A stretch of DNA of 64,000 nucleotides, from contig JHUT02000007.1 in NCBI GenBank assembly GCA_000690595.2, positions 124,402 through 188,401 on the forward strand. The letters are read 5' to 3'. The position numbers and the translations under genes are program-made. Each line of letters starts with the position of its first letter. Position 1 is the stretch's first letter. The notes beneath the pieces were generated by a model. That model was not told the DNA's origin, made no database searches, and saw only the letters and a program-made list of their open reading frames with translations. The DNA is from Natrinema mahii. Lineage in GTDB: Archaea > Halobacteriota > Halobacteria > Halobacteriales > Natrialbaceae. Shown piece by piece: positions 1 through 64,000 of the stretch.

Positions 1-1089
1 CTCGAACGGCGTCGACAGGGAGACGCCGAAGTGTTCGGCGACGGCGTCGAGGCGGGTCTGGTAGTACGAGCGGTTGTAGCTCCAGGCCTCGAAGACGTGC
101 TTGAGCGGCTTGGACTCGTCTTGGACGACGAGGTCTTCGTCGACCTCCTTGGTCTCGCCCAGTCCCTCACACTCCGGACAGGCACCGTGGGGCGAGTTGA
201 ACGAGAACGAACGGGTCTCGATCTCGGGGACGTCGATCCCGCAGTGCGTACAGGCCAGATCCTTCGAGAACTCGACGACGAAGCGGTCGTCCTCCTCGCG
301 TTCCTCGCCCAGCGCGCCGGTCCGGCGGGCCTCCTCGCCGAGGTCGGCGGCGACTGCTTCCGAGGCGTCCGGAAGGATGACCTTCAGGACGCCCTCGGCC
401 TCGGCAAGCGCCGTCTCGACGCTGTCGATGATCCGCGGGCGGGCCTCGGTCGAGACCTTCACGCGGTCGACGATCACGTCGACGGTGTGATCGAAGTTCT
501 CGTCTAAGTCCGGGTCGTCCATCGTGAGATCGTACTCCTCGCCGTCGATCTCGACGCGGGCGTAGCCCTCCGAGACGAGTTCCTCGAAGAGGTCCTCGAA
601 GGCCCCCTTCTGGTCGCGGACGACCGGTGCCGCGAGCTTGGCCTTGGTCCCCTCGGGCAACTCGAGGATGCGCTCGACCATGTTCTGGGCCGACTGCTCG
701 CCGACTTCGCGACCGCACTCCGGGCAGTGGGGCGTGCCGACGCGGGCGTACAGCAGGCGCAGGTAGTCGTGGAGTTCCGTCACCGTCCCGACCGTCGACC
801 GGGGGTTGTTCGCGGCGTTTTTCTGGTCGATCGAAATCGCCGGGGAGAGCCCCTCGACGGTCTCGACCTGTGGCTTGTCCATCTGACCCAGAAAGTTCCG
901 GGCGTACGCCGAGAGGCTCTCGATGTACCGCCGTTGCCCTTCGGCGTAGACCGTCTCGAAGGCCAGCGAGGACTTGCCCGACCCCGAGAGGCCGGTGACG
1001 ACGGTAAATTCCTCGCGGGGGATCGTCACGTCGATGTCCTTGAGGTTGTGTTCTTCCGCACCGCGGACGTCGATAGTGTCCTTGCTCAT
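1..1089 (-). CDS. uvrA: UvrABC excinuclease subunit A (5' part; gene runs off the left edge)
   Basis: DNA-damage recognition ATPase of bacterial-type nucleotide excision repair; it loads UvrB on damaged DNA in the cytoplasm. The 363 visible residues start [19 protein letters not shown], typical of UvrA. A Walker A motif GLSGSGKSS lies at residues 33-41, followed by the conserved region [10 protein letters not shown] and PAISIDQK, and the first cysteine pair of a zinc module (CPECG, about residue 119). The start ATG is at 1087-1089. The remaining two thirds (second ABC domain and zinc finger) lie outside the window. Haloarchaea commonly carry uvrABC acquired from bacteria. Identification is very secure; only completeness is unknown. 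Confidence 0.97.
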
Positions 1090-1281
1090 CGTTCGCTCGC
1101 GAATCGGGACTGTTCGGGGTCGCGATACGGTGTCGAATTCATTGTACTGAGTCAGTGGCCGGAAGAACTTAACGCGTCTGAATGCCCAATGCCATGGGGT
1201 GTGTTGACGTTCGAAATCGCCCCTCGAGCCGCCCCTTCGAACCCCACGGCCGTCGGCGACCGCGGGTCGCGACTTTCGCCC

Positions 1282-1289
1282 GTCTTTAT
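1282..1289 (+). promoter_or_regulatory. TATA box for the small gene at 1314
   Basis: TCTTTATG lies about 28 bases before the ATG at 1314, the spacing expected for a leaderless haloarchaeal transcript. It supports ATG 1314 over an in-frame ATG at 1182. Confidence 0.55.
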
Positions 1290-1313
1290 GCCGCCGGGGC
1301 CGAAACGGGGCAT

Positions 1314-1547
1314 ATGGACGAGATCGATCTCGAGGAACTCGCGGCCTCGCTGACGCTCCGGGAGGAGAACCAGGCGATCAAGAGCTACCAGAACACGGTC
1401 GCGGTCGCCTGCCCGGCCTGTGACGAGCAGTTCGACGACCTCGTCGTCTGCAAGGAGAACCCGACGAGCCTGAACCTCTCGAAACAGCTTGATCTCTGTG
1501 TCGGGTCGGCCGACGGCAAGGGCGTCATCTTCACGCACAAAAAATAG
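1314..1547 (+). CDS. small haloarchaeal zinc-ribbon-like protein (DUF7385-like)
   Basis: A 77-residue protein of unknown function. It has an N-terminal acidic helix (MDEIDLEELAASLTLREE) and a CPAC motif near residue 33, followed by single cysteines in VCKENP and DLCVG, so it could bind one zinc ion. The ending GVIFTHKK is typical of a family found beside many different haloarchaeal genes, sometimes labelled flagella cluster protein; that label is from memory and does not prove a flagellar role. ATG 1314 is chosen because a TATA box is 28 bases upstream and the codon bias starts there. It diverges from uvrA. Confidence 0.7.
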   Translation: MDEIDLEELAASLTLREENQAIKSYQNTVAVACPACDEQFDDLVVCKENPTSLNLSKQLDLCVGSADGKGVIFTHKK

Positions 1548-1597
1548 CGATCCGGTACCGTCGATCGCTCCGTCGTCGCTCGAGTCGGGACCGCCGT

Positions 1598-1682
1598 TCA
1601 GACGCTCTACTGTGAGTCATTGCCGGTGGGACCGCAGGACGGTCGCGGTCCCACCGGGAAATCGTTACAGTAAACCGTATCA
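1598..1682. repeat. palindromic repeat family A, copy 1
   Basis: 85-bp imperfect palindrome. The strongest arms are CCGGTGGGACCG and CGGTCCCACCGG around a short loop; the outer part reads TTACAGTAAACCGTATCA at the right end. It is related to the elements at 21698-21783 and 35091-35176. The last three bases (TCA at 1680-1682) are the complement of the TGA stop of the leftward gene 1680-1949, so the element supplies that stop codon. It lies between convergent genes and could also act as a bidirectional terminator. Confidence 0.8.
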
Positions 1683-1949
1683 GGCCGAGGGCAGATCGCG
1701 ATTCCACCCGGGGTCGTGGCCGGTCTGCTCGATGAGATCGGACCGACACGCCGGACAGTAGTCGGGGGTGGCGGATTTGCCTCGAGGGACGTACACCGCG
1801 TTGCCGCATTCCACGCACGCGTCCGCGACGATGGTTACACAGTCCGCACAGACGTTGAAGTCGTCGACCGTGAGGTCGCGCAGGGGTTCGAGTTGTTTAT
1901 CCAGGAGATACTCGTCGATGACCGCCTGACAGCTGTGACACGGTTTCAT
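1680..1949 (-). CDS. haloarchaeal multi-zinc-finger protein, 89 aa
   Basis: Unknown function. Four CxxC-type pairs are visible in order: CHSC near residue 4, CADC near 34, CVECG near 45 and CPAC near 69, enough for two zinc sites of rubredoxin or zinc-ribbon type. The rest is acidic and soluble, with no membrane segment. Such small zinc proteins are abundant in haloarchaea and some affect swarming or biofilm formation (family knowledge; not shown here). The TGA stop is the terminal triplet of palindromic repeat A1, so the original C-terminus may have been longer. The gene stands alone and diverges from the cold-shock gene. Confidence 0.75.
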   Translation of the reverse strand: MKPCHSCQAVIDEYLLDKQLEPLRDLTVDDFNVCADCVTIVADACVECGNAVYVPRGKSATPDYCPACRSDLIEQTGHDPGWNRDLPSA

Positions 1950-2153
1950 AGCGATGCTTATAGGCCCATGTTACCATAGCGTAAATACTTGTCTCCGTGA
2001 GCGACGGCCGCACCGTCGCGCCTGCTCTCTCCGGACGGCCGCGTCGCTGGAATACGGACGAGTAAGCCGGACTAACGCCCGATTCCGACGGCGAGTCGTG
2101 ACGGCGGGTCTTTCGGAAGTGTTATCCCCGAGTCGGGACTACGAGTGGTTGTA

Positions 2154-2360
2154 ATGGCAAACGGTAAGGTTGACTTCTTCAACGACACGGGCGGCTACGG
2201 TTTTATTTCGACTGACAGCGACGAGGTAGACGACGACGAGGACGTGTTCTTCCACATGGAAGACGTCGGCGGTCCGGACCTCGAAGAGGGACAGGAAGTC
2301 GAGTTCGACATCGAATCATCCCCCAAGGGACCCCGCGCGACGAACCTCGTCCGCAAGTAA
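2154..2360 (+). CDS. cspA: cold-shock-domain protein (CspA family)
   Basis: A 68-residue single OB-fold nucleic-acid-binding protein, probably an RNA chaperone. It begins MANGKVDFFNDTGGYGFI, where GYGFI is RNP1-like, and DVFFHMED is the RNP2-like motif; these aromatic residues stack on single-stranded nucleic acid. The acidic insertion DSDEVDDDED is typical of haloarchaeal forms. ATG 2154 is preferred over the GTG nine bases upstream because CspA proteins start at this point and GTTATCC about 30 bases upstream is TATA-like. Monocistronic; downstream lies palindromic repeat B1. Confidence 0.93.
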   Translation: MANGKVDFFNDTGGYGFISTDSDEVDDDEDVFFHMEDVGGPDLEEGQEVEFDIESSPKGPRATNLVRK

Positions 2361-2432
2361 TACCGACCGCCCGCTGTCGCTCATCGCGACGAACGGCGAT
2401 CGCGTTTTTTCACAGCGCTACACACGATAGCG

Positions 2433-2514
2433 ATAGTAGCCGCTGAAACGAGTTACACACTGATCGCAACGCTGTCGTGCGATCAGGTATGCAATGACTT
2501 TCAGCGGCTACTAT
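2433..2514. repeat. palindromic repeat family B, copy 1
   Basis: 82-bp palindrome with perfect outer arms ATAGTAGCCGCTGA and TCAGCGGCTACTAT, and inner arms TGATCGCA and TGCGATCA. Related copies are at 25312-25397 and 28953-29036. It lies in the 273-bp gap between cspA and the next gene; nothing else is recognisable in the gap. It looks like a MITE-type element without coding capacity. Confidence 0.8.
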
Positions 2515-2633
2515 TCCGCCACCCGTCCGTTCAAGACTGCGGCGGCGTCCGTCTCGGCCCCCTCGAGTCGAACCGTCGCCCGGCCCCACCGCCGGGACCA
2601 AAGTGACTTCGGCCGGCAGCCCCAAGGGCGACC

Positions 2634-3137
2634 ATGAGCGACGACGCCGCGGACCCGCTCGCGGTCGAGGACGTAGTCGAGTACTGTCGCACGCAGGCCG
2701 GTCTGCTCTCGGGCAGCGTCGAGACGATGGCCGCGGAGGCCGACGACCTCCTCGACGAGATCGATGCCGAGATGGCCGAGATCCGCTCGCGCCTCGAGGC
2801 CCTGCCCGACGAGGTGCCGGCGACCGAAACCCCCTCGACCGCCGACGTCCCCGACGCCAGCGAGGTCGACGTCGCGGCGATCGAGGAGTTACAGGCGGAA
2901 CTCGAGGAGAAACAGTTGCTCGTCGAGGCCAAACAGGCCCGGATGCAGGCGTTTCAGGACCTCGCGGCCGACTACACCGACCTCGCCGAAGAACTGGCTG
3001 CGGACGCCGAGGACGGCCAGACGGCCCTGACCCGTGTCATCGAGTTCGAGGCCGACGCCGACGCGCCGGCCTACTTCGACGAGCGGGAGACGATGCTCGA
3101 GACGGCCGCCGCGTCGGCGGATTCGACCGCCGAGTAG
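2634..3137 (+). CDS. acidic coiled-coil protein, 167 aa
   Basis: I do not recognise a specific function. The protein is highly acidic and almost entirely helical by composition. Heptad-like stretches run from about residue 20 to 55 (EADDLLDEIDAEMAEIRSRL) and 80 to 125 (IEELQAELEEKQLLVEAKQA), separated by a Pro/Thr/Ala-rich linker (DEVPATETPSTADVP). This layout, two antiparallel coiled-coil arms, resembles prefoldin-like or other structural haloarchaeal proteins. There are no cysteines or membrane segments. It is followed in the same direction by the R2lox gene after 130 bases, but nothing shows that they are co-transcribed. Confidence 0.7.
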   Translation: MSDDAADPLAVEDVVEYCRTQAGLLSGSVETMAAEADDLLDEIDAEMAEIRSRLEALPDEVPATETPSTADVPDASEVDVAAIEELQAELEEKQLLVEAKQARMQAFQDLAADYTDLAEELAADAEDGQTALTRVIEFEADADAPAYFDERETMLETAAASADSTAE

Positions 3138-3267
3138 CAGTCCGGAAACGAGCGGCCGCGGCGTTTCGGCCCGCCGCGTACCGGTTCGGACGACAGTCCT
3201 CGTTCCCGACGACAGTTCGTGAAACCAACCGGAACGTTGATTGTGGTATGTATTGTCGTGGCACTAC

Positions 3268-4197
3268 ATGACAATCGACTACAGCGATCGCGAGAAGTCG
3301 TACGAACTCTATCGGAAGGGGAAACGGGAGGGGACGTGGGACCCCGACGAGTACGACTTCGAGCGGGATCGGGAGGACTGGGAGTCGTTCACCGAGGCGG
3401 AACAACACCGGTTCCTCGCGACGTGTTCTGGCTTCTACGACGGCGAGGAGGACGTCACCCGGACGCTCGCGCCGTACATGATGGCGCTGGATGCTCTGCC
3501 CAACGAGGAGTTGCCGTTCGACACCGTCCAGGAGGAGATGTATCTGGCCCAGCAGGTCTACGAGGAGGCCAAACACACCGACCTCTTCAGCCGATACTTC
3601 GAGGAGGTCTTCGGCACGCAGGAGACGGCTCCCTACCGCGAGGGCGGGTATCAGGAGCAGGGGTACAGCACGGACGACCTCTACGACACCGCTGATTCCC
3701 TCCTCGCGGCGATCAACGGCGGCGACCGGACCGAACTCGTCTACACCCTCGGGGAGGCCTACCTGAACTACATGGGCGTCGTGGAGGCGCAACTCGCCCG
3801 CGGCGGCTATCTCAGCTTCGACCAGATGATCGAACTGAAAGCCGAGGAGATGGGCCGGGACATCGTCCTCGAGTCGTTCCAGGAAGCCATCGGCAAGGTC
3901 CGGCAGGACGAGACCCGCCACATCGAGAACGGCCGCTGGGTCTTACGGCAACTGGCCGAGGCCGAACCGAACATCGTCACGGACGTCTACGAACCCCGCA
4001 TCGAGGAGTACGTCGAGAACCGACTGCTCGCCGACCCGATCTACGACGAGCAGCCCTTCGACGGCTACGACCAAGAGAAGATCGGCAAGCAACTCATCCA
4101 GTACCTGCAAGACACCGTCGACTACATCGGTGCCGACCGGTTCGACCGATACGGCGACGTCCGGGCCACCCTCGAGGAGCGACAGGCCGCCGACTGA
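3268..4197 (+). CDS. R2-like ligand-binding oxidase (R2lox), often annotated as ribonucleotide reductase beta subunit
   Basis: Ferritin-fold protein of 309 residues with a predicted Mn/Fe site. All six metal ligands of the R2lox family can be placed: E60 (GEEDVT), E100 and H103 (EEAKH), E173 (GVVEA), E215 and H218 (DETRH). The two residues that form the Val-Tyr ether crosslink in characterised R2lox also match: V63 (EExVT) and Y168, five residues before E173. This fits R2lox better than a catalytic ribonucleotide reductase R2; no R1 gene is nearby. R2lox proteins bind a long-chain fatty acid and their reaction is unknown. Start ATG 3268 gives MTIDYSDREKSY; the in-frame TTG at 3241 is less likely. 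Confidence 0.88.
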   Translation: MTIDYSDREKSYELYRKGKREGTWDPDEYDFERDREDWESFTEAEQHRFLATCSGFYDGEEDVTRTLAPYMMALDALPNEELPFDTVQEEMYLAQQVYEEAKHTDLFSRYFEEVFGTQETAPYREGGYQEQGYSTDDLYDTADSLLAAINGGDRTELVYTLGEAYLNYMGVVEAQLARGGYLSFDQMIELKAEEMGRDIVLESFQEAIGKVRQDETRHIENGRWVLRQLAEAEPNIVTDVYEPRIEEYVENRLLADPIYDEQPFDGYDQEKIGKQLIQYLQDTVDYIGADRFDRYGDVRATLEERQAAD

Positions 4198-4259
4198 CCG
4201 ACCCCGATCGCAACGTCGAAACCGCACCCGTCGCACCCGGCACCACCGCCGCGGCCGAA

Positions 4260-4392
4260 ATGGAGTTCCCCGTGCCGGGACCGGTCAAGATCGTCGACCA
4301 CGCGCTCACGCGGGCCGCCCGCCGCGGCGCACTCGGCGTCGTCGACGTCAGCGGCGAGCCCACCCGGGGACATCTACGACGAGGACCCCTGA
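4260..4392 (+). pseudogene. small gene with probable one-base frameshift
   Basis: Downstream of R2lox, strongly biased codons (almost all G/C at position 3) run in one frame from about 4200 and include ATG 4260, reading MEFPVPGPVKIVDHALTRAA and then RRGALGVVDVSGEPT. At the CCCGGGG run in 4361-4370 the frame is lost; removing one base would give GDIYDEDP and a TGA at 4390-4392. The result would be a coherent 43-residue acidic-ended protein. Either the gene is broken, the assembly has a homopolymer error, or coding bias here is accidental. Function not recognised. Confidence 0.45.
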
Positions 4393-4587
4393 GCGGGGAT
4401 TCGGCCGCCGCCCCTCTTCTCGCCGCCTCGAGATTCGTTCGACCGAGCCGGGACCGACGGCCGTCGCCTCGAGCGGTGCGACCGCGGTCGCCGAACCGAC
4501 TTGTCACTGGCCGGTACGTCGGACGCTGGGGCAGACGACCCGCAGTCTGCCGCGATACCTTCCCGAGGGGCGGAAACAGGGACACAT

Positions 4588-4595
4588 ACTTATAC
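4588..4595 (+). promoter_or_regulatory. TATA box for membrane protein gene at 4620
   Basis: ACTTATAC, with its centre about 28 bases before ATG 4620, in otherwise G/C-rich sequence. The 4393-4587 stretch upstream shows no other recognisable element. Confidence 0.6.
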
Positions 4596-4619
4596 TGGCG
4601 CGGCTGTCACGTTCATCCG

Positions 4620-5411
4620 ATGGTGTTCGCCCCTATTTCGTCGATCACGTTCGATGCCAGCGATCCGGCCACGACGGTCGCGATCGGACGGCTGTTCGCG
4701 TACCTCGCGATGGGCGTCGCAGCCGTCGTATTGCTCTATTACGCTATCATCTACGTTCGAGAGGTGCTTGCGGTCGAAGCCACGACCGAACAGTGGTATC
4801 TGTTGATCGGGATCGGCGCGGCGATCGTCTACGCCGTCTCGGGCGTCGCCTCGCTGTTGCTCGAGCCCGCGTGGATCGGCCGGTTCGTCGACGGCGCGAT
4901 CCTCTTTTTCTTCCTCTTTATTGCGTTGGCGATCCGCGCGATGTACCACGACCAGCCGGCCGCGGGCGACCGGTCCCGGCTGTTGCCGGCGTGGGCGGAC
5001 TACGTCGTCATCGCCGGCTTCATCGCCGCGTGGTGGGGGGCCTTCCTCGTACAGACTGCCTCGACCCGGCTGGTGGTCGCGGTCGGCTGGATCGTCACCT
5101 CCGCGTGGGCGGTGTTGTACGGCGTCCGGGCCGTGCGGGTCCACGAGGGGACGACCTTCGCCGCCCTGACGCGGCACCTGCTGCCGGCGATCGTCTGTGT
5201 CACTGCCGTCGTCTTCGTCGATCTGGTGACGAACCACCTCGCGGGCTACGGAGCGCTCGCCGACGCCGCCTGGCTCGTCGGCACCTCGCTGGTCGCCGCC
5301 TTCCTGTTCAACACCGCCGTCGCGATCCGCCAGCAGGGCGGCGAACTCGAGCGGATGTACGACTGGACGACCTGGCGCGACCAGTCCTTTGACGAGAGTT
5401 CGTTCGAGTAG
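4620..5411 (+). CDS. polytopic membrane protein, 263 aa
   Basis: Unknown function. About seven hydrophobic segments are visible, for example LFAYLAMGVAAVVLLYYAII (about residues 25-44), LLIGIGAAIVYAVSGVASLL, AILFFFLFIALAIRAM, YVVIAGFIAAWWGAFLV, LVVAVGWIVTSAWAVLYGV, HLLPAIVCVTAVVFVDLV and LVGTSLVAAFLFNTAVAI. The soluble tail is short and acidic (DQSFDESSFE). No transporter or enzyme signature is apparent. A TATA box 28 bases upstream supports ATG 4620 and a leaderless transcript. It converges on the PRC-barrel gene. Confidence 0.75.
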   Translation: MVFAPISSITFDASDPATTVAIGRLFAYLAMGVAAVVLLYYAIIYVREVLAVEATTEQWYLLIGIGAAIVYAVSGVASLLLEPAWIGRFVDGAILFFFLFIALAIRAMYHDQPAAGDRSRLLPAWADYVVIAGFIAAWWGAFLVQTASTRLVVAVGWIVTSAWAVLYGVRAVRVHEGTTFAALTRHLLPAIVCVTAVVFVDLVTNHLAGYGALADAAWLVGTSLVAAFLFNTAVAIRQQGGELERMYDWTTWRDQSFDESSFE

Positions 5412-5434
5412 TCGGGGATAGCGCGTCGGGCCGA

Positions 5435-5674
5435 TCAGAGTTCGCCCCGCAGGACGACTTCGTTGTCGACCCGCCGGAGCATGTCCTCGGTGACGACGTA
5501 GTCCTCGTCGTCCTCGCCCTCCCAACCGACCGAGGCGAGGACCTGCTCGGCCAGACTCGGGTCGGGATCGACGTATGCGCTGCCGTTCTCGACGCTCGCG
5601 ACGATTCCCAGTTCCTTTCCTTCGACATCGACGACGGTCTTGCCGACCGCGTCGTCGGTCAGTGGTGCTGTCAC
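5435..5674 (-). CDS. PRC-barrel domain protein, 79 aa
   Basis: Single PRC-barrel-like beta protein. The core reads VGKTVVDVEGKELGIVASV (about residues 10-28), then AYVDPDPSLAEQVLASVGW and EDYVVTEDMLRRVDNEVVL. This pattern, one barrel with a strongly acidic loop GEDDED, is widespread in haloarchaea. PRC barrels occur in photosynthetic reaction centre H subunit and in RimM, where they mediate protein contacts, so a binding or scaffold role is likely. No partner is suggested by the neighbours. It converges on the membrane protein gene with a 23-base gap. Confidence 0.82.
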   Translation of the reverse strand: MTAPLTDDAVGKTVVDVEGKELGIVASVENGSAYVDPDPSLAEQVLASVGWEGEDDEDYVVTEDMLRRVDNEVVLRGEL

Positions 5675-5854
5675 GGCGGGACGCTACGGCGAGGATCGGG
5701 GTAAACGATCGGCCGTCCCGTGCCGGTGGGGGACGGCCGCAGGCGAGGACCGGCCGGAATCCGGTCGGTTTCGGCTGTGTGCCCCCGGACTATTTGACGC
5801 TGGATGCCGACGGTACGCCTGACGGAACGCGGACCGGCCGCACCACACGTACCC

Positions 5855-6004
5855 ATGACACAGACACTCGAGATCGGTGACGATCTGGCGGAGCGCATCG
5901 AAAGCCACTGCGAGGAGGGCCAGTCGCCCGAGGAACTCATCGAGGAACTGGTCTCGATGTACGAGACCGAGGGCGCGTTCTTACAGGAGGGCTACTCCGA
6001 GTAA
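5855..6004 (+). CDS. short acidic helical protein, 49 aa
   Basis: A 49-residue protein, MTQTLEIGDDLAERIESHCE followed by EGQSPEELIEELVSMYETEG. One short beta strand followed by two helices resembles the ribbon-helix-helix or antitoxin-like small proteins common in haloarchaea, but there is no toxin gene next to it. ATG 5855 is chosen because codon bias and homologous-looking starts begin there; an in-frame ATG at 5804 is possible. The next gene starts six bases after the stop, so the two are probably one transcript. Confidence 0.65.
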   Translation: MTQTLEIGDDLAERIESHCEEGQSPEELIEELVSMYETEGAFLQEGYSE

Positions 6005-6009
6005 CGGGG

Positions 6010-6702
6010 ATGGGCCTCGAGTACCCCTTCTTTCTGGTCAACTTCAAGACCGCCGAGGGGACGGCCGGCGACGACGGCCTCGCGTTCGCGGAGACGATCG
6101 ACCGCGTCGCCGACGAAACGGGGCGTCGGTTCGCCGTCGCCCCGCAGCACCCCGATCTCCGACGTGTCGCCGAGCGAACCGACCTGCTCGTCGTCGCGCA
6201 GGCGGGTACCCCGCGGGCGGCGTGTGGCGTGGGCGATCTCTCCCTCGAGGCGGTCGCGGCCGCGGGGGCCGACGCCGTCTTCGTCTCTCATCCGGAGAAC
6301 GAGGCCGCGTTCACGGCCCTCGAGCGCGCGGTGGACCGGTGTCGCGAACTGGGCCTCGACTCGATCGTCGCCGTCGAGAGTCGGGCGACGACCCGGATGG
6401 CGCTGGCCGCCGAGCCGGACTGTTTGCTCTTCGAGCGGCCGGCCGACATCGGCAGCGACGCGGGGCTGCTCCGGAGCGATCCCGAGCGGATCGCGGCGTT
6501 CGTCGAGACGGTCGCCGACGAACGCCCGGCGACGAGGACGTTCGTCGGCGGCGGGGTCCGCACCGCCGCGGACGTCGCCCGCGCGTTCGAGTGTGGCGTC
6601 GACGCGACGGGGGCCGCCTCCGCGGCCCTCGAGGCCGCCGACCCGGAGTCGTGGCTCCGGTCGATCGCGACGGCCGTGCCCTCGACCGGAGCGGCCGACT
6701 GA
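6010..6702 (+). CDS. triosephosphate-isomerase-like TIM-barrel protein
   Basis: 230 residues resembling archaeal TpiA: VNFKT at residues 10-14 (Lys13 at the catalytic position), VAPQHPDLRRVA, VFVSHPENE (His94 matching the NHSE histidine), LLFERPADIGSD (Glu142 at the catalytic glutamate position) and GGGVRTAADV as phosphate-binding loop. Against this, the highly conserved AQHV segment has become AQAGTP, and the GSHTG loop is absent, so it is a diverged paralogue. It may isomerise another sugar phosphate or have lost TPI activity. It probably shares a transcript with the short gene six bases upstream. Confidence 0.75.
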   Translation: MGLEYPFFLVNFKTAEGTAGDDGLAFAETIDRVADETGRRFAVAPQHPDLRRVAERTDLLVVAQAGTPRAACGVGDLSLEAVAAAGADAVFVSHPENEAAFTALERAVDRCRELGLDSIVAVESRATTRMALAAEPDCLLFERPADIGSDAGLLRSDPERIAAFVETVADERPATRTFVGGGVRTAADVARAFECGVDATGAASAALEAADPESWLRSIATAVPSTGAAD

Positions 6703-6812
6703 CTGCGGTTCGCGGTCGAGCGGCTCGCGACAGTTCGGTTCGCGGGACAGTCAGTCGTCAGTAGGTGTGCAGGAGCCTGACACTCAAGTGGCTGGTCGGC
6801 GTACGGTCCGGT

Positions 6813-7226
6813 ATGCACCAACTGGTCGCGCTCGACGACTCGGAACCGGGGTGGGCGTCCCTCGAGTTCGCCTGCCGGGAGCATCCAGACGAACTCACCG
6901 TCGTCCACGCGGTCGATCCGACCGACAGCGGTTACGGCGAGATGGCGCATCTGGGTCCGGAGGTGCTGCTCGAGCGCCAGCGGGAGGCCGCCGAGGAGTT
7001 GCTCGCCGAGGCCGAGGACCGCGCGGCCGAGTACGACTGTGCGCTCGAGACGGAGACGATCGTCGGCCAGCCGGCCGAGACGATCGTCGACTACGCCGTC
7101 GAGAACGGCGTCGACCGAATCGTCGTCGGGAGTCACGGTCGGACCGGGTTCTCGCGGGTGCTGCTTGGCAGCGTCGCCGAACGGATCGCCCGACAGGCAC
7201 CCGTCCCCGTGACGATCGTTCGCTAG
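6813..7226 (+). CDS. UspA-family universal stress protein
   Basis: 137-residue single Usp domain. The N-terminal strand is MHQLVALDDSE; the ATP-binding signature G-2X-G-9X-G(S/T) is seen as VVGSHGRTGFSRVLLGSVAE near residues 108-127. It probably binds ATP and acts as a stress-linked signalling or chaperone protein in the cytoplasm. ATG 6813 removes a leading segment that does not match the family. Spacing and orientation suggest it is transcribed on its own. Confidence 0.92.
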   Translation: MHQLVALDDSEPGWASLEFACREHPDELTVVHAVDPTDSGYGEMAHLGPEVLLERQREAAEELLAEAEDRAAEYDCALETETIVGQPAETIVDYAVENGVDRIVVGSHGRTGFSRVLLGSVAERIARQAPVPVTIVR

Positions 7227-7331
7227 TCGCTCGTTCGTCGTTACAGTACTCGCTCGTCTACCAGTGCGGTCCGTTCTCGGTCTCGCCTCGCCGACAGCGC
7301 ACGCCACCGTCTTCCGGCTGACCGAATCCGG

Positions 7332-9002
7332 CTACGAGTAGTCGACGATCACGTCCTCGAGCGCCTCCCGATCGAGTTTTCCCATGTCCGTCACCGGAAG
7401 CGCCTCGAGGACGACGATGTCCCGCGGCCGCTTGTATGCCGCCAGGTGGTCTTCGGCCCACTCGAGCAGGTCGCCTTCGTCGAAGCCATCGTCGACTGGG
7501 ACGACGGCGGCGACGACCGCCGCGCCCCTGGTCTCGTGGTCGCGGCCGGCGACGGCGGCGTTTGCCACGTCGGGGTGGGTCTTCAGCACTTCCTCGACTT
7601 CGGCGGGGGCGATCGAGAAGCCGCTGGACTTGATCATGTACTTGCGCCGGCCGAGGAAATAGAGTTGGCCGTCCTCGGTCAGCCGGCCGATGTCGCCGGT
7701 CAGGACGTAGCCGTCGTGGAAGGCGGCCTCGGTCTCGTCGGGCTTGTTGAGATACCCCTCGAACAGCGAGGGAGACTCGACGGAGATCTCGCCGGTTTCG
7801 CCCCGCGGGACCGGCTCGTGGGTGTCCCAGTCCCGGATCACGATGTCGGTCTCGTAGACCGGCTTGCCGACGAACCCCTCCTCGACGACGGCCAGTCCCT
7901 GCGTGAACGTGTCCCTGGTGTGTGTCTCCGTCAGACCGTACGACGCCTCGTACATCTCCGAGTCGGTCGTCTCGGCCCACTCCTCGCAGAGGGACTCGGT
8001 CAGCGCCTGGCCGAAGCTCGTCACCGGCATCGACTCGAGCGAGTCGAGCTCGCGGTCGTCGGCCGCGAGCAGGGGCAGGATCTCCCGGACCATCGGCGTC
8101 GTGATCCAGCCGTTCGTGGGCTCGTGGGCCGCCAGTGCCTCGACGTAAGCCTCGGGGTCGTACCGGGTGAGGAGGACGACCGTCCCGCCCTGTACCATCG
8201 GCGAGTCGACGGCGTTGAGTTTCCCGGCGACGTGAAAAACCGGCATCACCGCGAGGTGGCGGGTCTTCTCGTCCTGCTCGGACAGCGCCGAGGACGTGGC
8301 CGCGGCGAAGAGGACGTTCGCGTAGCTGTGCATACAGCCTTTCGGCAGGCCGGTCGTCCCCGAGGTGTACTGCAGCAGACAGATGTCGGCCATGGCCACC
8401 TCGACGGACGGCGGGTCGGCGGGCGTCTCGGCGAGGACCGAGTCGAAGTAGCGAACTCCGTCGGATTCGGGCCGGCGCTTGGACTCGATCGCGGCCGCCA
8501 TGTCCTCGTGGATCGCGGGCACCGGCTCCGCGGGCAGGTAGGTCTCGAGGCGCGCGTAGACGATCTCCTCGAGCGGCGTTTCGTCCCGAACGGCCTCGAG
8601 AATGCCCGCGTGGGTGTCGCCGGCGACCGCGACCTGCGCCCCGCCGTCCTCGAGCTGGTAGGTAACGCGGTGGTCCTTCGACAGCGGGCTGCAGGGGCTG
8701 ACCCGCATCCCGAGTTTCTGGGCGGCGTAGTAGGCGACGGTGTACTGCGGGCAGTTCTGCAGGAGCAGGAGGAGGGTGTCGCCGTGACCGTACCCGCGGT
8801 CGTCGAGGAACGTGGCGAAGCGGTCGATCGCGTCGCCGAGGTCGCCGTACGTGATCTCGGTTCCGTAGTAGTCGATCGCGACGGCGGCGGGCCGCTCGGC
8901 GGCGTGATGAGCGACGTACTCGTGGAGCGGTCGCCGGCCGAGCGGGAACGCGGGCTCGCTCGGCACTCCCTCCGGGAACTCTCCGAGAGCTGTGGTAACC
9001 AT
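7332..9002 (-). CDS. AMP-forming acyl-CoA synthetase
   Basis: 556-residue ANL-superfamily enzyme that activates a carboxylic acid (probably a fatty acid) with ATP and transfers it to CoA. The AMP-binding P-loop is LLQYTSGTTGLPKGCMHSY (near residue 210), then YEASYGLTETHT, VLTGDIGRLTEDGQLYFLGR containing the hinge aspartate, and the C-terminal lysine in PVTDMGKLDRE. The length is normal for the family. Reading leftward, an ATTTAGGG TATA-like box lies about 28 bases before ATG 9002. It is transcribed alone; the substrate cannot be told from the sequence. Confidence 0.9.
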   Translation of the reverse strand: MVTTALGEFPEGVPSEPAFPLGRRPLHEYVAHHAAERPAAVAIDYYGTEITYGDLGDAIDRFATFLDDRGYGHGDTLLLLLQNCPQYTVAYYAAQKLGMRVSPCSPLSKDHRVTYQLEDGGAQVAVAGDTHAGILEAVRDETPLEEIVYARLETYLPAEPVPAIHEDMAAAIESKRRPESDGVRYFDSVLAETPADPPSVEVAMADICLLQYTSGTTGLPKGCMHSYANVLFAAATSSALSEQDEKTRHLAVMPVFHVAGKLNAVDSPMVQGGTVVLLTRYDPEAYVEALAAHEPTNGWITTPMVREILPLLAADDRELDSLESMPVTSFGQALTESLCEEWAETTDSEMYEASYGLTETHTRDTFTQGLAVVEEGFVGKPVYETDIVIRDWDTHEPVPRGETGEISVESPSLFEGYLNKPDETEAAFHDGYVLTGDIGRLTEDGQLYFLGRRKYMIKSSGFSIAPAEVEEVLKTHPDVANAAVAGRDHETRGAAVVAAVVPVDDGFDEGDLLEWAEDHLAAYKRPRDIVVLEALPVTDMGKLDREALEDVIVDYS

Positions 9003-9163
9003 GCCCGCGCCGTCACGACCGAGCCCTAAATTCGTTCCGCTCGATCTGTTCGATCGGCGGAGTATCTCCCGTATCGATGCTGTACGACCGGTCTATCGGT
9101 TCTCCGGATTCAGGCCCGGTACCCAAGGGATTCCACTACGTACCGCCCGTCGTAACTGGACAA

Positions 9164-9173
9164 ACTAATTAAG
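9164..9173 (+). promoter_or_regulatory. TATA box for flavoprotein gene at 9195
   Basis: ACTAATTAAG centred about 27 bases before ATG 9195; AT-rich island in G/C-rich sequence. Confidence 0.5.
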
Positions 9174-9194
9174 GTCCGCCACAGTCCCGATTAC

Positions 9195-10445
9195 ATGAAC
9201 GACCGCTACGACGTAGTCATCGCCGGTGCCGGTCCCGCCGGCGCACAGTGTGCCCGCGATATCGCCGCCAGAGGGTACGACGTCGTCGTCCTCGAGACCG
9301 AAGCGGAGGACGAGTTCCCGCGCCAGAGCAACAAGTCCACCGCGGGGACCTTCCACTCGATGATGGCCGCGTTCGGCATCCCCGACGACGTGGTCATGCA
9401 GTACACCGACAGCGTCGTCCTCGAGTCGCCGACCGAACACTACGTCCGGAACCAGCCCGGTGCGGTACTGGAGTTCGCGGACTTCAAGCGCTACCTCGTC
9501 GCGGACGGCCGCGAGAAAGGCGCGGAGTATCGGTTCGACGCCCGCGTCACCGCGCCGATCATGGAAGGCGGCGAGATCGCCGGCGTGAGATACAACGGCG
9601 ACGAAGAGGTGTATGGCGATATCGTCGTCGACGCGACGGGGCCGAGCGCCCCCCTCGCGAAGCAACTCGACGTCGTCGATCTCAAGCGCGAGAACCACGC
9701 CATCGGCATCGAGTACGAGTTCGAGGGGATCGATATCGACCGCCCCGGCTTCGCCGACCTGCGGGACGCGATGATGCTCCGACTCGACCACGAGATCGCG
9801 CCTGGCGGCTACTCGTGGATCTTCCACACTGGCGAGGACACCGCCAAAGTTGGCCTCTGTTACATCCAGAACGAACACCACAGCCGCTACGCCAAGGACG
9901 GCCACACCATCGACGACTACATGGAACACTGGCTCGAGACCGATCCCCGATTCAGCGAGGCCGAAAAGATCGCCGGCAAGCAACACCGCGGCTCGGCGCA
10001 CATCCAAAAGCCCGGCCAGCTTCACACCGACCGGTTCATGGCCATCGGCGACACGGTCCCGACCGTCGACCCGCTCTGGGGCGAAGGGATCAACAAGTGC
10101 ATGCAGTCGGGCCGGGTCGCGGCCATGGCCGCCGACAGCTGTCTCAAACACGACGACATCGCGCCCACCGCCGAGAACCTCGCGGTCTACGATACCCTCT
10201 GGCACCGCGACGTCGCGCCCAACGTCGACAACCGGCTGCTGATGACTCGCCTCCTCTATCTCGCGCCCAACGAGCGCTACGACAAGCTCATGCGGGACCT
10301 CGAGCGCCTCGACGACGACACGCTGGCAAAGGCGAACAAGGGGAACTTCCGTGCCATCGCGCGCCTGCTCGAACTCGAGGACGCGCCGCTGCTCGTCCAA
10401 CTCGCGAAACAGCACCTCGACATCGATCTCCGATCGCTGGTATAG
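9195..10445 (+). CDS. geranylgeranyl-reductase-family FAD oxidoreductase
   Basis: 416-residue flavoprotein. The Rossmann FAD motif is VVIAGAGPAGAQCARDIAAR at residues 7-26, and a second FAD-contacting segment is FMAIGDTVPTVDPLWGEGI near 280. DIVVDATGPSAPLAKQL is the DG-type motif. The family reduces isoprenoid double bonds, in haloarchaea including archaeol-type lipids and menaquinone precursors. The segment after the FAD motif (EDEFPRQSNKSTAG) differs from the best-known digeranylgeranyl-phospholipid reductases, so the exact substrate is uncertain. Monocistronic, with a TATA box 27 bases upstream. Confidence 0.85.
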   Translation: MNDRYDVVIAGAGPAGAQCARDIAARGYDVVVLETEAEDEFPRQSNKSTAGTFHSMMAAFGIPDDVVMQYTDSVVLESPTEHYVRNQPGAVLEFADFKRYLVADGREKGAEYRFDARVTAPIMEGGEIAGVRYNGDEEVYGDIVVDATGPSAPLAKQLDVVDLKRENHAIGIEYEFEGIDIDRPGFADLRDAMMLRLDHEIAPGGYSWIFHTGEDTAKVGLCYIQNEHHSRYAKDGHTIDDYMEHWLETDPRFSEAEKIAGKQHRGSAHIQKPGQLHTDRFMAIGDTVPTVDPLWGEGINKCMQSGRVAAMAADSCLKHDDIAPTAENLAVYDTLWHRDVAPNVDNRLLMTRLLYLAPNERYDKLMRDLERLDDDTLAKANKGNFRAIARLLELEDAPLLVQLAKQHLDIDLRSLV

Positions 10446-10507
10446 GCGGCGGCCGCCGGCCCGCGATACCGAACTGACCCGCGACGATCGAACCGCTTGC
10501 CGCGTTC

Positions 10508-12148
10508 TCAGTCGAGAAACAGCGTCTCGAACGAGCGGACGCTCTCGTCGGTCCCGGCGATGACGACCTCGTCGCCCGCCTCGAGGACGAATTCGGCCGG
10601 ATCGAAATCGGTGATCGTCTCGCCGTCTCGAACGGCAGCGAGGACGGTACAGCCGGTCCGGGAGCGCACGTCGGCGTCGACGAGCGTTCGCCCGGTCAAC
10701 TCGCCGGCGGGGAGTCTCACCACGTCGATCTGTCTGTCGACGGCCAGCACCTCCTCGTCCTCGAGGACGGTCGAGGCGAGCATCCGCCCGCTGACGGTCG
10801 CCAGCGACTGGACGTAGTCCGCGCCCGCCCGATACAGTTTCTGGACGTTCTCCGTGTCGTTGGCCCGGACGACGATGTCGACCGACGGATCCAGGTCACG
10901 GACGACGAGCGTGGTGAAGATGGCGGTCGTGTCGTCGTCCAGCGTGATGATCACGGCCGACGCGTCGTCGATGCCGGCCTCGGCGATCGTCTCCGGATCG
11001 CGTGCGTCGCCGACGATGTCGACGCCGTCCTTGTCGCCGCTGTCGAGGACGGTCACCCGGGTGTTCGTCGCCGCGAGCGCCTCGCCGGCCGCCGCGCCCG
11101 CCTCGCCGTAACCGGCGATCACGACGCTCTGGGCCGCGAAGGGGTGGACCGTCGACGCGGCCTCGGCCCGCAACTCGTCGATCCGGTCGGGTTCGCCCGC
11201 CACGAGCAGCCGCGTCCCCGTCTCGAGGTCGCGGTCGGGCGGGATCGGGCTCTCGAAGTCCCCGTTGAACCAGGCCCCGATCCCGTCGACGCCGAACCGC
11301 TTCCGGAGCCCGACCGCGTCGGCGGTCCGTCCACAGAGATCGCTCCCCTCGGCGATCGAGAGTTCGACGAGTTCCAGGTCGTCGCCGATCTCGACCCCCT
11401 CGTCGACCGCGGTCGTGACGGCCGTCGGCACCCGGTGGGCGAAGCTCTCGCCGAGCAACTGTCGCGGCGAGAGTACCTCGTCGGCCCCCGCGATCCGGTG
11501 GTACTCCCCGAGGCGCTGGTCCTCGACCAGCGTCACGACTCGAATCTCGGGGTTGGCCTCCCGCGCCGAGAGGACGATGCTCGCGTTCGTGTCGTCCGCC
11601 GCGTCGGCCACGACCGCCCGCGCCCGTTCGATCCCCGCATCCTCGAGGACGTCGATGGATTCGGGGTCGCCGTGGACCACCCGTCGGTCGGTCTCGTGGA
11701 GTTCCCTCGCCGCGCCTTCGTTGGACTCGACGACGACGTACTCCTGCCCGCGGGACTCGAGTTCCTCGATGAACGCCTCGCCGCGGGGCGAGTACTCGCA
11801 GACGATGACGTGGTCCTCGAGGTCGGACGCGGTCGTCGGGGCCGTCGTCGCGAGCGCCGACCGGAGCCACGGGACGGCGAAGATGTCGACGCCCGTGAGG
11901 ATCAGTCCGATTCCCGTCAGCTGGAGCCCGATCATCAGGAAGTTCATCTGGGGCGTCGACCAGGGCGCGTCCTCGCCGTAGCCGGTCGTCGTAAAGGTCT
12001 GGAAGACGACCTCGAGCGATCGATAGAGCGGTTGGGGATCGTTCTCCCACGTCGCCATCCCGTAGTTGTACAGCAGCGTGGCGGCGACGGTGGTCCCGGC
12101 CACCAGCGCGAGATAGGACCCGACCCGACGCGATCGCCACAGAGACAT
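10508..12148 (-). CDS. potassium channel with two RCK (TrkA) modules
   Basis: 546 residues. Two membrane helices surround a pore: residues 10-28, selectivity filter TTTGYGE at 53-59, then a helix near 70-90. The soluble part has two tandem TrkA-N/TrkA-C modules: HVIVCEYSPRGEAFIEEL near 112 and VVIAGYGEAGAAAGEAL near 344. Only the second keeps a clear GxGxxG nucleotide motif, so ligand control may lie there. It probably gates K+ flux at the cytoplasmic membrane, important for a salt-in cell. Start ATG 12148 precedes the first helix closely. Transcribed alone. Confidence 0.92.
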   Translation of the reverse strand: MSLWRSRRVGSYLALVAGTTVAATLLYNYGMATWENDPQPLYRSLEVVFQTFTTTGYGEDAPWSTPQMNFLMIGLQLTGIGLILTGVDIFAVPWLRSALATTAPTTASDLEDHVIVCEYSPRGEAFIEELESRGQEYVVVESNEGAARELHETDRRVVHGDPESIDVLEDAGIERARAVVADAADDTNASIVLSAREANPEIRVVTLVEDQRLGEYHRIAGADEVLSPRQLLGESFAHRVPTAVTTAVDEGVEIGDDLELVELSIAEGSDLCGRTADAVGLRKRFGVDGIGAWFNGDFESPIPPDRDLETGTRLLVAGEPDRIDELRAEAASTVHPFAAQSVVIAGYGEAGAAAGEALAATNTRVTVLDSGDKDGVDIVGDARDPETIAEAGIDDASAVIITLDDDTTAIFTTLVVRDLDPSVDIVVRANDTENVQKLYRAGADYVQSLATVSGRMLASTVLEDEEVLAVDRQIDVVRLPAGELTGRTLVDADVRSRTGCTVLAAVRDGETITDFDPAEFVLEAGDEVVIAGTDESVRSFETLFLD

Positions 12149-12275
12149 ACACGTTCTATTCGACGGGTGGCTGTTGACGGTATCGGTCGGCGACCCCGGA
12201 CGACCGCCCCGGTGCCCGTCGTATGAGGGGACGAATCGTCGATGACACGGCTACGCACGCCGCTTTCGCCGCCAA

Positions 12276-12281
12276 TTTATA
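12276..12281 (+). promoter_or_regulatory. TATA box for ZIP transporter
   Basis: TTTATA in AATTTATACG, centred about 26 bases before ATG 12305. It favours 12305 over the upstream in-frame ATG at 12242. Confidence 0.6.
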
Positions 12282-12304
12282 CGTCCGCCACCGACATCCG
12301 GCGG

Positions 12305-13102
12305 ATGGTTGCCCTCGAGAACCTCGTGTTGGTGTTCGTCGCCGGCTTCGTCACGGCGCTGGCGACCGGCCTCGGTGCGCTCCCGTTTTTCTTCTTCGAC
12401 GGGATCAGCGATCGACGTAACGTCGTCCTCTGGGGGCTGTCCTCGGGGATCATGGTCTCGGCGTCGCTGTTCGGGCTGATCGAGGAGGGACTGGCCGAGG
12501 GCACGCCGCTGGAGATCGCGATCGGCATGGTCGCCGGCGTCGCGCTGGTCGTCATTGCCCACGACGTCCTGATGGACACCGAGATCGACCCGCGGGAGTA
12601 CGAGCAGGCCGACTTCAAGAAACTCGTCCTCATCCTCGGCGTTCTGACCGTTCACAGCTTCCCCGAAGGAGTCGCGGTCGGCGTCTCCTTCGCGGACCTC
12701 GGCCTCGAGGGCGGTGCGCAGTTCCTCGGCTTTACCGTCCCCGTCCTGGCGATCTTCATGACGATCGCGATCTCGATCCACAACGTGCCCGAGGGGACCG
12801 CGATCTCGATCCCGCTGCGTTCGATGGGCGTCTCCGAGTGGAAGATGGTCTGGTGGGCCGTCTTCTCGAGTCTCCCCCAGCCGGTCGGGGCGGTGCTGGC
12901 GTTCGGCTTCGTCCGCTACGCCCGGGAGTTCCTGCCCTACGGCTTCGGCTTCGCCGCGGGCGCGATGATCTATCTCGTCCTCACCGAGTTCATTCCCGAG
13001 GCGCTTGACGTCGGCGAGGGGCTCCCTCGCGGCGGCAAGCCGGAACTGGCCGCCGGGATCGCCGTCGGCGTGGCCGTGATGGTCCCGCTTGCGTTCATCT
13101 GA
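12305..13102 (+). CDS. ZIP-family divalent metal transporter
   Basis: 265-residue membrane protein with about eight helices. The two ZIP signature motifs that form the binuclear metal site are HSFPEG (near residue 118) and HNVPEG (near 159). It probably imports zinc, iron or manganese into the cytoplasm. The helix EKMVWWAVFSSLPQPVGAVL-like region and the final GGKPELAAGIAVGVAVMVPL close the bundle. The start is set by the TATA box about 26 bases upstream. No metal-regulator gene is adjacent. Confidence 0.9.
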   Translation: MVALENLVLVFVAGFVTALATGLGALPFFFFDGISDRRNVVLWGLSSGIMVSASLFGLIEEGLAEGTPLEIAIGMVAGVALVVIAHDVLMDTEIDPREYEQADFKKLVLILGVLTVHSFPEGVAVGVSFADLGLEGGAQFLGFTVPVLAIFMTIAISIHNVPEGTAISIPLRSMGVSEWKMVWWAVFSSLPQPVGAVLAFGFVRYAREFLPYGFGFAAGAMIYLVLTEFIPEALDVGEGLPRGGKPELAAGIAVGVAVMVPLAFI

Positions 13103-13171
13103 TCCCGGTGGGTCCCGGATCGTCGTCCCGTTCCGGTAGGAATTTCACCGCGCCTGTCGTACTGCCGAGAA

Positions 13172-13615
13172 ATGTTTGACACGATCGTGCTTCCGACGGA
13201 CGGCAGCGACCACGCCGAGGCCGCCGCCGAGACCGGTATCGACCTCGCGACTGCCCACGACGCAGCGGTACACGTCGTCTGCGTCGCCGATACCGGGCCG
13301 CTTGGCGATCTCCGTCTCCCGGGCGAGGCCGCAAGCGCCGAAGACGCGATGCGGGGCCGAGCGCAGGAATCCGTCGACGTAGTCGTCGAGGCCGCCGAGG
13401 CCGCCGGCCTCGAGACGACCGGAACGGTCCTCGACGGGCCGCCGGCGGAGGCGATTCTGGAGTACGCCCGCGACGTCGACGCCGACCTCATCGTCATGGG
13501 GACCCGCGGTCGGGGCGGCGTCCACCGGATGGCGATGGGCAGCGTCACGGACCACGTCGTCCGGTTCGGCGACGTGCCGGTCTTCGTCGCCAACTCCGAA
13601 TCGAGCGTCGAGTGA
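13172..13615 (+). CDS. UspA-family universal stress protein
   Basis: 147 residues, single Usp domain: MFDTIVLPTDGSDHAEAAAE at the start and VMGTRGRGGVHRMAMGSVTD as ATP-binding signature near 110-129. VLPTDGSDHA is the typical first strand and loop. It is 69 bases after the ZIP gene in the same direction, so a shared transcript is possible. It is one of six UspA proteins in the window. Confidence 0.93.
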   Translation: MFDTIVLPTDGSDHAEAAAETGIDLATAHDAAVHVVCVADTGPLGDLRLPGEAASAEDAMRGRAQESVDVVVEAAEAAGLETTGTVLDGPPAEAILEYARDVDADLIVMGTRGRGGVHRMAMGSVTDHVVRFGDVPVFVANSESSVE

Positions 13616-13649
13616 GCCGTTCCTGACCGGGGCGAGCGGCCGGTCGCGG

Positions 13650-14054
13650 CTAGCGGACGATCTCGTTGATCGCTTCCGTCCGGCGGCCGATCGACCAGCC
13701 GATCAGTGCGACCCCGGCGTAGATGCCAAGCGCCGGCAGGGCATAGATCGGCGCGGCCGCCTCGGACGCGAGTCCGACGGCATCGAGCGCCAGCGCGATC
13801 ACCAGCGAGAGCAACAGGAGCGCGATACCGATGTCTGCAAAGCGCATGTTCGGCAGCTCCCGGGGAGCGGACTGGAGCCGCCCGATCGCGTAACACAGCA
13901 GCGTCACGCTCGCCCAGCCGGCGATCAGCGCCAGCCCGGCCGACACCGGTTCGTTCGGGAGGTATCGCGGGAGCAGCCAGAGATGAACGAGTCCCGCCAC
14001 GGCCAGCGCACTCCCCAGTAACACGACCACGAACGGTCGTCGATCGTCACTCAT
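13650..14054 (-). CDS. small four-helix membrane protein, 134 aa
   Basis: Unknown function. Four hydrophobic segments: VVVLLGSALAVAGLVHLWLL (about 8-27), AGLALIAGWASVTLLCYAIG (about 39-58), IGIALLLLSLVIALALDAVG (about 75-94) and ALPALGIYAGVALIGWSI (about 104-121). N- and C-termini are short and charged (MSDDRRP, RRTEAINEIVR). No conserved enzyme or transport motif is visible. It lies alone between a UspA gene and the isochorismatase operon. Confidence 0.72.
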   Translation of the reverse strand: MSDDRRPFVVVLLGSALAVAGLVHLWLLPRYLPNEPVSAGLALIAGWASVTLLCYAIGRLQSAPRELPNMRFADIGIALLLLSLVIALALDAVGLASEAAAPIYALPALGIYAGVALIGWSIGRRTEAINEIVR

Positions 14055-14183
14055 TGGTTTCCCTGACTCTCTCCCGTTCTATTACTGTTTTGTCATCGGT
14101 ACGGTCGGCGACCGCCGCAGCCGGTCTCTCGGGCGCGTTCCCGGTTCGACCGCGACCAGTCCGCCGTCGCGTCGGCCGCGCGA

Positions 14184-14762
14184 TCAGGAGTCGGCCGCGA
14201 GCAACTCGTCGGCGCGGGCGATCTCGGCGAACTCGCCCTCGAGGTGGGCCAGCGCGGTCCGGTGGACCGTTTCGGGGTCGAACGAGTCGCCGTCGAACGT
14301 CCGCCCGAACGTCGCGGTCGCGTCGGCGACGACGATCGGTTCGAAGCCGAGGTTCTCCGCCATTCGGGTCGTGGTCGAGACGCAGTGGTCGGTCGTGAGC
14401 CCGACGAGGACGAGCGTCTCGATCTCCCACTCGCGGAGTCGCTCCTCGAGGGCCGTCCCGACGAACGCGCTGTTGACCGACTTGACGAGCGTCGGCTCGC
14501 CGTCGACCGGCGCGGTCTCGGGCTTGAACGCGAACCCCGCCCCGTCGCGCCGGAGCGGCGAGTCGGGCTCCGTCGAGTCGTGCCGGACGTGGACGATCGG
14601 ACGATCCGCCTCGCGCCAGCGCTCGAGCAGGGCGGCAGCGTTGGCTTCCGCGTCGGGGTTGTTCCGCTCGCCCCACGACGGGTCATCGAACCCTCGCTGG
14701 AGGTCGACGAGGACGAGCGCGGCGTTCCGGAGCCGCTCGGGAGGTGTCCTCTCGCCGGTCAT
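14184..14762 (-). CDS. isochorismatase-family cysteine hydrolase
   Basis: 192 residues. The catalytic triad is visible: Asp in [11 protein letters not shown] (near residue 19), Lys in [10 protein letters not shown] and Cys in [12 protein letters not shown]. The family hydrolyses isochorismate, nicotinamide or ureido compounds; the substrate cannot be told here. Its ATG (14760-14762) overlaps the TGA of the upstream YqcI/YcgG gene by four bases (ATGA), so the two form one operon transcribed leftward. Confidence 0.88.
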
Positions 14763-15556
14763 GGCAGCCGTGCGGCAGGCTTCGGGTGCGTTCGCGTGAT
14801 CGTGATCGGGCACGTCGACGGGGCCTGCTCCTCGTCCGACGAGAGCATGTACTGGGGCCACTCCCGGTCGCCCTCGACGCCCCAGTCGCCGATGTCGGCG
14901 TGAGGACAGACGCCGTCGTACTCCTCGAGACGGTCCTGGATCACGTCGCGGGCGCGCTGGCCGGCCTCGGTGTCGGCGGTCACGTCGAGGGACTCGAACA
15001 ACGCCCGCGGCTGGAACGTGATCTCGAGGCCGATCGGACAGTACCGGCTCCTGCGCTCGTCGTAGAAGGGAGCCCGGCAGGTCGGGAACATGGGTTTGCC
15101 GCCGAGACAGAACTCCCAGTAGGGATCGTCGGGGTCGGTCGGGATGTCCGCGGGCCAGGGCTCGGGATCGTGACAGTGCAGCGTCTGTAGAACGTGCCAG
15201 AGCGCGTCGTGGTACTCCCGCTCCGACAACGGCTCCGCAGGCGGTTTGAAAAAGGTCACCAGCGACGCCCGGTCGGAGTGATCCTCGTAGACCTTGAGGT
15301 ACTCGAGGAGCCGATCGCGCAGCGTCAACAGCGCGTCGGCGTCGCTCATCGACGGCACTGCGGTGTAGATCGGCTCGCCGTCCCGGACCGATTCGGCCCC
15401 GAAGAAACACGGAAACGACGTGCCGTTTCGCTCGCCCAGTAGCCCCTCGCGAAACGAGTGCCAGTGGTCGGCGACCCACTCGGGAGCCGCGCCGGTGCGA
15501 ACGCGCCGATCGAGCGTCTCCTGGTCCATCAGCGACTGGATGCCAGGTTCGTTCAT
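14759..15556 (-). CDS. YqcI/YcgG-family protein
   Basis: 265 residues of a family with no settled biochemical role. Characteristic segments are [16 protein letters not shown] (near residues 45-60), a long helical middle with [11 protein letters not shown], and [20 protein letters not shown] with conserved Cys/Pro. Cysteine and histidine residues could bind a metal or heme, but that is only inference. It is the first gene of a two-gene operon with the isochorismatase-like hydrolase, suggesting a detoxification or catabolic role. Confidence 0.82.
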
Positions 15557-15676
15557 CGTACGTGCCCCTTTGGGCTCACGAACATGTAGGTTCCGCTCGT
15601 TCCGGTCGACCGGTAACGATCGCTCCTCGAGGGCGTCCGTTTCGATCAGTGTCGGGTCACTGCCCTCGCGGTCGAC

Positions 15677-16369
15677 TCATCCCCAGCGCCGGTTCCGCGA
15701 GGACGCGATGTCGACGCCGCGGCTGTAGTAACAGACCGGCGTCCCAGTCGGCGCGTCGAACCCGTTGGCTTCGAAGAGCGTGTTCCGCTCGATCTCGGCC
15801 GTCGCCGGTCGGAGCGTCCAGGGCTCGTGGTCGATGTCGGCGTAGCGAAGCGTCCCGTCTCGAGCCGTCGTGTAGTAACGGTAGCGTTCGGTGAGAAACG
15901 CCGCGAGCGAGCCGGGCTCGGGCGTGAACGCGTCCCCGACCGGTTCGTAGGTGCCGACGAAGTCGGCCGGGGCGGCACCCGGATGCCGGCGCTCGCTCTC
16001 GAAGGCGATCCCGCCATCGGTCCCGGCGATCTCGATGTCGGCGTAGTAATACGGCAGCCGGTGGAACAGCCGCGCACCGAGGACGCCGAGAATCCCCTCG
16101 GCATCGAGGCTGAAGAAGTAGACGCCGGGCTCGCCGTCCCGGGTGACGTAGGTCCGGAGGTTGAGTTCGGGCAGGTCGACGCCCGCAGCCGCGGGGACGC
16201 CCCGCGGGCGCACGTCGACGTTCAGGTAGGGGACGACCGAGAGCCACGCCCGACCGTCGTCGGTATCGACCTCGAGGTCGTCCGGCAGTCGGGCCGCGAC
16301 GATCTCGGGCTCGACGGGCCAGTTGGCAAAGAGCAGGTGCCGCCATCCCATCGCGATCGGGAGACTCAT
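15677..16369 (-). CDS. DUF2071/YqjF-family protein
   Basis: 230 residues. It begins MSLPIAMGWRHLLFANWPVE and contains the typical pattern of large aromatic and acidic residues: AWLSVVPYLNVDVRPRGVP, LPELNLRTYV, GVYFFSLDAE and LPYYYADIEI. The fold is acetoacetate-decarboxylase-like in this family (family knowledge), but the catalytic lysine is not evident and the function is unknown. It is not overlapped with its neighbours; the 120-base gap downstream holds no other feature. Confidence 0.85.
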   Translation of the reverse strand: MSLPIAMGWRHLLFANWPVEPEIVAARLPDDLEVDTDDGRAWLSVVPYLNVDVRPRGVPAAAGVDLPELNLRTYVTRDGEPGVYFFSLDAEGILGVLGARLFHRLPYYYADIEIAGTDGGIAFESERRHPGAAPADFVGTYEPVGDAFTPEPGSLAAFLTERYRYYTTARDGTLRYADIDHEPWTLRPATAEIERNTLFEANGFDAPTGTPVCYYSRGVDIASSRNRRWG

Positions 16370-16480
16370 ACTCTAGTTAGCGTCCGAGCGCGTGAAAGGA
16401 CGGCCCCAAACGTTGTCAATCCCGGTCCCTCGGTCCTGTCGGACCCGTACGAGGGCCACCGTCAGGTCCGATCGGAGTAC

Positions 16481-16520
16481 ACCGTCTCCGGTAGCCAGCC
16501 GCCGTCGACCTCGATGTTCT
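16481..16520 (-). pseudogene. remnant of a second SDR gene 3' end
   Basis: Read leftward, this encodes NIEVDGGWLPETV, nearly identical to the last residues ENVEVDGGWLPEDV of the intact SDR gene that starts its 3' end only about 150 bases to the right. A stop codon directly precedes the remnant. Between remnant and gene lie hairpin-rich G/C sequences (CGCGGCGCGGTACGCCGCG) and A-tracts. This is the footprint of a tandem SDR duplication that was then deleted. The rest of 16370-16654 shows no gene. Confidence 0.6.
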
Positions 16521-16654
16521 ACACCCACCTTTTTACTGCGTCGGGCCTTCTCGCTTCGCGCGGCGCGGTACGCCGCGCCCCGCTCGAACCCCGCTCCTTG
16601 CAAAAACCTGGACCAAAAACTATCCGCGGCGCGTCGCGCCGCGGTTCGATCGAG

Positions 16655-17395
16655 TCAAACGTCCTCGGGCAGCCAGCCGCCGTCGACCTCGACGTTCTCG
16701 CCGCTGACGTACCCACTGTCGGGATCGAGGAAGAAATACAGCGGCGCGATCAGGTCCGCGAAGCTCGCGGGCCGGTCCCGCGGGAGGTCCTCCGGGAACT
16801 CGTCGGAGTTCTCCACGACGTACGGCGAGACGGCGTTGACCGTGATCCCGTCGTCGGCCGTGTCGGCCGCGAGCATCCGCGTGAACATCAGGACCCCCGT
16901 CTTCGCGACGAAGTAGGGGAAGTTCTTCGGACTGACCATAGCCCGCTCGCTCGAGGCGTAGCCGACGTTGACGATCCGGCCGTAGCCGGCCTCCCGCATC
17001 GCCGGCAGCGCCCGCTTCGAGCAGAGGTAGGTCCCGTTGAGGTTCGTCTCGAGGACGCGGTTCCAGGTCTCGAACTCGAGGTCAGCCCAGTGGGCGGGCG
17101 CGAAGTCGCCGACGTTGTTCACCAGTACGTCGACGGTCCCGAGTTCCGACTCGACGGCGCCGAAGAGTCCGTCGACGCTGTCGGGGTCGGTCACGTCGGC
17201 CTGGACCGTCGTCGCCGCCTCGGCACCGCGCTCGCGGGCGTCGGCGGCCGTCTCGCGGGCGGCGTCGGCGCTCGTGTGGTAGTGGACTGCCGTCTTCGCG
17301 CCGCAGTCTGCCGTCGCCAACAGGAACTCGCGGCCGACGCCGCGGCCGGCACCGGTGACGAGTACCGTCTGCCCCGTGAGGTCTGGTCCGTCCAT
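16655..17395 (-). CDS. short-chain dehydrogenase/reductase
   Basis: 246-residue Rossmann-fold oxidoreductase. Cofactor motif VLVTGAGRGVGREFLLA (near residues 11-27), VNNVGDF in place of the usual NNAG, and active-site Tyr and Lys in FPYFVAKTG. It ends with the C-terminal motif SGENVEVDGGWLPEDV. NAD(P)H-dependent reduction of a carbonyl, perhaps an acyl thioester, is expected; the substrate is unknown. A remnant of a closely related gene end lies just downstream. Confidence 0.88.
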   Translation of the reverse strand: MDGPDLTGQTVLVTGAGRGVGREFLLATADCGAKTAVHYHTSADAARETAADARERGAEAATTVQADVTDPDSVDGLFGAVESELGTVDVLVNNVGDFAPAHWADLEFETWNRVLETNLNGTYLCSKRALPAMREAGYGRIVNVGYASSERAMVSPKNFPYFVAKTGVLMFTRMLAADTADDGITVNAVSPYVVENSDEFPEDLPRDRPASFADLIAPLYFFLDPDSGYVSGENVEVDGGWLPEDV

Positions 17396-17500
17396 GTCTC
17401 CCCCGTCGACGAGGACGTGGAAAAATCGCCCGGGACGGGGCCGTCACCGTCCGCTTCCGTGACCCTCGGATTTACGTCGCTGCGCGAGCAACTCACGTCC

Positions 17501-17962
17501 ATGCTAGAGACAGTATTGCTTGCTGTCGGTCCCGGCGACGCCGACCGAAGCGGACTGCTGGCCGACGCGGTCCTCGAGGTCGCGAAACCCGCCGACGCGA
17601 CGGTCGTCCTCGCGCACGTGTTCACGAGCAGCGAGTACGACGACGTCCTCGACCGCCTCGAGTTCGATCCCACCGTCGACGAGATCGACCCCGGCGAGGT
17701 GGCCGCACGTCACGCCACGATCCACGACATCCGGGACGTTCTCGAGGAACACGGGATCGACTACGAGATCAGGGGCGCGGTCGGCGAACACGGCCCGTCG
17801 ATCGTCGAGCTGGCCGAGAGCGCCGACGCCGACCGGGTCATCGTCGGTGGCCGGCGACGGTCGCCGACGGGAAAGGCGATCTTCGGCTCGACGGCCCAGG
17901 AAGTGATGCTGTCGGCCCCCTGTCCCGTTACGTTCGTCCGCAGCGACGGGTTCGAGGAGTAG
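17501..17962 (+). CDS. UspA-family protein (tandem copy 1)
   Basis: 153 residues; starts MLETVLLAVGPGDADRSGLL and carries the nucleotide signature IVGGRRRSPTGKAIFGSTAQ near residues 119-138. It is a clear paralogue of the next gene: both share VLLAVGP, HxFTxxEYxDV, the Asp-rich middle and the ending APCPVTxxR. The signature differs from canonical GxHGRxG, a feature of this haloarchaeal subgroup. ATG 17501 is the first good start after a G/C-rich gap. Confidence 0.9.
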   Translation: MLETVLLAVGPGDADRSGLLADAVLEVAKPADATVVLAHVFTSSEYDDVLDRLEFDPTVDEIDPGEVAARHATIHDIRDVLEEHGIDYEIRGAVGEHGPSIVELAESADADRVIVGGRRRSPTGKAIFGSTAQEVMLSAPCPVTFVRSDGFEE

Positions 17963-18060
17963 CCCCGGGACGACCAGGCCGCATCCGAGTCCCGTCGGGT
18001 ATTTCTGGAATACTGCAACGACGAGAATACTTAAGCGGGTGGCCCCACCACTGTGACGGT

Positions 18061-18525
18061 ATGGCAATCGATACAGTACTCCTTGCGGTCGGACCGATGG
18101 ACACAGTACGCGCTCCGGAACTCGCCGAGACCGTCCTCGAGATCGCCGAGCCCCTCGGCGCGAACGTCGTGATCGGCCACGCCTTCACCGAAGACGAGTA
18201 CGAGGACGTCCACGAGGAACTGGGCTTTACCGCCCGCGTCGACGACGTCGACCCCGATGCGGTCGCCGCCGAGCGCGCGCCGGTCCCCCAACTCGCCGAA
18301 CGCTTCGAGGAGGCGGGTGTCGACTACGAGATCAAGGGCGCGCTCGGCGAGGTCAGTAGCGAGGTCGTCGACATGGCGGTCGACGTCGGCGCGGACCGCA
18401 TGGTCGTCGGCGGCCGCCGGCGCTCCCCCGCCGAAAAGGCCGTTCTCGGCTCCGTTTCACAGGAGATCATCCTGCAGGCACCCTGTCCGGTCACCTACTT
18501 CCGCGACCTCGACGTGATGGAGTAG
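18061..18525 (+). CDS. UspA-family protein (tandem copy 2)
   Basis: 154 residues, MAIDTVLLAVGPMDTVRAPE, with VVGGRRRSPAEKAVLGSVSQ as nucleotide loop. Roughly half identical by eye to the gene 98 bases upstream, so the pair arose by tandem duplication. An ATACTTAAG TATA-like box at 18027-18035 gives it its own promoter. A strong hairpin follows the stop codon at 18560. Confidence 0.92.
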   Translation: MAIDTVLLAVGPMDTVRAPELAETVLEIAEPLGANVVIGHAFTEDEYEDVHEELGFTARVDDVDPDAVAAERAPVPQLAERFEEAGVDYEIKGALGEVSSEVVDMAVDVGADRMVVGGRRRSPAEKAVLGSVSQEIILQAPCPVTYFRDLDVME

Positions 18526-18559
18526 GTCGCGTTCGCCGTCTCGCGCTCGCCGCTCGAGT

Positions 18560-18591
18560 CCGGCTGCCGGCAGCACTGCTGCCGGCACCGG
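18560..18591. terminator. G/C-rich hairpin after tandem UspA genes
   Basis: CCGGCTGCCGGCAGCA pairs with TGCTGCCGGCACCGG, leaving almost no loop, 34 bases after the UspA stop. No T-run follows directly, so it may be a processing or stability element rather than a terminator. The rest of 18592-18735 holds no gene. Confidence 0.4.
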
Positions 18592-18738
18592 CTCACCGAA
18601 CGGGACCCGGCGACCGACCCCGTCGGCTACCGCTTTTCCACCCTGTGTCGGCGGCAGTACGCTCGGCTCACCGCTACGAACGGTGGCGATTTCCGCCGCG
18701 ACGTATCGAGATCGCTACTCGTCAGCGAGTATAATCTG

Positions 18739-18750
18739 GGTAATTAAGTA
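18739..18750 (+). promoter_or_regulatory. TATA box for ROK glucokinase
   Basis: GGTAATTAAGTA, the only AT-rich stretch, about 30 bases before ATG 18776. Confidence 0.6.
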
Positions 18751-18775
18751 GGGTCGCGGTCGTCCCTAGGACAGC

Positions 18776-19753
18776 ATGGGCTACTATGCGGGCGTCGATC
18801 TCGGTGCGACCAACGTCCGGGCGGTCGTCGCCGAGGCCGACGGGACGAGGATTGGCGCGACCCGCCGATCGACGCCGCGCGGACCGACTGGTATCGACGT
18901 GACGGAGGGCGTGTTGCGAACGCTTCGGGGAGCGTGTGCGGACGCGGGGATCGACCCCGATCGAATCACCGCCGCCGGAATCGGGTCGATCGGACCGTTC
19001 GACCTCGCCGAAGGGGCGGTGATCGACCCCGCGAATCTCCCCGATTCGATCGATCGGATCCCGCTGACCGGGCCGATTTCGGAACTGATCGGCAGCGACG
19101 ATGTCTTCCTCCACAACGACACCACCGCCGGCGTCATCGGCGAGCGTTTTCACGCCGATCGCAACCCCGACGACATGGTCTACGTGACTATCTCCTCGGG
19201 GATCGGGGCCGGCGTTTGCTGTGACGGCGAGGTCCTGGGCGGCTGGGACGGCAACGCAGGCGAGGTCGGCCACTACGTCGTCGACCCGCGCGGCCGACTG
19301 ACCTGTGGCTGCGGTCACGAGGGCCACTGGGAGGCCTACTGCTCGGGCAACGCCATCCCCGACTACGCCCGCCTGCTGGCCGAGGACGACCCGACGATTT
19401 CGACGGCCCTCCCGCTCGAGGGGCCCGACTTCACCGCGAAGGACGTCTTCGACCTCGCGGGAGAGGACGAACTGGCCGACTACGTCATCGAGCAACTGGC
19501 CCACTGGAACGCGATCGGCGTCACGAACGTGATCCACGCTTTCGCCCCGCTCGTCGTCTCGTTCGGCGGCGCGGTCGCCCTGCACAACGAGGAACTCGTC
19601 GTCGACCCGATCCGCGAGCGCGTCTCGGAGATGGTGATGACCAACGTCCCCGAGATCCGCGTCACCGACCAGGGCGACGACGTCGTCGTCGAGGGCGCGC
19701 TCGCGAGTGCGCTCACCGAGGGCACCGGCGACCGGCGGCGACTGCGGGAGTGA
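18776..19753 (+). CDS. ROK-family sugar kinase, probable glucokinase
   Basis: 325 residues. The ATP-binding motif GVDLGATNVRAVVA is at residues 6-19, the sugar-binding NDTTAGVIGER follows near 120, GWDGNAGEVGHYVVDP contains the conserved E-x-G-H, and the ROK zinc motif is CGCGHEGHWEAYCSG. ATP-dependent phosphorylation of glucose or a related hexose in the cytoplasm is expected; haloarchaea use the semiphosphorylative Entner-Doudoroff route mostly, so the role may be minor. Monocistronic with its own TATA box. Confidence 0.87.
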   Translation: MGYYAGVDLGATNVRAVVAEADGTRIGATRRSTPRGPTGIDVTEGVLRTLRGACADAGIDPDRITAAGIGSIGPFDLAEGAVIDPANLPDSIDRIPLTGPISELIGSDDVFLHNDTTAGVIGERFHADRNPDDMVYVTISSGIGAGVCCDGEVLGGWDGNAGEVGHYVVDPRGRLTCGCGHEGHWEAYCSGNAIPDYARLLAEDDPTISTALPLEGPDFTAKDVFDLAGEDELADYVIEQLAHWNAIGVTNVIHAFAPLVVSFGGAVALHNEELVVDPIRERVSEMVMTNVPEIRVTDQGDDVVVEGALASALTEGTGDRRRLRE

Positions 19754-19858
19754 TCGCCCGCCATCCGTTCGCGACCGACCGCGGCCCGTGTTCCGTGACC
19801 GCACTGCCCGCTTCGCTCGAGTAGGACCTTCTATGTAGCTGGGCGAGAGCGAACACGT

Positions 19859-21274
19859 ATGGAGCGACGAGCCTTCCTCCGGGCCAGTGCTGCCGGGTTG
19901 TCGCTGGCAGGCGCGACCACGATTTCGGCGGTCCAAGCGGAGCCGGCGGCCGCACGGCAGGCGTCGTACGAACCGCTCGGTCGGGTCACCGTCGAGGCCG
20001 CCGCCGAGGCCGTCGTCGGCGACGACGGCGAGACGGCGTACCTCGCGACCACGACCGGGTTCGCGACCGTCGACGTGAGCGACCCCACCGACCCGACGGT
20101 CCTCGCCGAACATGATGTCGAGATCGGTGGCGAGTCCCTGCGCAATATCCTCGACGTGAGTGTCGACGGCGACCGATTGGTCGTCGCAGGGCCTGCCAAC
20201 CCCGACTACGAGCCGATGGGGGTTCGCTGCTACGACGTGAGCGATCCCGCCGATCCGACCGCCGTCGACGAGTACGCGACCACCTTCCACATCCACAACT
20301 GTACGCTCGAGGGGGACCTGCTGTTCGTCGCCGAAAACGAGTCCGAGACGGACACGAACGCGCTCGCGATCTTCGACGTCGACGGCGAAATTACGCGGAT
20401 CGGCTCGTGGTCCCTCCTGGATCACGAGCCGGGCTGGCGTGACCGTCCGTTTCTCGGGCGATATCTCCACGACGTTTCCGTCCAAGACGACATCGCCGCC
20501 CTTCCCTACTGGAACGCCGGCACCTATCTGGTCGACGTGAGCGACCCGACCGACCCCGAGTACGTCACCCACGTCGCCGACACCACTCTCGAGGCCCAAC
20601 GCGGGATCGGTTACGAGGACGCCGTCTACGGGTTGCCTGGCAACGACCACTACGCAGCCGTCGACGATACCGGCGAGCTTCTGGCGGTCGGCCGGGAGGC
20701 CTGGGCGACCGACGGCGAGCCCGACCGGCCGGGTGGGATCGACCTCTACGACGTGAGCGATCCCGCGGCCCCCGTCCACCGAAGCTCGATCGATCCGCCC
20801 CGGACCGACGACGAGAGCCACGGGGGCGGGCGCTGGACTACCTCACACAACTTCGATCTCCGCGGCGACCGGCTCTTCTCGTCGTGGTATCAGGGCGGGG
20901 TGAAGATCCACGACATCTCCGATCCGAGTGACCCCGAACGGCTCGCGTGGTGGCGCGATCCCGACGAGACCGGGTTCTGGACGGCCCGCGTCGCCGACCC
21001 CGGCGAGACGTTCATCGCTTCGAGTACGGAGGCGATACCCTCCACCGCGCTCGAGGGGGCACTCTACACCTTCCCGATCGAGTCCGGCGAACAGGCCGAT
21101 CCGCCGTCGCTGCGAGAGTCCGGTCCGTCGAACGGGTCCGACGGGAACGGGGCGGGGGACGACGCCGCGAGCGGCGATTCGATCCCCGGCTTTACCGGAC
21201 TCGCCGCCCTCGCCGGGGGCGCGGCCGGCCTCGAGTGGTGCCGCCGACGCGGGAACGGAAACGTTCAGGATTAA
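19859..21274 (+). CDS. Tat-exported LVIVD-repeat surface protein with PGF-CTERM-like tail
   Basis: 471 residues. The N-terminus MERRAFLRASAAGLSLAGAT is a Tat signal (RRAFLR). The body has repeated beta-propeller-like units marked by DVSDPTDPTVL, DVSDPADPTAV, DVSDPTDPEYV, DVSDPAAPVHR and DISDPSDPERL. The C-terminus has a low-complexity Ser/Gly/Asp linker, then IPGFTGLAALAGGAAGL and RRRG, fitting a PGF-CTERM sorting signal cut by archaeosortase. It is likely a lipid-anchored extracellular binding protein. No partner gene is adjacent. Confidence 0.83.
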   Translation: MERRAFLRASAAGLSLAGATTISAVQAEPAAARQASYEPLGRVTVEAAAEAVVGDDGETAYLATTTGFATVDVSDPTDPTVLAEHDVEIGGESLRNILDVSVDGDRLVVAGPANPDYEPMGVRCYDVSDPADPTAVDEYATTFHIHNCTLEGDLLFVAENESETDTNALAIFDVDGEITRIGSWSLLDHEPGWRDRPFLGRYLHDVSVQDDIAALPYWNAGTYLVDVSDPTDPEYVTHVADTTLEAQRGIGYEDAVYGLPGNDHYAAVDDTGELLAVGREAWATDGEPDRPGGIDLYDVSDPAAPVHRSSIDPPRTDDESHGGGRWTTSHNFDLRGDRLFSSWYQGGVKIHDISDPSDPERLAWWRDPDETGFWTARVADPGETFIASSTEAIPSTALEGALYTFPIESGEQADPPSLRESGPSNGSDGNGAGDDAASGDSIPGFTGLAALAGGAAGLEWCRRRGNGNVQD

Positions 21275-21302
21275 TTCGGCTGTTTTCGCCGCCGTGACCC
21301 AA

Positions 21303-21308
21303 CTTATA
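21303..21308 (+). promoter_or_regulatory. TATA box for NifU-like gene
   Basis: CTTATA in AACTTATACC, about 30 bases before ATG 21335; leaderless transcript expected. Confidence 0.6.
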
Positions 21309-21334
21309 CCACGCTCGAGCGCCTAGCACGGCAC

Positions 21335-21700
21335 ATGACCAACTCCGAGGACGAGCCGTCACTGCAGGAACGCGTCGAGCAGTGGATGGCTCGAGAGATG
21401 CCGATCATTCAGATGCACGGCGGGACCAGCGCGGTGCGGGCGGCCGACCCCGAGACCGGCGAGGTGATCATCGAACTCGGCGGCGGCTGCAAGGGGTGTT
21501 CGGTCAGCGACGTGACGACCGGCAACATCGAGGCCGAACTCATCACGTGGCCGGAGATCGACGAGGTCACCGTCCGCGTCCCCGACGCTCGAGACAGCCT
21601 CGGCGGTCCCGACCAGCCCGAGTCGATCATGGGCGTCGACCGAACCGAGGGCGGCCGCGGCGACTGGGGATCCTCGAACCCCGGGAAGGACCACCTCTGA
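21335..21700 (+). CDS. NifU C-terminal-domain (Fe-S scaffold) protein
   Basis: 121 residues. The NifU-like domain has the metal-binding CKGC (GGGCKGCSVSDVTTGNIE near residues 50-67), and EIDEVTVRVPDA closes the domain. It probably holds or delivers an Fe-S cluster in the cytoplasm. The glycine-rich tail (GGRGDWGSSNPGKDHL) is unusual but common in haloarchaeal copies. The TGA stop (21698-21700) is the first triplet of palindromic repeat A2, so the native C-terminus may have been altered. Confidence 0.88.
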   Translation: MTNSEDEPSLQERVEQWMAREMPIIQMHGGTSAVRAADPETGEVIIELGGGCKGCSVSDVTTGNIEAELITWPEIDEVTVRVPDARDSLGGPDQPESIMGVDRTEGGRGDWGSSNPGKDHL

Positions 21701-21783
21701 GACGGACCGCTGTCAGTCAGTTCCGGAGCGACCGCGACCCGTCCTGCGGTCGCTCCGGTACCCAGTTACAGCGGACCGTATGA
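21698..21783. repeat. palindromic repeat family A, copy 2
   Basis: 86-bp palindrome. Arms GGAGCGACCGCG and TGCGGTCGCTCC surround a short loop, and the outer parts are TGAGACGGACCGCTGTCAGT and TTACAGCGGACCGTATGA. Its first TGA is the stop of the NifU-like gene. It shares outline and end sequences with 1598-1682 and 35091-35176. Confidence 0.85.
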
Positions 21784-21860
21784 CGGTTCGGACGCCGGTT
21801 CGCGGTTCGTTCGCTCTCCGTGTGCCTTGTGTTGACAGGGGTGGACAGTTTTGGCAAGTC

Positions 21861-21873
21861 CTATATCCTTTTA
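21861..21873 (+). promoter_or_regulatory. promoter of leader ORF/ACT/hom operon
   Basis: CTATATCCTTTTA, centred 30-35 bases before ATG 21900. The transcript should begin at or just before the leader ORF. Confidence 0.55.
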
Positions 21874-21899
21874 CGCGCCCGTTACGGACATCAGATACC

Positions 21900-21944
21900 A
21901 TGACGAGTAGACGCCTGCAGGCAGGAGGTGTCGGCGATGGGTGA
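21900..21944 (+). CDS. 14-codon leader ORF upstream of ACT-hom operon
   Basis: Reads MTSRRLQAGGVGDG and stop. Its TGA overlaps the ATG of the ACT gene (21937) by eight bases. The sequence coding for QAGG doubles as a strong Shine-Dalgarno, AGGAGGTG, seven bases before that ATG. It is therefore placed for translational coupling or attenuation of homoserine dehydrogenase expression. It has no run of Thr or Met codons, so classical attenuation by amino-acid supply is not indicated. It could also be only an artefact of the Shine-Dalgarno region. Confidence 0.45.
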   Translation: MTSRRLQAGGVGDG

Positions 21945-22503
21945 CGCGCCCGATTCCGACGCGGACGAGCCCGACGCCGAGACCGACGGCGGCGTCCGCG
22001 CGTACACCGTCCGGCTCGAGCTGGTCGACGAACCCGGCGAGTTGCTTCGCGCGCTCGCCCCGGTCGCCGACAACGGCGGCAATCTGTTGAGCATTCACCA
22101 CCAGCGGGGCAACATCACACCGCGGGGACACATCCCCGTCGAGGTCGATCTGGAGTGCCCGCCCGACCGGTTCGACGACATCGTCGACGCCTTGCGCGAC
22201 GCCGGCGTCAACGTCATTCAGGCCGGCGAGGAACACTACGGCGAGGAGGTCAGCGTCGTGCTGGTCGGCAACCTCGTCGAGACCGATCTCTCGAATACCC
22301 TCTCGCGGATCGAGGACGAGGCCGACGCCGTCGTTCAGGACCTCTCGCTGGCCGCGCCCGAGGGCACCGACGGCATCTCGAGCGCCCGCGCCCGGCTGGC
22401 GATCGATTCCGGCCGCTCCGAGGAGGCCCTCGCGGCCATCCGCTCGATCGGCTCGGACAAGGAACTGACCGTCGTCGAACCGCTGCTCGGAGGTGAGGCC
22501 TGA
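21937..22503 (+). CDS. ACT-domain regulatory protein of homoserine/threonine pathway
   Basis: 188 residues from ATG 21937 (a GTG at 21928 is within the Shine-Dalgarno). After an acidic leader, the ACT domain is YTVRLELVDEPGELLRALAP (near residues 22-41), NLLSIHHQRG and RGHIPVEVDL. The second half (VVLVGNLVETDLSNTLSRIE) may be a second ligand-binding domain. ACT domains bind amino acids, so this may sense Thr or Met for the adjacent homoserine dehydrogenase, whose ATG overlaps its last base. Operon with hom is certain by overlap. Confidence 0.85.
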   Translation: MGDAPDSDADEPDAETDGGVRAYTVRLELVDEPGELLRALAPVADNGGNLLSIHHQRGNITPRGHIPVEVDLECPPDRFDDIVDALRDAGVNVIQAGEEHYGEEVSVVLVGNLVETDLSNTLSRIEDEADAVVQDLSLAAPEGTDGISSARARLAIDSGRSEEALAAIRSIGSDKELTVVEPLLGGEA

Positions 22504-23450
22504 TGCGACTTGCAATTCTCGGTGCCGGCGACGTGGGCCGTTCGGTGGCCGATCTGGCCGGCGAGTACGGCCACGAGGTCGTCGCGCTGGCCGACTCCAC
22601 GAGCGCCGCGATCGATCCCGACGGGATTGGCGTCGAGGCGGCCCTCGAGCGCAAGGCCGGTGACGAGGCCCTCGGGACGGCCGACCCCGAAGACGTCCTC
22701 GAGACCGAGTACGACGTCCTCGTCGAGGCGACTCCGACGACGCTGGGCGACGCCGAACCTGGCTTCTCGCACGTCCGACGCGCGCTCGAGGCCGACCGCC
22801 ACGCCGTGCTGGCGAACAAGGGCCCGGTCGCCGAACGCTACGAGGAACTGCGCGCACTCGAGGCCGACAGCGCGGGCTCGATCCGGTTCGAGGCCACCGT
22901 CGGCGGCGCGATTCCCGTGCTCTCGACGATCGAGGACTGCACGCCCCAATCGGTCACCGCCGTCCGCGGCGTCCTCAACGGCACCGCGAACTTCATTCTC
23001 ACCCGGATGGCCGCGGAGGGGCTGGACTACGAACACGTCCTCGCGGAGGCCCAGGACCTCGGCGTGGCGGAGGCCGACCCGACCTTCGACGTCGACGGCA
23101 CCGACGCCGCGCTGAAGTTCGTCATCCTCGCGAACGTACTCGCCGACGGCGGGTTCGCGCTCGAGGACGCGGCCGTCGAGGGCATCCAGTCGATCCCCGG
23201 CAGCGCACTCGACCTTGCGGCCGAGGACGGCCGCACGATCCGGCTGATCGGCGAGGCGACCCGCGACGGCGTCCGCGTCGGCCCGCGGCTCGTCCCCGAG
23301 AACGGCGCGCTCGCGGTCACGGGCACGCGAAACATCGTCCAGATCGAGACCCGCAACGCCGGCTCCTTGCACTCGAGCGGCCGCGGCGCGGGCGGCCCGG
23401 AGACGGCGACCGCAGTGCTGTCGGACGTCGGCCGTCTCCCGCCGCTGTAA
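22503..23450 (+). CDS. hom: homoserine dehydrogenase
   Basis: 315 residues: NAD(P)H-dependent reduction of aspartate semialdehyde to homoserine, leading to threonine and methionine. The Rossmann motif LAILGAGDVGRSVADLA is at residues 3-19, VLANKGPVAER gives the catalytic-domain lysine, and FEATVGGAIPVLST and GVLNGTANFILT are the family signatures; GVAEADPTFDVDGTDAALK is the substrate-binding region. It lacks an own C-terminal ACT domain; the neighbouring ACT protein probably replaces it. The two genes overlap by one base (TGATG). Confidence 0.95.
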   Translation: MRLAILGAGDVGRSVADLAGEYGHEVVALADSTSAAIDPDGIGVEAALERKAGDEALGTADPEDVLETEYDVLVEATPTTLGDAEPGFSHVRRALEADRHAVLANKGPVAERYEELRALEADSAGSIRFEATVGGAIPVLSTIEDCTPQSVTAVRGVLNGTANFILTRMAAEGLDYEHVLAEAQDLGVAEADPTFDVDGTDAALKFVILANVLADGGFALEDAAVEGIQSIPGSALDLAAEDGRTIRLIGEATRDGVRVGPRLVPENGALAVTGTRNIVQIETRNAGSLHSSGRGAGGPETATAVLSDVGRLPPL

Positions 23451-23617
23451 CCCGCTTTCTTCCCCGTACGCTCCGTGTTTCGGCGCTTCCGTTCGAGTAG
23501 TTCGTCCTCGATGTCGTGCGTGTTCGATTGGCTTCTACCCCGGCCGTTCGAACGGTCCGTGTCGTGTGAATGCTAGCCAAACCGCAAGAAGGCGTCGGGG
23601 TGGACCGAATACGCTTT

Positions 23618-23630
23618 CGAAATGGTTTTA
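23618..23630 (+). promoter_or_regulatory. BRE/TATA of EF-1A-uS10 operon
   Basis: CGAAATGGTTTTA, a BRE-like CGAAA directly before a TATA-like element, about 60 bases before ATG 23685. A second weaker box GATATAAG at 23653-23660 could give a leaderless mRNA. Confidence 0.6.
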
Positions 23631-23684
23631 ACCGCAACGAGCCAAAGGGACCGATATAAGCGCCTCTGCGCGTGAGCTACAACA

Positions 23685-24950
23685 ATGAGCGACCAACACC
23701 AGAACCTGGCCATCATCGGTCACGTCGACCACGGGAAGAGTACGCTCGTGGGGCGACTCCTCTACGAGACGGGGAGCGTACCCGAGCACGTCATCGAACA
23801 GCACCGCGAAGAAGCCGAAGAGAAGGGTAAGGGCGGCTTCGAGTTCGCCTACGTCATGGACAACCTCGCCGAGGAGCGAGAGCGTGGTGTCACCATCGAC
23901 ATCGCCCACCAGGAGTTCTCGACGGACGCCTACGACTTCACAATCGTCGACTGTCCGGGCCACCGAGACTTCGTCAAGAACATGATCACCGGGGCCTCGC
24001 AGGCCGACAACGCCGTCCTCGTCGTCGCCGCCGACGACGGTGTCGCGCCCCAGACTCAGGAACACGTCTTCCTGGCCCGCACCCTCGGTATCGACGAACT
24101 CATCATCGGCGTCAACAAGATGGACATCGTCGACTACGAGGAGTCGACGTTCGACGAGGTCGTCGAGGAAGTCAACCAGCTGCTCAAGCAGGTTCAGTTC
24201 CAGACCGACGACGCCTCGTTCATCCCGATCTCGGCGTTCGAAGGCGACAACATCGCCGAGGCCTCCGACAACACGCCGTGGTACGACGGCGAGACCCTGC
24301 TCGAGGCCCTGAACGACCTGCCGGAGCCGGAGCCGCCGACGGACGCGCCGCTCCGACTCCCGATCCAGGACGTCTACACGATTTCGGGTATCGGTACCGT
24401 CCCCGTCGGACGTATCGAGACCGGTCTCCTCAACACCGGCGACAACGTCTCCTTCCAGCCCAGCGACGTGGGCGGCGAAGTCAAGACGATCGAGATGCAC
24501 CACGAAGAGGTGCCCAAAGCGGAGCCCGGTGACAACGTCGGATTCAACGTCCGCGGCATCGGCAAGGACGACATCCGACGCGGTGACGTCTGTGGCCCCG
24601 CCGACGACCCGCCGAGCGTCGCCGAGACGTTCCAGGCGCAGGTCGTCGTCATGCAACACCCCAGCGTGATCACGGCCGGTTACACCCCGGTCTTCCACGC
24701 TCACACGGCTCAGGTCGCCTGTACGATCGAGTCGATCGACAAGAAGATGGACCCCTCGAGCGGCGAAGTCGCCGAGGAGAACCCCGACTTCATCCAGTCG
24801 GGCGACGCCGCGGTCGTCACCATCCGACCGCAGAAGCCCCTCAGCATCGAGCCGTCCAGCGAGATTCCCGAACTCGGGAGCTTCGCCATCCGCGACATGG
24901 GTCAGACCATCGCCGCCGGCAAGGTCCTCGAAGTCCACGAGAAAGAATAA
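23685..24950 (+). CDS. tuf: translation elongation factor EF-1A
   Basis: 421-residue GTPase that delivers aminoacyl-tRNA to the ribosome. P-loop [11 protein letters not shown] (about residues 12-22), [12 protein letters not shown] (G3) and NKMD (G4) are present, followed by beta-barrel domains 2 and 3 ([26 protein letters not shown]). Length and features match archaeal EF-1A. The next gene, uS10, starts with no gap after its TAA, a conserved archaeal arrangement. Confidence 0.98.
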
Positions 24951-25259
24951 ATGCAGCAAGCACGCGTTCGACTCGCGGGCACGAGTCCAGACGACCTCGA
25001 CAACATCTGCGACGACGTCCGCGAGATCGCGAACAACACCGGCGTCAACCTGAGCGGTCCGATCCCGCTGCCGACGAAGACCCTCGAGGTGCCGACCCGG
25101 AAATCGCCTGACGGCGAGGGCACTGCGACGTGGGAGCACTGGGAGATGCGCGTCCACAAGCGCCTGATCGATCTGGACGCCGACGAACGCGCACTCCGAC
25201 AGCTCATGCGCATTCAGGTGCCGAACGACGTCTCGATCGAGATCGTCCTCGAAGACTGA
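24951..25259 (+). CDS. rpsJ: 30S ribosomal protein uS10
   Basis: 102 residues, [20 protein letters not shown], with the S10 signature [20 protein letters not shown] and [18 protein letters not shown]. Part of the head of the 30S subunit. Co-transcribed with EF-1A, whose stop directly precedes the start codon. Confidence 0.98.
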
Positions 25260-25311
25260 CGACCCGATCGCGACTCGAGAGCGAGTTTCACGTTTTCGCC
25301 GTTCCTGTCCG

Positions 25312-25397
25312 ATTACAGTCGTCCCTGAACCGATTCACACACCGATCGCGATCCAGTCGTGCGAGCAGGTGTCCGATGACGTTCAGTGGCTGCTATA
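25312..25397. repeat. palindromic repeat family B, copy 2 (diverged)
   Basis: 86 bp. Left part ATTACAGTCGTCCCTGAACC and right part GTTCAGTGGCTGCTATAG correspond to the arms of copies 2433-2514 and 28953-29036; the middle GATCGCG and CGTGCGAGCAGG is also recognisable. More substitutions than the other two copies. It lies between rpsJ and the rhomboid gene. Confidence 0.65.
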
Positions 25398-25498
25398 GCG
25401 GCCGCCGTATCGATCGGGGTCCAATGGGCCCGTGCCGACCGTCGACACCACATCAGTAAGCGCCGGGACTTTTGCCCGCCGCCGTCCCAACTCCCCCT

Positions 25499-26194
25499 AT
25501 GGCCCGTCCCTCCACGTCTCGATCGGCGACCGACCTGCGATCCGACTCCGGGAGCGACGAGCCGGGGCCCCGCTCGAGCAGCGCCGTCCTCGAGGTGCTC
25601 GTCGTCTTCGTCCTCGTCTTCGTCGTCCAAGCCCTGACCGCGCTCGTCGGCGTGATGGGGACGTTCTTCGTCCTCAGGCCGCCGCTGACGGCCGCCCCGT
25701 GGACGATCGTCACGAGCGTCTACGCCCACGACGGCCTCGGCCACCTCGTCTCGAACGGCCTCGCCTTGCTGGTCTTCGGCTGGCCGGTCGCGCGGGCGAC
25801 GACGCGAGCCCGCTTTCACGCCTTCGTCGCCGTGACCGGCGCGACCGCCGGAGCCGCTCAGATCGTCCTCACGCGGCTGCTGGCGGCGGTGCCCCTGGCC
25901 CCCGTCGCGCCCTCTCCGGGCGTTCTCGGTGCCAGCGGCGCCGTCTTCGCCCTGCTCGGCTACCTCCTTGCGTCGAACCGCCTCTCGAGCGGGCTCGGCT
26001 CGCTCGTCGACGTCCCGCCCTGGCTGTCGGCGCTCGTCGTCGTCGGCCTCGCGGTCGCGGTTACCGTCGCGACCGCCTCCCCCGGTGTCGCCCTACTCGC
26101 ACATTTCACCGGCTTCCTCGTCGGTGCCGTCGCCGGACGAGCGCGCGTCCTCGCTGTCGGCTCGAGTCGGGGCTCGGGCTCTGCGGGGGCCTGA
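25499..26194 (+). CDS. rhomboid-family intramembrane serine protease
   Basis: 231 residues with six hydrophobic segments after a charged, Ser-rich N-terminus. The serine nucleophile is in GASGAVFALLGYLL (GxSG) and the general-base histidine in LLAHFTGFLVGAVAG. HDGLGHLVSNGLALLVFGWP contains the conserved His/Asn of helix 2. It should cleave membrane proteins within the bilayer. ATG 25499 is used rather than the in-frame ATG at 25472, because the gap before it is promoter-like. Monocistronic. Confidence 0.88.
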   Translation: MARPSTSRSATDLRSDSGSDEPGPRSSSAVLEVLVVFVLVFVVQALTALVGVMGTFFVLRPPLTAAPWTIVTSVYAHDGLGHLVSNGLALLVFGWPVARATTRARFHAFVAVTGATAGAAQIVLTRLLAAVPLAPVAPSPGVLGASGAVFALLGYLLASNRLSSGLGSLVDVPPWLSALVVVGLAVAVTVATASPGVALLAHFTGFLVGAVAGRARVLAVGSSRGSGSAGA

Positions 26195-26407
26195 GCGTGC
26201 TGGCAGACCGCGGAGGGGCCACTACAGTGCTGCCCGTGGACCGCTGCGACCGTCGTTTCGCGCCGTCGCTCCGCGTGACTCCCGTTCGCAACGTCGCTGT
26301 CGTACTCCTCGAGCGCCGATCCGGCTCGAGGCGCGTCCGTGGTGGTGTGTCCCGATCCCGCTTCGAAACACAAGCCTCAAATAGAAACCACGGATATGAA
26401 CGTTCGA

Positions 26408-26479
26408 GGGCTCGTAGATCAGTGGTAGATCGCTTCCTTCGCAAGGAAGAGGCCCGGGGTTCAAATCCCCGCGAGTCCA
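26408..26479 (+). tRNA. tRNA-Ala (anticodon CGC)
   Basis: Cloverleaf: acceptor arms GGGCTCG and CGAGTCC with the G3:U70 pair that defines alanine tRNA, D arm around TAGATCAGTGGTAGATC, anticodon stem CTTCC/GGAAG with loop TTCGCAA, and T arm CCGGGGTTCAAATCCCCG. No intron and no encoded CCA. Downstream sequence has many CTTCGCTCG-type repeats. Its 3' end is a typical integration site for haloarchaeal elements, and accessory genes follow it. Confidence 0.95.
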
Positions 26480-26593
26480 CTTCTTCACGTCGCTTCGCTC
26501 GTTCAGTCGTGGACTCGCCGTAGTCACACTCGCTTCGCTCGCGTGACTCCCGGCAAGTCCTGACCCCGACCGCCCCCAGTCGCGAACTGGCGG

Positions 26594-26749
26594 AATTGCG
26601 ACTCCACACAGCAAGAACGGTCTCGAGGTCGCCGTGGAGATCGCGACGGTCTTGAGTCGGCGATCGTCGTCGGCACAGCGGTGGTCGGCGTACTCGTCGC
26701 GGAACTGGTCGACCGCTGCCTTCGAGCCGAACTCGATCCGGTCGGTCAT
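26594..26749 (-). pseudogene. truncated small accessory gene next to tRNA-Ala
   Basis: Reading leftward from ATG 26749: MTDRIEFGSKAAVDQFRDEY, then DDDRRLKTVAISTATSRP. Codon use looks real for about 40-50 residues, then the frame runs on through the antisense of the tRNA, giving the well-known false motif RGDLNPGPLPCE. The natural end is therefore missing, probably lost during an integration or deletion at the tRNA. The start overlaps the stop of the gene at 26749-27072 (TGATG), so they were one operon. Confidence 0.45.
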
Positions 26750-27072
26750 CAGTAGGCTCCGGTGATGTAGCGGGCGAGTCGGCAGTTCTTGAGCGTCCGC
26801 AAGTGGCCGTCGTAGCCGCCTTCTGGGTCGGTCTGTTGGAGCGACGAGCGCTCGAGGACATCCTCGAGGTCGGGCGTGACGTGCCAGGATTTCTGGCCGG
26901 GTGGGGTATCGACCCAGACGACGGGCCACCCGTCGTGCCAGTACCAGCCCGCGGTGTTCGGGCCCCACGTAAGGCGGATCGCCCTCGCGAAGGCGATCGC
27001 GAGGAGATTCCGGTCGTGGTAGACCTCGTCGAGAGACTTCTCGTCAGTCGGTGGCGGGTTGTCCGAACCCAT
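26749..27072 (-). CDS. small accessory protein of plasmid/virus type, 107 aa
   Basis: Function not recognised. Soluble, rich in Trp and aromatic residues in the middle: NTAGWYWHDGWPVVWVDTPP and KSWHVTPDLEDVLERSS, with a charged N-terminus. Similar small Trp-rich proteins occur in integrated elements of haloarchaea (general impression; not tested). It is the first gene of a short leftward operon that ends in a truncated gene beside tRNA-Ala. Confidence 0.6.
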   Translation of the reverse strand: MGSDNPPPTDEKSLDEVYHDRNLLAIAFARAIRLTWGPNTAGWYWHDGWPVVWVDTPPGQKSWHVTPDLEDVLERSSLQQTDPEGGYDGHLRTLKNCRLARYITGAY

Positions 27073-27177
27073 GCTCAGATGGGTCGCTCGAGCGAGTGAT
27101 AGCGGTCGGGAATGTCATAGTCTCGTACTGGTGAGACCACTGTTTAAACAGTTTCAGGACCAGTTAGGAATGTAGCC

Positions 27178-27375
27178 ATGCCGATCCACCAGTTGACACA
27201 AGTCGGTCGTACGTCGGGCGGTGTTGTACTTCCGAAGGGCGAGCTTCGGGCGCTCGGATTGGTCGATGAAGATGGAAACGTGAAAGATCAGCCGGTCCGG
27301 GTAACACGGACCGACACAGGGACGTGGAAGGTTTCAGTGACCGATCCGAACGACTACCCGAAAGCAGAGGCGTAG
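27178..27375 (+). CDS. AbrB/SpoVT-like small DNA-binding protein
   Basis: 65 residues, MPIHQLTQVGRTSGGVVLPK, with GGVVLPKGELRALGLVDEDG as the typical swapped-hairpin AbrB loop, and VRVTRTDTGTWKVSV as last strands. It is probably a plasmid-type regulator or antitoxin. The next tiny gene starts three bases after the stop, so they form a pair. Upstream is the palindrome ACTGTTTAAACAGT, which may be its operator. Confidence 0.68.
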   Translation: MPIHQLTQVGRTSGGVVLPKGELRALGLVDEDGNVKDQPVRVTRTDTGTWKVSVTDPNDYPKAEA

Positions 27376-27378
27376 AAC

Positions 27379-27522
27379 ATGACTGACGGATCGAGTTTCC
27401 CGGAAGAGGACGGACTCGAAGACATGGATCCCGACGAGGCTCGCAAGCGACTGCTCCGATCCATCGTCAAACGGGACATGGACCGCCACCGCGAGATCTA
27501 CGACGTGTTGGCCGACGAGTAG
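27379..27522 (+). CDS. 47-aa acidic partner of the AbrB-like gene
   Basis: Reads MTDGSSFPEEDGLEDMDPDE and then a basic helix ARKRLLRSIVKRDMDRHREI, ending YDVLADE. Too short for a catalytic domain. Position (three bases after the AbrB-like stop) implies co-transcription. It might be a regulatory or antitoxin-like peptide; I do not recognise the family. Confidence 0.55.
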   Translation: MTDGSSFPEEDGLEDMDPDEARKRLLRSIVKRDMDRHREIYDVLADE

Positions 27523-27609
27523 TCAATTTCGCGGCGAAACTCGATCATCTCAAGTGCGACGACGCGAGATTCGGGTGATAACACTTCTCGAGTCGTCAAT
27601 GGAGACGAC

Positions 27610-28788
27610 TCAGTATGTTTGGGGCGGCCGCTCAAGTATCTCGAAAATCTCCTTCGCACGGTATTCTTGGTTGCGCTTTTTGCCCGTAACCTCTTCTAGG
27701 ACGCCTTCGTCTTCCAGATCGGCAATCGCACGGTACGCAGTCGATCGCTCAATATCGAGCCTCTCCGCGACTGTTTTGGTCGTCACATACGGCTGCTCAA
27801 AGAGACTGCATGCTAAGCGATTCATCGCGTACTGGACGCCACCGTACTCCTCCTCGTAGCTGCGTCGTAGCTCGTCTAGTGCCAGCGTTCGAGTAACGGA
27901 CTCCTCTGCCTGCTGGGCAACTCCCGTCACAAAAAACGAGATCCATTCTTCCCAGTCACCGCGGGATCGGACAGCGTCCATGCAGTCGACATACGTGGCT
28001 TTGTTCCGATTGAAGTGTTCACTGAGATAGAGGTTCGGGCGCTCGAGAAGGCCGCTATCGTACAGCTGGAGTGTGATGAGCAGACGACCGAGGCGTCCAT
28101 TCCCGTCACCATACGGGTGGATCGTTTCGAACTGGTAGTGGAAGAGCGCGATGTCTACGAGCGTGTGATAGCTCCCGCCGGTTCGGTAGTAGGTCACCAA
28201 AGCGTCCATCAGCCCGTCAACTTCGCCGGGAACTGGTGGTAAAAAGTCTCCGAGGTGGTTTGGAACCGTCTTGTAGGCACCAATCGTGTCGGTATCGACA
28301 CGGTCGTCCGGAACGTCCGTGAGTAACGTTTCGTGGAGGTCGTGAAGAAGCGAAACGGAAATTTCTCCCCCGCCGTCGAGTATCTCAATACCGTCTTCGA
28401 CAGCCTGCTCGTAGTTGAGGACCTCCTGCGTGTCCTTGGTATCTGCTTCACTCGTTGATTCGATAGAATATTCGTCCTCGGATTCGTCGAGACTCCGCGT
28501 CTCGAGGCTGTAAAGAGCGTTATAGTCGACATCAGCCCCCTCGATCTCGGCCGATTCCATCGCTTCTTTCCGTAGAAGCGACGTGTAGAGGACGGGCGGA
28601 AAGTCGAGTTCGAGACTGACACCACTGAGCTTGCCGAGCCAAAACGTGGCGTCGGCGAGGAGGTCATAGAAGTCTGCATCTAACTCGAGGTCGCGCGAGG
28701 GTGGTAGTGGGTCTGGCTTGTAGTACGACTCTTTCCCGTAGGAAATAAGTTCGCCAGGTGCCGTATCTTGAACTTCAATCCCCTTCAT
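27610..28788 (-). CDS. Fic-domain protein with N-terminal inhibitory helix and C-terminal winged HTH
   Basis: 392 residues. The Fic core motif is HPYGDGNGRLGR starting at His224, with Asp228, Asn230 and Arg232 for metal and nucleotide binding; it transfers AMP or another NMP to a target hydroxyl. The inhibitory motif (S/T)xxxE(G/N) is SAEIEG at residues 79-84, placing it in the N-terminally inhibited class. Residues near 330-380 form a winged HTH (VTTKTVAERLDIERSTAYRA), so it may repress its own promoter. Lower G+C than its neighbours suggests transfer. Two 51-bp tandem repeats lie just before the start. Confidence 0.92.
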   Translation of the reverse strand: MKGIEVQDTAPGELISYGKESYYKPDPLPPSRDLELDADFYDLLADATFWLGKLSGVSLELDFPPVLYTSLLRKEAMESAEIEGADVDYNALYSLETRSLDESEDEYSIESTSEADTKDTQEVLNYEQAVEDGIEILDGGGEISVSLLHDLHETLLTDVPDDRVDTDTIGAYKTVPNHLGDFLPPVPGEVDGLMDALVTYYRTGGSYHTLVDIALFHYQFETIHPYGDGNGRLGRLLITLQLYDSGLLERPNLYLSEHFNRNKATYVDCMDAVRSRGDWEEWISFFVTGVAQQAEESVTRTLALDELRRSYEEEYGGVQYAMNRLACSLFEQPYVTTKTVAERLDIERSTAYRAIADLEDEGVLEEVTGKKRNQEYRAKEIFEILERPPQTY

Positions 28789-28798
28789 GCACGTAACT

Positions 28799-28900
28799 GC
28801 TCTATTGATCCACCATAGTTGTATCTAACGGCACTAAATGCAAACAATGGCTCCATTGATCTGGCATAGGCGAATCTAGCGGCATCGAATGCAAACAACG
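28799..28900. repeat. two tandem 51-bp imperfect repeats in the fic promoter
   Basis: Units 28799-28849 and 28850-28900 match at about 39 of 51 positions, sharing ATTGATC, GCATAG-like, ATCTA(A/G)CGGCA and AATGCAAACAA. They abut each other and end 11 bases before the fic start codon, so they probably carry two binding sites for a regulator, perhaps the HTH of Fic itself. Confidence 0.7.
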
Positions 28901-28952
28901 ATCTTAGAAGGGGGTCTTGTTGTGTATCAGTGGATTGCATGCAGCCACGATC

Positions 28953-29036
28953 TATAGTAACCGCTGAAACGATTCATACACTGATCGCAGCGCTATCGTG
29001 CGATCAGGTGTGCAATGACTGTCAGTGGCTACTATA
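28953..29036. repeat. palindromic repeat family B, copy 3
   Basis: 84 bp with ends TATAGTAACCGCTGA and TCAGTGGCTACTATA and inner arms CTGATCGCA and TGCGATCAG. Near-identical in layout to 2433-2514. Its right end supplies the TAG stop of a decayed leftward reading frame. Confidence 0.85.
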
Positions 29037-29169
29037 GTGTGAGTTCTTGCAGGATGTCGTGTCCGCGAACCCACTCCTCGAGGACATCTTAAATGTACTT
29101 ACTGCGAGCGTTGTGTCCGAGAAGATCGGGTATAATCGGACGACTTTTTCCGATTCTATCCTCGAGAAC
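29032..29169 (-). pseudogene. decayed regulator-like fragment with internal stop
   Basis: Leftward frame GKSRPIIPDLLGHNARSKYI, then TAA, then in the same frame DVLEEWVRGHDILQELTL and TAG. TTA to TAA would restore a continuous KYILDVLEEW, so a single nonsense mutation is likely. The stretch IPDLLG...ARxKYIL resembles the first part of haloarchaeal winged-helix regulators. The final TAG lies inside repeat B3. The surrounding 28901-29259 has no intact gene. Confidence 0.4.
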
Positions 29170-29259
29170 CACTAAATCGCCGCGGGCTCCTGTCCGGAAC
29201 GCGAGCAATCCGGATCCCACGAATCTGAATCTGTCACTCGATTTTGATCCGGGGCGGGC

Positions 29260-29538
29260 ATGAGTCGGACCTGGCGACGGGGGATCGAACGCGACGAGGA
29301 CGGCGACTCCGAAATCGTCGCGGAGGACCGCACCCGCGAGAACCTCAGGCGGTTCCACCGTACGTACGAACGGGTCGTGGACCGCGTCGTCGGAGAGGTC
29401 TATCCGTTCTCCTTTTTCGATGCTCTGGCCGATAGCCGATCGGCTCTTCCTGTTGACGGTCCGGATCGACGATCCGCTTCCCGTCGGTCATTTAGACCGG
29501 TTGGAATTGTGGTTCAAATAATTCAGTTGGACACATAA
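29260..29538 (+). CDS. possible 92-aa protein or gene fragment
   Basis: Reads MSRTWRRGIERDEDGDSEIV, then TRENLRRFHRTYERVVDRVV and GEVYPFSFFDALADSRSALP. The first 60 residues show haloarchaeal codon bias and a plausible helix; the end (DRRSASRRSFRPVGIVVQII) does not, so the gene may be truncated or fused to non-coding sequence. No family recognised. Confidence 0.35.
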   Translation: MSRTWRRGIERDEDGDSEIVAEDRTRENLRRFHRTYERVVDRVVGEVYPFSFFDALADSRSALPVDGPDRRSASRRSFRPVGIVVQIIQLDT

Positions 29539-29571
29539 CTGTTATCTGTGATGGATACGTAATCCAATAGC

Positions 29572-30294
29572 ATGCGATATGTGACATATGTTATCACGCC
29601 AACACGGGGGTACTTCGATCGGGGTGCGGAGCGCCTCCGGGAACTGGGGGTCACGTTCGATGCCGTTCGAAACGTCGAACAGCTCGACGACGGGACGATC
29701 ATGACACAGAAAGTACTGCGGGGAGATCGGGCCGTCGCCGAGCGGGCGCTCGAGGAGACGGGGCCGACGGTCGTCGACTACCAGTTGACCGACGCCGGCG
29801 ACGGGACGATCCTTCAACTGCACTACGAGCCGAGCGACCTCACGCGGGAGTTACGGGCGATACACAACCGGCACGCGGTGTTGCTCGACTACCCGCTCGA
29901 GTACACCGGGCCGGCAAACCGGAGCCTTCGCGTCTCGGAGATCGGCCGCGAGGACGCACTTCGGCGCGTCATCGAGGAGACGCGGGCGATCGTCGACGTC
30001 GAGATCGAGCGACTCGGCAGCTACGATCCGTCCGCCGAACGGCCCTTTACCGAACTGACCGACCGCCAGCGGGAGGTGTTACGCGTCGCCGTCGAGGCGG
30101 GCTACTACGAGGAGCCCCGCCGGGTCACCTACGGGGACATCGCCGCCCGACTGGACTGTTCCGCGGGGACGGTCGGCCAACACCTCCGCCGGGTCGAAGC
30201 CCGACTCATGCCGTCGCTCGTCAGCGGTGACGCCGAGCGGGCGGCCGAGACCGACCGGCAGCCCGATCCGGCGGCGACCGGCCCGTCGCGGTAG
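29572..30294 (+). CDS. bacterioopsin-activator-type HTH_10 regulator
   Basis: 240 residues. N-terminal alpha/beta sensor-like domain (MRYVTYVITPTRGYFDRGAE) and C-terminal HTH_10 domain: FTELTDRQREVLRVAVEAGY near residues 160-179, then RRVTYGDIAARLDCSAGTVG and QHLRRVEARLM. Such proteins are transcription regulators in haloarchaea, often of stress or light-linked genes. The upstream ATGGATACGTAATCC region is AT-rich. It diverges from nothing and its target is unknown; another member lies at 36988. Confidence 0.87.
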   Translation: MRYVTYVITPTRGYFDRGAERLRELGVTFDAVRNVEQLDDGTIMTQKVLRGDRAVAERALEETGPTVVDYQLTDAGDGTILQLHYEPSDLTRELRAIHNRHAVLLDYPLEYTGPANRSLRVSEIGREDALRRVIEETRAIVDVEIERLGSYDPSAERPFTELTDRQREVLRVAVEAGYYEEPRRVTYGDIAARLDCSAGTVGQHLRRVEARLMPSLVSGDAERAAETDRQPDPAATGPSR

Positions 30295-30332
30295 CCGACT
30301 CCCTCGAGCGGGGAAGGCCGTCCTGGACTCGG

Positions 30333-31181
30333 CTAGCCGCAGTCGGTCGGCTCGTTCCCGCCCCGGATCGCGGCCATCGTGACAGCCAGTATCGAGCCGA
30401 CGAGGGTCGTACTCAGCGCCGTCCCGACGTACGGAACGCGTCCAAGCAGCCACGCTGCGAGGCCGAACCCGACGACGAGCGCGAGCAGCTGCCAGCCGAT
30501 GCCGCGGGTCGCGCGAGCGCTCCGGGCGAGCGCGGCGACCGGCCCCGACCCGGTGACGACGAACGCGGGCGCGAGGAAGAACCGCACGAACACGGCGGAG
30601 AGGGGGACCGCGAGTACCGCGCCGACGACGAGTCCGACGTCCCCGAGGGAGCCGACCGCCCGTCCGACCGCATCGAACAGGACGATCAGTCCGAGATACG
30701 CCAGCCACCGTCGTCCCCAGCGCGGCCAGTCCCAGCCGTCGCCGACCGCGAGCGTCCGCGCGATGGTCACGGTTCCGGCGGCCGCGACGACCGCCAGCGC
30801 GAGGGCTTCGAGGCCGACCGCCCAGACGAGATAGGGGAGTTTCAGGTCGACGAGCACCTCGAGCGGCCGGATCGTGTTCGAGACGCCGGTCGGATAGCCG
30901 GCGTATTCGATCCCGATCGAGACGTCGTCGCCGGTGACCAGCGCCGGGATCGGGTCCCACCGTCGGAGTCGATCGAGGAGCGCGAGGACGAGTCCGGCCG
31001 CGGTAAAGGGCACCAGCAGCGCCGGATCGCGTCGGAGACGCGGTATCACGTCGGCGATTCCGGTCGGCGGCGTATCGGTATCGTCGGTATCCGTCTCGGG
31101 GGCCGCCCCGTCGGTCGTCACCGACTCGGCCTCGTCGGTCGATGCTCGTTCCCGTCCGTCGTCGCCGTCGTCGTCACTCAT
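30333..31181 (-). CDS. membrane protein partner of PQQ-propeller protein
   Basis: 282 residues from ATG 31181 (MSDDDGDDGRERASTDEAES). An acidic Asp/Thr-rich cytoplasmic start of about 45 residues is followed by about six hydrophobic segments, for example LLVPFTAAGLVLALLDRL, LVWAVGLEALALAVVAAAGT, LVVGAVLAVPLSAVFVRFFL and LLALVVGFGLAAWLLGRV. The pattern resembles DUF7847-type or glycerophosphoryl-diester-like membrane domains, but no function is recognised. Its start overlaps the stop of the PQQ-propeller gene by eight bases, so the two are one operon and may form a membrane complex. Confidence 0.78.
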   Translation of the reverse strand: MSDDDGDDGRERASTDEAESVTTDGAAPETDTDDTDTPPTGIADVIPRLRRDPALLVPFTAAGLVLALLDRLRRWDPIPALVTGDDVSIGIEYAGYPTGVSNTIRPLEVLVDLKLPYLVWAVGLEALALAVVAAAGTVTIARTLAVGDGWDWPRWGRRWLAYLGLIVLFDAVGRAVGSLGDVGLVVGAVLAVPLSAVFVRFFLAPAFVVTGSGPVAALARSARATRGIGWQLLALVVGFGLAAWLLGRVPYVGTALSTTLVGSILAVTMAAIRGGNEPTDCG

Positions 31182-32376
31182 GGTCTCCCTCCAGCGCGAG
31201 GACGCGGTCGCCGTCGACGACGTAGAGAACGCCGTCACCGACCGCCGGCTGCGAGAAGAACCAGTCGGTTTCGCGGGTGTACCGCCGGTCGCCCGTCGCG
31301 GCGTCGAGGACGACGAGGTCGTAGCCGCCGGTCACGTAGACGACGCCGTCCGCGACGACGGGGGCTGCCTCTCGGGTGAACAACAGCGTCCACACCTCGG
31401 CCCCCGTCTCGAGGTCGCGCGCATGCAGCGATTCGGTGCCGTCCGCGAAGAACACCCGGCCGTCGGCGACGGCGACCGCGCCGCCGGTCGCGTTCCCCTC
31501 GAGATCACGCGACCAGCGAACGTCGCCGTTCGCCTCGTAGACCGTGAGCCCGCGTCGGGTCGGGACGACGACCCCGTCGTCCGTCGCTGTCGGCGGGAGT
31601 ACCATCTGCTCGTCGAGTTCGTCCTCCCACACGACGTCACCCGTTTCGGCGTCGAGGGCCCGAACCTGAGACGGCCAGCCGGTGACGAAGACGGTCCCGT
31701 CGCTCACCGCCGGCCGTCGCACGGTCACGCCGAACTCGTCGTCGGCGTCGAGCCGTCGTCGCCATCGTTCGCTGCCGTCGGTGGCCGCGAGCGCGAGGAC
31801 CTCGCCGCGGTCGGGAGCGGCGACGTACACCGTCCCGTCGGCGGGGACCGGCGGCGGACTCTCGAGCCTGCTCACAGGCGGTGACGACCGAGTCGGGCGC
31901 GGCCCGCGCCACCGGTTCGTCCCGAACTGGACGCCGAACCCCCGGAGGCCGCCGTCGGCGTTCAGGCCCGCGACGCCGTTGGCCGTCCTGACCGCCAGCG
32001 TTCCGGTCCGGTAGATCGAGGGGGAGACGTAGGCGGGACTGGAGCGGGACGGAGTGCCGTACGAGAACCGCTCGTCGCCGCTTGCGGCATCGAACGCGGC
32101 GAGTCCCTCGTTGCCGGCATAGACCGTCCCGTCGACGATCACGGGCGACGTGACCGCGAAGCCGCCGGTGTCCTCGAGTCGCCCCTCCCACGCGAGCCGC
32201 AGGTCGTCTTTCGGGCCCACCGCGTCGGGGCTGTGGCCGGTTCCGGCGGCGTCGTAGCGGGCCATCGGCCAGTCGATCGTCGCGGCGTCGGATCGATCGT
32301 CGACGGCCGCGTAGCCGCCGAAGAGGCCGGCGAACCCGAGAGCGCCGCTCGCGAGCGCCTGTCGTCTGGAGGGCAT
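31174..32376 (-). CDS. Tat-exported PQQ-like beta-propeller protein
   Basis: 400 residues. N-terminus MPSRRQALASGALGFAGLFG is a Tat-type signal (SRRQAL) without a clear lipobox. The body has repeated propeller blades such as GTVYAGNEGLAAFDAASGDE, GTVYVAAPDRGEVLALAATD, GTVFVTGWPSQVRALDAETG and GVVYVTGGYDLVVLDAATGD. This fold is often a scaffold (BamB-like) and need not bind PQQ. First gene of an operon with the membrane protein at 30333. A paralogue is at 44925. A palindromic operator lies between its TATA and start. Confidence 0.88.
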   Translation of the reverse strand: MPSRRQALASGALGFAGLFGGYAAVDDRSDAATIDWPMARYDAAGTGHSPDAVGPKDDLRLAWEGRLEDTGGFAVTSPVIVDGTVYAGNEGLAAFDAASGDERFSYGTPSRSSPAYVSPSIYRTGTLAVRTANGVAGLNADGGLRGFGVQFGTNRWRGPRPTRSSPPVSRLESPPPVPADGTVYVAAPDRGEVLALAATDGSERWRRRLDADDEFGVTVRRPAVSDGTVFVTGWPSQVRALDAETGDVVWEDELDEQMVLPPTATDDGVVVPTRRGLTVYEANGDVRWSRDLEGNATGGAVAVADGRVFFADGTESLHARDLETGAEVWTLLFTREAAPVVADGVVYVTGGYDLVVLDAATGDRRYTRETDWFFSQPAVGDGVLYVVDGDRVLALEGDHE

Positions 32377-32381
32377 TCCTG

Positions 32382-32397
32382 TGAACGTGTACGTTCA
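32382..32397. promoter_or_regulatory. palindrome TGAACGTGTACGTTCA before PQQ-propeller gene
   Basis: Seven-base perfect arms TGAACGT/ACGTTCA with a GT centre. It lies 5-21 bases before ATG 32376 and just downstream of the TATA-like GCTTATTG, the position of a repressor site. A GAACGTTC palindrome also occurs before the paralogue at 46127. Confidence 0.6.
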
Positions 32398-32495
32398 ATA
32401 AGCAAATGGGTTCACATTTCGACCCGATCGAACCACGGGACCGGGCCGCGGTCTCGGAACCGTGGTGGCCGCGTCGCGACCCACGGGTGGCCGCT

Positions 32496-32510
32496 TCGAA
32501 ATCCTTTTAG
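32496..32510 (+). promoter_or_regulatory. BRE/TATA of eS24 operon
   Basis: TCGAAATCCTTTTAG, archaeal BRE-TATA pattern about 40 bases before ATG 32548. Confidence 0.6.
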
Positions 32511-32547
32511 GCGCTACACGGGGATAGTAGGGTAACTGAGTGATATC

Positions 32548-32868
32548 ATGGACGTCGACATCATCTCCGAAGAGGAGAACCCCATGTTGCATCGGACCGA
32601 CGTGACCTTCGAACTGTCCCACGAGGACGCGACCCCCGAGCGGCTGCAGGTTCGGGACAGTCTGGCCGCGAAACTGAACAAGGACGCCGACGAGGTCGTC
32701 ATCCGCAAGCTCGACACCAAGTTCGGGATGCGCAAGACCGTCGGGCAGGCCAAGGTCTACGAGACCGCCGACGACGCCCGCGACGTCGAGCAAGACCACA
32801 TGCTCGAGCGGAACAAGATCGGTGCCGACGAGGAGGCCGACGCCGAGGCAGAACCGGAGGAAGCCTAA
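32548..32868 (+). CDS. rps24e: 30S ribosomal protein eS24
   Basis: 106 residues: MDVDIISEEENPMLHRTDVT, VRDSLAAKLNKDADEVVIRK and FGMRKTVGQAKVYETADDA are the S24e core. The acidic tail (EEADAEAEPEEA) is a halophilic extension. Adjacent to eS27-type protein and the Kae1-Bud32 gene, a conserved archaeal cluster. Stop and next start are contiguous. Confidence 0.97.
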   Translation: MDVDIISEEENPMLHRTDVTFELSHEDATPERLQVRDSLAAKLNKDADEVVIRKLDTKFGMRKTVGQAKVYETADDARDVEQDHMLERNKIGADEEADAEAEPEEA

Positions 32869-33003
32869 ATGGCACGTTACGAACTCTACAACGACGACGG
32901 GAGTACGGAGCGCGAACAGTGCCCCCGCTGCGGTGACGTGTTCCTCGCCGACCACGGCGACCGCAAACACTGCGGCAAGTGCAGCTACACCGAGTGGGAG
33001 TAA
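32869..33003 (+). CDS. rps27ae: 30S ribosomal protein S27ae (zinc ribbon)
   Basis: 44 residues, [20 protein letters not shown], with zinc-binding CPRCG and CGKCSYTEW. Starts directly after the eS24 stop; translation is coupled. Followed by a hairpin at 33006. Confidence 0.96.
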
Positions 33004-33005
33004 CG

Positions 33006-33030
33006 AGGGGTCGGGCGTAGCGAGACCCCT
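33006..33030. terminator. hairpin after S27ae
   Basis: AGGGGTC pairs with GACCCCT, loop of 11 bases, directly after the TAA. It may separate the ribosomal transcript from the Kae1-Bud32 gene. No T-run follows. Confidence 0.4.
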
Positions 33031-33087
33031 GAAATCGCCGACGGGTTCTCCGCGCGCCACGTCTCCCAGCGACAGTCGTAACCACAC

Positions 33088-34719
33088 GTGAGTTCTGACA
33101 CCCGCATCCTCGGTATCGAGGGCACCGCCTGGGCCGCCAGCGCGGCCGTCTTCGACGCCGCACGCGACGACGTCTTCATCGAGAGCGACGCCTACCAGCC
33201 CGAGAGCGGCGGCATTCACCCCCGCGAGGCCGCCGAACACATGCACGAGGCCGTGCCCCGGGTCGTCGAACGCGCCCTCGAGCACGCCCGCGAGACCCAC
33301 GACGGGCCTGCGAGCGAACCACCGATTGACGCCGTCGCCTTCTCGCGCGGTCCCGGTTTGGGGCCCTGTCTGCGCGTCGTCGGCACCGCCGCCCGCGCGC
33401 TGAGCCAGGCGCTTTCGGTGCCGCTGGTCGGCGTCAACCACATGGTCGCCCACCTCGAGATCGGTCGTCACACCTCCGGGTTCGACGCGCCGGTCTGTCT
33501 GAACGCCAGCGGCGCGAACGCGCACCTGCTGGCCTACCGCAACGGGCGCTATCGCGTCCTCGGCGAGACGATGGACACCGGCGTCGGCAACGCGATCGAC
33601 AAGTTCACGCGCCACGTCGGCTGGTCCCACCCCGGCGGGCCGAAAGTCGAGACGGCCGCGAAAGACGGCGAGTACGTCGACCTCCCTTACGTCGTCAAGG
33701 GAATGGACTTCTCGTTTTCGGGGATCATGAGCGCTGCCAAGCAGCGATACGACGACGGCGTCCCGGTCGAGGACGTCTGTTACTCCCTCCAGGAGAACAT
33801 CTTCGGCATGCTAACCGAAGTCTCCGAACGCGCGCTCTCGCTGACCGGCAGCGACGAACTCGTCCTCGGCGGCGGCGTCGGACAGAACGCCCGCCTGCGC
33901 GAGATGCTCGCGGAGATGTGCGCCCAGCGCGGGGCCCGGTTCCACGCGCCCGAGCCGCGGTTCTTGCGGGACAACGCCGGCATGATCGCCGTGCTGGGCG
34001 CGAAGATGTACGACGCCGGCGACACGCTCGCGCTCGAGGACTCCCGTGTCGACCCCGATTTCCGGCCGGATCAGGTGCCCGTCACGTGGCGGCGCGATGA
34101 ACCGGACCTCGCAGTGGGACGTGCAGACGGCGACACGCAGGTCCGCGGGGCCGAAGCGCTCGTCGACCTCGAGCCCGAACGCGGCCGCGTCACGAAGCGC
34201 CGCGAGGCAAAGACCTACCGCCATCCCGAACTCGACGACCGGCTCCGTCGCGAGCGGACGACCCTCGAGGCCCGCCTGACCAGTCTGGCCCGCCGCGAGG
34301 GGGTGCCGACGCCGGTGCTGTCGGACGTCGATCCGCTCGAGGCCCGACTGGAACTCGAGTACGTCGGCGAGCGGGACCTCCGGGCGGGACTGACGGCCGC
34401 GGGCGTTCGTGACGTCGGCCGGCACCTCGCGCGACTTCACGGGGCGGGGTTCGTCCACGGCGACCCGACGACGAGAAACGTCAGGGTCGACGGGGACCGG
34501 ACGTACCTCATCGACTTCGGGCTCGGTTACCACACCGACCACGTCGAGGACTACGCGATGGACCTCCACGTCTTCGACCAGAGCCTCGTCGGGACCGCCG
34601 ACGACCCCGAGCCGCTGCGCGAGGCGGTCCGGGCGGGCTACCGCGAGGTCGGCGAGGAGCGCGTCCTCGAGCGGTTGCGGGACGTCGAAGGCAGGGGCCG
34701 GTACCAGTCGGACGCGTAG
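33088..34719 (+). CDS. kae1: Kae1-Bud32 fusion, t6A37 tRNA modification
   Basis: 543 residues from GTG 33088. Kae1 domain (about 1-325): ASAAVFDAARDDVFIESDAY, the metal-binding HMVAHLEIGRH, FSRGPGLGPCL, and LGGGVGQNARL plus LRDNAGMIA. Bud32 kinase/ATPase domain (about 345-543): KRREAKTYRHPELDDRL with the catalytic lysine, HGDPTTRN and IDFGLG (DFG-like). Together with Pcc1 and Cgi121 it forms KEOPS, which transfers threonylcarbamoyl to A37. The fusion is normal in euryarchaea. Located behind eS24/S27ae as usual. Confidence 0.97.
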   Translation: MSSDTRILGIEGTAWAASAAVFDAARDDVFIESDAYQPESGGIHPREAAEHMHEAVPRVVERALEHARETHDGPASEPPIDAVAFSRGPGLGPCLRVVGTAARALSQALSVPLVGVNHMVAHLEIGRHTSGFDAPVCLNASGANAHLLAYRNGRYRVLGETMDTGVGNAIDKFTRHVGWSHPGGPKVETAAKDGEYVDLPYVVKGMDFSFSGIMSAAKQRYDDGVPVEDVCYSLQENIFGMLTEVSERALSLTGSDELVLGGGVGQNARLREMLAEMCAQRGARFHAPEPRFLRDNAGMIAVLGAKMYDAGDTLALEDSRVDPDFRPDQVPVTWRRDEPDLAVGRADGDTQVRGAEALVDLEPERGRVTKRREAKTYRHPELDDRLRRERTTLEARLTSLARREGVPTPVLSDVDPLEARLELEYVGERDLRAGLTAAGVRDVGRHLARLHGAGFVHGDPTTRNVRVDGDRTYLIDFGLGYHTDHVEDYAMDLHVFDQSLVGTADDPEPLREAVRAGYREVGEERVLERLRDVEGRGRYQSDA

Positions 34720-34778
34720 CGACCGGCGACCACACCACCGCCGCCTACCGGTCTCGGTGACGGCACCAGCACACAATC

Positions 34779-34786
34779 CCTTTATC
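34779..34786 (+). promoter_or_regulatory. TATA box for DUF5808 gene
   Basis: CCTTTATC centred about 26 bases before ATG 34809; leaderless mRNA expected. Confidence 0.6.
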
Positions 34787-34808
34787 GGGGGACGACGTAT
34801 CACCGAGC

Positions 34809-35093
34809 ATGGCAGACAAGTCGACGTCCGGTGAGATCCTGGGGGTACCGTACAACTTCGAGCGGCCGAGCATCAGTCGCATGCTCTCGTCGTACTGGCA
34901 GCCCGGCGAAGGGATGCTCGTCGAGAAGCCCTTCGGGGTCGGCTACACCCTGAACCTCGCCAACTGGCGCTCGTGGATCGTCGTCGCCGTCGCCGGCGCG
35001 CTGCTCTGGCAGCAGGAACAGGGCGCGTCCGGGGACGACGAGGAGTCGGTCGACGAGCCCGTCGAGGTCATCGTCGACGACACCGACGACTGA
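34809..35093 (+). CDS. DUF5808-type small membrane protein, 94 aa
   Basis: Typical sequence GVPYNFERPSISRMLSSYWQ followed by PFGVGYTLNLANWRSW, then a hydrophobic segment IVVAVAGALLW (about residues 55-67) and a very acidic tail. The family is widespread; its role is unknown. Probably one membrane-associated helix with a soluble N-terminal part. The TGA stop (35091-35093) is the first triplet of palindromic repeat A3, so the tail may be shortened or extended relative to relatives. Confidence 0.82.
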   Translation: MADKSTSGEILGVPYNFERPSISRMLSSYWQPGEGMLVEKPFGVGYTLNLANWRSWIVVAVAGALLWQQEQGASGDDEESVDEPVEVIVDDTDD

Positions 35094-35176
35094 TACGGTT
35101 TGCTGTACCGATTTACCGGTTCGACCGCAGACCGTGTCGCCGCCGCACCGGAAATGACGTACAGCAGACCGTATGA
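35091..35176. repeat. palindromic repeat family A, copy 3
   Basis: 86-bp palindrome with ends TGATACGGTTTGCTGTACCG and TACAGCAGACCGTATGA. Matches copies at 1598-1682 and 21698-21783 best at the ends. TGA at its left end is the stop of the DUF5808 gene. It lies between convergent genes. Confidence 0.88.
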
Positions 35177-35233
35177 CCGGCGCGAACCGTCCTTTTCCCG
35201 GCCGCCACGAGCGATGAGCGCCCGCCTCGCCGA

Positions 35234-36904
35234 TCAGCGATCGACCTCACCCATGATACAGTCGAGACTCCCGATCGCCGCGATGAGGTCGGCAACGTAC
35301 TCGCCGCGGGCGATCTCGGGCAGCGCTGAGAGGTTCGAGAAACACGGACTGCGGATCTTGAACCGCGCCGGCGTCTCGGTGCCGTCCGACCGAATGTAGA
35401 TCCCGAGTTCGCCCTTCGCGCCCTCGACGGCGCGGTAGCTCTCGGCGTCGGCCTCCGGCTTGAGCGTTCTCGGGACGTTTGCCTGGACCGTCCGGTCGTC
35501 TTCGGGCCAGTCCGCGAGCAGGTCGAGACACTGCTCGACGATCTTCGCCGACTCCTCGATCTCGCCCAGTCGGACGAGCAAGCGAGCGAAGTTGTCGCCG
35601 TCGGGTTCGGTGACCACGTCCCACTCGAGGTCGTCGTAGTAGCCGTAGGGGTCGTCCCGGCGGAGGTCGTAGTCGATGCCGGAGCCGCGGGCGACGGGGC
35701 CGGTACAGCCGTAGTCCTTCGCGACTTCGGGTTCCAGGACGCCGGTGTCGACACAGCGGCGCTGGAAGATCTCGTTGGTCACGAGCAGGTCGTGATACTC
35801 CTCGAGTTTCGCGGGGAAGCCGTCGAGGACATCCCGGACGTTCGCGATGAACTCCCCGCGGGGTTCGGGCAGGTCCCAGGCGACCCCGCCCACTCGGAAG
35901 TAGTTGAACATCATCCGCTGGCCGGTCAGCGCCTCGAGACAGTCGAGGACGAGTTCGCGATCCCGGATGGCATACTGGAAGGCGGCACAGAACTCGCCGA
36001 CGATGTCCAGCGCGTAGGTGCCGACGGCGATGAAATGCGAGGCCAGCCGCGAGAGTTCGGCCCCCATCGTCCGGATCACCTGTGCGTACTCCGGCACGTC
36101 GACATCCGCGAGGGCCTCGATCGTGCGGGCGTAGGCCCACTCGTTGAGTAGTCCCGAGGACACCCAGTCCCAGCGATCGGGGTAGGGCATGATCTGGTGG
36201 CGGTACGTGCTCTGCTGGCACAGCTGTTCCTCACACCGGTGGATGTAGCCGATGTCGGGATCGACGTCGACGACCGTCTCGCCGTCCAGCACGGCCTTCA
36301 CGTGGAGGACGCCGTGGGTCGAGGGATGGTGGGGACCGATGTTGAGAAACATCGTCTCCGAGGTGGTGTCGTGTTCGTCGCCCGCGATCGGGTTCGCGTG
36401 TTCCGAGAGGGTGACGATCTGTGACTGTTCCTGATCGTAGTCCAGCGAGAGGGGATGCCCCTGCCACGTCTCCGGGAGCAGTATTCGCCGGAGGTCGGGG
36501 TGGTCCTCGTATTCGACTCCGATCAGGTCGTAGGCCTCGCGCTCGTGCCAGTCGGCCGTCTCGAAGACCGGGGCGGCCGACTCGCTTTTCGGCTCGCCGG
36601 TCGGCGTCGGCACCACCACGCTCACCTCCCGCGTCGGGTCCGCGTAGGACCGCAGATGATAGATCGTCTCGAAGCGGTCCGGATACTGCTGGGCCGTCAC
36701 GCACGCACAGTGATCGAACCCCGCCTCGTCGCGAAGCGTCGCCAGCACCGCCTGTACCTCGTCGGGCCGGATCACGACCGCCGGCGCGTTCTCGTGATCG
36801 TCCCGCTCGAGGACCGCGTCCCCGAGCAGGCCCTCGAGCGTCGCCTCCCCGTCCGCATCGCTACCGTCCGCCGGCCGCGACTCGAGCGTCGAGTCCGCTG
36901 TCAT
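35234..36904 (-). CDS. nuoCD: NADH-quinone oxidoreductase-like NuoCD fusion, stand-alone
   Basis: 556 residues. NuoC part (about 30-170): FDHCACVTAQQYPDRFETIY and the signature DWHEREAYDLIGVEYEDHPD. NuoD part (about 190-556): NIGPHHPSTHGVLHVKAVLD, the quinone-pocket His/His region, SGLLNEWAYARTIEAL, GSGIDYDLRRDDPYGYYDDL, and the end CIMGEVDR. It should form part of the Q-module of complex I. No nuoA, B, H or I gene is adjacent, so it is either an extra copy or a scattered subunit. Diverges from an HTH_10 regulator. Confidence 0.9.
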   Translation of the reverse strand: MTADSTLESRPADGSDADGEATLEGLLGDAVLERDDHENAPAVVIRPDEVQAVLATLRDEAGFDHCACVTAQQYPDRFETIYHLRSYADPTREVSVVVPTPTGEPKSESAAPVFETADWHEREAYDLIGVEYEDHPDLRRILLPETWQGHPLSLDYDQEQSQIVTLSEHANPIAGDEHDTTSETMFLNIGPHHPSTHGVLHVKAVLDGETVVDVDPDIGYIHRCEEQLCQQSTYRHQIMPYPDRWDWVSSGLLNEWAYARTIEALADVDVPEYAQVIRTMGAELSRLASHFIAVGTYALDIVGEFCAAFQYAIRDRELVLDCLEALTGQRMMFNYFRVGGVAWDLPEPRGEFIANVRDVLDGFPAKLEEYHDLLVTNEIFQRRCVDTGVLEPEVAKDYGCTGPVARGSGIDYDLRRDDPYGYYDDLEWDVVTEPDGDNFARLLVRLGEIEESAKIVEQCLDLLADWPEDDRTVQANVPRTLKPEADAESYRAVEGAKGELGIYIRSDGTETPARFKIRSPCFSNLSALPEIARGEYVADLIAAIGSLDCIMGEVDR

Positions 36905-36956
36905 GGCCGGCCGTTCGGCCGCTCGAGGCGAGTCGATTCTGCGTCACGGGCTAGGC

Positions 36957-36966
36957 TATTTATATA
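36957..36966 (+). promoter_or_regulatory. TATA box for HTH_10 gene at 36988
   Basis: ATTTATATAC centred 27 bases before the GTG start; supports a leaderless GTG. Confidence 0.65.
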
Positions 36967-36987
36967 CGTAGACCGGATCATCCGGCC

Positions 36988-37641
36988 GTGAAGACCGTTC
37001 GGCTCACGCTGCGGTTCGACGCCGAGACGATCCATCCGATGCACCGGTTCGTCGCCGAGAGCGATGCGTTCGAGTCCTATCGGCTGGTCCACGGTAACTT
37101 CGCGGGCGAGGACGACGACAATGCCTTCATCTTTCACGTCGTCGGCGACGCGGACGTCTACGAGACCGCGCTCGCCGAGACCGACCGCGTCGACGACTAC
37201 GAACTCACGCGGACCGGCGATCGGACCTTCACCGTCTACGTCCGCGATCTGCCGGCCGACGTCGACGCGAGGCTCCTCGAGGAGCTTACCGACGGTAGTC
37301 TCGTCGTCCTGCCGCCGCTGGAGTACCGCTCGGACTGGACGGTCCGGTTCTCCGTCGTCGGCGAGCCGGCCGACCTCAGGGCGGCGCTCGAGGGGATGCC
37401 CGACGGCATCGAGACGACCGTCGACCGCGTCGGCGAGTACGACGGGGCCGACGCGGCGGTCGGCGCGCTGACCGCTCGCCAGCGGGAGACACTCCGGGTC
37501 GCTCGCGAGTTGGGGTACTTCGAGGTCCCTCGCGCGGCGGGCGTCGAGGACGTCGCCGCCGAACTCGACTGCGCGCCCGGGACGGCCGCCGAACACCTCC
37601 GGAAGGCGGAGGCGACCGTGGTCGGGGCCCTCGACCTGTAG
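36988..37641 (+). CDS. bacterioopsin-activator-type HTH_10 regulator
   Basis: 217 residues from GTG 36988. N-terminal sensor-like domain MKTVRLTLRFDAETIHPMHR, and C-terminal HTH_10: GALTARQRETLRVARELGYF near residues 160-179, then GVEDVAAELDCAPGTAAEHL and RKAEATVV. Same architecture as the protein at 29572, about 25-30% alike by eye. Divergent position next to nuoCD makes that gene a candidate target. A TATA box 27 bases upstream supports the GTG start. Confidence 0.87.
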   Translation: MKTVRLTLRFDAETIHPMHRFVAESDAFESYRLVHGNFAGEDDDNAFIFHVVGDADVYETALAETDRVDDYELTRTGDRTFTVYVRDLPADVDARLLEELTDGSLVVLPPLEYRSDWTVRFSVVGEPADLRAALEGMPDGIETTVDRVGEYDGADAAVGALTARQRETLRVARELGYFEVPRAAGVEDVAAELDCAPGTAAEHLRKAEATVVGALDL

Positions 37642-37737
37642 CGCGGTCGCGTCGCCGCCCCGGCCGTCGGTCGGTCCCGCCCTCGATTCGGGCGAGCAAC
37701 CGACGCCTATTTTCCGCCCGCGGCCCCCCGCTCGGGT

Positions 37738-38289
37738 ATGACCGTTCGATTCGTCACCGGCAACGAGGGCAAAGCTCGCGAGGCGCGGGAGTATCTCTCG
37801 GACATCGAGCCCGTCGAGCAGATCGAGTACGACTACACCGAGATTCAAAGCGACTCGCTCGCGGAGATCGCGGCCCACGGGGCGCGCGAGGCCGTCGCGG
37901 AACTCGGGGACGAGGAGCCGGTCCTGGTCGACGACGCCGGACTGTTCGTCGAGGCCCTCGGCGGGTTCCCCGGCCCGTACTCGGCGTACGTCGAGGACAC
38001 CGTCGGCGTCGAGCGGCTCTGGCGGCTCGCGAGCGAGGAGGAAAACCGCCGCGCGCACTTCCGGACCGTCCTCGCGTACGCGGACGAGGACGGGACGGAG
38101 ACGTTCGAGGGATCGGTCGCCGGGACGCTCGTCGCGCCCCGCGGCGAGGGCGGGTTCGGCTACGATCCCATCTTCGAGTACAACGGGCAGACGTTGGCCG
38201 AGATGAGTACCGAGGAGAAGAACGCGATCTCCCACCGTGGGCGCGCGCTGGCGGCGTTTACCGAGTGGTACGCCGACCGCGACGAGTAG
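37738..38289 (+). CDS. rdgB: XTP/dITP pyrophosphatase (RdgB/HAM1)
   Basis: 183 residues. It hydrolyses non-canonical purine triphosphates (XTP, ITP) to monophosphates, keeping them out of nucleic acids. The start RFVTGNEGKAREAREYL has the (S/T)xNxxK motif, VLVDDAGLFVEALGGFPGPY is the substrate loop, and GGFGYDPIFEY plus ISHRGRALAAF are the catalytic and C-terminal motifs. Length is standard. The gene converges on the IMP dehydrogenase gene. Confidence 0.95.
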   Translation: MTVRFVTGNEGKAREAREYLSDIEPVEQIEYDYTEIQSDSLAEIAAHGAREAVAELGDEEPVLVDDAGLFVEALGGFPGPYSAYVEDTVGVERLWRLASEEENRRAHFRTVLAYADEDGTETFEGSVAGTLVAPRGEGGFGYDPIFEYNGQTLAEMSTEEKNAISHRGRALAAFTEWYADRDE

Positions 38290-38322
38290 CGGACCGGTCC
38301 TGCCGATCGCTACTCCCGGCCG

Positions 38323-39459
38323 TCAGTCGTCGCCTTCGGCCGGCGAACTCGAGGCGTCGTCGGCCGCCAGATCCGCTTCGGAGACGCTCTTGGATTCGCT
38401 CTCGACGCTAACGCCCTCCCAGTCGTGGTCCGCGTGGTACCCTTCGCGGTCCTTCGCGCTGGGCGCGACGCGGATGAACTCGGCGCCCTCGCGGGCGGCC
38501 GGGATCGTGTGGCCGCCGCAGTAGGAGAGCCCGGAGCGGATGCCGGCACAGAACTCCTCGACGACGTCCGCGACCGGTCCCTTGTAGGGAGTCAGGGCCT
38601 CGACGCCCTCGTCCGCGTCGACGTCGACGTCCTTGTCGTCGCGGTCCTCGGCGGCCGCGGTGGTCGCCATCCCCCGCGAGCGCTTGTACCGGGTGCCGTC
38701 GACCTCGACGACCGCGCCGGGGGCCTCTTCGGTGCCGGCCAGCAGGCTCCCGACCATCACGGTGTCGGCCCCGGCCATCAGCGCCTTGACCGCGTCGCCG
38801 GAGGTGCGGATCCCGCCGTCGGCACAGATCGTCACGTCCAGGTCCTCGGCGGCGGTCGCACAGTCGTCGACCGCCGTCAACTGCGGGACGCCGGCACCGG
38901 CGACCTTCCGGGTGGTACAGTGCGAACCGGGACCGATCCCGACCTTCACACAGTCCGCGCCGGCCGCCGCGAGGTCCTCGACGCCGGCGGGCGTCGCGAC
39001 GTTCCCCGCGACGAGGTCCGTCGCCGGGAACGCCTCGCTCAGTTGCTCGACGGCCTCGAGGGTCCGCTCCAAGTGGCCGTGGGCCACGTCGACGACGATC
39101 GCGTCGACGCCGGCATCGACGATCGCGTCGCTTCGTTCGACGTAATCCTCGTTGATCCCGACGGCGGCAGCCACCTGCTCGTCGGCGTCTTTCACTCGTT
39201 CGACCTGCTCGGCCTGCTCGGCCACCGTCAGAAACCGGTGCAATACGCCGATGCCACCGGCTCGAGAGAGTTCGATCGCCAGCTCGGCCTCCGTGACGGT
39301 ATCCATCGCGGCCGAGACCAGCGGCGTCTCGAGGTCGACACTCGGCGTGAACGGCGTCTCGAGGTCGACGGTACTGCGGCTGTCAACGGGCGAGCGCTGC
39401 GGGACGAGGAGAACGTCCCCGTAGCTCAGTCCGGTCCGGAGATCACGTAGATTGGTCAT
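38323..39459 (-). CDS. guaB: IMP dehydrogenase/GMP reductase-family enzyme lacking CBS domains
   Basis: 378 residues from ATG 39459 ([20 protein letters not shown]); an ATG nine bases upstream is possible. The TIM barrel has the catalytic loop [17 protein letters not shown] (Cys181), [40 protein letters not shown] and the flap [27 protein letters not shown] and the YKGPV flap favour IMP dehydrogenase over GMP reductase. The usual CBS pair between barrel strands is missing. The acidic 40-residue tail is halophilic. The start region carries an inverted repeat CCCCT/AGGGG. Confidence 0.85.
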
Positions 39460-39460
39460 T

Positions 39461-39478
39461 CCCCTCATAAATCAGGGG
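39461..39478. promoter_or_regulatory. inverted repeat at guaB start
   Basis: CCCCTCATAAATCAGGGG, arms CCCCT/AGGGG, directly before ATG 39459. TATA-like ACTTATGC (leftward) is at 39487-39494. Placed to block transcription or translation start. Confidence 0.4.
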
Positions 39479-39530
39479 CTCCCACTGCATAAGTCACACG
39501 TTCTTCCCGCGTTGGGCCCGCCGTCGGCGG

Positions 39531-40010
39531 TTACGCTCGCGGGTCCCGGTCGGGCCCCGGGTACTCGCCGCCCTCGACGGCCGCGTACAGACTCTCGGGA
39601 TCGAACAGGCGCGCGAACGCGTCCGGCGGCCGGACGCTGACCGAGACGCGGGGCTGGAGCGTCAGGCCGGCCTCTGCCGATCGTAGCCGCTCGTCGTCGG
39701 ACAGCAGGTGCGCCGCCTCGCCCCGATAGGCCGACGCCAGCGCCGGGTGGTCGCCCGCGGGCTGATCGACCGCGACCCGCTCGGCCTCGAGGCGCTCGCG
39801 GTGATCGGCCGCGAGGTCGGCGTCGGAAAGCGCCGTCACCAGACGTTCGGTCTCTTCGAGCAGCGGGTCGCTCGCGACCAGGTCGATCCACGAGTGGCGG
39901 CGCACGTGATCGAGCGCCTCGCGGGCCGACCCGCCGACCAGCAGGTCCGCCGCGAGGACGTCGGCGTCCGCGACGACGCGGGCGGGGTTCGGTTCGTCGC
40001 GGTCAGCCAT
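39531..40010 (-). CDS. PIN-like nuclease-fold protein (DUF7384-like)
   Basis: 159 residues. PIN-like arrangement: ARVVADADVLAADLLVGGSA with the first acidic residue (near residue 15), ASDPLLEETERLVTAL with a glutamate and HLLSDDERLRSAEAG with a late aspartate. These could bind Mg2+ for RNA cleavage. The C-terminal half is less typical. Its start overlaps the 35-codon gene upstream by eight bases, an arrangement like toxin-antitoxin pairs, but the antitoxin-like peptide is very short. Confidence 0.72.
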   Translation of the reverse strand: MADRDEPNPARVVADADVLAADLLVGGSAREALDHVRRHSWIDLVASDPLLEETERLVTALSDADLAADHRERLEAERVAVDQPAGDHPALASAYRGEAAHLLSDDERLRSAEAGLTLQPRVSVSVRPPDAFARLFDPESLYAAVEGGEYPGPDRDPRA

Positions 40011-40110
40011 CGCTCTCCTCCCGGAGCGTCGCGAGTTCGTCTCGGATCGACTCGAGGTCGCCGTCGTACTCCGCGCCGCGGTCGAACAGATCTGCCCAGC
40101 TCGGTGGCAT
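40003..40110 (-). CDS. 35-aa protein coupled to PIN-like gene
   Basis: Reads MPPSWADLFDRGAEYDGDLE and ends SIRDELATLREESDG. Haloarchaeal codon bias throughout, and its TGA overlaps the ATG of the PIN-like gene by eight bases. It could be an antitoxin-like or partner peptide that wraps the PIN domain; no family is recognised. Confidence 0.65.
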   Translation of the reverse strand: MPPSWADLFDRGAEYDGDLESIRDELATLREESDG

Positions 40111-40158
40111 CGGTGACGGTTGGCGCTACGGGATGAAAGGTCGTCCGGCTCCCGACGC

Positions 40159-41262
40159 TTATTCCGCACGGGAGAGCAGCCAGAACGCGACGGCCCCGGC
40201 GACGAAGGCGACGCCGACGTTGACGACCGCGCCGACGGCGCCGACTCCCGCGACGAGCGCGAGCGACCGGGGGTCGTCGACTGGATCGAACGCCGCTCGA
40301 GCCAGCTGGGCCCCGACGACGACAAGTAGGACGCCCAGCAGGGCCATCGGGAACGCCGCGAGGACGGTCCCGGCGGCGACCAGCGCGAGCGCGAGGTAGC
40401 CGACGCCGAGCAGGACGTTCGCGCCGCCGGTTCGCGCGCCGAAGGCGTACTTGCCGGCCAGCCCGCCGCTGCCGTGACACATCGGCACGCCGCCCAGCGG
40501 GATCGCCGCGAGACAGGTCACGCCCATGCTCCGCGAGAGCGCATCGGCCGAGACCTCGCGGTCGTAGAGGTCGCCACAGAGCAGGGCGGTCGCGATCGCG
40601 GCGTTGCCGATCGTCATGCCCAACTGGGCGACGGTCCCCTCGAGGGCCGCGACGGACAGCGCCGGCCGCCCAGCAGGGAAGACCGCGAGCGCGGGCGCGG
40701 TCGGCGTCGGAACGCCCGCCGTCGCGACGGCCGCGACCGCACCGAGTCCGAGGACGACCAGCGCGCTCGCCCGAGCGCGCCCGACCAGCGCCAGCAGGCC
40801 GACGACGCCGAGCCCGGCCGCCGCCGCGGGGAGGTTCCCGACCGAGAGGTCGACCGCCGCCTCGAGCAGGAGCAGTGCGACGGCGAACTGGACGCCGCGG
40901 ATGACGGGCTCGCCGACGACCTGCTGGAGCCGGCCGACGAGCCCGAGTCGGCCGACGGCGAGCAAGACGCCGCCGGCGAGCAGCCCGGCCGCGGCCAGTT
41001 CGGCGTAGGAAAGCGCGCCGACGATCGCCAGCCCGACCAGGGCCTTCATCGGCTCGACGGAGATCGGCAGGCCGTAGTGGAGTCCCCAGACGATCTGGAA
41101 GACGCCGAACCCGACCAGCACGTGGGGCAGCGAGACGCTCGTCGTCGCTCCGAGCGCCACCAGCAGCGGGAGGACAGTAACCGAATCCCCTAGCGCACCC
41201 GTGAGTTCGCCCGCGGAGAACTCGAGGTCGCGCTCGGTCCGCGACCCGAAGGAGTACGCCAT
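40159..41262 (-). CDS. MOT1-type molybdate/sulfate transporter
   Basis: 367-residue polytopic membrane protein, about ten helices. Family motifs: ELTGALGDSVTVLPLLVALG near the start, SVEPMKALVGLAIVGALSYA, TIGNAAIATALLCGDLY and PMCHGSGGLAGKYAFGARTG. These fit the MOT1 branch of the SulP-like superfamily, which imports molybdate. A GTAACC/GGTTAC inverted repeat 72-89 bases before the start may be the operator. No molybdopterin gene is adjacent. Confidence 0.87.
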   Translation of the reverse strand: MAYSFGSRTERDLEFSAGELTGALGDSVTVLPLLVALGATTSVSLPHVLVGFGVFQIVWGLHYGLPISVEPMKALVGLAIVGALSYAELAAAGLLAGGVLLAVGRLGLVGRLQQVVGEPVIRGVQFAVALLLLEAAVDLSVGNLPAAAAGLGVVGLLALVGRARASALVVLGLGAVAAVATAGVPTPTAPALAVFPAGRPALSVAALEGTVAQLGMTIGNAAIATALLCGDLYDREVSADALSRSMGVTCLAAIPLGGVPMCHGSGGLAGKYAFGARTGGANVLLGVGYLALALVAAGTVLAAFPMALLGVLLVVVGAQLARAAFDPVDDPRSLALVAGVGAVGAVVNVGVAFVAGAVAFWLLSRAE

Positions 41263-41333
41263 CTGTCCCCGGTAATTCGAGGACGAACTTGACTCTTGCC
41301 AGTAACTCTTCGGCCTTTCGAGAGCCGATGAGA

Positions 41334-41351
41334 GTAACCCACGATGGTTAC
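41334..41351. promoter_or_regulatory. inverted repeat upstream of MOT1 gene
   Basis: GTAACC-CACGAT-GGTTAC, perfect six-base arms, in the gap between MOT1 and the transducer gene, 72-89 bases before ATG 41262. Candidate regulator site for molybdate control. Confidence 0.4.
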
Positions 41352-41424
41352 AAACCGCAGTTCGGACCCGTACTCAGCGCGAGCGGCCCGCCGCGAGTCG
41401 GTCCCGGCGGCAGCCCGACCGTCG

Positions 41425-43050
41425 TTATCGGGACGTGGTGCCGCCGTCGCCGATCGTCTCCGGCGTCGCGTCGGCCGTCGAGACGGCCTCCGGATCGACG
41501 TCGTCGGCGGTCCGCGGTTCCGGCAGATCGTAGCCGCTCTCGGTGTCGTAGGCCACGAGCTGTGCGTTCAACTCGCCGGCCTGCTCGGTCAGGACGGTCG
41601 CGCTCCGGGCGACGTGGGAGAGCGCCTCCGCCTGGGCCGACGCCCGGCGGGCCGCTCGAGCGGAGGTCGTCGCCGTCGCCGCGCTCGTCTCGGCGGCGTC
41701 CTCGACCAGCACGACGACCTGCTGGGTCGCCGACGCCTGCTGTTGGGTCGCCGCGGAGATCTCCTGGACGCCGTCGTTTGTCTCCTCGGCCAGCCCGGCG
41801 ACCTCCTCGAGCGCGGTCGCGGCGTCCTCGACGTCGGCGACGCTGTCCTCGATTCGGCCGCGGCTGGTCCGGACCTCGTCGGCGGCGGCCATCGCCCGCT
41901 CTTTGAGTCCCTCGAGGCGTTCCTCGACGGTCTGGACCGAGTCGTAGACCTCCTCGGAGAGGGTCTGAATCTCGTCGGCGACCGCGCCGAAGCCCTCGCC
42001 ACCGGCCTCGCCCGAACGAGTCGCCTCGATGTTGGCGTTCAGCGCCAGCATGTTGGTCTGTTCGGCGATCTCGCTGATCGACTCGATCAGTTCGTCGATT
42101 CGCTCGGCTTCGGCCTCGAGGCCCTCGATCTCCTCGAGGGTCCGTTCGGTTTCGGTGTCGATCACGGCCATGCCGGTGATCGCGTCGCCCGCGGCCTCGC
42201 TTCCCTGCCGGCCGACGCGTGCGGTCCGGTCAGCGGTGTCGGCGACCTCGGAGGCGGTCGCGGCGATCTCCTCGACCGTCGTCGAGAAGTTCTCCATCTC
42301 GGCCGTGACGGTTCGTAACTGTTCGTTCTGCTCCCTGTTGTCCGCGACGACCTCGGTCAGCGCCTCGCTCGTGCGTTCGCCCTCGGCCTGCACCGCCTCC
42401 ATGCTCGTCGTGAGTTCGCGACTGTAGGTGACGACCTCGCCCGAAAAGGACTTCAGCGTCCCGAAGGTGTTCTCGATCTCCGCCAGCATCGCGTTGGAGT
42501 TGTCGGCCAGTTCGTCGAGCGATTCGTGGGTGCCCGGGCGCTCGAACCGCCGGGTGAGATCGCCCGCGGCGACCGCCCGGGTCGTCTCCGCGTGGGCCTC
42601 GACCGTCCGCTCGAGTTCGTCCAGCGACCGGTCCGTCCGGTCGCGTTCGGCCAGCTGATTCCGGATCCCCGCCAGCGACGACTCGAGGCCCGCGAACTCG
42701 TCGTCGCGGTCGCCGTCGAAGCGGTCATCGTACTCGCCGGCCTCGAGGCGCGTCACCCGCTCGGTCAGGTCGGCGATCCCCTCGCGCAGTCGATCGCGCT
42801 GGCCCGGCGCGGTTCGGGTGCTCGAGCCGGCGGCGATCCCGGCCGCGGTGGCGCCCGTCGCAACGACGCCGGCGACGCCGGCCCCGAAGACGGCCGCGGT
42901 CGGGCCGCCGAGCGCGACCGCCGCGATGGCGACGACGACCAGTCCGACCACGGCGACCGCAAGGGCGAAACCGACCGGTCGATCCGATTGGATCGCCCCG
43001 GGGAGCGGCGACGAGTCGACCGTCCCGCCCGCCTCGAGGGGGTCAGTCAT
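41425..43050 (-). CDS. methyl-accepting chemotaxis transducer without own ligand domain
   Basis: 541 residues from ATG 43050. Two hydrophobic helices are close together (about residues 26-48 and 51-75) with almost no external loop, so there is no periplasmic-type sensor. Then come HAMP-like regions, ERVTRLEAGEYDDRFDGDRD and ETTRAVAAGDLTRRFERPGT, and the signalling domain with hairpin tip ISEIAEQTNMLALNANIEAT (about 290-340). It should pass a signal to CheA/CheW. Its start overlaps the stop of the H-NOX gene by eight bases, so H-NOX is the likely sensor. Confidence 0.92.
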   Translation of the reverse strand: MTDPLEAGGTVDSSPLPGAIQSDRPVGFALAVAVVGLVVVAIAAVALGGPTAAVFGAGVAGVVATGATAAGIAAGSSTRTAPGQRDRLREGIADLTERVTRLEAGEYDDRFDGDRDDEFAGLESSLAGIRNQLAERDRTDRSLDELERTVEAHAETTRAVAAGDLTRRFERPGTHESLDELADNSNAMLAEIENTFGTLKSFSGEVVTYSRELTTSMEAVQAEGERTSEALTEVVADNREQNEQLRTVTAEMENFSTTVEEIAATASEVADTADRTARVGRQGSEAAGDAITGMAVIDTETERTLEEIEGLEAEAERIDELIESISEIAEQTNMLALNANIEATRSGEAGGEGFGAVADEIQTLSEEVYDSVQTVEERLEGLKERAMAAADEVRTSRGRIEDSVADVEDAATALEEVAGLAEETNDGVQEISAATQQQASATQQVVVLVEDAAETSAATATTSARAARRASAQAEALSHVARSATVLTEQAGELNAQLVAYDTESGYDLPEPRTADDVDPEAVSTADATPETIGDGGTTSR

Positions 43051-43633
43051 TCGCCTCCCCGCTGCGGACGGTGGCCGCACCCGCTTCGGCGGGCGCTCGT
43101 CGCCGAATGTCGAAGACGCAGGCGTCGTCGCCCTCGTGCATGCAGGTCCGTTCCTCGGCGACGAGGTCCTCGTCGAAGCGGTCGGCGACGCCCCGGATCG
43201 CGCCGCGGGCCACGTCACAGAGTTTCCGGTCCGAGTCGTAGGTGATCCGGACTCGGTCCTCGTCGAGCCGCTCCGACCGAATGCGCGGGGTCGTCAGCGT
43301 CGTCATGTCCCGGGTCCGCAGTGAGGTGTGGAACTGCTGGATGTTCGCGATGAGTTCGAGCCCCTCCCAGTCGTCGTCGATGTGGAGGTCGTAGGTCTCG
43401 AGCAACGCGGGGACGACCCACCGCCCGTACTGGGTGAGGATCGTCCGCGGGCTCTGATCGGTCAACTCGCCGGCGGTGCGGGCGATTTCGTAGACGTCGC
43501 CGTCCGGATAGACCGTGACCGGGACGTAGACCTTCTCCTCGATGTCGGCTTCGTCCTGAATCGCCAGCCAGGCGTCCTCGCCGTAGGTGTCGACGACGAA
43601 CGACTGGAGCGTCTGTAGAATTATGCCGTGCAT
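43043..43633 (-). CDS. H-NOX (heme NO/O2-binding) sensor protein
   Basis: 196 residues starting MHGIILQTLQSFVVDTYGED, the classical H-NOX start. The proximal heme ligand is His102 (QQFHTSLR), at the same number as in characterised H-NOX proteins, and the propionate-binding motif YxSxR is Y132, S134, R136 (YDSDRKLC). CMHEGDDACVFDI closes the domain as in bacterial homologues. It should bind heme and sense NO, CO or O2 in the cytoplasm. It is the first gene of an operon with a transducer that lacks its own sensor. Two palindromes lie upstream (43733-43761). Confidence 0.9.
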   Translation of the reverse strand: MHGIILQTLQSFVVDTYGEDAWLAIQDEADIEEKVYVPVTVYPDGDVYEIARTAGELTDQSPRTILTQYGRWVVPALLETYDLHIDDDWEGLELIANIQQFHTSLRTRDMTTLTTPRIRSERLDEDRVRITYDSDRKLCDVARGAIRGVADRFDEDLVAEERTCMHEGDDACVFDIRRRAPAEAGAATVRSGEAND

Positions 43634-43732
43634 CCGGTCCCCCGTGATTCGATGCCCGTAACTCCGCCCGTCCCATCCCGGTCTCTTTCCATAGCTATTC
43701 GGGACAGACACGCTATCCTGATAGTTCGTTTC

Positions 43733-43761
43733 CCCAAATAGTTGGGTAACACCGGTGTTAC
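43733..43761. promoter_or_regulatory. two adjacent palindromes in the H-NOX / AIR-synthase divergent promoter
   Basis: CCCAA-ATAG-TTGGG (43733-43746) is followed directly by the perfect 16-base palindrome GTAACACCGGTGTTAC (43746-43761). They lie in a relatively AT-rich 256-bp gap between two divergent genes; no small gene is seen in this gap. Likely sites for one or two dimeric regulators, with the H-NOX operon as best target. Confidence 0.6.
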
Positions 43762-43858
43762 GACACGGCTTTGCACGGATCGGCGGTCGGCGAGGAACCG
43801 CCGCGGGTGTCGGCGGGGAGGTCCCCGCAGTCGCGCGATTGTGCGGACGTACCAGCAG

Positions 43859-43866
43859 GGATAAGG
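43859..43866 (+). promoter_or_regulatory. TATA box for AIR-synthase-family gene
   Basis: GGATAAGG centred about 27 bases before GTG 43890; supports the GTG start and a leaderless mRNA. Confidence 0.55.
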
Positions 43867-43889
43867 TTCGCGGTCGGCATCGATCAACC

Positions 43890-44924
43890 GTGAGCGACCT
43901 CGGAAAGATCGACCGCGCGTTCTTCGACCGCCACATCGCGCCGAACCTCGGTGCCGATCGCGACGACGTCGCCGTCGGGCCGACCCACGGCGTCGACTTC
44001 GGCGTCCTCGATATCGGCGACCGCGCGCTGGTCACCGCGACCGATCCCCTCTCGATCCTGCCCGCGCTGGGCCTCGAGCGGGCCGCGCGCTTCGCCCTCG
44101 ATCTCGTCCTCGCGGACGTGGCCGTCAGCGGCGTTCCCCCGTCGCATCTCTCGATCTGTTTCACGCTGCCAGAATCGATGACCGACGAGGAGTTCGCGAC
44201 CGTCTGGGAGACCATCCACGCCGAGTGTGCCGACCTCGGCGTCGCCGTCGTGACCGGCCACACGGCGCGCTACGCCGACCCGTCCCATCCGTGGGTCGGC
44301 GCGGCCACCGCGATGGGCGTCGGCGACCACGGTGACATCGTTCGGCCCGACGGGGCCCGTCCCGGCGATCGGCTGCTCCTGACGAACGGCCCCGCCGTCG
44401 AGGCCGTCGGCCTGCTGAGTACGCTCTTCGGCGAGGAAATCGATCGTCCTGCCGACGTCATCGCGGACGCCCAGGACCGCCTCGAGGAGGTCTACGCCGT
44501 CCGGGACGCCCTCACGGCGGCCGCCGCGGGGCCGGTCCGGGCGATGCACGACGTGACCGAGGGCGGCCTCGCCGGCGCGCTGAACGAGATGGCCGACGGC
44601 GCTGGCGTCCGGTTCGCGATCGACCGCGACGCCGTCCCGCTGCGACCCGGCGTCCGCGAGGTCTGTGACGCCCTCGAGATCGACCCCTGGGCGGCGACCA
44701 GCTGCGGCTCGCTCCTGATCGCGGTCGACCCCGACGGCGTCGCCGACGTCCGCGAGGCGCTCGCGGATCGGGGGACGCCGGTCGCCGAGATCGGCCGGGT
44801 CGAGGCGCTCGAGGACGACGGCGGCGAGGTGCTGGTCGACGGGGACCGGCTCGCGCACCCGAACGCCGACCCGTCGTGGGACGCCTACGCGGAGTTGGCC
44901 GCCGCGGCGAGCGACGGCTCGTAA
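43890..44924 (+). CDS. AIR-synthase-family protein (HypE/SelD/ThiL-like)
   Basis: 344 residues from GTG 43890. Superfamily features: VGPTHGVDFGVLDIGDRALV and ATDPLSILPALG (ATP-binding start), LDLVLADVAVSGVPPSHLSI, VVTGHTARYADPSHPWVGAA and AMHDVTEGGLAGALNEMADG. There is no C-terminal Cys as in HypE and no N-terminal Cys/Sec as in SelD, so it is a separate archaeal subgroup with unknown substrate. It converges on the PQQ lipoprotein gene with zero spacing between the stop codons. Confidence 0.82.
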   Translation: MSDLGKIDRAFFDRHIAPNLGADRDDVAVGPTHGVDFGVLDIGDRALVTATDPLSILPALGLERAARFALDLVLADVAVSGVPPSHLSICFTLPESMTDEEFATVWETIHAECADLGVAVVTGHTARYADPSHPWVGAATAMGVGDHGDIVRPDGARPGDRLLLTNGPAVEAVGLLSTLFGEEIDRPADVIADAQDRLEEVYAVRDALTAAAAGPVRAMHDVTEGGLAGALNEMADGAGVRFAIDRDAVPLRPGVREVCDALEIDPWAATSCGSLLIAVDPDGVADVREALADRGTPVAEIGRVEALEDDGGEVLVDGDRLAHPNADPSWDAYAELAAAASDGS

Positions 44925-46127
44925 TCACGAGAGGACGATCAACTCGGCGGTATCGGCTCCGGTACCGCGGACGTTCGTCGTCGCGAACAGCTTCGAGTCG
45001 GCCGCGGTGACGAAGCCGACTGCGCCGGTGGGTTCGTACGCGAACCGGAGGTGGCGGGCCCGGTACGATCGAATCCCGATCCCGCCCTCGATATCGATCG
45101 CGCGGAGCCGATCGCCGCCGACGTACACCGTGTCGCCGACGACGATCGGCGGATTGCTCGCGCTCTCGCCGAGATCGAGCCGCCAGCGAACGCTTCCGTC
45201 GGCCAGATCGAGCGCGAACACTCGCGATCCCGAGCGCGCGAACACCGTCCCGTGGGCGATGGCGATGCCGTCGTCGCCGAACCCGCCGAGTTCGGCTTCC
45301 CACCTCCGCGCTCCGTCCGGCCCGAAGTACACGACCGTTCCGTCGCCGCCGACGACGGCGATGCCCAATTCGGACCCGCCGTGGTCCAGTGACCGCACCG
45401 CCGGGCCGCTCCGGATGCCGGCCTCGACGGTTCGCCGCCACTGGACGGTCCCCCACTCGTCGACGGCGTACAACTCGCCCCCGTCGGTCACGACGTAGAC
45501 GTAGTCGGCGTACTTCGCGAGCGAGTACGCCGGCGTCCCGAGTAGCTCCTGTTCCCACAGGCGCTCGCCGGTCCCGGCATCGAGCGCGTGCAGGGAGTTG
45601 CCGCCGGCGGTGAAAACGCGGCCGTTCTCCCCGTCGTCGGTGACCAGTAGCGATCCCCGCCCGATGGTCGCCTCGAACGCCTCGCTCCACTCGACCGCGC
45701 CGCTCTCGAGGTCGCGAGCGGTCACCGTGTCCACTTCCGGGACATACGCCAGCCCCTCGTACACGGTCGGTGCCCCGCGGTAGGTGTTGGCCTCGTTGTT
45801 CGGGTCGATCGACCAGCGCTGGTCCCCGCTCGCCCGATCGAACGCGACCACGTCGGTTCCGGTCGTCGCGAGGACGGTCCCGTCGGTCACGACCGGGTCG
45901 GCGGCCGCGGCCGCCGACTCGAGGTCGACGCGCCAGTCGACGGTAGGGTCCTCGCGCGGCGCGACGCCGTCGGGGATCGCTCTCGAGTTCCGCCGATCCG
46001 CGCCGCCCGTCGGCCACGCGTACGATTCGTCCGTCCCGGGATCGACCGACAGACCGCCGAGACAGCCCGCGGCGGTCGCGATACCGGCCGCACCGAGGGC
46101 GGCCATTACTTCGCGTCTGGAGGGCAT
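44925..46127 (-). CDS. Tat lipoprotein with PQQ-like beta-propeller
   Basis: 400 residues, the same length as its paralogue at 31174. MPSRREVMAALGAAGIATAA followed by GCLGG is a Tat signal with a lipobox cysteine at 22, so it is anchored to the outer face of the membrane. Blades include GTVLATTGTDVVAFDRASGD, GLAYVPEVDTVTARDLESGA, GRVFTAGGNSLHALDAGTGE and DTVYVGGDRLRAIDIEGGIG. It has no operon partner. A GAACGTTC palindrome lies in its promoter, as before the paralogue. Confidence 0.88.
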   Translation of the reverse strand: MPSRREVMAALGAAGIATAAGCLGGLSVDPGTDESYAWPTGGADRRNSRAIPDGVAPREDPTVDWRVDLESAAAAADPVVTDGTVLATTGTDVVAFDRASGDQRWSIDPNNEANTYRGAPTVYEGLAYVPEVDTVTARDLESGAVEWSEAFEATIGRGSLLVTDDGENGRVFTAGGNSLHALDAGTGERLWEQELLGTPAYSLAKYADYVYVVTDGGELYAVDEWGTVQWRRTVEAGIRSGPAVRSLDHGGSELGIAVVGGDGTVVYFGPDGARRWEAELGGFGDDGIAIAHGTVFARSGSRVFALDLADGSVRWRLDLGESASNPPIVVGDTVYVGGDRLRAIDIEGGIGIRSYRARHLRFAYEPTGAVGFVTAADSKLFATTNVRGTGADTAELIVLS

Positions 46128-46157
46128 TCGATGATTGTTGGCGAGGGTAGACGAATG

Positions 46158-46187
46158 TATTTTATGGAACGGATGATCGAACGTTCC
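46158..46187 (-). promoter_or_regulatory. promoter and palindrome of PQQ lipoprotein gene
   Basis: TATA-like CATAAAATAC (leftward) at 46158-46167, overlapped on its upstream side by GGAACG-(10 bases)-CGTTCC at 46166-46187, which contains the perfect palindrome GAACGTTC (46179-46186). The core matches that at 32382-32397. Confidence 0.5.
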
Positions 46188-46197
46188 GCCCCGCCGC

Positions 46198-46551
46198 TCA
46201 GACCTCGCGCAGGCCGAGGCTGTACTCGAGGGCGGTGTCGACCTCGGTCATCCGGTCGTCCGGTACCGATCCGACGACGTCCGTGATCCTGTCGTCGATC
46301 GAGACGGTTCGAACCTGACTACAGAGCGCGACCGAGTCCTCGCGGAGGGCACACTCGTCGGCTGGAATCAGCACTTCGAAGGGATACCGCTCGTCCCCGT
46401 AGGACGTGGTGAAGGGGACGACGATCGTCGTCGGGGCGTTCTCGTTACCGACGTCGTTCTGGACGACGAGACAGGGTCTGGTCCCCCGCTGTTCGGAGCC
46501 GCGCGTCGGATCGAGTTCGACGACGACGATGTCGCCCCGCCGGACGTGCAT
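46198..46551 (-). CDS. mazF: MazF/PemK-family toxin (endoribonuclease)
   Basis: 117 residues from ATG 46551. Family pattern: MHVRRGDIVVVELDPTRGSE, GTRPCLVVQNDVGNENAPTT, VVPFTTS and LREDSVALCSQVRTV. It should cleave mRNA at short motifs when unbound. ATG 46551 has a strong Shine-Dalgarno (GGGAGGAG) seven bases before; a GTG at 46557 overlaps the antitoxin stop and is less likely. Coupled to the AbrB-type antitoxin gene. Confidence 0.9.
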   Translation of the reverse strand: MHVRRGDIVVVELDPTRGSEQRGTRPCLVVQNDVGNENAPTTIVVPFTTSYGDERYPFEVLIPADECALREDSVALCSQVRTVSIDDRITDVVGSVPDDRMTEVDTALEYSLGLREV

Positions 46552-46553
46552 CG

Positions 46554-46826
46554 TCACTCCTCCCAGCCGGGTGCGTCGCCGAGTGAGGCGTTCGCTTCCC
46601 GCGAGGATCCGGCCATCTCGTCCGCGAGTTCGCGGTGGTGTTCGGCGCGGCGTCGATACCCCTCCGCGAGGTCCGCCCGCGACGTCGGTTTCTCGATGAC
46701 GATCTTGTCGTCCTCCTCGCGGATCGTCACCTCGTCACCACCGTGGATATCGAACGCCTCTCGAAGCCGCTTCGGCAGCGTTACCTGCCCGCGATCGCCG
46801 ACTTTCCGCGTTTCGGGCTCGCCCAT
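46554..46826 (-). CDS. AbrB/MazE-type antitoxin
   Basis: 90 residues. MGEPETRKVGDRGQVTLPKR followed by LREAFDIHGGDEVTIRE is the AbrB DNA-binding domain; the C-terminal helical tail (ADLAEGYRRRAEHHRELADE) should bind and block the MazF toxin. It precedes the toxin in one operon and probably represses it. An AT-rich region with repeated CATA units (46827-46855) directly before the start is a candidate operator. Confidence 0.88.
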   Translation of the reverse strand: MGEPETRKVGDRGQVTLPKRLREAFDIHGGDEVTIREEDDKIVIEKPTSRADLAEGYRRRAEHHRELADEMAGSSREANASLGDAPGWEE

Positions 46827-46855
46827 ACGTATTCATATCATATCCATACCCATAA
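46827..46855. promoter_or_regulatory. AT-rich CATA-repeat operator of the MazEF-like pair
   Basis: Contains TTCATATCATATCCATACC and CATAAC: CATA units every five or six bases up to the start codon. Stands out in G/C-rich surroundings. Likely TATA region and antitoxin-binding site. Confidence 0.45.
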
Positions 46856-46993
46856 CGCTGCCGTCCGGACCGCGTGTCGTCGTTCGAAACCGATCTCGAT
46901 GGGACTCGCTGGCCCCCTCGTCCGCCGACGGGTCCGCCTCGAGCGACCGCGGGCAAGGCGTACCCGTCTCGAGGTCGTATCCCGCCGTGACCG

Positions 46994-47188
46994 ATGAGCG
47001 ACCTCGAACGGGAGAAGGCGGCGATCGTCGACGAACTCGAGGGGGAGCGCTACACCCACACGGCCCTCAGAGAGCGGGTCGCCGACGAGTGCGACTGCAG
47101 CGAGGCGGCCGTCAGTCGCGCGATCTCGGCGCTCCACGACGCGGGCGCGATCACGCACGAGCAGGGGTTCTTCGAACTCACCGACTGA
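46994..47188 (+). CDS. small winged-HTH protein, 64 aa
   Basis: MSDLEREKAAIVDELEGERY, then a helix-turn-helix: LRERVADECDCSEAAVSRAI followed by SALHDAGAITHEQGF with the wing. No effector domain. It could regulate a neighbour, such as the thiamine gene starting 116 bases downstream, but there is no direct evidence. Confidence 0.75.
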   Translation: MSDLEREKAAIVDELEGERYTHTALRERVADECDCSEAAVSRAISALHDAGAITHEQGFFELTD

Positions 47189-47278
47189 CCGGCGGGCGAA
47201 CGGCTCTCGCCGACCGGCCGTCCTCGAGCCGTCGATACCACCGCGGACGACTCTCAGCGTCGCTGACCATCACCGCTT

Positions 47279-47286
47279 AGTATAAG
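47279..47286 (+). promoter_or_regulatory. TATA box for thiD-thiN
   Basis: AGTATAAG about 22-26 bases before ATG 47305. No THI-box riboswitch is visible in this short gap. Confidence 0.55.
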
Positions 47287-47304
47287 CCGGGAATACGGTT
47301 CCGT

Positions 47305-48666
47305 ATGCGAACACCAGCACCCGAGCACCGACCGGTCGCGCTGACGATCGCGGGCAGCGACTCCGGGGGCGGCGCGGGGATCCAGGCCGACCTCGCGACG
47401 ATGGCCGCCCACGGCGTCTTCGGCACGTCGGCGATCACCGCCGTCACCGCCCAGCACACCCGCGGCGTCGAGTCCTCGCACGTCCTACCGGTCGAGGAAG
47501 TCGCAGCCCAACTCGAGGCCGTCACCGACGACTTCGCGGTCGGCGCGGCCAAGACCGGGATGCTCGCGACGACCGCGGTCATCGAGACCGTCGCGGAGCG
47601 CGCTCGAGAGTTCGAGTTCCCGCTGGTCGTCGACCCCGTGATGGTCGCCACCTCGGGCGACCGCCTGCTCGAGCCCGAGGCCGAACGGGCCTACGAGGAC
47701 CTGCTCGGCGCGGCGACGCTCGCGACGCCAAACGCCGACGAAGCCGAGGTCCTGACGGGGATCGCCGTCACCGACGACGAGACGGCCCGCGAGGCCGGCG
47801 AGGCGATCCTCGAGACGGGCGTCGACGCCGTCCTCGTGAAGGGCGGTCACGTCCCCGGCGAGCGGGTCCGGGACACGCTGGTCACCGCGGAGACGGTCCG
47901 GGCGTTCGAACACCCCCGCGTCGGGACCGACGCCACCCACGGCTCGGGCTGTGCGCTGGCCGCCGCGATCGCGGCCCGACTGGCGACGGACGAACCGCTC
48001 GAGGTCGCCGTCGAGGGCGCGACGGATTTCCTCGCCCGCGCGGTGCGGTACGCCTACGACGTGGGCGAGGGTCACGGCGCGGTCAATCACATGGTCCCGC
48101 TGCGAAACGAGGCCGCCCGGGAGCCCACCGCCGAGGAAGTCCAGGCGATCGTCGACCGGTTCGTCGCGGCCGATGTCTCCGCGCTGGTCCCCGAGGTAGG
48201 GATGAACGTCGCCGGCGCGACCCCCTACGCCGAGTCCGTCGCCGAGACCGCCGCCGTCGAGGGCCGCATTACGAACACGCTCTCGGGGGTTCGACCCAAC
48301 CGCGGCGTCCGGTTCGGGGCCTCGAGCCACGTGGCTCGCTTCCTGCTGTCCGCGCGGGAGTTCGTGCCCGACCTGCGCTTCGCGGTCAACTGCCGGTTCG
48401 ACGCCGACGTCGAGGACGCGCTCGAGGCCCTCGCGTGGCCGGTCGCCGAGTACGACCGCGGCGAACAGCCGGCCGAGGTCAGGGACACGGAGGGGAGTAC
48501 GATGGGCTGGGGAGCCCGGCGGGCCTTCGCGGATCGCGACGATCCACCCGTCGCCGTCGTCGACCGCGGCGAGGTCGGGAAGGAGGCGCTGGTGAAACTC
48601 GTCGCGGCCGACCCCGAAACGCTCGTCGACCGGACGCTGGCGCTCGAGCGCGAGGTGACCCGATGA
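47305..48666 (+). CDS. thiD: bifunctional HMP(-P) kinase / ThiN thiamine-phosphate synthase
   Basis: 453 residues. ThiD domain (about 1-265): [20 protein letters not shown], the HMP site [26 protein letters not shown], and the anion hole [20 protein letters not shown]. ThiN domain (about 280-453): [40 protein letters not shown] and [12 protein letters not shown]. It phosphorylates hydroxymethylpyrimidine twice and joins it to the thiazole phosphate. The ATGA overlap couples it to the F420-type oxidoreductase. Confidence 0.95.
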
Positions 48667-49655
48667 GCCCCGCCGACGGCGACGGCGCCGCCCTCGAGAC
48701 CGGTATCATCCTGCCCCAGTACGGGACCGAGTTCGACACGGTCCGGGAGACTGCACTCGCGGCCGAGCGGCTGGGCTACGACGCGGTCTGGCTCGAGGAT
48801 CACTTCCAGTCGTGGATCGGCGACCCGCGGCGGGCGACACAGGAGTGCTGGACGACCCTGAGCGCGATCGCCGAGGCAACCGCCGAGATCCGGCTGGGGA
48901 CGCTCGTGACCAGCCAGTCCTACCGCCATCCCGCCCTGCTGGCGAAGATGGCCGCGCAGGTCGACCGGGTGAGTGAGGGACGACTCGAGCTGGGACTGGG
49001 CGGGGGCTGGTACGCGGACGAGTACGACCGCTTCGGCTACGAGTTCCGGGAGCCGCCCGCCGAGCGGCTCCGCCGGCTGGCCGAGACCGTCGAAATCCTG
49101 CAGGGGCTGTGGACCAACGAGAGCTACAGTCACGAGGGCCGACACCTCGAGGTCGACCTCGAGGACGCCTTCTGCGAACCGCAGCCCGTACAGGATCCGC
49201 ACCCGCCGATCTGGATCGGGGGCGGCGGCGAGCAGTTCACGCTGCGCTACACCGCCGACCTGGCCGACGGCTGGAACTACGGCACCCTCGAGCCCGCGGG
49301 GTTTGCCGACAAACTCGACGTGTTGCGGGATCACTGCGAGAGCGAGGCCCGGTACGACGAGATACGCAAGTCCGCCGAGCTGTTCGTCTTCGTCGGGGAA
49401 ACGACCGCGGCCGCCGAGGCGAAGCGCGAGTCGTTCCGCGACGAGTGCCTGCCCGCCGACGGGCCGAGCGAGCCCCGCGAGTTCTTCCTGTCGGGCTACC
49501 TCGAGACGGCCCCCACCGGGACGCCGGCCGAGGTCCGCGATCGGCTCGCCGACTACGCCGACGCCGGTATCGAGGAGGTCATGCTCGCAGTGCCGAACGC
49601 GGCCGACGACGGGGACGAGAGCCTGTCGCTGCTGGCCGCGGCACTCGCCGCGTGA
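48663..49655 (+). CDS. LLM-class, probably F420-dependent oxidoreductase
   Basis: 330 residues, luciferase-like TIM barrel: ETGIILPQYGTEFDTVRETA, GYDAVWLEDHFQSW, EIRLGTLVTSQSYRHPALLA, RLELGLGGGWYADEYDRFGY, DPHPPIWIGGGGEQFTLRYT. The family uses F420 or FMN; in haloarchaea F420 is common. The substrate is unknown, and the overlap with thiD-thiN suggests co-expression but not necessarily a thiamine role. Confidence 0.87.
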   Translation: MSPADGDGAALETGIILPQYGTEFDTVRETALAAERLGYDAVWLEDHFQSWIGDPRRATQECWTTLSAIAEATAEIRLGTLVTSQSYRHPALLAKMAAQVDRVSEGRLELGLGGGWYADEYDRFGYEFREPPAERLRRLAETVEILQGLWTNESYSHEGRHLEVDLEDAFCEPQPVQDPHPPIWIGGGGEQFTLRYTADLADGWNYGTLEPAGFADKLDVLRDHCESEARYDEIRKSAELFVFVGETTAAAEAKRESFRDECLPADGPSEPREFFLSGYLETAPTGTPAEVRDRLADYADAGIEEVMLAVPNAADDGDESLSLLAAALAA

Positions 49656-49729
49656 CGTTCCGCCGGCGGACATCCCAGCGGCCAATACTCGACAGTAGAG
49701 CTATACGGCAGGCGTGAGACGCACCCGGT

Positions 49730-51151
49730 ATGAGCGATTCGTCGTCGGTCGGCGGGACCAACGTCGACGGGGAATCACCGCGGCTCGAGCCGACGGTCGA
49801 GACCGACGAGGCGACGATCACCGACGACGCCGAACTCGAGCGGACGCTCGGGCTCACCGGCGGCCTCGCCATCGGAATCGGGACGATGATCGGAGCCGGC
49901 ATCTTCGTCTTCCCGGGGCTGGCCGCCGGACAGGCGGGCCCCGCTGCGGCGGGCTCGTTCGCGATCGGTGCGCTCGTCGCGCTGCTGGTCGCGTTGCCCA
50001 CGTCCGAACTCGCGACGGCGATGCCGAAAAGCGGGGGCGGCTACTACTACATCTCCCGCGGTCTGGGGACGCTCGCCGGGACCGTCGTCGGATTGTCGCT
50101 GTGGTTCGGGCTGGTGTTCGCGACGGCGTTTTACCTCGTCGGCTTCGGCTACTACGCGGTCGATACGCTCGCCGAACTCGGGGTCACCGTCGGCGACGGA
50201 CTCGTCATCCCGCTGGCGCTGCTGTTCGGCGCGGGCTTTACCGTGTTGAACGTCACCGGGACGGAAAACGCGGCGAAACTCCAGAACGGGATCGTCGCGT
50301 TGCTGCTGTCGATTCTGGTCGTCTTCCTCGGGTACGGCGGCCTCGATGCGATGGGGATCGTCGGCGACCCATCCGCGCCCGAACAGTTCGCCCCCTTCGG
50401 TACGATGCCGATACTGACGACCGCGGCGCTCGTGTTCACCTCGTATCTCGGCTTCGCGCAGGTCGCGACCGTCGCCGGGGAGATGAAAGACCCCGGCCGG
50501 AACCTGCCGCTGGCGATGGTCGGCTCCGTCCTCGTCGTCGGCGTCCTCTACGTCGCGACGATCTTCGTCGCGACGAGCGCATTCGGGAGCGAACGACTCG
50601 CCGAGTTCGGCGAGACGGCCATGGTCGAGGTCGGCCGCCACTACCTCGGCGCGGCCGGTGCCGTCGCGATCGTCTTCGGCGGGCTGCTCGCGACTATGTC
50701 GAGCGCGAACGCGTCGATCCTCAGCACCTCTCGAGCCATCTACGCCGTCTCGAAGGACGCCCTGTTGCCGCGACGGGCGAGCCGCATCAACCTCCGCTAC
50801 GGCACGCCACACGTCGCGCTGGGGATGGCCGGCGGACCGATACTCGTGCTGGTCGCGACCGGTCGCGTGGAACTGCTGGCGGAGGTCGCCTCGTTCCTGC
50901 ATCTGATCACGTACGGGCTGATCTGTGTGGCCCTGCTCGCACTGCGCCGCGACGAACCGGAGTGGTACGACCCCGACTTCCGGACTCCCGGTTACCCCGT
51001 CGTCCCGATACTCGGCGCGCTCGCCAGTTTCGCCCTGATCGGCTTCATGCAACGCGCGTCACAGCTCATCGGCGTCGCGATCATGCTCGTGACCGCCGGG
51101 TGGTACGCCTACTACGCCCGCGACGTCACGCTCAGGGGGGCACTACAATGA
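49730..51151 (+). CDS. APC-family amino-acid permease
   Basis: 473 residues, twelve predicted helices. The first helix has the APC motif [20 protein letters not shown] (near residues 45-64), and [17 protein letters not shown] follows. [20 protein letters not shown] is the conserved helix-6 region. The N-terminal 40 residues are acidic and cytoplasmic. It probably imports amino acids by proton or sodium symport. The stop overlaps the start of a UspA protein gene (ATGA), the usual arrangement in which Usp domains regulate transporters. Confidence 0.92.
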
Positions 51152-51840
51152 CTCGAGTCCTCGTCCCGCTGGCGATCCTCGAGGGCGAGACGGTCCCGGC
51201 GGGACTGCCGACGCTGCTCGCGCCCGCGGACGTGACGGTACTGGGCTATCACGTTCTGCCCGAGCAGACGCCGCCGGACCAGGCGCGACTCCAGTACGAG
51301 GACCGGGCGACCGCCGCCCTCGACGATCTCGTCGCCGAGTTCGAAGCGGCCGGCAGCGAGGCCGACCACCGCCTCGTGTTCACCCACGACCGGGAGCAGA
51401 CGATCGACCGAGTCGCCGCGGAGACCGGAGCGGACGCCTACGCTATTCCGGGCGTGACCGGACCGGTCGATCGGCTCCTCGTGACGCTCTCGGGCGACGT
51501 CGCCGCCGAACGCATTCGTTCGTTCGTCGCCGACTTGATCGCCGGCCGCGAGATCGACGTCACGCTCTTTCTCGCGACCGACGACGAGCCCGGCGGCCGC
51601 GAGTCCCTCGAGACGGCCGCCGAAGCCCTCGCCGCGGCCGGTATCGACGCCGAGACCGAACTCTCGGTCGGCGACGCGCCGTTCGAGGCACTCCTGGACG
51701 CCGCTGCGGACCACGACGCCGTCGTCATGGGCGAGCAAGCCCCGTCGCTCCGGTCGTTCCTCCTGGGCGAGGACGAAGAGCGGGTCGCCGCCGAGTCGGT
51801 CGGTCCGGTACTCGTCGTTCGGAGTTCCGACGGCGCGTGA
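51148..51840 (+). CDS. double UspA-domain protein, permease partner
   Basis: 230 residues. The N-terminal half begins [20 protein letters not shown], and the C-terminal half has [20 protein letters not shown] and [20 protein letters not shown]. It contains two Usp-like folds; the second keeps a weak nucleotide signature. Overlap with the permease gene implies control of transport, as in other haloarchaeal permease-Usp pairs. A homologue with the same features (LEGExVP, LGYxxLPxQ, QYxDR) lies tail to tail at 51871. Confidence 0.85.
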
Positions 51841-51870
51841 TCTCCGCGTGTCGGTGTACCCACACGTTCG

Positions 51871-52635
51871 CTACTCTTCACTTTCGCTGCCAGGTTTCCG
51901 GTCCTCCGCCGTTGTCTCGAGGTACTCGCCGCGAATCACGAGGACCGGATCGACCGTTCCTCGGGCCAGTCGTTCGACGCGATCCCGGAAGACGAAACGG
52001 CGGATCGACGGCCGGCTCTCGCCGAGGACGAGGAGGTCGTAGTCCGCCGCGGCGTCGAGGATCGCCGCCGTCGGCGAGTCGTCGACGACGACCGTACTGT
52101 CGATCCGCTCGTCGTCGAAGCCTTCGGTCACCAGTTCCGACCGCGCCGCCTCGAGCAGTTCCGCGCCCGCGTCTCGCTCCGCCTCGTCGGCCGCGACGTG
52201 AAAGAGGGTGACCGAGAGGGTCGTGTCGGCGAGGACCGTACAGAGCAATCTGGCGATGTGTTCGACGTTGACGTCGCTTCGAACCGCGACGAGGACCGTC
52301 TCGAGGACGGGTGCCGGGTTGCAGACCAGGACGGCGTCGCACGACTCCTCGACGGCGACGCGTTCGAACGTCTTCAGTCGGGAGTGGGTAAACGCCAGTC
52401 GCGACGTAACGTCGCAGCCGGCGTCCTCGAACACCGTCCGTCGCTCCGCGAGTTCGGCCCGCATGCGGTCACCGTACTGGTCGCGTGCCTGCTCCGTGCC
52501 GGTCTGGTCGGGGAGTTCGCGATAGCCCAGCAGGACGACCGGAATCGACGCGAACGCGTCGACGAGCGTCCGCGGGACGCTCTCCCCCTCGAGGACGTCG
52601 ACCGGGAGCAACACGCGATGATCGCGGTCTGACAT
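51871..52635 (-). CDS. double UspA-domain protein, homologue of the gene at 51148
   Basis: 254 residues from ATG 52635, MSDRDHRVLLPVDVLEGESV. Shares with its convergent neighbour the blocks VLEGESVPRTLVDAFASIPV, VLLGYRELPDQTGTEQARDQ and, at the end, YDLLVLGESRPSIRRFVFRD. The pair arose by inverted duplication or transfer. A TATA box GGATATATTA about 30-35 bases upstream gives it a separate promoter. It probably also regulates a transporter. Confidence 0.85.
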   Translation of the reverse strand: MSDRDHRVLLPVDVLEGESVPRTLVDAFASIPVVLLGYRELPDQTGTEQARDQYGDRMRAELAERRTVFEDAGCDVTSRLAFTHSRLKTFERVAVEESCDAVLVCNPAPVLETVLVAVRSDVNVEHIARLLCTVLADTTLSVTLFHVAADEAERDAGAELLEAARSELVTEGFDDERIDSTVVVDDSPTAAILDAAADYDLLVLGESRPSIRRFVFRDRVERLARGTVDPVLVIRGEYLETTAEDRKPGSESEE

Positions 52636-52770
52636 TGCTGACGAGTGGTCCTCCCACGGGCAGCGTAATATATCCCGGCCGGCGACGGCCCCTCGAGCCC
52701 CGTCTCGATGGGGCGGCCGACCGCGGGAGCGGCCGCGCGTTTTTGTAGCTCGGTCACTTAAACCAGTACC

Positions 52771-53904
52771 GTGACGGCGCGAGAAAACAGCGGGACGACG
52801 AACGGAGCCGATGCCGTGGCCGCGTTCGGCGAGGCGGCCGCGCCGGCCGCCGGTGACGACGCGGTCGGAACCGACCGGGAGATCGAGGGAGAGCGGCCAC
52901 CGACCGAGACGCGCCCGGACAGCCGCGAGCCGTCGGCGACGGACGACCGCGATATTGCCGTCTCCGTCACCGGACTGTCCAAGCGGTTCGGCGACGGCGA
53001 GACGGCGGTCACCGCGGTCGACGACGTGAGCGTCGACATCGAGACCGGCTCGATCGTCGGCCTGCTGGGGCCCAACGGTGCCGGCAAGACGACGCTCATC
53101 AAGTCGGTCCTCGGGATGGTCGTGCCGGACGCGGGCAGCGTCCGGATCCGCGGCATCGATCTCCGGGAGCGACCGCGGGCGGCCTACAGCGCCGTCGACG
53201 CGATGCTCGAGGGAGCGCGCAACGACTACTGGCGGTTGACCGTCCGGGAGAACCTGCGGTACTTCGCTACGATCGGCGGCGTCGACCCGAACTCGGTCCG
53301 CGACCGCCACGACCGGCTGCTGGCCCAACTCGACCTCGAGGCGAAGGCGGACGTTCCGGTCCGCGATCTCTCCCGGGGGATGAAACAGAAGGTGTCGCTG
53401 GCCAGCGTCCTCGCCGGGGGCGCCGAGGTCGTCTTCCTCGACGAGCCCACGCTCGGGTTGGATATCGAGAGTTCCCGGACGCTCCAACGGGAACTGCGAC
53501 GCCTCGCCGCGGAGGAGGACCTCACCGTCGTCCTCAGCAGCCACGACATGGACGTCGTCGAGACGGTCTGTGACCGCGTCCTCATCATGTCCGAGGGAGC
53601 GATCATCGCGGACGACACCGTCGACGCCTTGCTGTCCGACACGGACCGCCACTGCGTTCGGATCACGAGCGCCGACATCGACGCCGCGCTCGTCTCGCGG
53701 CTGCGACGGCGCTTCGATTCGCTCGAGGCCGAGCGACGCGACGCCGGCCACCGGATCGAGGTCGTGACCGACAGCGACGGCCTCTACGAGCTGCTGGCAC
53801 GGCTCCGCGGCGACGGCGTGACCCTCGAGCGCGTCCGGACGGTCGAGCCGGACCTCGAGGACGTCTTCGTCGAGTTGACGAGCGGCGACCGAGGTGACCG
53901 ATGA
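52771..53904 (+). CDS. ABC transporter ATP-binding protein
   Basis: 377 residues from GTG 52771. A 65-residue acidic, low-complexity N-terminus precedes the ATPase: ISVTGLSKRFGDGETAVTAV-like start, Walker A GPNGAGKTT, signature LSRGMKQKVSLASVLAGGAE, Walker B VVFLDEPTLGLD and the H-loop SSHDMDVV. The C-terminal 60 residues are typical of drug or polysaccharide exporters. It energises export with the permease encoded directly after it (ATGA overlap). The start could also be further downstream. Confidence 0.9.
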   Translation: MTARENSGTTNGADAVAAFGEAAAPAAGDDAVGTDREIEGERPPTETRPDSREPSATDDRDIAVSVTGLSKRFGDGETAVTAVDDVSVDIETGSIVGLLGPNGAGKTTLIKSVLGMVVPDAGSVRIRGIDLRERPRAAYSAVDAMLEGARNDYWRLTVRENLRYFATIGGVDPNSVRDRHDRLLAQLDLEAKADVPVRDLSRGMKQKVSLASVLAGGAEVVFLDEPTLGLDIESSRTLQRELRRLAAEEDLTVVLSSHDMDVVETVCDRVLIMSEGAIIADDTVDALLSDTDRHCVRITSADIDAALVSRLRRRFDSLEAERRDAGHRIEVVTDSDGLYELLARLRGDGVTLERVRTVEPDLEDVFVELTSGDRGDR

Positions 53905-54719
53905 GCGCGGGCGCGGGCCGGCAGGACGGGACCGACCGGCCGCGGCCGGCCGGCTACCGCCACCTCGCGCGGGCCGTCCTCTACCGCGAGTACCTGATCT
54001 TCGTCCGCTATCCCGCCAACGCCGTCGGCGGACTCGTCATCTCGGTGTTTTTCTTCGGGTTGTTGTTCTACGGCGGCCGGGCGATCGCCGGGCAGGCGCT
54101 GACCGACTCCATCGAGGGGCTCATCGTCGGCTACTTCCTGTGGTCGCTCTCGGTCGGGGCGTACTCCTCGATCGCGAACGACATCGGGAGCGAGGTCCAG
54201 TGGGGCACCCTCGAGCGCCACGTGATGTCGCCGTTTGGCTTCGCTCCCGTGGCGCTGTTGAAGGGCCTCGCCAAAATCGTCCGGTCGTTCGTCACCTCGT
54301 CGGTGCTGCTCGCTGTCATGTTGCTCATGACCGGGCGGAGCCTCGAGTTGAACCTCGGAACGATCGTCGTCGTCGCGACGTGCAGCATCGTCTCGGTACT
54401 GGGGCTCGGACTGGCCGCCGGCGGCGTGACCGTCCTCTACAAGCGGGTCGGCAACTGGCTCAACCTGCTCCAGTTCGGCTTCATCATATTGATCTCCGCG
54501 CCCGCGTTCGACCTCGGCTGGCTGCGGTTCCTCCCGCTCGCGCAGGGCAGCGCGCTCCTCCAGCGGACGATGATCGATAACGTCCGCCTCTGGGAGTTTC
54601 CGGCGGCCGATCTCGCGGTCCTGCTCGGAGTCGCCGTCGGGTACCTCGCGCTCGGCTACGCGGTCTTCCAGTACGCGACCCGACGGGCGCGTCGGCTCGG
54701 CGTCCTCGGGGACTACTGA
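53901..54719 (+). CDS. ABC-2-type permease
   Basis: 272 residues with six helices, for example AVGGLVISVFFFGLLFYGGR (about residues 38-57), LIVGYFLWSLSVGAYSSIAN, VTSSVLLAVMLLMTGRSLEL, VVATCSIVSVLGLGLAAGGV and LLQFGFIILISAPAFDLGWL. ABC-2 exporters move lipids, drugs or polysaccharides out of the cell. Overlaps the ATPase gene by four bases; the two form an exporter. Substrate unknown. Confidence 0.9.
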   Translation: MSAGAGRQDGTDRPRPAGYRHLARAVLYREYLIFVRYPANAVGGLVISVFFFGLLFYGGRAIAGQALTDSIEGLIVGYFLWSLSVGAYSSIANDIGSEVQWGTLERHVMSPFGFAPVALLKGLAKIVRSFVTSSVLLAVMLLMTGRSLELNLGTIVVVATCSIVSVLGLGLAAGGVTVLYKRVGNWLNLLQFGFIILISAPAFDLGWLRFLPLAQGSALLQRTMIDNVRLWEFPAADLAVLLGVAVGYLALGYAVFQYATRRARRLGVLGDY

Positions 54720-54803
54720 CCCGCCTCCGGCCCGCCCGGACCGACGGCGTCGGGACCCGTCGTCCCCGCCAGACTCTCCCCCGTGGCACCCGTTCGATTT
54801 CGT

Positions 54804-55049
54804 ATGGCCCACGACAGGATCCACGCGCGGAAACCGACACACGACCTCGAGCGATGGTCCGTCGGGACGATCGCCGCCGTCTCCGAGCGGGACGGTCACG
54901 CCGTTTTCGAGGTAACCGCCGAGGGCGGCGAGTCGGTCGAACTCGTCGTGACGGTCGCGATCCGGGATCTCGTCCTTCGGCGACTCGACCTCGCGGCCGA
55001 CGAGTCGCCGATCGGTGCCCGCGTCTGGTACCGCACCCGCGGCGGCTGA
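54804..55049 (+). CDS. small conserved haloarchaeal beta protein, 81 aa
   Basis: MAHDRIHARKPTHDLERWSV, then TIAAVSERDGHAVFEVTAEG and VELVVTVAIRDLVLRRLDL. Alternating hydrophobic strands suggest a small OB- or SH3-like barrel. There is no known motif. ATG 54804 is used because the earlier in-frame start gives an unrelated basic extension. It stands between the exporter and the tRNA-binding gene. Confidence 0.68.
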   Translation: MAHDRIHARKPTHDLERWSVGTIAAVSERDGHAVFEVTAEGGESVELVVTVAIRDLVLRRLDLAADESPIGARVWYRTRGG

Positions 55050-55097
55050 CGATCGAGGACCGATACCTAGTTTTTGGTGGCGACGGTACCGCGGGGC

Positions 55098-55421
55098 ATG
55101 GTCGAGAGCCCGTTCGACGTCGAGATCGAAGTGGGCGAAGTACTCGCGGCCGAACCGTTCCCCGAAGCCGAGAAGCCCGAGATGACCAAGCTGTGGATCG
55201 ACCTCGGCGACGAGGAGATCCAGTCCGCGGCGCAGTTGGACCACCATCACGACGCCGCCGACCTCGAGGGTCGACAGGTACTCTGCGCGACGAACCTCGG
55301 CTCCGTGCGGATCGCGGGGTTCAAATCGGAGGCGCTGACCGTCGGCGTTCCCAGTGAGGAGGGGTATCCCGTGCTGGTGTCGCCCGACGAGGACGTGCCG
55401 CTGGGCGGAACGCTGTACTGA
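55098..55421 (+). CDS. tRNA-binding (CsaA/EMAP-type OB) protein
   Basis: 107 residues, one OB fold: FDVEIEVGEVLAAEPFPEAE, KLWIDLGDEEIQSAAQLDHH, DLEGRQVLCATNLGSVRIAG and SEALTVGVPSEEGYPVLVSP. The domain is like the C-terminal domain of methionyl-tRNA synthetase and CsaA, and binds tRNA or acts as a chaperone. Monocistronic; it ends just before the operator of the VapBC-like pair. Confidence 0.87.
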   Translation: MVESPFDVEIEVGEVLAAEPFPEAEKPEMTKLWIDLGDEEIQSAAQLDHHHDAADLEGRQVLCATNLGSVRIAGFKSEALTVGVPSEEGYPVLVSPDEDVPLGGTLY

Positions 55422-55424
55422 TAT

Positions 55425-55448
55425 TGGGAAGAATCTAAGTAGTTCCCA
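55425..55448. promoter_or_regulatory. inverted repeat around TATA of VapBC-like operon
   Basis: TGGGAA-(12 bases)-TTCCCA; the spacer GAATCTAAGTAG holds the TATA-like TCTAAGTA, 29-36 bases before ATG 55472. Typical geometry for an antitoxin autorepression site. Confidence 0.6.
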
Positions 55449-55471
55449 CTGTAGCTGTATACGTGTGAAAG

Positions 55472-55720
55472 ATGGGGACGGAAACTGACGACCGCGGACG
55501 GCTATATCTCTCGAAGGGTCTCCGTGAGCGGCACGGAGAGCGTTTTCACGTCGTCGAATATAGCGACCACATCGAATTGATCCCGATCGACGACGACCCG
55601 ATCGAGGGACTTCGAGAAGCCGTCGGCGACGCGTTCGATGACAAATCGATCGACGAACTGCGCGACGAAGCCCGGGAGTTGGCCCGTGAGGAGGTAGCGA
55701 ACGATGTACGTCGAGACTGA
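55472..55720 (+). CDS. AbrB-like antitoxin of VapBC pair
   Basis: 82 residues. MGTETDDRGRLYLSKGLRER is the AbrB-type DNA-binding hairpin and YSDHIELIPIDDDPIEGLRE the last strand and linker; the helical tail (DKSIDELRDEARELAREEVA) should bind the toxin. It overlaps the toxin gene by 17 bases. Operator candidate at 55425-55448. Confidence 0.85.
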   Translation: MGTETDDRGRLYLSKGLRERHGERFHVVEYSDHIELIPIDDDPIEGLREAVGDAFDDKSIDELRDEARELAREEVANDVRRD

Positions 55721-56093
55721 CTTCCTGCTAGCGCTTCTCAAGGACTCTGACTGGTTGCAGGCCGGGGCGAAAGCTGCCCTCGACGAACACGAGGTAGAAA
55801 CGTCGATCCTCGCCTACGCAGAACTCTTTCTCCTCCTCGACGACTACGACGTCGATCGCGTTCGAGCGATTTCCAACCTCGTCGAACTCGTCCCGGTTCG
55901 ACCCGAGGAACACTCACAGGCCGTTCTCAAGGCGGTCAAGTATCAGGACGAGCACGGGATGACGAACTTCGACTCGCTTCACGCGGGGATGGTCGACACG
56001 TGGGAGACGCCAGTTCTCGGTAGCGAACGTGACTACGACGACCTCGAGATCGAGCGCATCCCGCTCGAGCCGACGAACGAGGAGTCCGAGTAA
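55704..56093 (+). CDS. vapC: PIN-domain toxin (VapC type)
   Basis: 129 residues. Asp6 in MYVETDFLLALLKDSDWLQA, Glu in SILAYAELFLLLDDYD and Asp in MTNFDSLHAGMVDTW form the acidic Mg2+ site of PIN ribonucleases. It should cleave tRNA or rRNA when released. Its start overlaps the antitoxin gene. Length and layout are normal for VapC. Confidence 0.9.
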   Translation: MYVETDFLLALLKDSDWLQAGAKAALDEHEVETSILAYAELFLLLDDYDVDRVRAISNLVELVPVRPEEHSQAVLKAVKYQDEHGMTNFDSLHAGMVDTWETPVLGSERDYDDLEIERIPLEPTNEESE

Positions 56094-56170
56094 GGGCCTT
56101 CCCGTCGCTGCCCGGCCACGTTCACCGCGGATCCCGCAGGGTTTTTGCGGTGGAGAGACAGTCACCGGAT

Positions 56171-58852
56171 ATGACCGAGGCGACGGGGATCGTCGGCGAG
56201 TTCTTCTCGCTCAAGGAAGACACCGACGCCGACCTCCTGACGATGCAGTGTGGCGATTTCTACGAGTTCTTTGGGGAGGACGCCGAACTCGTCAGCGAGG
56301 AACTCGACCTCAAAGTCTCACAGAAGTCCTCGCACGGTTCCTCCTATCCGATGGCCGGCGTGCCGATCGACGACCTGACGCCCTACCTCAAGGCCTTAGT
56401 CGAACGCGGCTACCGCGTCGCCGTCGCCGACCAGTACGAGACCGACTCCGGCCACGCTCGCGAGGTCGTCCGCGTCGTGACGCCGGGCACCCTACTCGAG
56501 ACGAGCGACGCCGACGCCCAGTACATGGCGGCGGTCGTCGACGGCGGGAGCGAGGTCGGCTCGAGCGGGGACGGCTACGGCCTCGCGTTCGCCGACGTGA
56601 CGACCGGCCGCTTTCTCGTCGCCGACGTCGCCGACGCCGACGCGGCGCTGACGGAACTCTATCGGTTCGACCCGGTGGAGGTCCTGCCCGGGCCCGCGGT
56701 GCGGACGGACGACGACCTGCTCGAGAAACTGCGCGAACGCGTCGACGCGACGCTGACGCTCCACGAGACCGAAGCGTTCGCGCCCAAGCGAGCCGCCCAC
56801 ACCGTCCGCGACCAGTTTGGGACCGAAACCGTCGACCGGCTGTCGGTCGGCACGCCGACGCTCGCGGCCGCCGGCGCGGTACTCGCCTACGTCGAGGAGA
56901 CCGGCGCGGGCGTGCTGGCCTCGATGACCCGCATCCAGGCCCACCACGGCGACGATCACGTCACGCTGGACGCGACCACCCAGCGCAACCTCGAACTGAC
57001 GGAAACGATGCAGGGCGACGGCGACGGCTCGCTGTTCGCGACGATCGACCACACCGAGACCAGCGCCGGCGGCCGCCTGCTCAAAGAGTGGCTCCAGCGA
57101 CCCAGACGGTCGCTCGAGACCCTCGAGGAACGCCAGGCCGGCGTCGCCGCGCTCTCGACGGCGGCGCTGGCCCGCGACGAGATCCAGGACCGGCTCGGCG
57201 AGGCCTACGACCTCGCGCGGCTGGCCTCGAAGGCCAGCCACGGCAGTGCCGACGCGCGGGATCTGGTGGCCGTCCGCGAGACGCTGGCCGTCCTTCCGGC
57301 CGTGGCCGAGACGATCGATTCGACGCCGGAACTGGCCGACTCCGCCCTCTCCGAGATCGTCGAGCGGCCGGATCGAGCGGCCGCGCGGGACCTGCGCGAG
57401 ACCCTCGAGGAAGCCGTCGCCGAGGATCCGCCGTCGACGGTGACGCAGGGGGAACTCCTCCGGAAAGGGTACGACGCGGAACTCGACGAAGTGATCGAGC
57501 GCCACGAGGAAGTCAGGGAGTGGCTCGACACCCTCGCCGAGCGCGAAAAGCGCCAGTACGGCCTCTCACACGTCACCGTCGACCGGAACAAGACCGACGG
57601 CTACTACATTCAGGTCGGCAAATCGGCCGCGGACGGCGTGCCCGACCACTACGAGCAGATCAAGACGCTGAAAAACTCCAAGCGGTTCACCACCGAGGAA
57701 CTCGAGGAGAAAGAGCGCGATATCCTCCGACTCGAGGACCGACGCGGCGAGTTGGAGTACGAACTCTTCGAGGAACTCCGCGACGAGGTGGCCGAGCGGG
57801 CGGCACTGCTACAGGACGTCGGCCGGGCCTTAGCGACGATCGACGCGCTGGCGAGTCTGGCGACCCACGCCGCTGAGAACCGCTGGGTGCGGCCCGATCT
57901 GCATCGGGGCGATGACCTGACGATCGAGCAGGGCCGCCACCCAGTCGTCGAGCAGACCACGGAGTTCGTGCCCAACGACGTTCGCATGGACGAGGACCGC
58001 GGCTTTCTGGTCGTCACCGGCCCCAACATGTCCGGCAAGTCGACGTACATGCGTCAGGTCGCGTGTATCGTCTTGCTGGCCCAGATCGGGAGCTTCGTTC
58101 CGGCCGAGGCGGCCGAAATCGGCGTCGTCGACGGCATCTTCACTCGCGTCGGCGCGCTCGACGAACTCGCGCAGGGCCGGTCAACGTTCATGGTCGAGAT
58201 GAGCGAACTCTCGAACATTCTCCACACCGCGACCGAGGAGTCGCTGGTCATTCTGGACGAGGTGGGGCGGGGCACCGCGACCTACGACGGCATCTCGATC
58301 GCGTGGGCCGCCACGGAGTACCTGCACAACGAAGTGAAAGCGAAGACCCTCTTCGCGACCCACTACCACGAACTGACCGGCCTCGCGGAGAACCTCCCCC
58401 GCGTCGCCAACGTCCACGTTGCGGCCGACGAGCGCGACGGCGAGGTCACCTTCCTCCGGACGGTCCGCGACGGCCCCACGGATCGGTCCTACGGCGTCCA
58501 CGTCGCCGATCTCGCCGGCGTCCCGGACCCCGTCGTCGACCGCTCGAGGGAAGTCCTCGAGCGCCTGCGCGAGGAGAAAGCAATCGAGGCGAAAGGCGGG
58601 GCCTCGAGCGAGCCGGTGCAGGCGGTCTTCGATCTGGGCAGCGGGACGATGCGTGCGGCGTCACAGGGCGGGCACCAGTCCGACGCGGCGTCGACCGACG
58701 GCGGCCCGACGGCGAACGACGACGCAGGCGGGTCGCTCGATCCCGAGACCGAGGCCGTCCTCGCGGACCTCGAGTCGATCGACGTCAACACGACGCCACC
58801 GATCGAACTCGTCTCGAAGGTCCAGGAGTTACAGGAGCGACTCGAGGAGTAG
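56171..58852 (+). CDS. mutS: DNA mismatch repair protein MutS
   Basis: 893 residues from ATG 56171. The mismatch-reading F-x-E motif is F30-Y31-E32 in MQCGDFYEFFGED; connector, lever (KTDGYYIQVGKS) and clamp regions follow. The ATPase has Walker A TGPNMSGKSTYMRQ (near residue 620) and Walker B SLVILDEVGRGTATYDGISI, plus ATHYHELT. The C-terminal acidic linker and small helical end are halophilic features. It recognises mismatches and recruits MutL, whose gene starts at 62547. The usual close link to mutL is broken by a repeat-bounded insertion. Confidence 0.97.
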   Translation: MTEATGIVGEFFSLKEDTDADLLTMQCGDFYEFFGEDAELVSEELDLKVSQKSSHGSSYPMAGVPIDDLTPYLKALVERGYRVAVADQYETDSGHAREVVRVVTPGTLLETSDADAQYMAAVVDGGSEVGSSGDGYGLAFADVTTGRFLVADVADADAALTELYRFDPVEVLPGPAVRTDDDLLEKLRERVDATLTLHETEAFAPKRAAHTVRDQFGTETVDRLSVGTPTLAAAGAVLAYVEETGAGVLASMTRIQAHHGDDHVTLDATTQRNLELTETMQGDGDGSLFATIDHTETSAGGRLLKEWLQRPRRSLETLEERQAGVAALSTAALARDEIQDRLGEAYDLARLASKASHGSADARDLVAVRETLAVLPAVAETIDSTPELADSALSEIVERPDRAAARDLRETLEEAVAEDPPSTVTQGELLRKGYDAELDEVIERHEEVREWLDTLAEREKRQYGLSHVTVDRNKTDGYYIQVGKSAADGVPDHYEQIKTLKNSKRFTTEELEEKERDILRLEDRRGELEYELFEELRDEVAERAALLQDVGRALATIDALASLATHAAENRWVRPDLHRGDDLTIEQGRHPVVEQTTEFVPNDVRMDEDRGFLVVTGPNMSGKSTYMRQVACIVLLAQIGSFVPAEAAEIGVVDGIFTRVGALDELAQGRSTFMVEMSELSNILHTATEESLVILDEVGRGTATYDGISIAWAATEYLHNEVKAKTLFATHYHELTGLAENLPRVANVHVAADERDGEVTFLRTVRDGPTDRSYGVHVADLAGVPDPVVDRSREVLERLREEKAIEAKGGASSEPVQAVFDLGSGTMRAASQGGHQSDAASTDGGPTANDDAGGSLDPETEAVLADLESIDVNTTPPIELVSKVQELQERLEE

Positions 58853-58950
58853 TCGGCCGCCGATGCCGCGTTCGATGTCGGGGTGTGCGAGTTACCAGTC
58901 GTCGCTCGGATGGGTTCCGAAAACGGAACGGCTGAATCGGTAGGGAGACA

Positions 58951-59087
58951 TGCCAACATTTTGCTCTGCGCTCCCTCGTGGTTCGAGAGACCTCCGGTCT
59001 CTCGTCATCACGAAAGGCGCGAAGCGCCTTTCGAACGACTTCGCTCGGTCGCTCGGCAAAATGTTGAGTAAAAGCACTCCTCCCTCC
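58951..59087. repeat. 137-bp structured direct repeat, family C copy 1
   Basis: Identical base for base to 59887-60023. Outer arms CAACATTTTGC and GCAAAATGTTG enclose two perfect hairpins: CGAGAGACC-TCC-GGTCTCTCG and CGAAAGGCGC-GAA-GCGCCTTTCG. Single strands can fold into a three-way junction. Similarity continues in CGGGTCGGTCGTCGGCCCGC after a short insertion (to about 59137). Lies 98 bases after the mutS stop. Confidence 0.92.
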
Positions 59088-59159
59088 CTTTCACTCACTT
59101 CGTTCGTTTCGGGTCGGTCGTCGGCCCGCTCGCTCACGACGATATGGATTGAACAGACG

Positions 59160-59693
59160 TTACTTGATGATGGACACGAGGTCCTTATGGAGGCCTATTA
59201 CCGCCTGTGCGACTCGTCGTCGCCGACGCGATTTGGTATCGACCGCTATACCGTTACGTTCGATCCACCGCCGCATTTTGCTACTGCCGGCTTTCCGGTC
59301 GATGCCGACCTGCCAGAGGTGGTTAATCGGGTGTCGCAGCCAGTTGTACTCCTCGTGGGCGAACACGTCGATATACGTCGGCGAGTGAGCGATGAGGATG
59401 ACGTGGATCTGTCTGTCGGCGAGCAACGTCCGACGATACGTCCAGCTACCGTTCGGCTCCGACCCGACCGGCGGCTGGTGATACCACGCCAATGGGTCCC
59501 ACTCGAAACCGTGTTCCTGGAGTGTCTCCGTGAATTCGCCCAGCGGCCGCTGAATGGTGCCGACGTATTCGGTATCGCGAAGGCGGTACTGGGGCTGCCC
59601 GAGCGTTCGCCCGAGACGGGTGATCACGGGACCGAACAGCTGTCTCACGCGGTAGGGAACGTCGGGTTCGAGTGCCTCGACGATTGTCCGCAT
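59160..59693 (-). CDS. orphan protein of the repeat-bounded cassette, 177 aa
   Basis: Unknown function. From ATG 59693: MRTIVEALEPDVPYRVRQLF; an in-frame ATG at 59738 is possible. Notable blocks are LAWYHQPPVGSEPNGSWTYR, VILIAHSPTYIDVFAHEEYN, HPINHLWQVGIDRKAGSSKM and a basic end KSRRRRRVAQAVIGLHKDL. It is soluble, basic and rich in His and Trp, unlike the acidic host proteins, and G+C is lower than in neighbours. The sequence could be nucleic-acid-binding. It lies alone between the two 137-bp repeats, so it probably arrived with them. Confidence 0.6.
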   Translation of the reverse strand: MRTIVEALEPDVPYRVRQLFGPVITRLGRTLGQPQYRLRDTEYVGTIQRPLGEFTETLQEHGFEWDPLAWYHQPPVGSEPNGSWTYRRTLLADRQIHVILIAHSPTYIDVFAHEEYNWLRHPINHLWQVGIDRKAGSSKMRRWIERNGIAVDTKSRRRRRVAQAVIGLHKDLVSIIK

Positions 59694-59886
59694 TTGTCGG
59701 CCGTTGGATCTCCAGTGTCTCGAATGTATTGCAGGCACGGCGAGACGCGAGGGAAATGAGCGACACCGCGTCAGGGCGGTCTAAGCGAAATCTCCCCGTA
59801 CCGACAGCTCTGACTTACCGCCGGCTCGCGATCCCCTGTCCGCCTCTACTCTACTTCTCGGACACAGTCCTTCCGGTAACTACGTC

Positions 59887-60023
59887 TGCCAACATTTTGC
59901 TCTGCGCTCCCTCGTGGTTCGAGAGACCTCCGGTCTCTCGTCATCACGAAAGGCGCGAAGCGCCTTTCGAACGACTTCGCTCGGTCGCTCGGCAAAATGT
60001 TGAGTAAAAGCACTCCTCCCTCC
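59887..60023. repeat. 137-bp structured direct repeat, family C copy 2
   Basis: Exact copy of 58951-59087 in the same orientation, 936 bases further on. The similarity continues to about 60055. The gap 59739-59886 to its left and 60056-60143 to its right contain no gene that I can support. Confidence 0.92.
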
Positions 60024-60143
60024 TCTTCGGGTCGGTCGTCGGCCCGCTCGCTCACTTCGTTCGCTCGCGGTGAGTACACACTGCTCTGCCTGTCCTGATC
60101 GGAATCGTCACTCCGACTCCGGAAGAAGAACGTGAACTGGGAC

Positions 60144-60350
60144 CTACTGGCGGCCGTCCCGTTCGAACGCCTCGAGCGCGTCCGTGTACGATCGCAGGAC
60201 CGACAGGAGCAGCGCGAGCAGCAGTAGCGGGGCGGCGTACACGAGCTGGGTGTACGGATCCGGAGGCGATACGATCGCCGAGAGGAGGACCGCGATCGCA
60301 CCGAAGGCGGCCAGGATCCGGACGAATCGACGGTGCGGAGACGAACTCAT
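60144..60350 (-). CDS. two-helix small membrane protein, 68 aa
   Basis: MSSSPHRRFVRILAAFGAIA, with hydrophobic stretches ILAAFGAIAVLLSAIVS (about residues 12-28) and QLVYAAPLLLLALLLSVL (about 35-52), and a charged end. Unknown function. A clear BRE-TATA at 60372-60383 supports the start. Confidence 0.72.
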   Translation of the reverse strand: MSSSPHRRFVRILAAFGAIAVLLSAIVSPPDPYTQLVYAAPLLLLALLLSVLRSYTDALEAFERDGRQ

Positions 60351-60371
60351 ACCGACGGGTTCCGGACCGGA

Positions 60372-60383
60372 GATATAAATTTC
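60372..60383 (-). promoter_or_regulatory. BRE/TATA of small membrane protein gene
   Basis: Leftward GAAATTTATATC, centred about 27 bases before ATG 60350: the clearest archaeal promoter in this part. Confidence 0.7.
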
Positions 60384-60590
60384 ACTAGGGAAGTCGACAG
60401 AACGTTCAGCACAGCGCCGTCCCGTGGTAGCGCCTGCGTCGCGTTTTGTCCGATCGACCAGGGGTCGACACGGTTCGCCGGAACCTCGCCAGTCGCGGCG
60501 GTCGACGACCGTCGATACCGCGCGACTGAGAGACGGCGAGGCCGTCGGCGATCGGTAGAACTTTGAGATACTGGGGCACTCGGTAGCACG

Positions 60591-61391
60591 ATGCACGAAG
60601 CAGACTTCGACGTGGCGGGGAAGACCGCCATCGTCACCGGCGCGAGCCAGGGAATCGGCGAATCGATCGCGAAGACGTTTGCCGCGGGCGGTGCGGACGT
60701 CGCCATCTGTTCGCGCTCGATGGATCGCGTCGGCCCGGTCGCCGACGAGATCAACGATAGCGAGGCCGACGGCGAGGCGCTGGCCGTCGAGTGCAACGTC
60801 CGCGAGCGCGAGCAGGTTCGGAACCTCGTCGACGAGACGGTCGACGAGTTCGGCGATGTCGACATCCTCGTGAACAACGCCGGCGGTGAGTTCGTCGCGC
60901 CGTTCGAGGACATCTCCGCGAACGGCTGGGAGACCATCGTCGATCTCAACCTGAACAGCACCGTCCACTGCACCCAACTCGCCGGCGAGGTCATGCGTGA
61001 GGGCGACGGCGGGGTCATCATCAACATGTCCAGCGTCAACGGCCAGCACGCCGCGCCCGGCGAGAGCCACTACGGCGCGTCCAAGGCGGCGATCATCCGC
61101 CTGACCGAGACGCTGGCCGTCGAATGGGCCGAAGACGGCATCCGCGTTAACTGCATCGCGCCCGGGCTCATCCAGACGCCCGGCGTCGCCGAGACGCTCG
61201 GCATCGACAGCGAGGACATGCCGCCCCGCGAGGAGACCGACCGCCGCATCGGCTACGGCGAGGATATCGCCGACGTCGCACAGTTCCTCGCCAGCCCCGC
61301 CGCCGCCTTCATGAACGGCGAGACCGTGACGGTGAAAGGCGTTCCGCGAGCCGGCAACTCGATGTCGCAGGACCTCGGTCTCGAGGACTGA
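60591..61391 (+). CDS. short-chain dehydrogenase/reductase
   Basis: 266 residues. NAD(P) motif TAIVTGASQGIGESIAKTFA near residues 12-31, NNAGGEF, and the catalytic Ser in NMSSVNGQHAAPGESHYGAS with Tyr and Lys in HYGASKAA. The C-terminal part RIGYGEDIADVAQFLASPAA and FMNGETVTVKG is standard. Resembles 3-oxoacyl reductases or sugar dehydrogenases; substrate unknown. Frequently found near mutL in haloarchaea (impression, not tested). Confidence 0.92.
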   Translation: MHEADFDVAGKTAIVTGASQGIGESIAKTFAAGGADVAICSRSMDRVGPVADEINDSEADGEALAVECNVREREQVRNLVDETVDEFGDVDILVNNAGGEFVAPFEDISANGWETIVDLNLNSTVHCTQLAGEVMREGDGGVIINMSSVNGQHAAPGESHYGASKAAIIRLTETLAVEWAEDGIRVNCIAPGLIQTPGVAETLGIDSEDMPPREETDRRIGYGEDIADVAQFLASPAAAFMNGETVTVKGVPRAGNSMSQDLGLED

Positions 61392-61481
61392 CGGCGTCGG
61401 GAGTTCGGTACCTTCGTTCCGGTGTCGGTCGCCAGTAGCTCGGCCCGGCCGTCACGCCGGTGTCACGGACGGGCAACGAAT

Positions 61482-62411
61482 ATGTCGACCGGCTCCCAAG
61501 TGCGGCCGATGGCGACGCCTGCGAACCCCGGCATTGACGTGGTTGCGGCCGTCGGCCTGTACGTCGCGGCGGTCGCGGTCGGACTCGTCGCGCTCGGTGG
61601 GGTCGCCGCGGGGGCCTCGAGCGACGGTCTCGTGGCGCTGCTCCCGACCGCGTTCACCGCCGGCTTGGTCTGTGGGGCCATCGTCGCGCGCGTCACCGAC
61701 GACGACGTGGTCCGATTCGGTGCCTGGCGATGGCGGGCCGTCGCTTGCTGGGTACCCGCGTCGCTCGTCGCGGCGGGCGCGGTCGTCCTCTCGGCGACCG
61801 GTGCGGTCTCACGGGGCTGGCGGCTGCTACTGCTCGGCATCGCGGCGGGCGCGGTCGTCCTCTCGGGCTGGCTGCTGTCGCGGACGACACGCGACGCCTT
61901 CGTCGGTGCGGCGATCGACGACCGCGACGCCGCGCTCGCGAACTGGACGTGGTATCAATCCGGAACCCACACGTTCCTGATCGCCATCGGCCTCGTCCTA
62001 TTCGGGGTCGGGACGGTGGCTTCGTTCGTCGCCGGCACGCTATCCTATCGGTTCCTCCTTCCGTCCATTGTGCTCGTCGTCCTCGGGTGGGCACCGACGC
62101 TCTCCGTGCCGACCCCGGGCGGCGACGACCTGACGCTGTTCTCGGTGTCCGGGCTCGAGCACGCCCGTGCCGACGTCCGCGCCTATCCCGACGGCATCGT
62201 CATCGAACCTCGTCACATTCCGTCGTACAGGTGGTTCGTCCCGTGGGACCGGATCACCGACGTGCGAACGACCGAGGACCGACTCGTCTTCGAGCGCCGG
62301 TGGCGACCGGCCGTTCGCTGTGATCGGTCGGCGATCGAGGACGTCGAGACCGTTCGCGACGCGATCGAACGGTCGCGGCGGGGGACGGCCGAGTCCCAAA
62401 CCACAATTTAA
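61482..62411 (+). CDS. membrane protein with PH-like C-terminal domain
   Basis: 309 residues from ATG 61482 (an ATG at 61509 is possible). About six hydrophobic segments in the first 220 residues, for example VVAAVGLYVAAVAVGLVALG, LLPTAFTAGLVCGAIVARV, ACWVPASLVAAGAVVLSATG and FLIAIGLVLFGVGTVASFVA. The last 90 residues (RADVRAYPDGIVIEPRHIPS, FVPWDRITDVRTTEDRLVFE) have the strand pattern of bacterial PH domains. Unknown role. A 27-bp exact direct repeat encodes AAGAVVLS twice within the helices. Confidence 0.72.
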   Translation: MSTGSQVRPMATPANPGIDVVAAVGLYVAAVAVGLVALGGVAAGASSDGLVALLPTAFTAGLVCGAIVARVTDDDVVRFGAWRWRAVACWVPASLVAAGAVVLSATGAVSRGWRLLLLGIAAGAVVLSGWLLSRTTRDAFVGAAIDDRDAALANWTWYQSGTHTFLIAIGLVLFGVGTVASFVAGTLSYRFLLPSIVLVVLGWAPTLSVPTPGGDDLTLFSVSGLEHARADVRAYPDGIVIEPRHIPSYRWFVPWDRITDVRTTEDRLVFERRWRPAVRCDRSAIEDVETVRDAIERSRRGTAESQTTI

Positions 62412-62546
62412 CGCCGCTCGAACGCGAGCCAAACCCATGAACGGACCGCGGACGAGGACCGATGGGAGCGCGCCCGGATCCCCATCGAGTGCACGCGACG
62501 GGGACGAACGCCGACGGTACCGACGCCGCCGTACTCGAATCCAGCA

Positions 62547-64000
62547 ATGACTACCGACCCACCCCAGGACGACACCGAGATTCGCCAGTTAGACGAGGAT
62601 ACTGTCGCCCGGATCGCCGCCGGCGAGGTCGTCGAGCGGCCCGCCAGCGCGGTGAAGGAACTCGTCGAGAACAGCGTAGACGCCGACGCCGACAGCGTCG
62701 ATGTCACCGTCGAGGCGGGCGGCACCGACCTGATCCGGGTCGCCGACGACGGCCGCGGGATGAGCGAGGCCGACCTCCGGGCGGCCGTCCGCGAACACAC
62801 GACCAGCAAGATCGACGGGCTCGAGGACCTCGAGTCGGGCGTCGCCACCCTCGGATTCCGCGGCGAGGCCCTCCACACCATCGGCTCGGTCTCCCGGATG
62901 ACCATCCGCTCGCGGCCCCGCGAGAGCGAGGGGGCGGGGACCGAACTGATCTACGAGGGCGGCGAGGTCACCGCGGTCGAGCCGACGGGCTGTCCCGCGG
63001 GGACGACGGTCGAGATCGAGGACCTGTTCTACAACACGCCCGCTCGCCGGAAGTTCCTCAAGACGACCGCGACGGAGTTTTCCCACGTCAACCGCGTCGT
63101 CACTCGCTACGCGCTCGCGAACCCGGACGTGGCCGTCTCGCTGACCCACGACGGCCGCGAGGTGTTTGCGACGACCGGACAGGGCGACCTGCAGGCCGCC
63201 GTCCTGGCCGTCTACGGCCGCGAGGTCGCCTCCTCGATGATCCCCGTCGAGGCCGACGGCGACGACCTCCCCCCGGGCCCCCTCGAGTCCGTTTCGGGGC
63301 TCGTCTCCCACCCGGAGACGAACCGCTCGAGCCGGGACTACCTCGCGACCTACGTCAACGGTCGCGCCGTCACGGCCGACGCCGTCCGCGAGGGGATCAT
63401 GGGGGCCTACGGCACGCAACTGGGCGGCGACCGCTACCCCTTTGTCACGCTCTTCCTCGAAGTCCCCGGCGAGGCGGTCGACGTCAACGTCCACCCGCGC
63501 AAGCGGGAGGTCCGCTTCGACGACGACGACGCCGTCCGCCGGCAGGTCGACGCCGCCGTCGAGTCGGCCCTGCTCGAGCACGGCCTGCTTCGCTCGCGCG
63601 CCCCTCGCGGCCGGTCGGCCCCCGGCGAGGCGCGGGTCCAGCCCGACGCGCGCGGAGCCGGCGACGGGACCGATCCGGCCGCTGCCGGCGGGGAGCCCGC
63701 GACGCTCGAGGACGGCGTCGAAACGGCGTCGTCGTCGGCCGACTCGAGCTCGACCGACCGCGAGGGTGACGACGACCCGGTCGAGCGATCGTCGAGCGAT
63801 CGGGCCGCGGACGCGAAGCCAGAAACGAACGCCGGCGATTCCGCGGCCGACTCGAGCGGCGCGGCTTCCACAGGCGGCGACCGGGATCTGGGTCCCCGCT
63901 CGGACTCGAGCGAGTCGACGGCCCCGACTGCGGTGGAGCCCGCCGCGGACCCGGTGTCCGACACCGGCGGGTCCGCAGCCGACTCGGGTGACACGGATGT
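62547..64000 (+). CDS. mutL: DNA mismatch repair protein MutL (5' part; gene runs off the right edge)
   Basis: 484 full codons are visible. GHKL ATPase motifs: IAAGEVVERPASAVKELVEN (catalytic Glu), IRVADDGRGMSEADLR (motif II), TLGFRGEALHTIGSVS (motif III) and the AGTTVEIEDLFYNTPARRKF region. NVHPRKREVRF closes the N-terminal domain at about 310-320. A long acidic, Ser/Asp-rich linker follows from about residue 350. The C-terminal dimerisation/endonuclease domain lies outside the window. It works with MutS in mismatch repair. Confidence 0.97.
   Translation, partial: MTTDPPQDDTEIRQLDEDTVARIAAGEVVERPASAVKELVENSVDADADSVDVTVEAGGTDLIRVADDGRGMSEADLRAAVREHTTSKIDGLEDLESGVATLGFRGEALHTIGSVSRMTIRSRPRESEGAGTELIYEGGEVTAVEPTGCPAGTTVEIEDLFYNTPARRKFLKTTATEFSHVNRVVTRYALANPDVAVSLTHDGREVFATTGQGDLQAAVLAVYGREVASSMIPVEADGDDLPPGPLESVSGLVSHPETNRSSRDYLATYVNGRAVTADAVREGIMGAYGTQLGGDRYPFVTLFLEVPGEAVDVNVHPRKREVRFDDDDAVRRQVDAAVESALLEHGLLRSRAPRGRSAPGEARVQPDARGAGDGTDPAAAGGEPATLEDGVETASSSADSSSTDREGDDDPVERSSSDRAADAKPETNAGDSAADSSGAASTGGDRDLGPRSDSSESTAPTAVEPAADPVSDTGGSAADSGDTD

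Follow-up and report, generated by a model that had tools for sequence, protein, structure and literature searches.

A conserved pairing of H-NOX and transducer genes points to a candidate two-protein chemoreceptor in Halobacteria

The gene pair

The stretch of DNA analysed here (hereafter the window) comprises 64,000 nucleotides of a Natrinema mahii draft genome (contig JHUT02000007.1, positions 124,402 to 188,401). Two of its genes, both on the minus strand, form the subject of this study. The first (43043..43633; start ATG at 43633, stop codon 43043-43045) encodes a stand-alone H-NOX (HNOB) protein of 196 amino acids, predicted from its translation, its match to PF07700 and a structural model to be a haem-type gas sensor. 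The second (41425..43050; ATG at 43050, stop at 41425) encodes a methyl-accepting transducer of 541 amino acids, recognised as the H-NOX partner from its translation, its match to PF00015, and its position in a clade of such partners (see below). The eight-base overlap of the two genes, noticed in an earlier reading made from the letters alone (the sequence-only reading), is confirmed: the H-NOX stop and the transducer start share the 8 bp ATGACTGA (43043..43050, minus strand). The identical overlap recurs in at least 12 other genomes, and is therefore not a matter of chance.

Upstream of the pair is a gene for an AIR-synthase-like protein (43890-44924), and downstream is one for a MOT1-like molybdate transporter (40159-41262; PF16983); both flanking genes appear alike in genome G408. 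Between the H-NOX gene and its divergently oriented neighbour at 43890 there is a perfect 16-bp palindrome, GTAACACCGGTGTTAC (43746-43761), of a kind that is rare by chance. It has one mismatch in the closest relative (G192) and is absent from most other relatives, and we set it aside as a regulatory element because it is kept only in that closest relative.

The H-NOX protein matches PF07700 over residues 2-159 with 116 bits (E 1.7e-33; cut-off 25.5 bits), and its AlphaFold2 model (pLDDT 84) has as its top PDB match the H-NOX of S. oneidensis (4u9b, TM 0.81). The closest named relatives are those of N. thermotolerans (94%) and N. pallidum (92%), among 13 named relatives from a narrower alignment. 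The full H-NOX signature that had been claimed for the protein holds up, in both residues and coordinates, against the translation, the PF07700 match, and an alignment of 26 His-bearing relatives. It consists of His102, the proximal haem ligand (codon 43328..43330, minus strand), and the haem-propionate motif YxSxR, here Y132-D-S134-D-R136 (43226..43240, minus strand). Together with Pro116, the whole haem-pocket set (His102, Pro116, Tyr132, Ser134, Arg136) is present and is invariant among those 26 sequences. In a profile built from the 26, the His102 column aligns with the haem-ligand region (His103) of S. oneidensis H-NOX structures.

The transducer carries an MCP signalling domain (PF00015, E 2.5e-28, residues 287-452; 41695..42192, minus strand) that includes the hairpin tip, the part that contacts CheA/CheW in known MCPs. 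The signalling region is modelled as two long antiparallel helices (176-345 and 351-500). Nearer the N terminus, hydropathy identifies two hydrophobic helices at residues ~25-46 and ~52-75, which the model also places, with low confidence in this membrane part. They form a membrane hairpin (42826..42978, minus strand) whose loop of ~5 residues leaves no space for an extracellular domain, in agreement with the earlier description of a transducer with two close helices and no extracellular sensor. A weak HAMP-like segment (42673..42777, minus strand) matches PF00672 with E 0.0083, below the curated cut-off.

Conservation of the pair across Halobacteria

PF07700 is present in 85 of the 391 Halobacteria genomes searched; the surroundings of all matches were examined, and 118 domains were analysed. 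These domains split into two clades, one of 44 members that all have the proximal His and one of 74 members of which none does. His102, Pro116, Tyr132, Ser134 and Arg136 occur in 44/44 of the His-bearing clade, in which the YxSxR motif is likewise unchanged throughout. In the survey of gene pairing that the sequence-only reading had proposed, a transducer lies directly downstream on the same strand of 36 of the 44 His-bearing genes, compared with one of the 74 His-less genes (at ~1.5 kb; for two more it is at least 3 kb away). For the other 8 of the 44, no adjacent transducer was found, which counts against the chemoreceptor reading. The association between His and transducer is strong (Fisher p 2e-21 for 36/44 vs 1/74, on a tree with a single His change). 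Because the trait changes only once on the H-NOX tree, it should be read as one old event that has been faithfully kept, rather than as many independent ones. Judged from these genomes, the pairing in Halobacteria is old and conserved, and it spans five families although the flanking genes change.

Natrinema mahii itself has a second H-NOX gene (C4:145262-145738; locus L119:6060-6599), which lacks the proximal His, belongs to the 74-member clade, and occupies a conserved spot beside ribose-phosphate diphosphokinase. In this clade, Tyr stands at the proximal-His position in 40/74, and the three zinc-site Cys residues (see below) are mostly kept. The His-less haloarchaeal H-NOX proteins are possibly haem-free redox proteins.

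The transducers tell a parallel story. Among 125 genomes of the window's family, all 20 homologues of the transducer with at least 65% identity sit at H-NOX loci (the one in G407 was matched by position to the Natronorubrum bangense H-NOX locus, and that of G408 was confirmed by reading its locus). Below this set, identity falls to 44%, and the best of the remaining homologues, those of G328 and then G233, are H-NOX partners too, both without membrane helices. Homologous transducers that are common without an H-NOX, which would have spoken against a split sensor, were thus not what we found. When 61 signalling domains were placed in a quick tree, all 30 that belong to partner transducers grouped in a single clade (SH-aLRT 97), separate from the 31 others, which come from the same and related genomes. 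H-NOX and transducer have diverged together, with parallel distances (r 0.95) to which species history contributes, and dN/dS is 0.14-0.24 for both genes. The earlier proposal of a split sensor, made up of H-NOX and a sensorless transducer, is thus supported, at the level of sequence comparison, by the H-NOX-only homologues and the single partner clade.

It could be argued that these are merely two unrelated neighbours on one transcript, given how often genes overlap in compact genomes. We find this scarcely credible: the pairing extends over five families with changing flanks, the partner transducers are one clade, and every close homologue of the transducer sits with an H-NOX. Such a chance arrangement can be considered largely refuted already.

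The short hairpin without an ectodomain is found in partner transducers of five families (f1, f3, f4, f6 and f7). There are variations in the architecture of the pair. In genus g19 (L068, L070), the partner transducer lacks membrane helices altogether, and its predicted location is the cytosol. At L032, L034 and L059, two tandem H-NOX genes precede the transducer, and the second copies group on a separate branch of the tree; perhaps two sensors act on one transducer at these loci.

Ligand and sensing chemistry

The residues that bear on the choice of ligand (Cys139, Cys164, Cys172, Glu161 and Val141) fall within 43118..43219 on the minus strand, as placed by alignment. Val141 occupies the position of the O2-binding Tyr140, and position 141 is V, L, F, W or I in the His-bearing clade; none of the 118 haloarchaeal domains in the alignment has the distal Tyr that marks O2-binding H-NOX. 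MCP-fused H-NOX proteins of strict anaerobes bind O2 through this Tyr, whereas the H-NOX proteins of facultative anaerobes are without it and show no stable O2 binding (PMC12329717). The clade profile matches the structure of S. oneidensis H-NOX (E 4e-33) far better than that of Tt H-NOX (E 6e-12), and the solved structures nearest to the protein, 4u9b and 4u99, both belong to the NO type. Given the missing distal Tyr and these NO-type neighbours, the ligand or signal is more likely to be NO, or perhaps CO or thiol redox, than O2, and among ligands we favour NO, perhaps CO, as sequence comparison suggests. O2, which the sequence-only reading had listed beside NO and CO, was rejected as the ligand on the same two grounds.

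An O2 sensor for aerotaxis would nevertheless have a precedent, in that the MCP-linked H-NOX already known, that of strict anaerobes, is of the O2 type (PMC12329717). We regard such a role as very improbable here, in view of the distal pocket and of the much closer match to S. oneidensis H-NOX, and because haloarchaeal O2 transducers, HemAT and HtrVIII, are already known (PMC3579733, PMC13401364).

The main rival to gas sensing is a thiol-redox role, in which signalling would go through the zinc site at Cys139/Cys164/Cys172 and haem would be secondary. In S. oneidensis H-NOX, the zinc ligands are Cys139, Cys164, Cys172 and His161, and zinc-site H-NOX proteins (groups 2 and 3) have three Cys plus His/Gln ligands (PMC7108781). 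The trio of Cys does not vary among the 44 His-bearing proteins, and 64/74 of the His-less ones retain it. Thiol/zinc signalling has been reported for two bacterial proteins that are activated by Cys oxidation, the H-NOX of Caulobacter and the haem-free H-NOX of Vibrio cholerae (PMC12329717, PMC7108781). For Caulobacter, it was cysteine oxidation that signalled, and NO binding reportedly did not (PMC12329717), which we counted against an NO-type chemoreceptor. On the other side, strict conservation of the haem ligand and pocket is seen precisely in the clade that is paired with transducers, and the fourth zinc ligand (His/Gln) is replaced by Glu in 41/44 His-bearing proteins, including the one in the window (Glu161). 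We consider a thiol/zinc sensor unlikely, if still the foremost competitor of an NO-type receptor.

A link to denitrification was also considered and dropped, since the presence of NirK (TIGR02376) does not follow the pair: its frequency in paired genomes is not significantly higher (22/33 vs 186/358, p 0.14), and no strong match to NirK was found in the window's genome. This counts against an NO-type reading rather than for it.

Chemotaxis genes and the missing archaellum

The 3.79-Mb draft genome (G000; 99.67% complete) contains two H-NOX genes, five transducers and one CheA. This CheA lies in a complete che operon on contig C2 with two CheW, CheB, CheC, CheD, CheR and a receiver-domain ORF. 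Of the other paired genomes, 32 were searched for CheA and 31 yielded one; the exception, G182, carries a CheA-like ORF within the cluster itself. In three families other than the window's own (f3, f4 and f6), the pair adjoins che genes (CheW, CheY, CheA, CheC/CheX, CheD). For example, an f4 genome (G078) has CheW and CheY there, and the cluster in G276 has a receiver-domain CheY, CheA, CheC/CheX and CheD. The sole transducer and the sole CheA detected in G276 are both within its H-NOX cluster; this CheA has Hpt, ATPase and CheW domains, with a dimerisation domain below the Pfam cut-off.

In three f4 genomes (L050, L058 and L061, at ~5450-5850 on the minus strand) and one f6 genome (L059:260-640), the cluster of H-NOX, transducer and che genes has a truncated-globin gene (PF01152) as its neighbour. 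Truncated globins can detoxify NO. Their location beside the cluster is compatible with an NO signal, and is no proof of it.

In the sequence-only reading, the pair was to give gas-guided swimming. For the organism of the window, this did not survive: no archaellin (PF01917) was found in its genome, and the archaellum operon of a relative is cleanly missing. In that closest relative, G192, an 11-kb block (C1:278000-289050) carries archaellins and genes that match export parts of the archaellum (T2SSF, T2SSE and a KaiC-like ATPase). The genes that flank the block are adjacent in Natrinema mahii at C6:31242-31266 (locus L224), in mid-contig. With both archaellins and operon missing, the organism cannot swim with archaella. 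Across paired genomes more widely, archaellin is present in 14 of 20 and was not found in G000, G005, G276, G182, G127 and G031. Gas-guided swimming is possible in the archaellated relatives.

The missing archaellum raises the question of whether the pair is a decaying remnant, without function in this species, which has no archaellum. We think this distinctly improbable. Both genes are intact, with dN/dS of 0.14-0.21 against relatives, no higher than among the relatives themselves (0.15-0.24), although these values could not yet reveal a very recent loss. In addition, the che genes examined are all intact, and the pair is kept in five other paired genomes without archaellins, including the single-contig genome G005. 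Either the archaellum was lost recently or the array of the window's organism controls something else. A further possibility, which we put forward tentatively and would still call somewhat doubtful, is a pathway of Halobacteria dedicated to H-NOX, with an NO-type H-NOX, its own transducer clade and, in several families, a CheA/CheY/CheC/CheD operon to itself; its output would be something other than, or beyond, swimming. This last element is suggested because the pathway persists without archaellins in several genomes, in one of which (G276) it is the sole chemosensory system found.

Proposed mechanism and significance

In our assessment, the H-NOX and the transducer together probably constitute one bipartite, NO-type chemoreceptor that feeds CheA, and this pair of haloarchaeal genes probably passes a gas signal into the chemotaxis machinery. 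The H-NOX would be a soluble, cytosolic haem sensor whose shape changes upon binding of NO (possibly CO). Docked on the cytosolic portion of the transducer, which its hairpin anchors, the H-NOX would shift the state of the transducer, which would in turn alter the activity of the CheA kinase, in whichever direction, and through it CheY. In archaellated relatives, the expected output would be biased swimming. In Natrinema mahii, which has no archaellum, it may be another CheY-dependent process (e.g., type IV pili), or the pathway may be what remains after a recent archaellum loss.

Accounts of H-NOX signalling exist for bacteria (with histidine kinases, c-di-GMP enzymes and fused MCPs) and for animals (soluble guanylate cyclase). 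The pair would represent a pathway of haloarchaea in which H-NOX has a transducer for its partner. In the open-access literature, we found nothing on H-NOX together with haloarchaea, and the archaeal papers that we read describe no such two-protein system. If the pair is of the NO type, it would also break a stated pattern, according to which MCP-linked H-NOX proteins are O2 sensors of strict anaerobes. Carriers without an archaellum raise a testable question, namely what a chemotaxis array targets when nothing swims, for which the pair-carrying Natrinema and Natronorubrum species with and without archaellins offer a natural comparison.

Comparison with known systems

In the way it would work, the pair resembles CetB/CetA of Campylobacter and Magnetospirillum, in which a small cytosolic cofactor sensor is combined with a separate, membrane-linked transducer, encoded by gene pairs that overlap in Magnetospirillum (PMC12442639). 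However, CetB is a bacterial PAS-FAD redox sensor, whereas the sensor here is an archaeal, haem-type H-NOX: a Pfam search assigned the protein to PF07700 and gave no PAS match. The pair is thus CetBA-like in the way it would work, rather than a member of the CetBA family.

Among H-NOX systems, the MCP-fused proteins of strict anaerobes (e.g., Tt H-NOX; 1u4h) likewise feed a methyl-accepting signalling domain (PMC12329717). They do so as a fused polypeptide with a distal Tyr and stable O2 binding, in contrast to the two proteins without a distal Tyr described here, which would be their split counterpart with a pocket of the NO type. H-NOX/HnoK and the c-di-GMP-enzyme systems (PMC12329717, PMC7108781) share with the haloarchaeal protein a stand-alone H-NOX, the lack of a distal Tyr, and the Cys139/164/172 site, but their partner is a histidine kinase, diguanylate cyclase or phosphodiesterase instead of a chemotaxis transducer.

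Among archaeal systems, HemAT and HtrVIII of Halobacterium are O2-responsive taxis transducers for which haem has been shown or proposed (PMC3579733, PMC13401364); they combine sensor and transducer in a single polypeptide, with a globin or a six-helix sensor, and respond to O2 rather than NO. Signalling from a separate sensor to a halobacterial transducer is established for sensory rhodopsin II/HtrII, BasB/BasT and CosB/CosT, receptor-transducer pairs in which the two components copurify (PMC3579733), and the H-NOX pair would work in a similar manner. Those sensors are membrane rhodopsins or periplasmic-type binding proteins, whereas here a cytosolic H-NOX is matched with a transducer that has no ectodomain. 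Taken with the comparative genomic evidence, the pair is best described as a putative two-protein chemoreceptor, lineage-wide and conserved, of a general kind that is known and with a combination of sensor and partner that is new.
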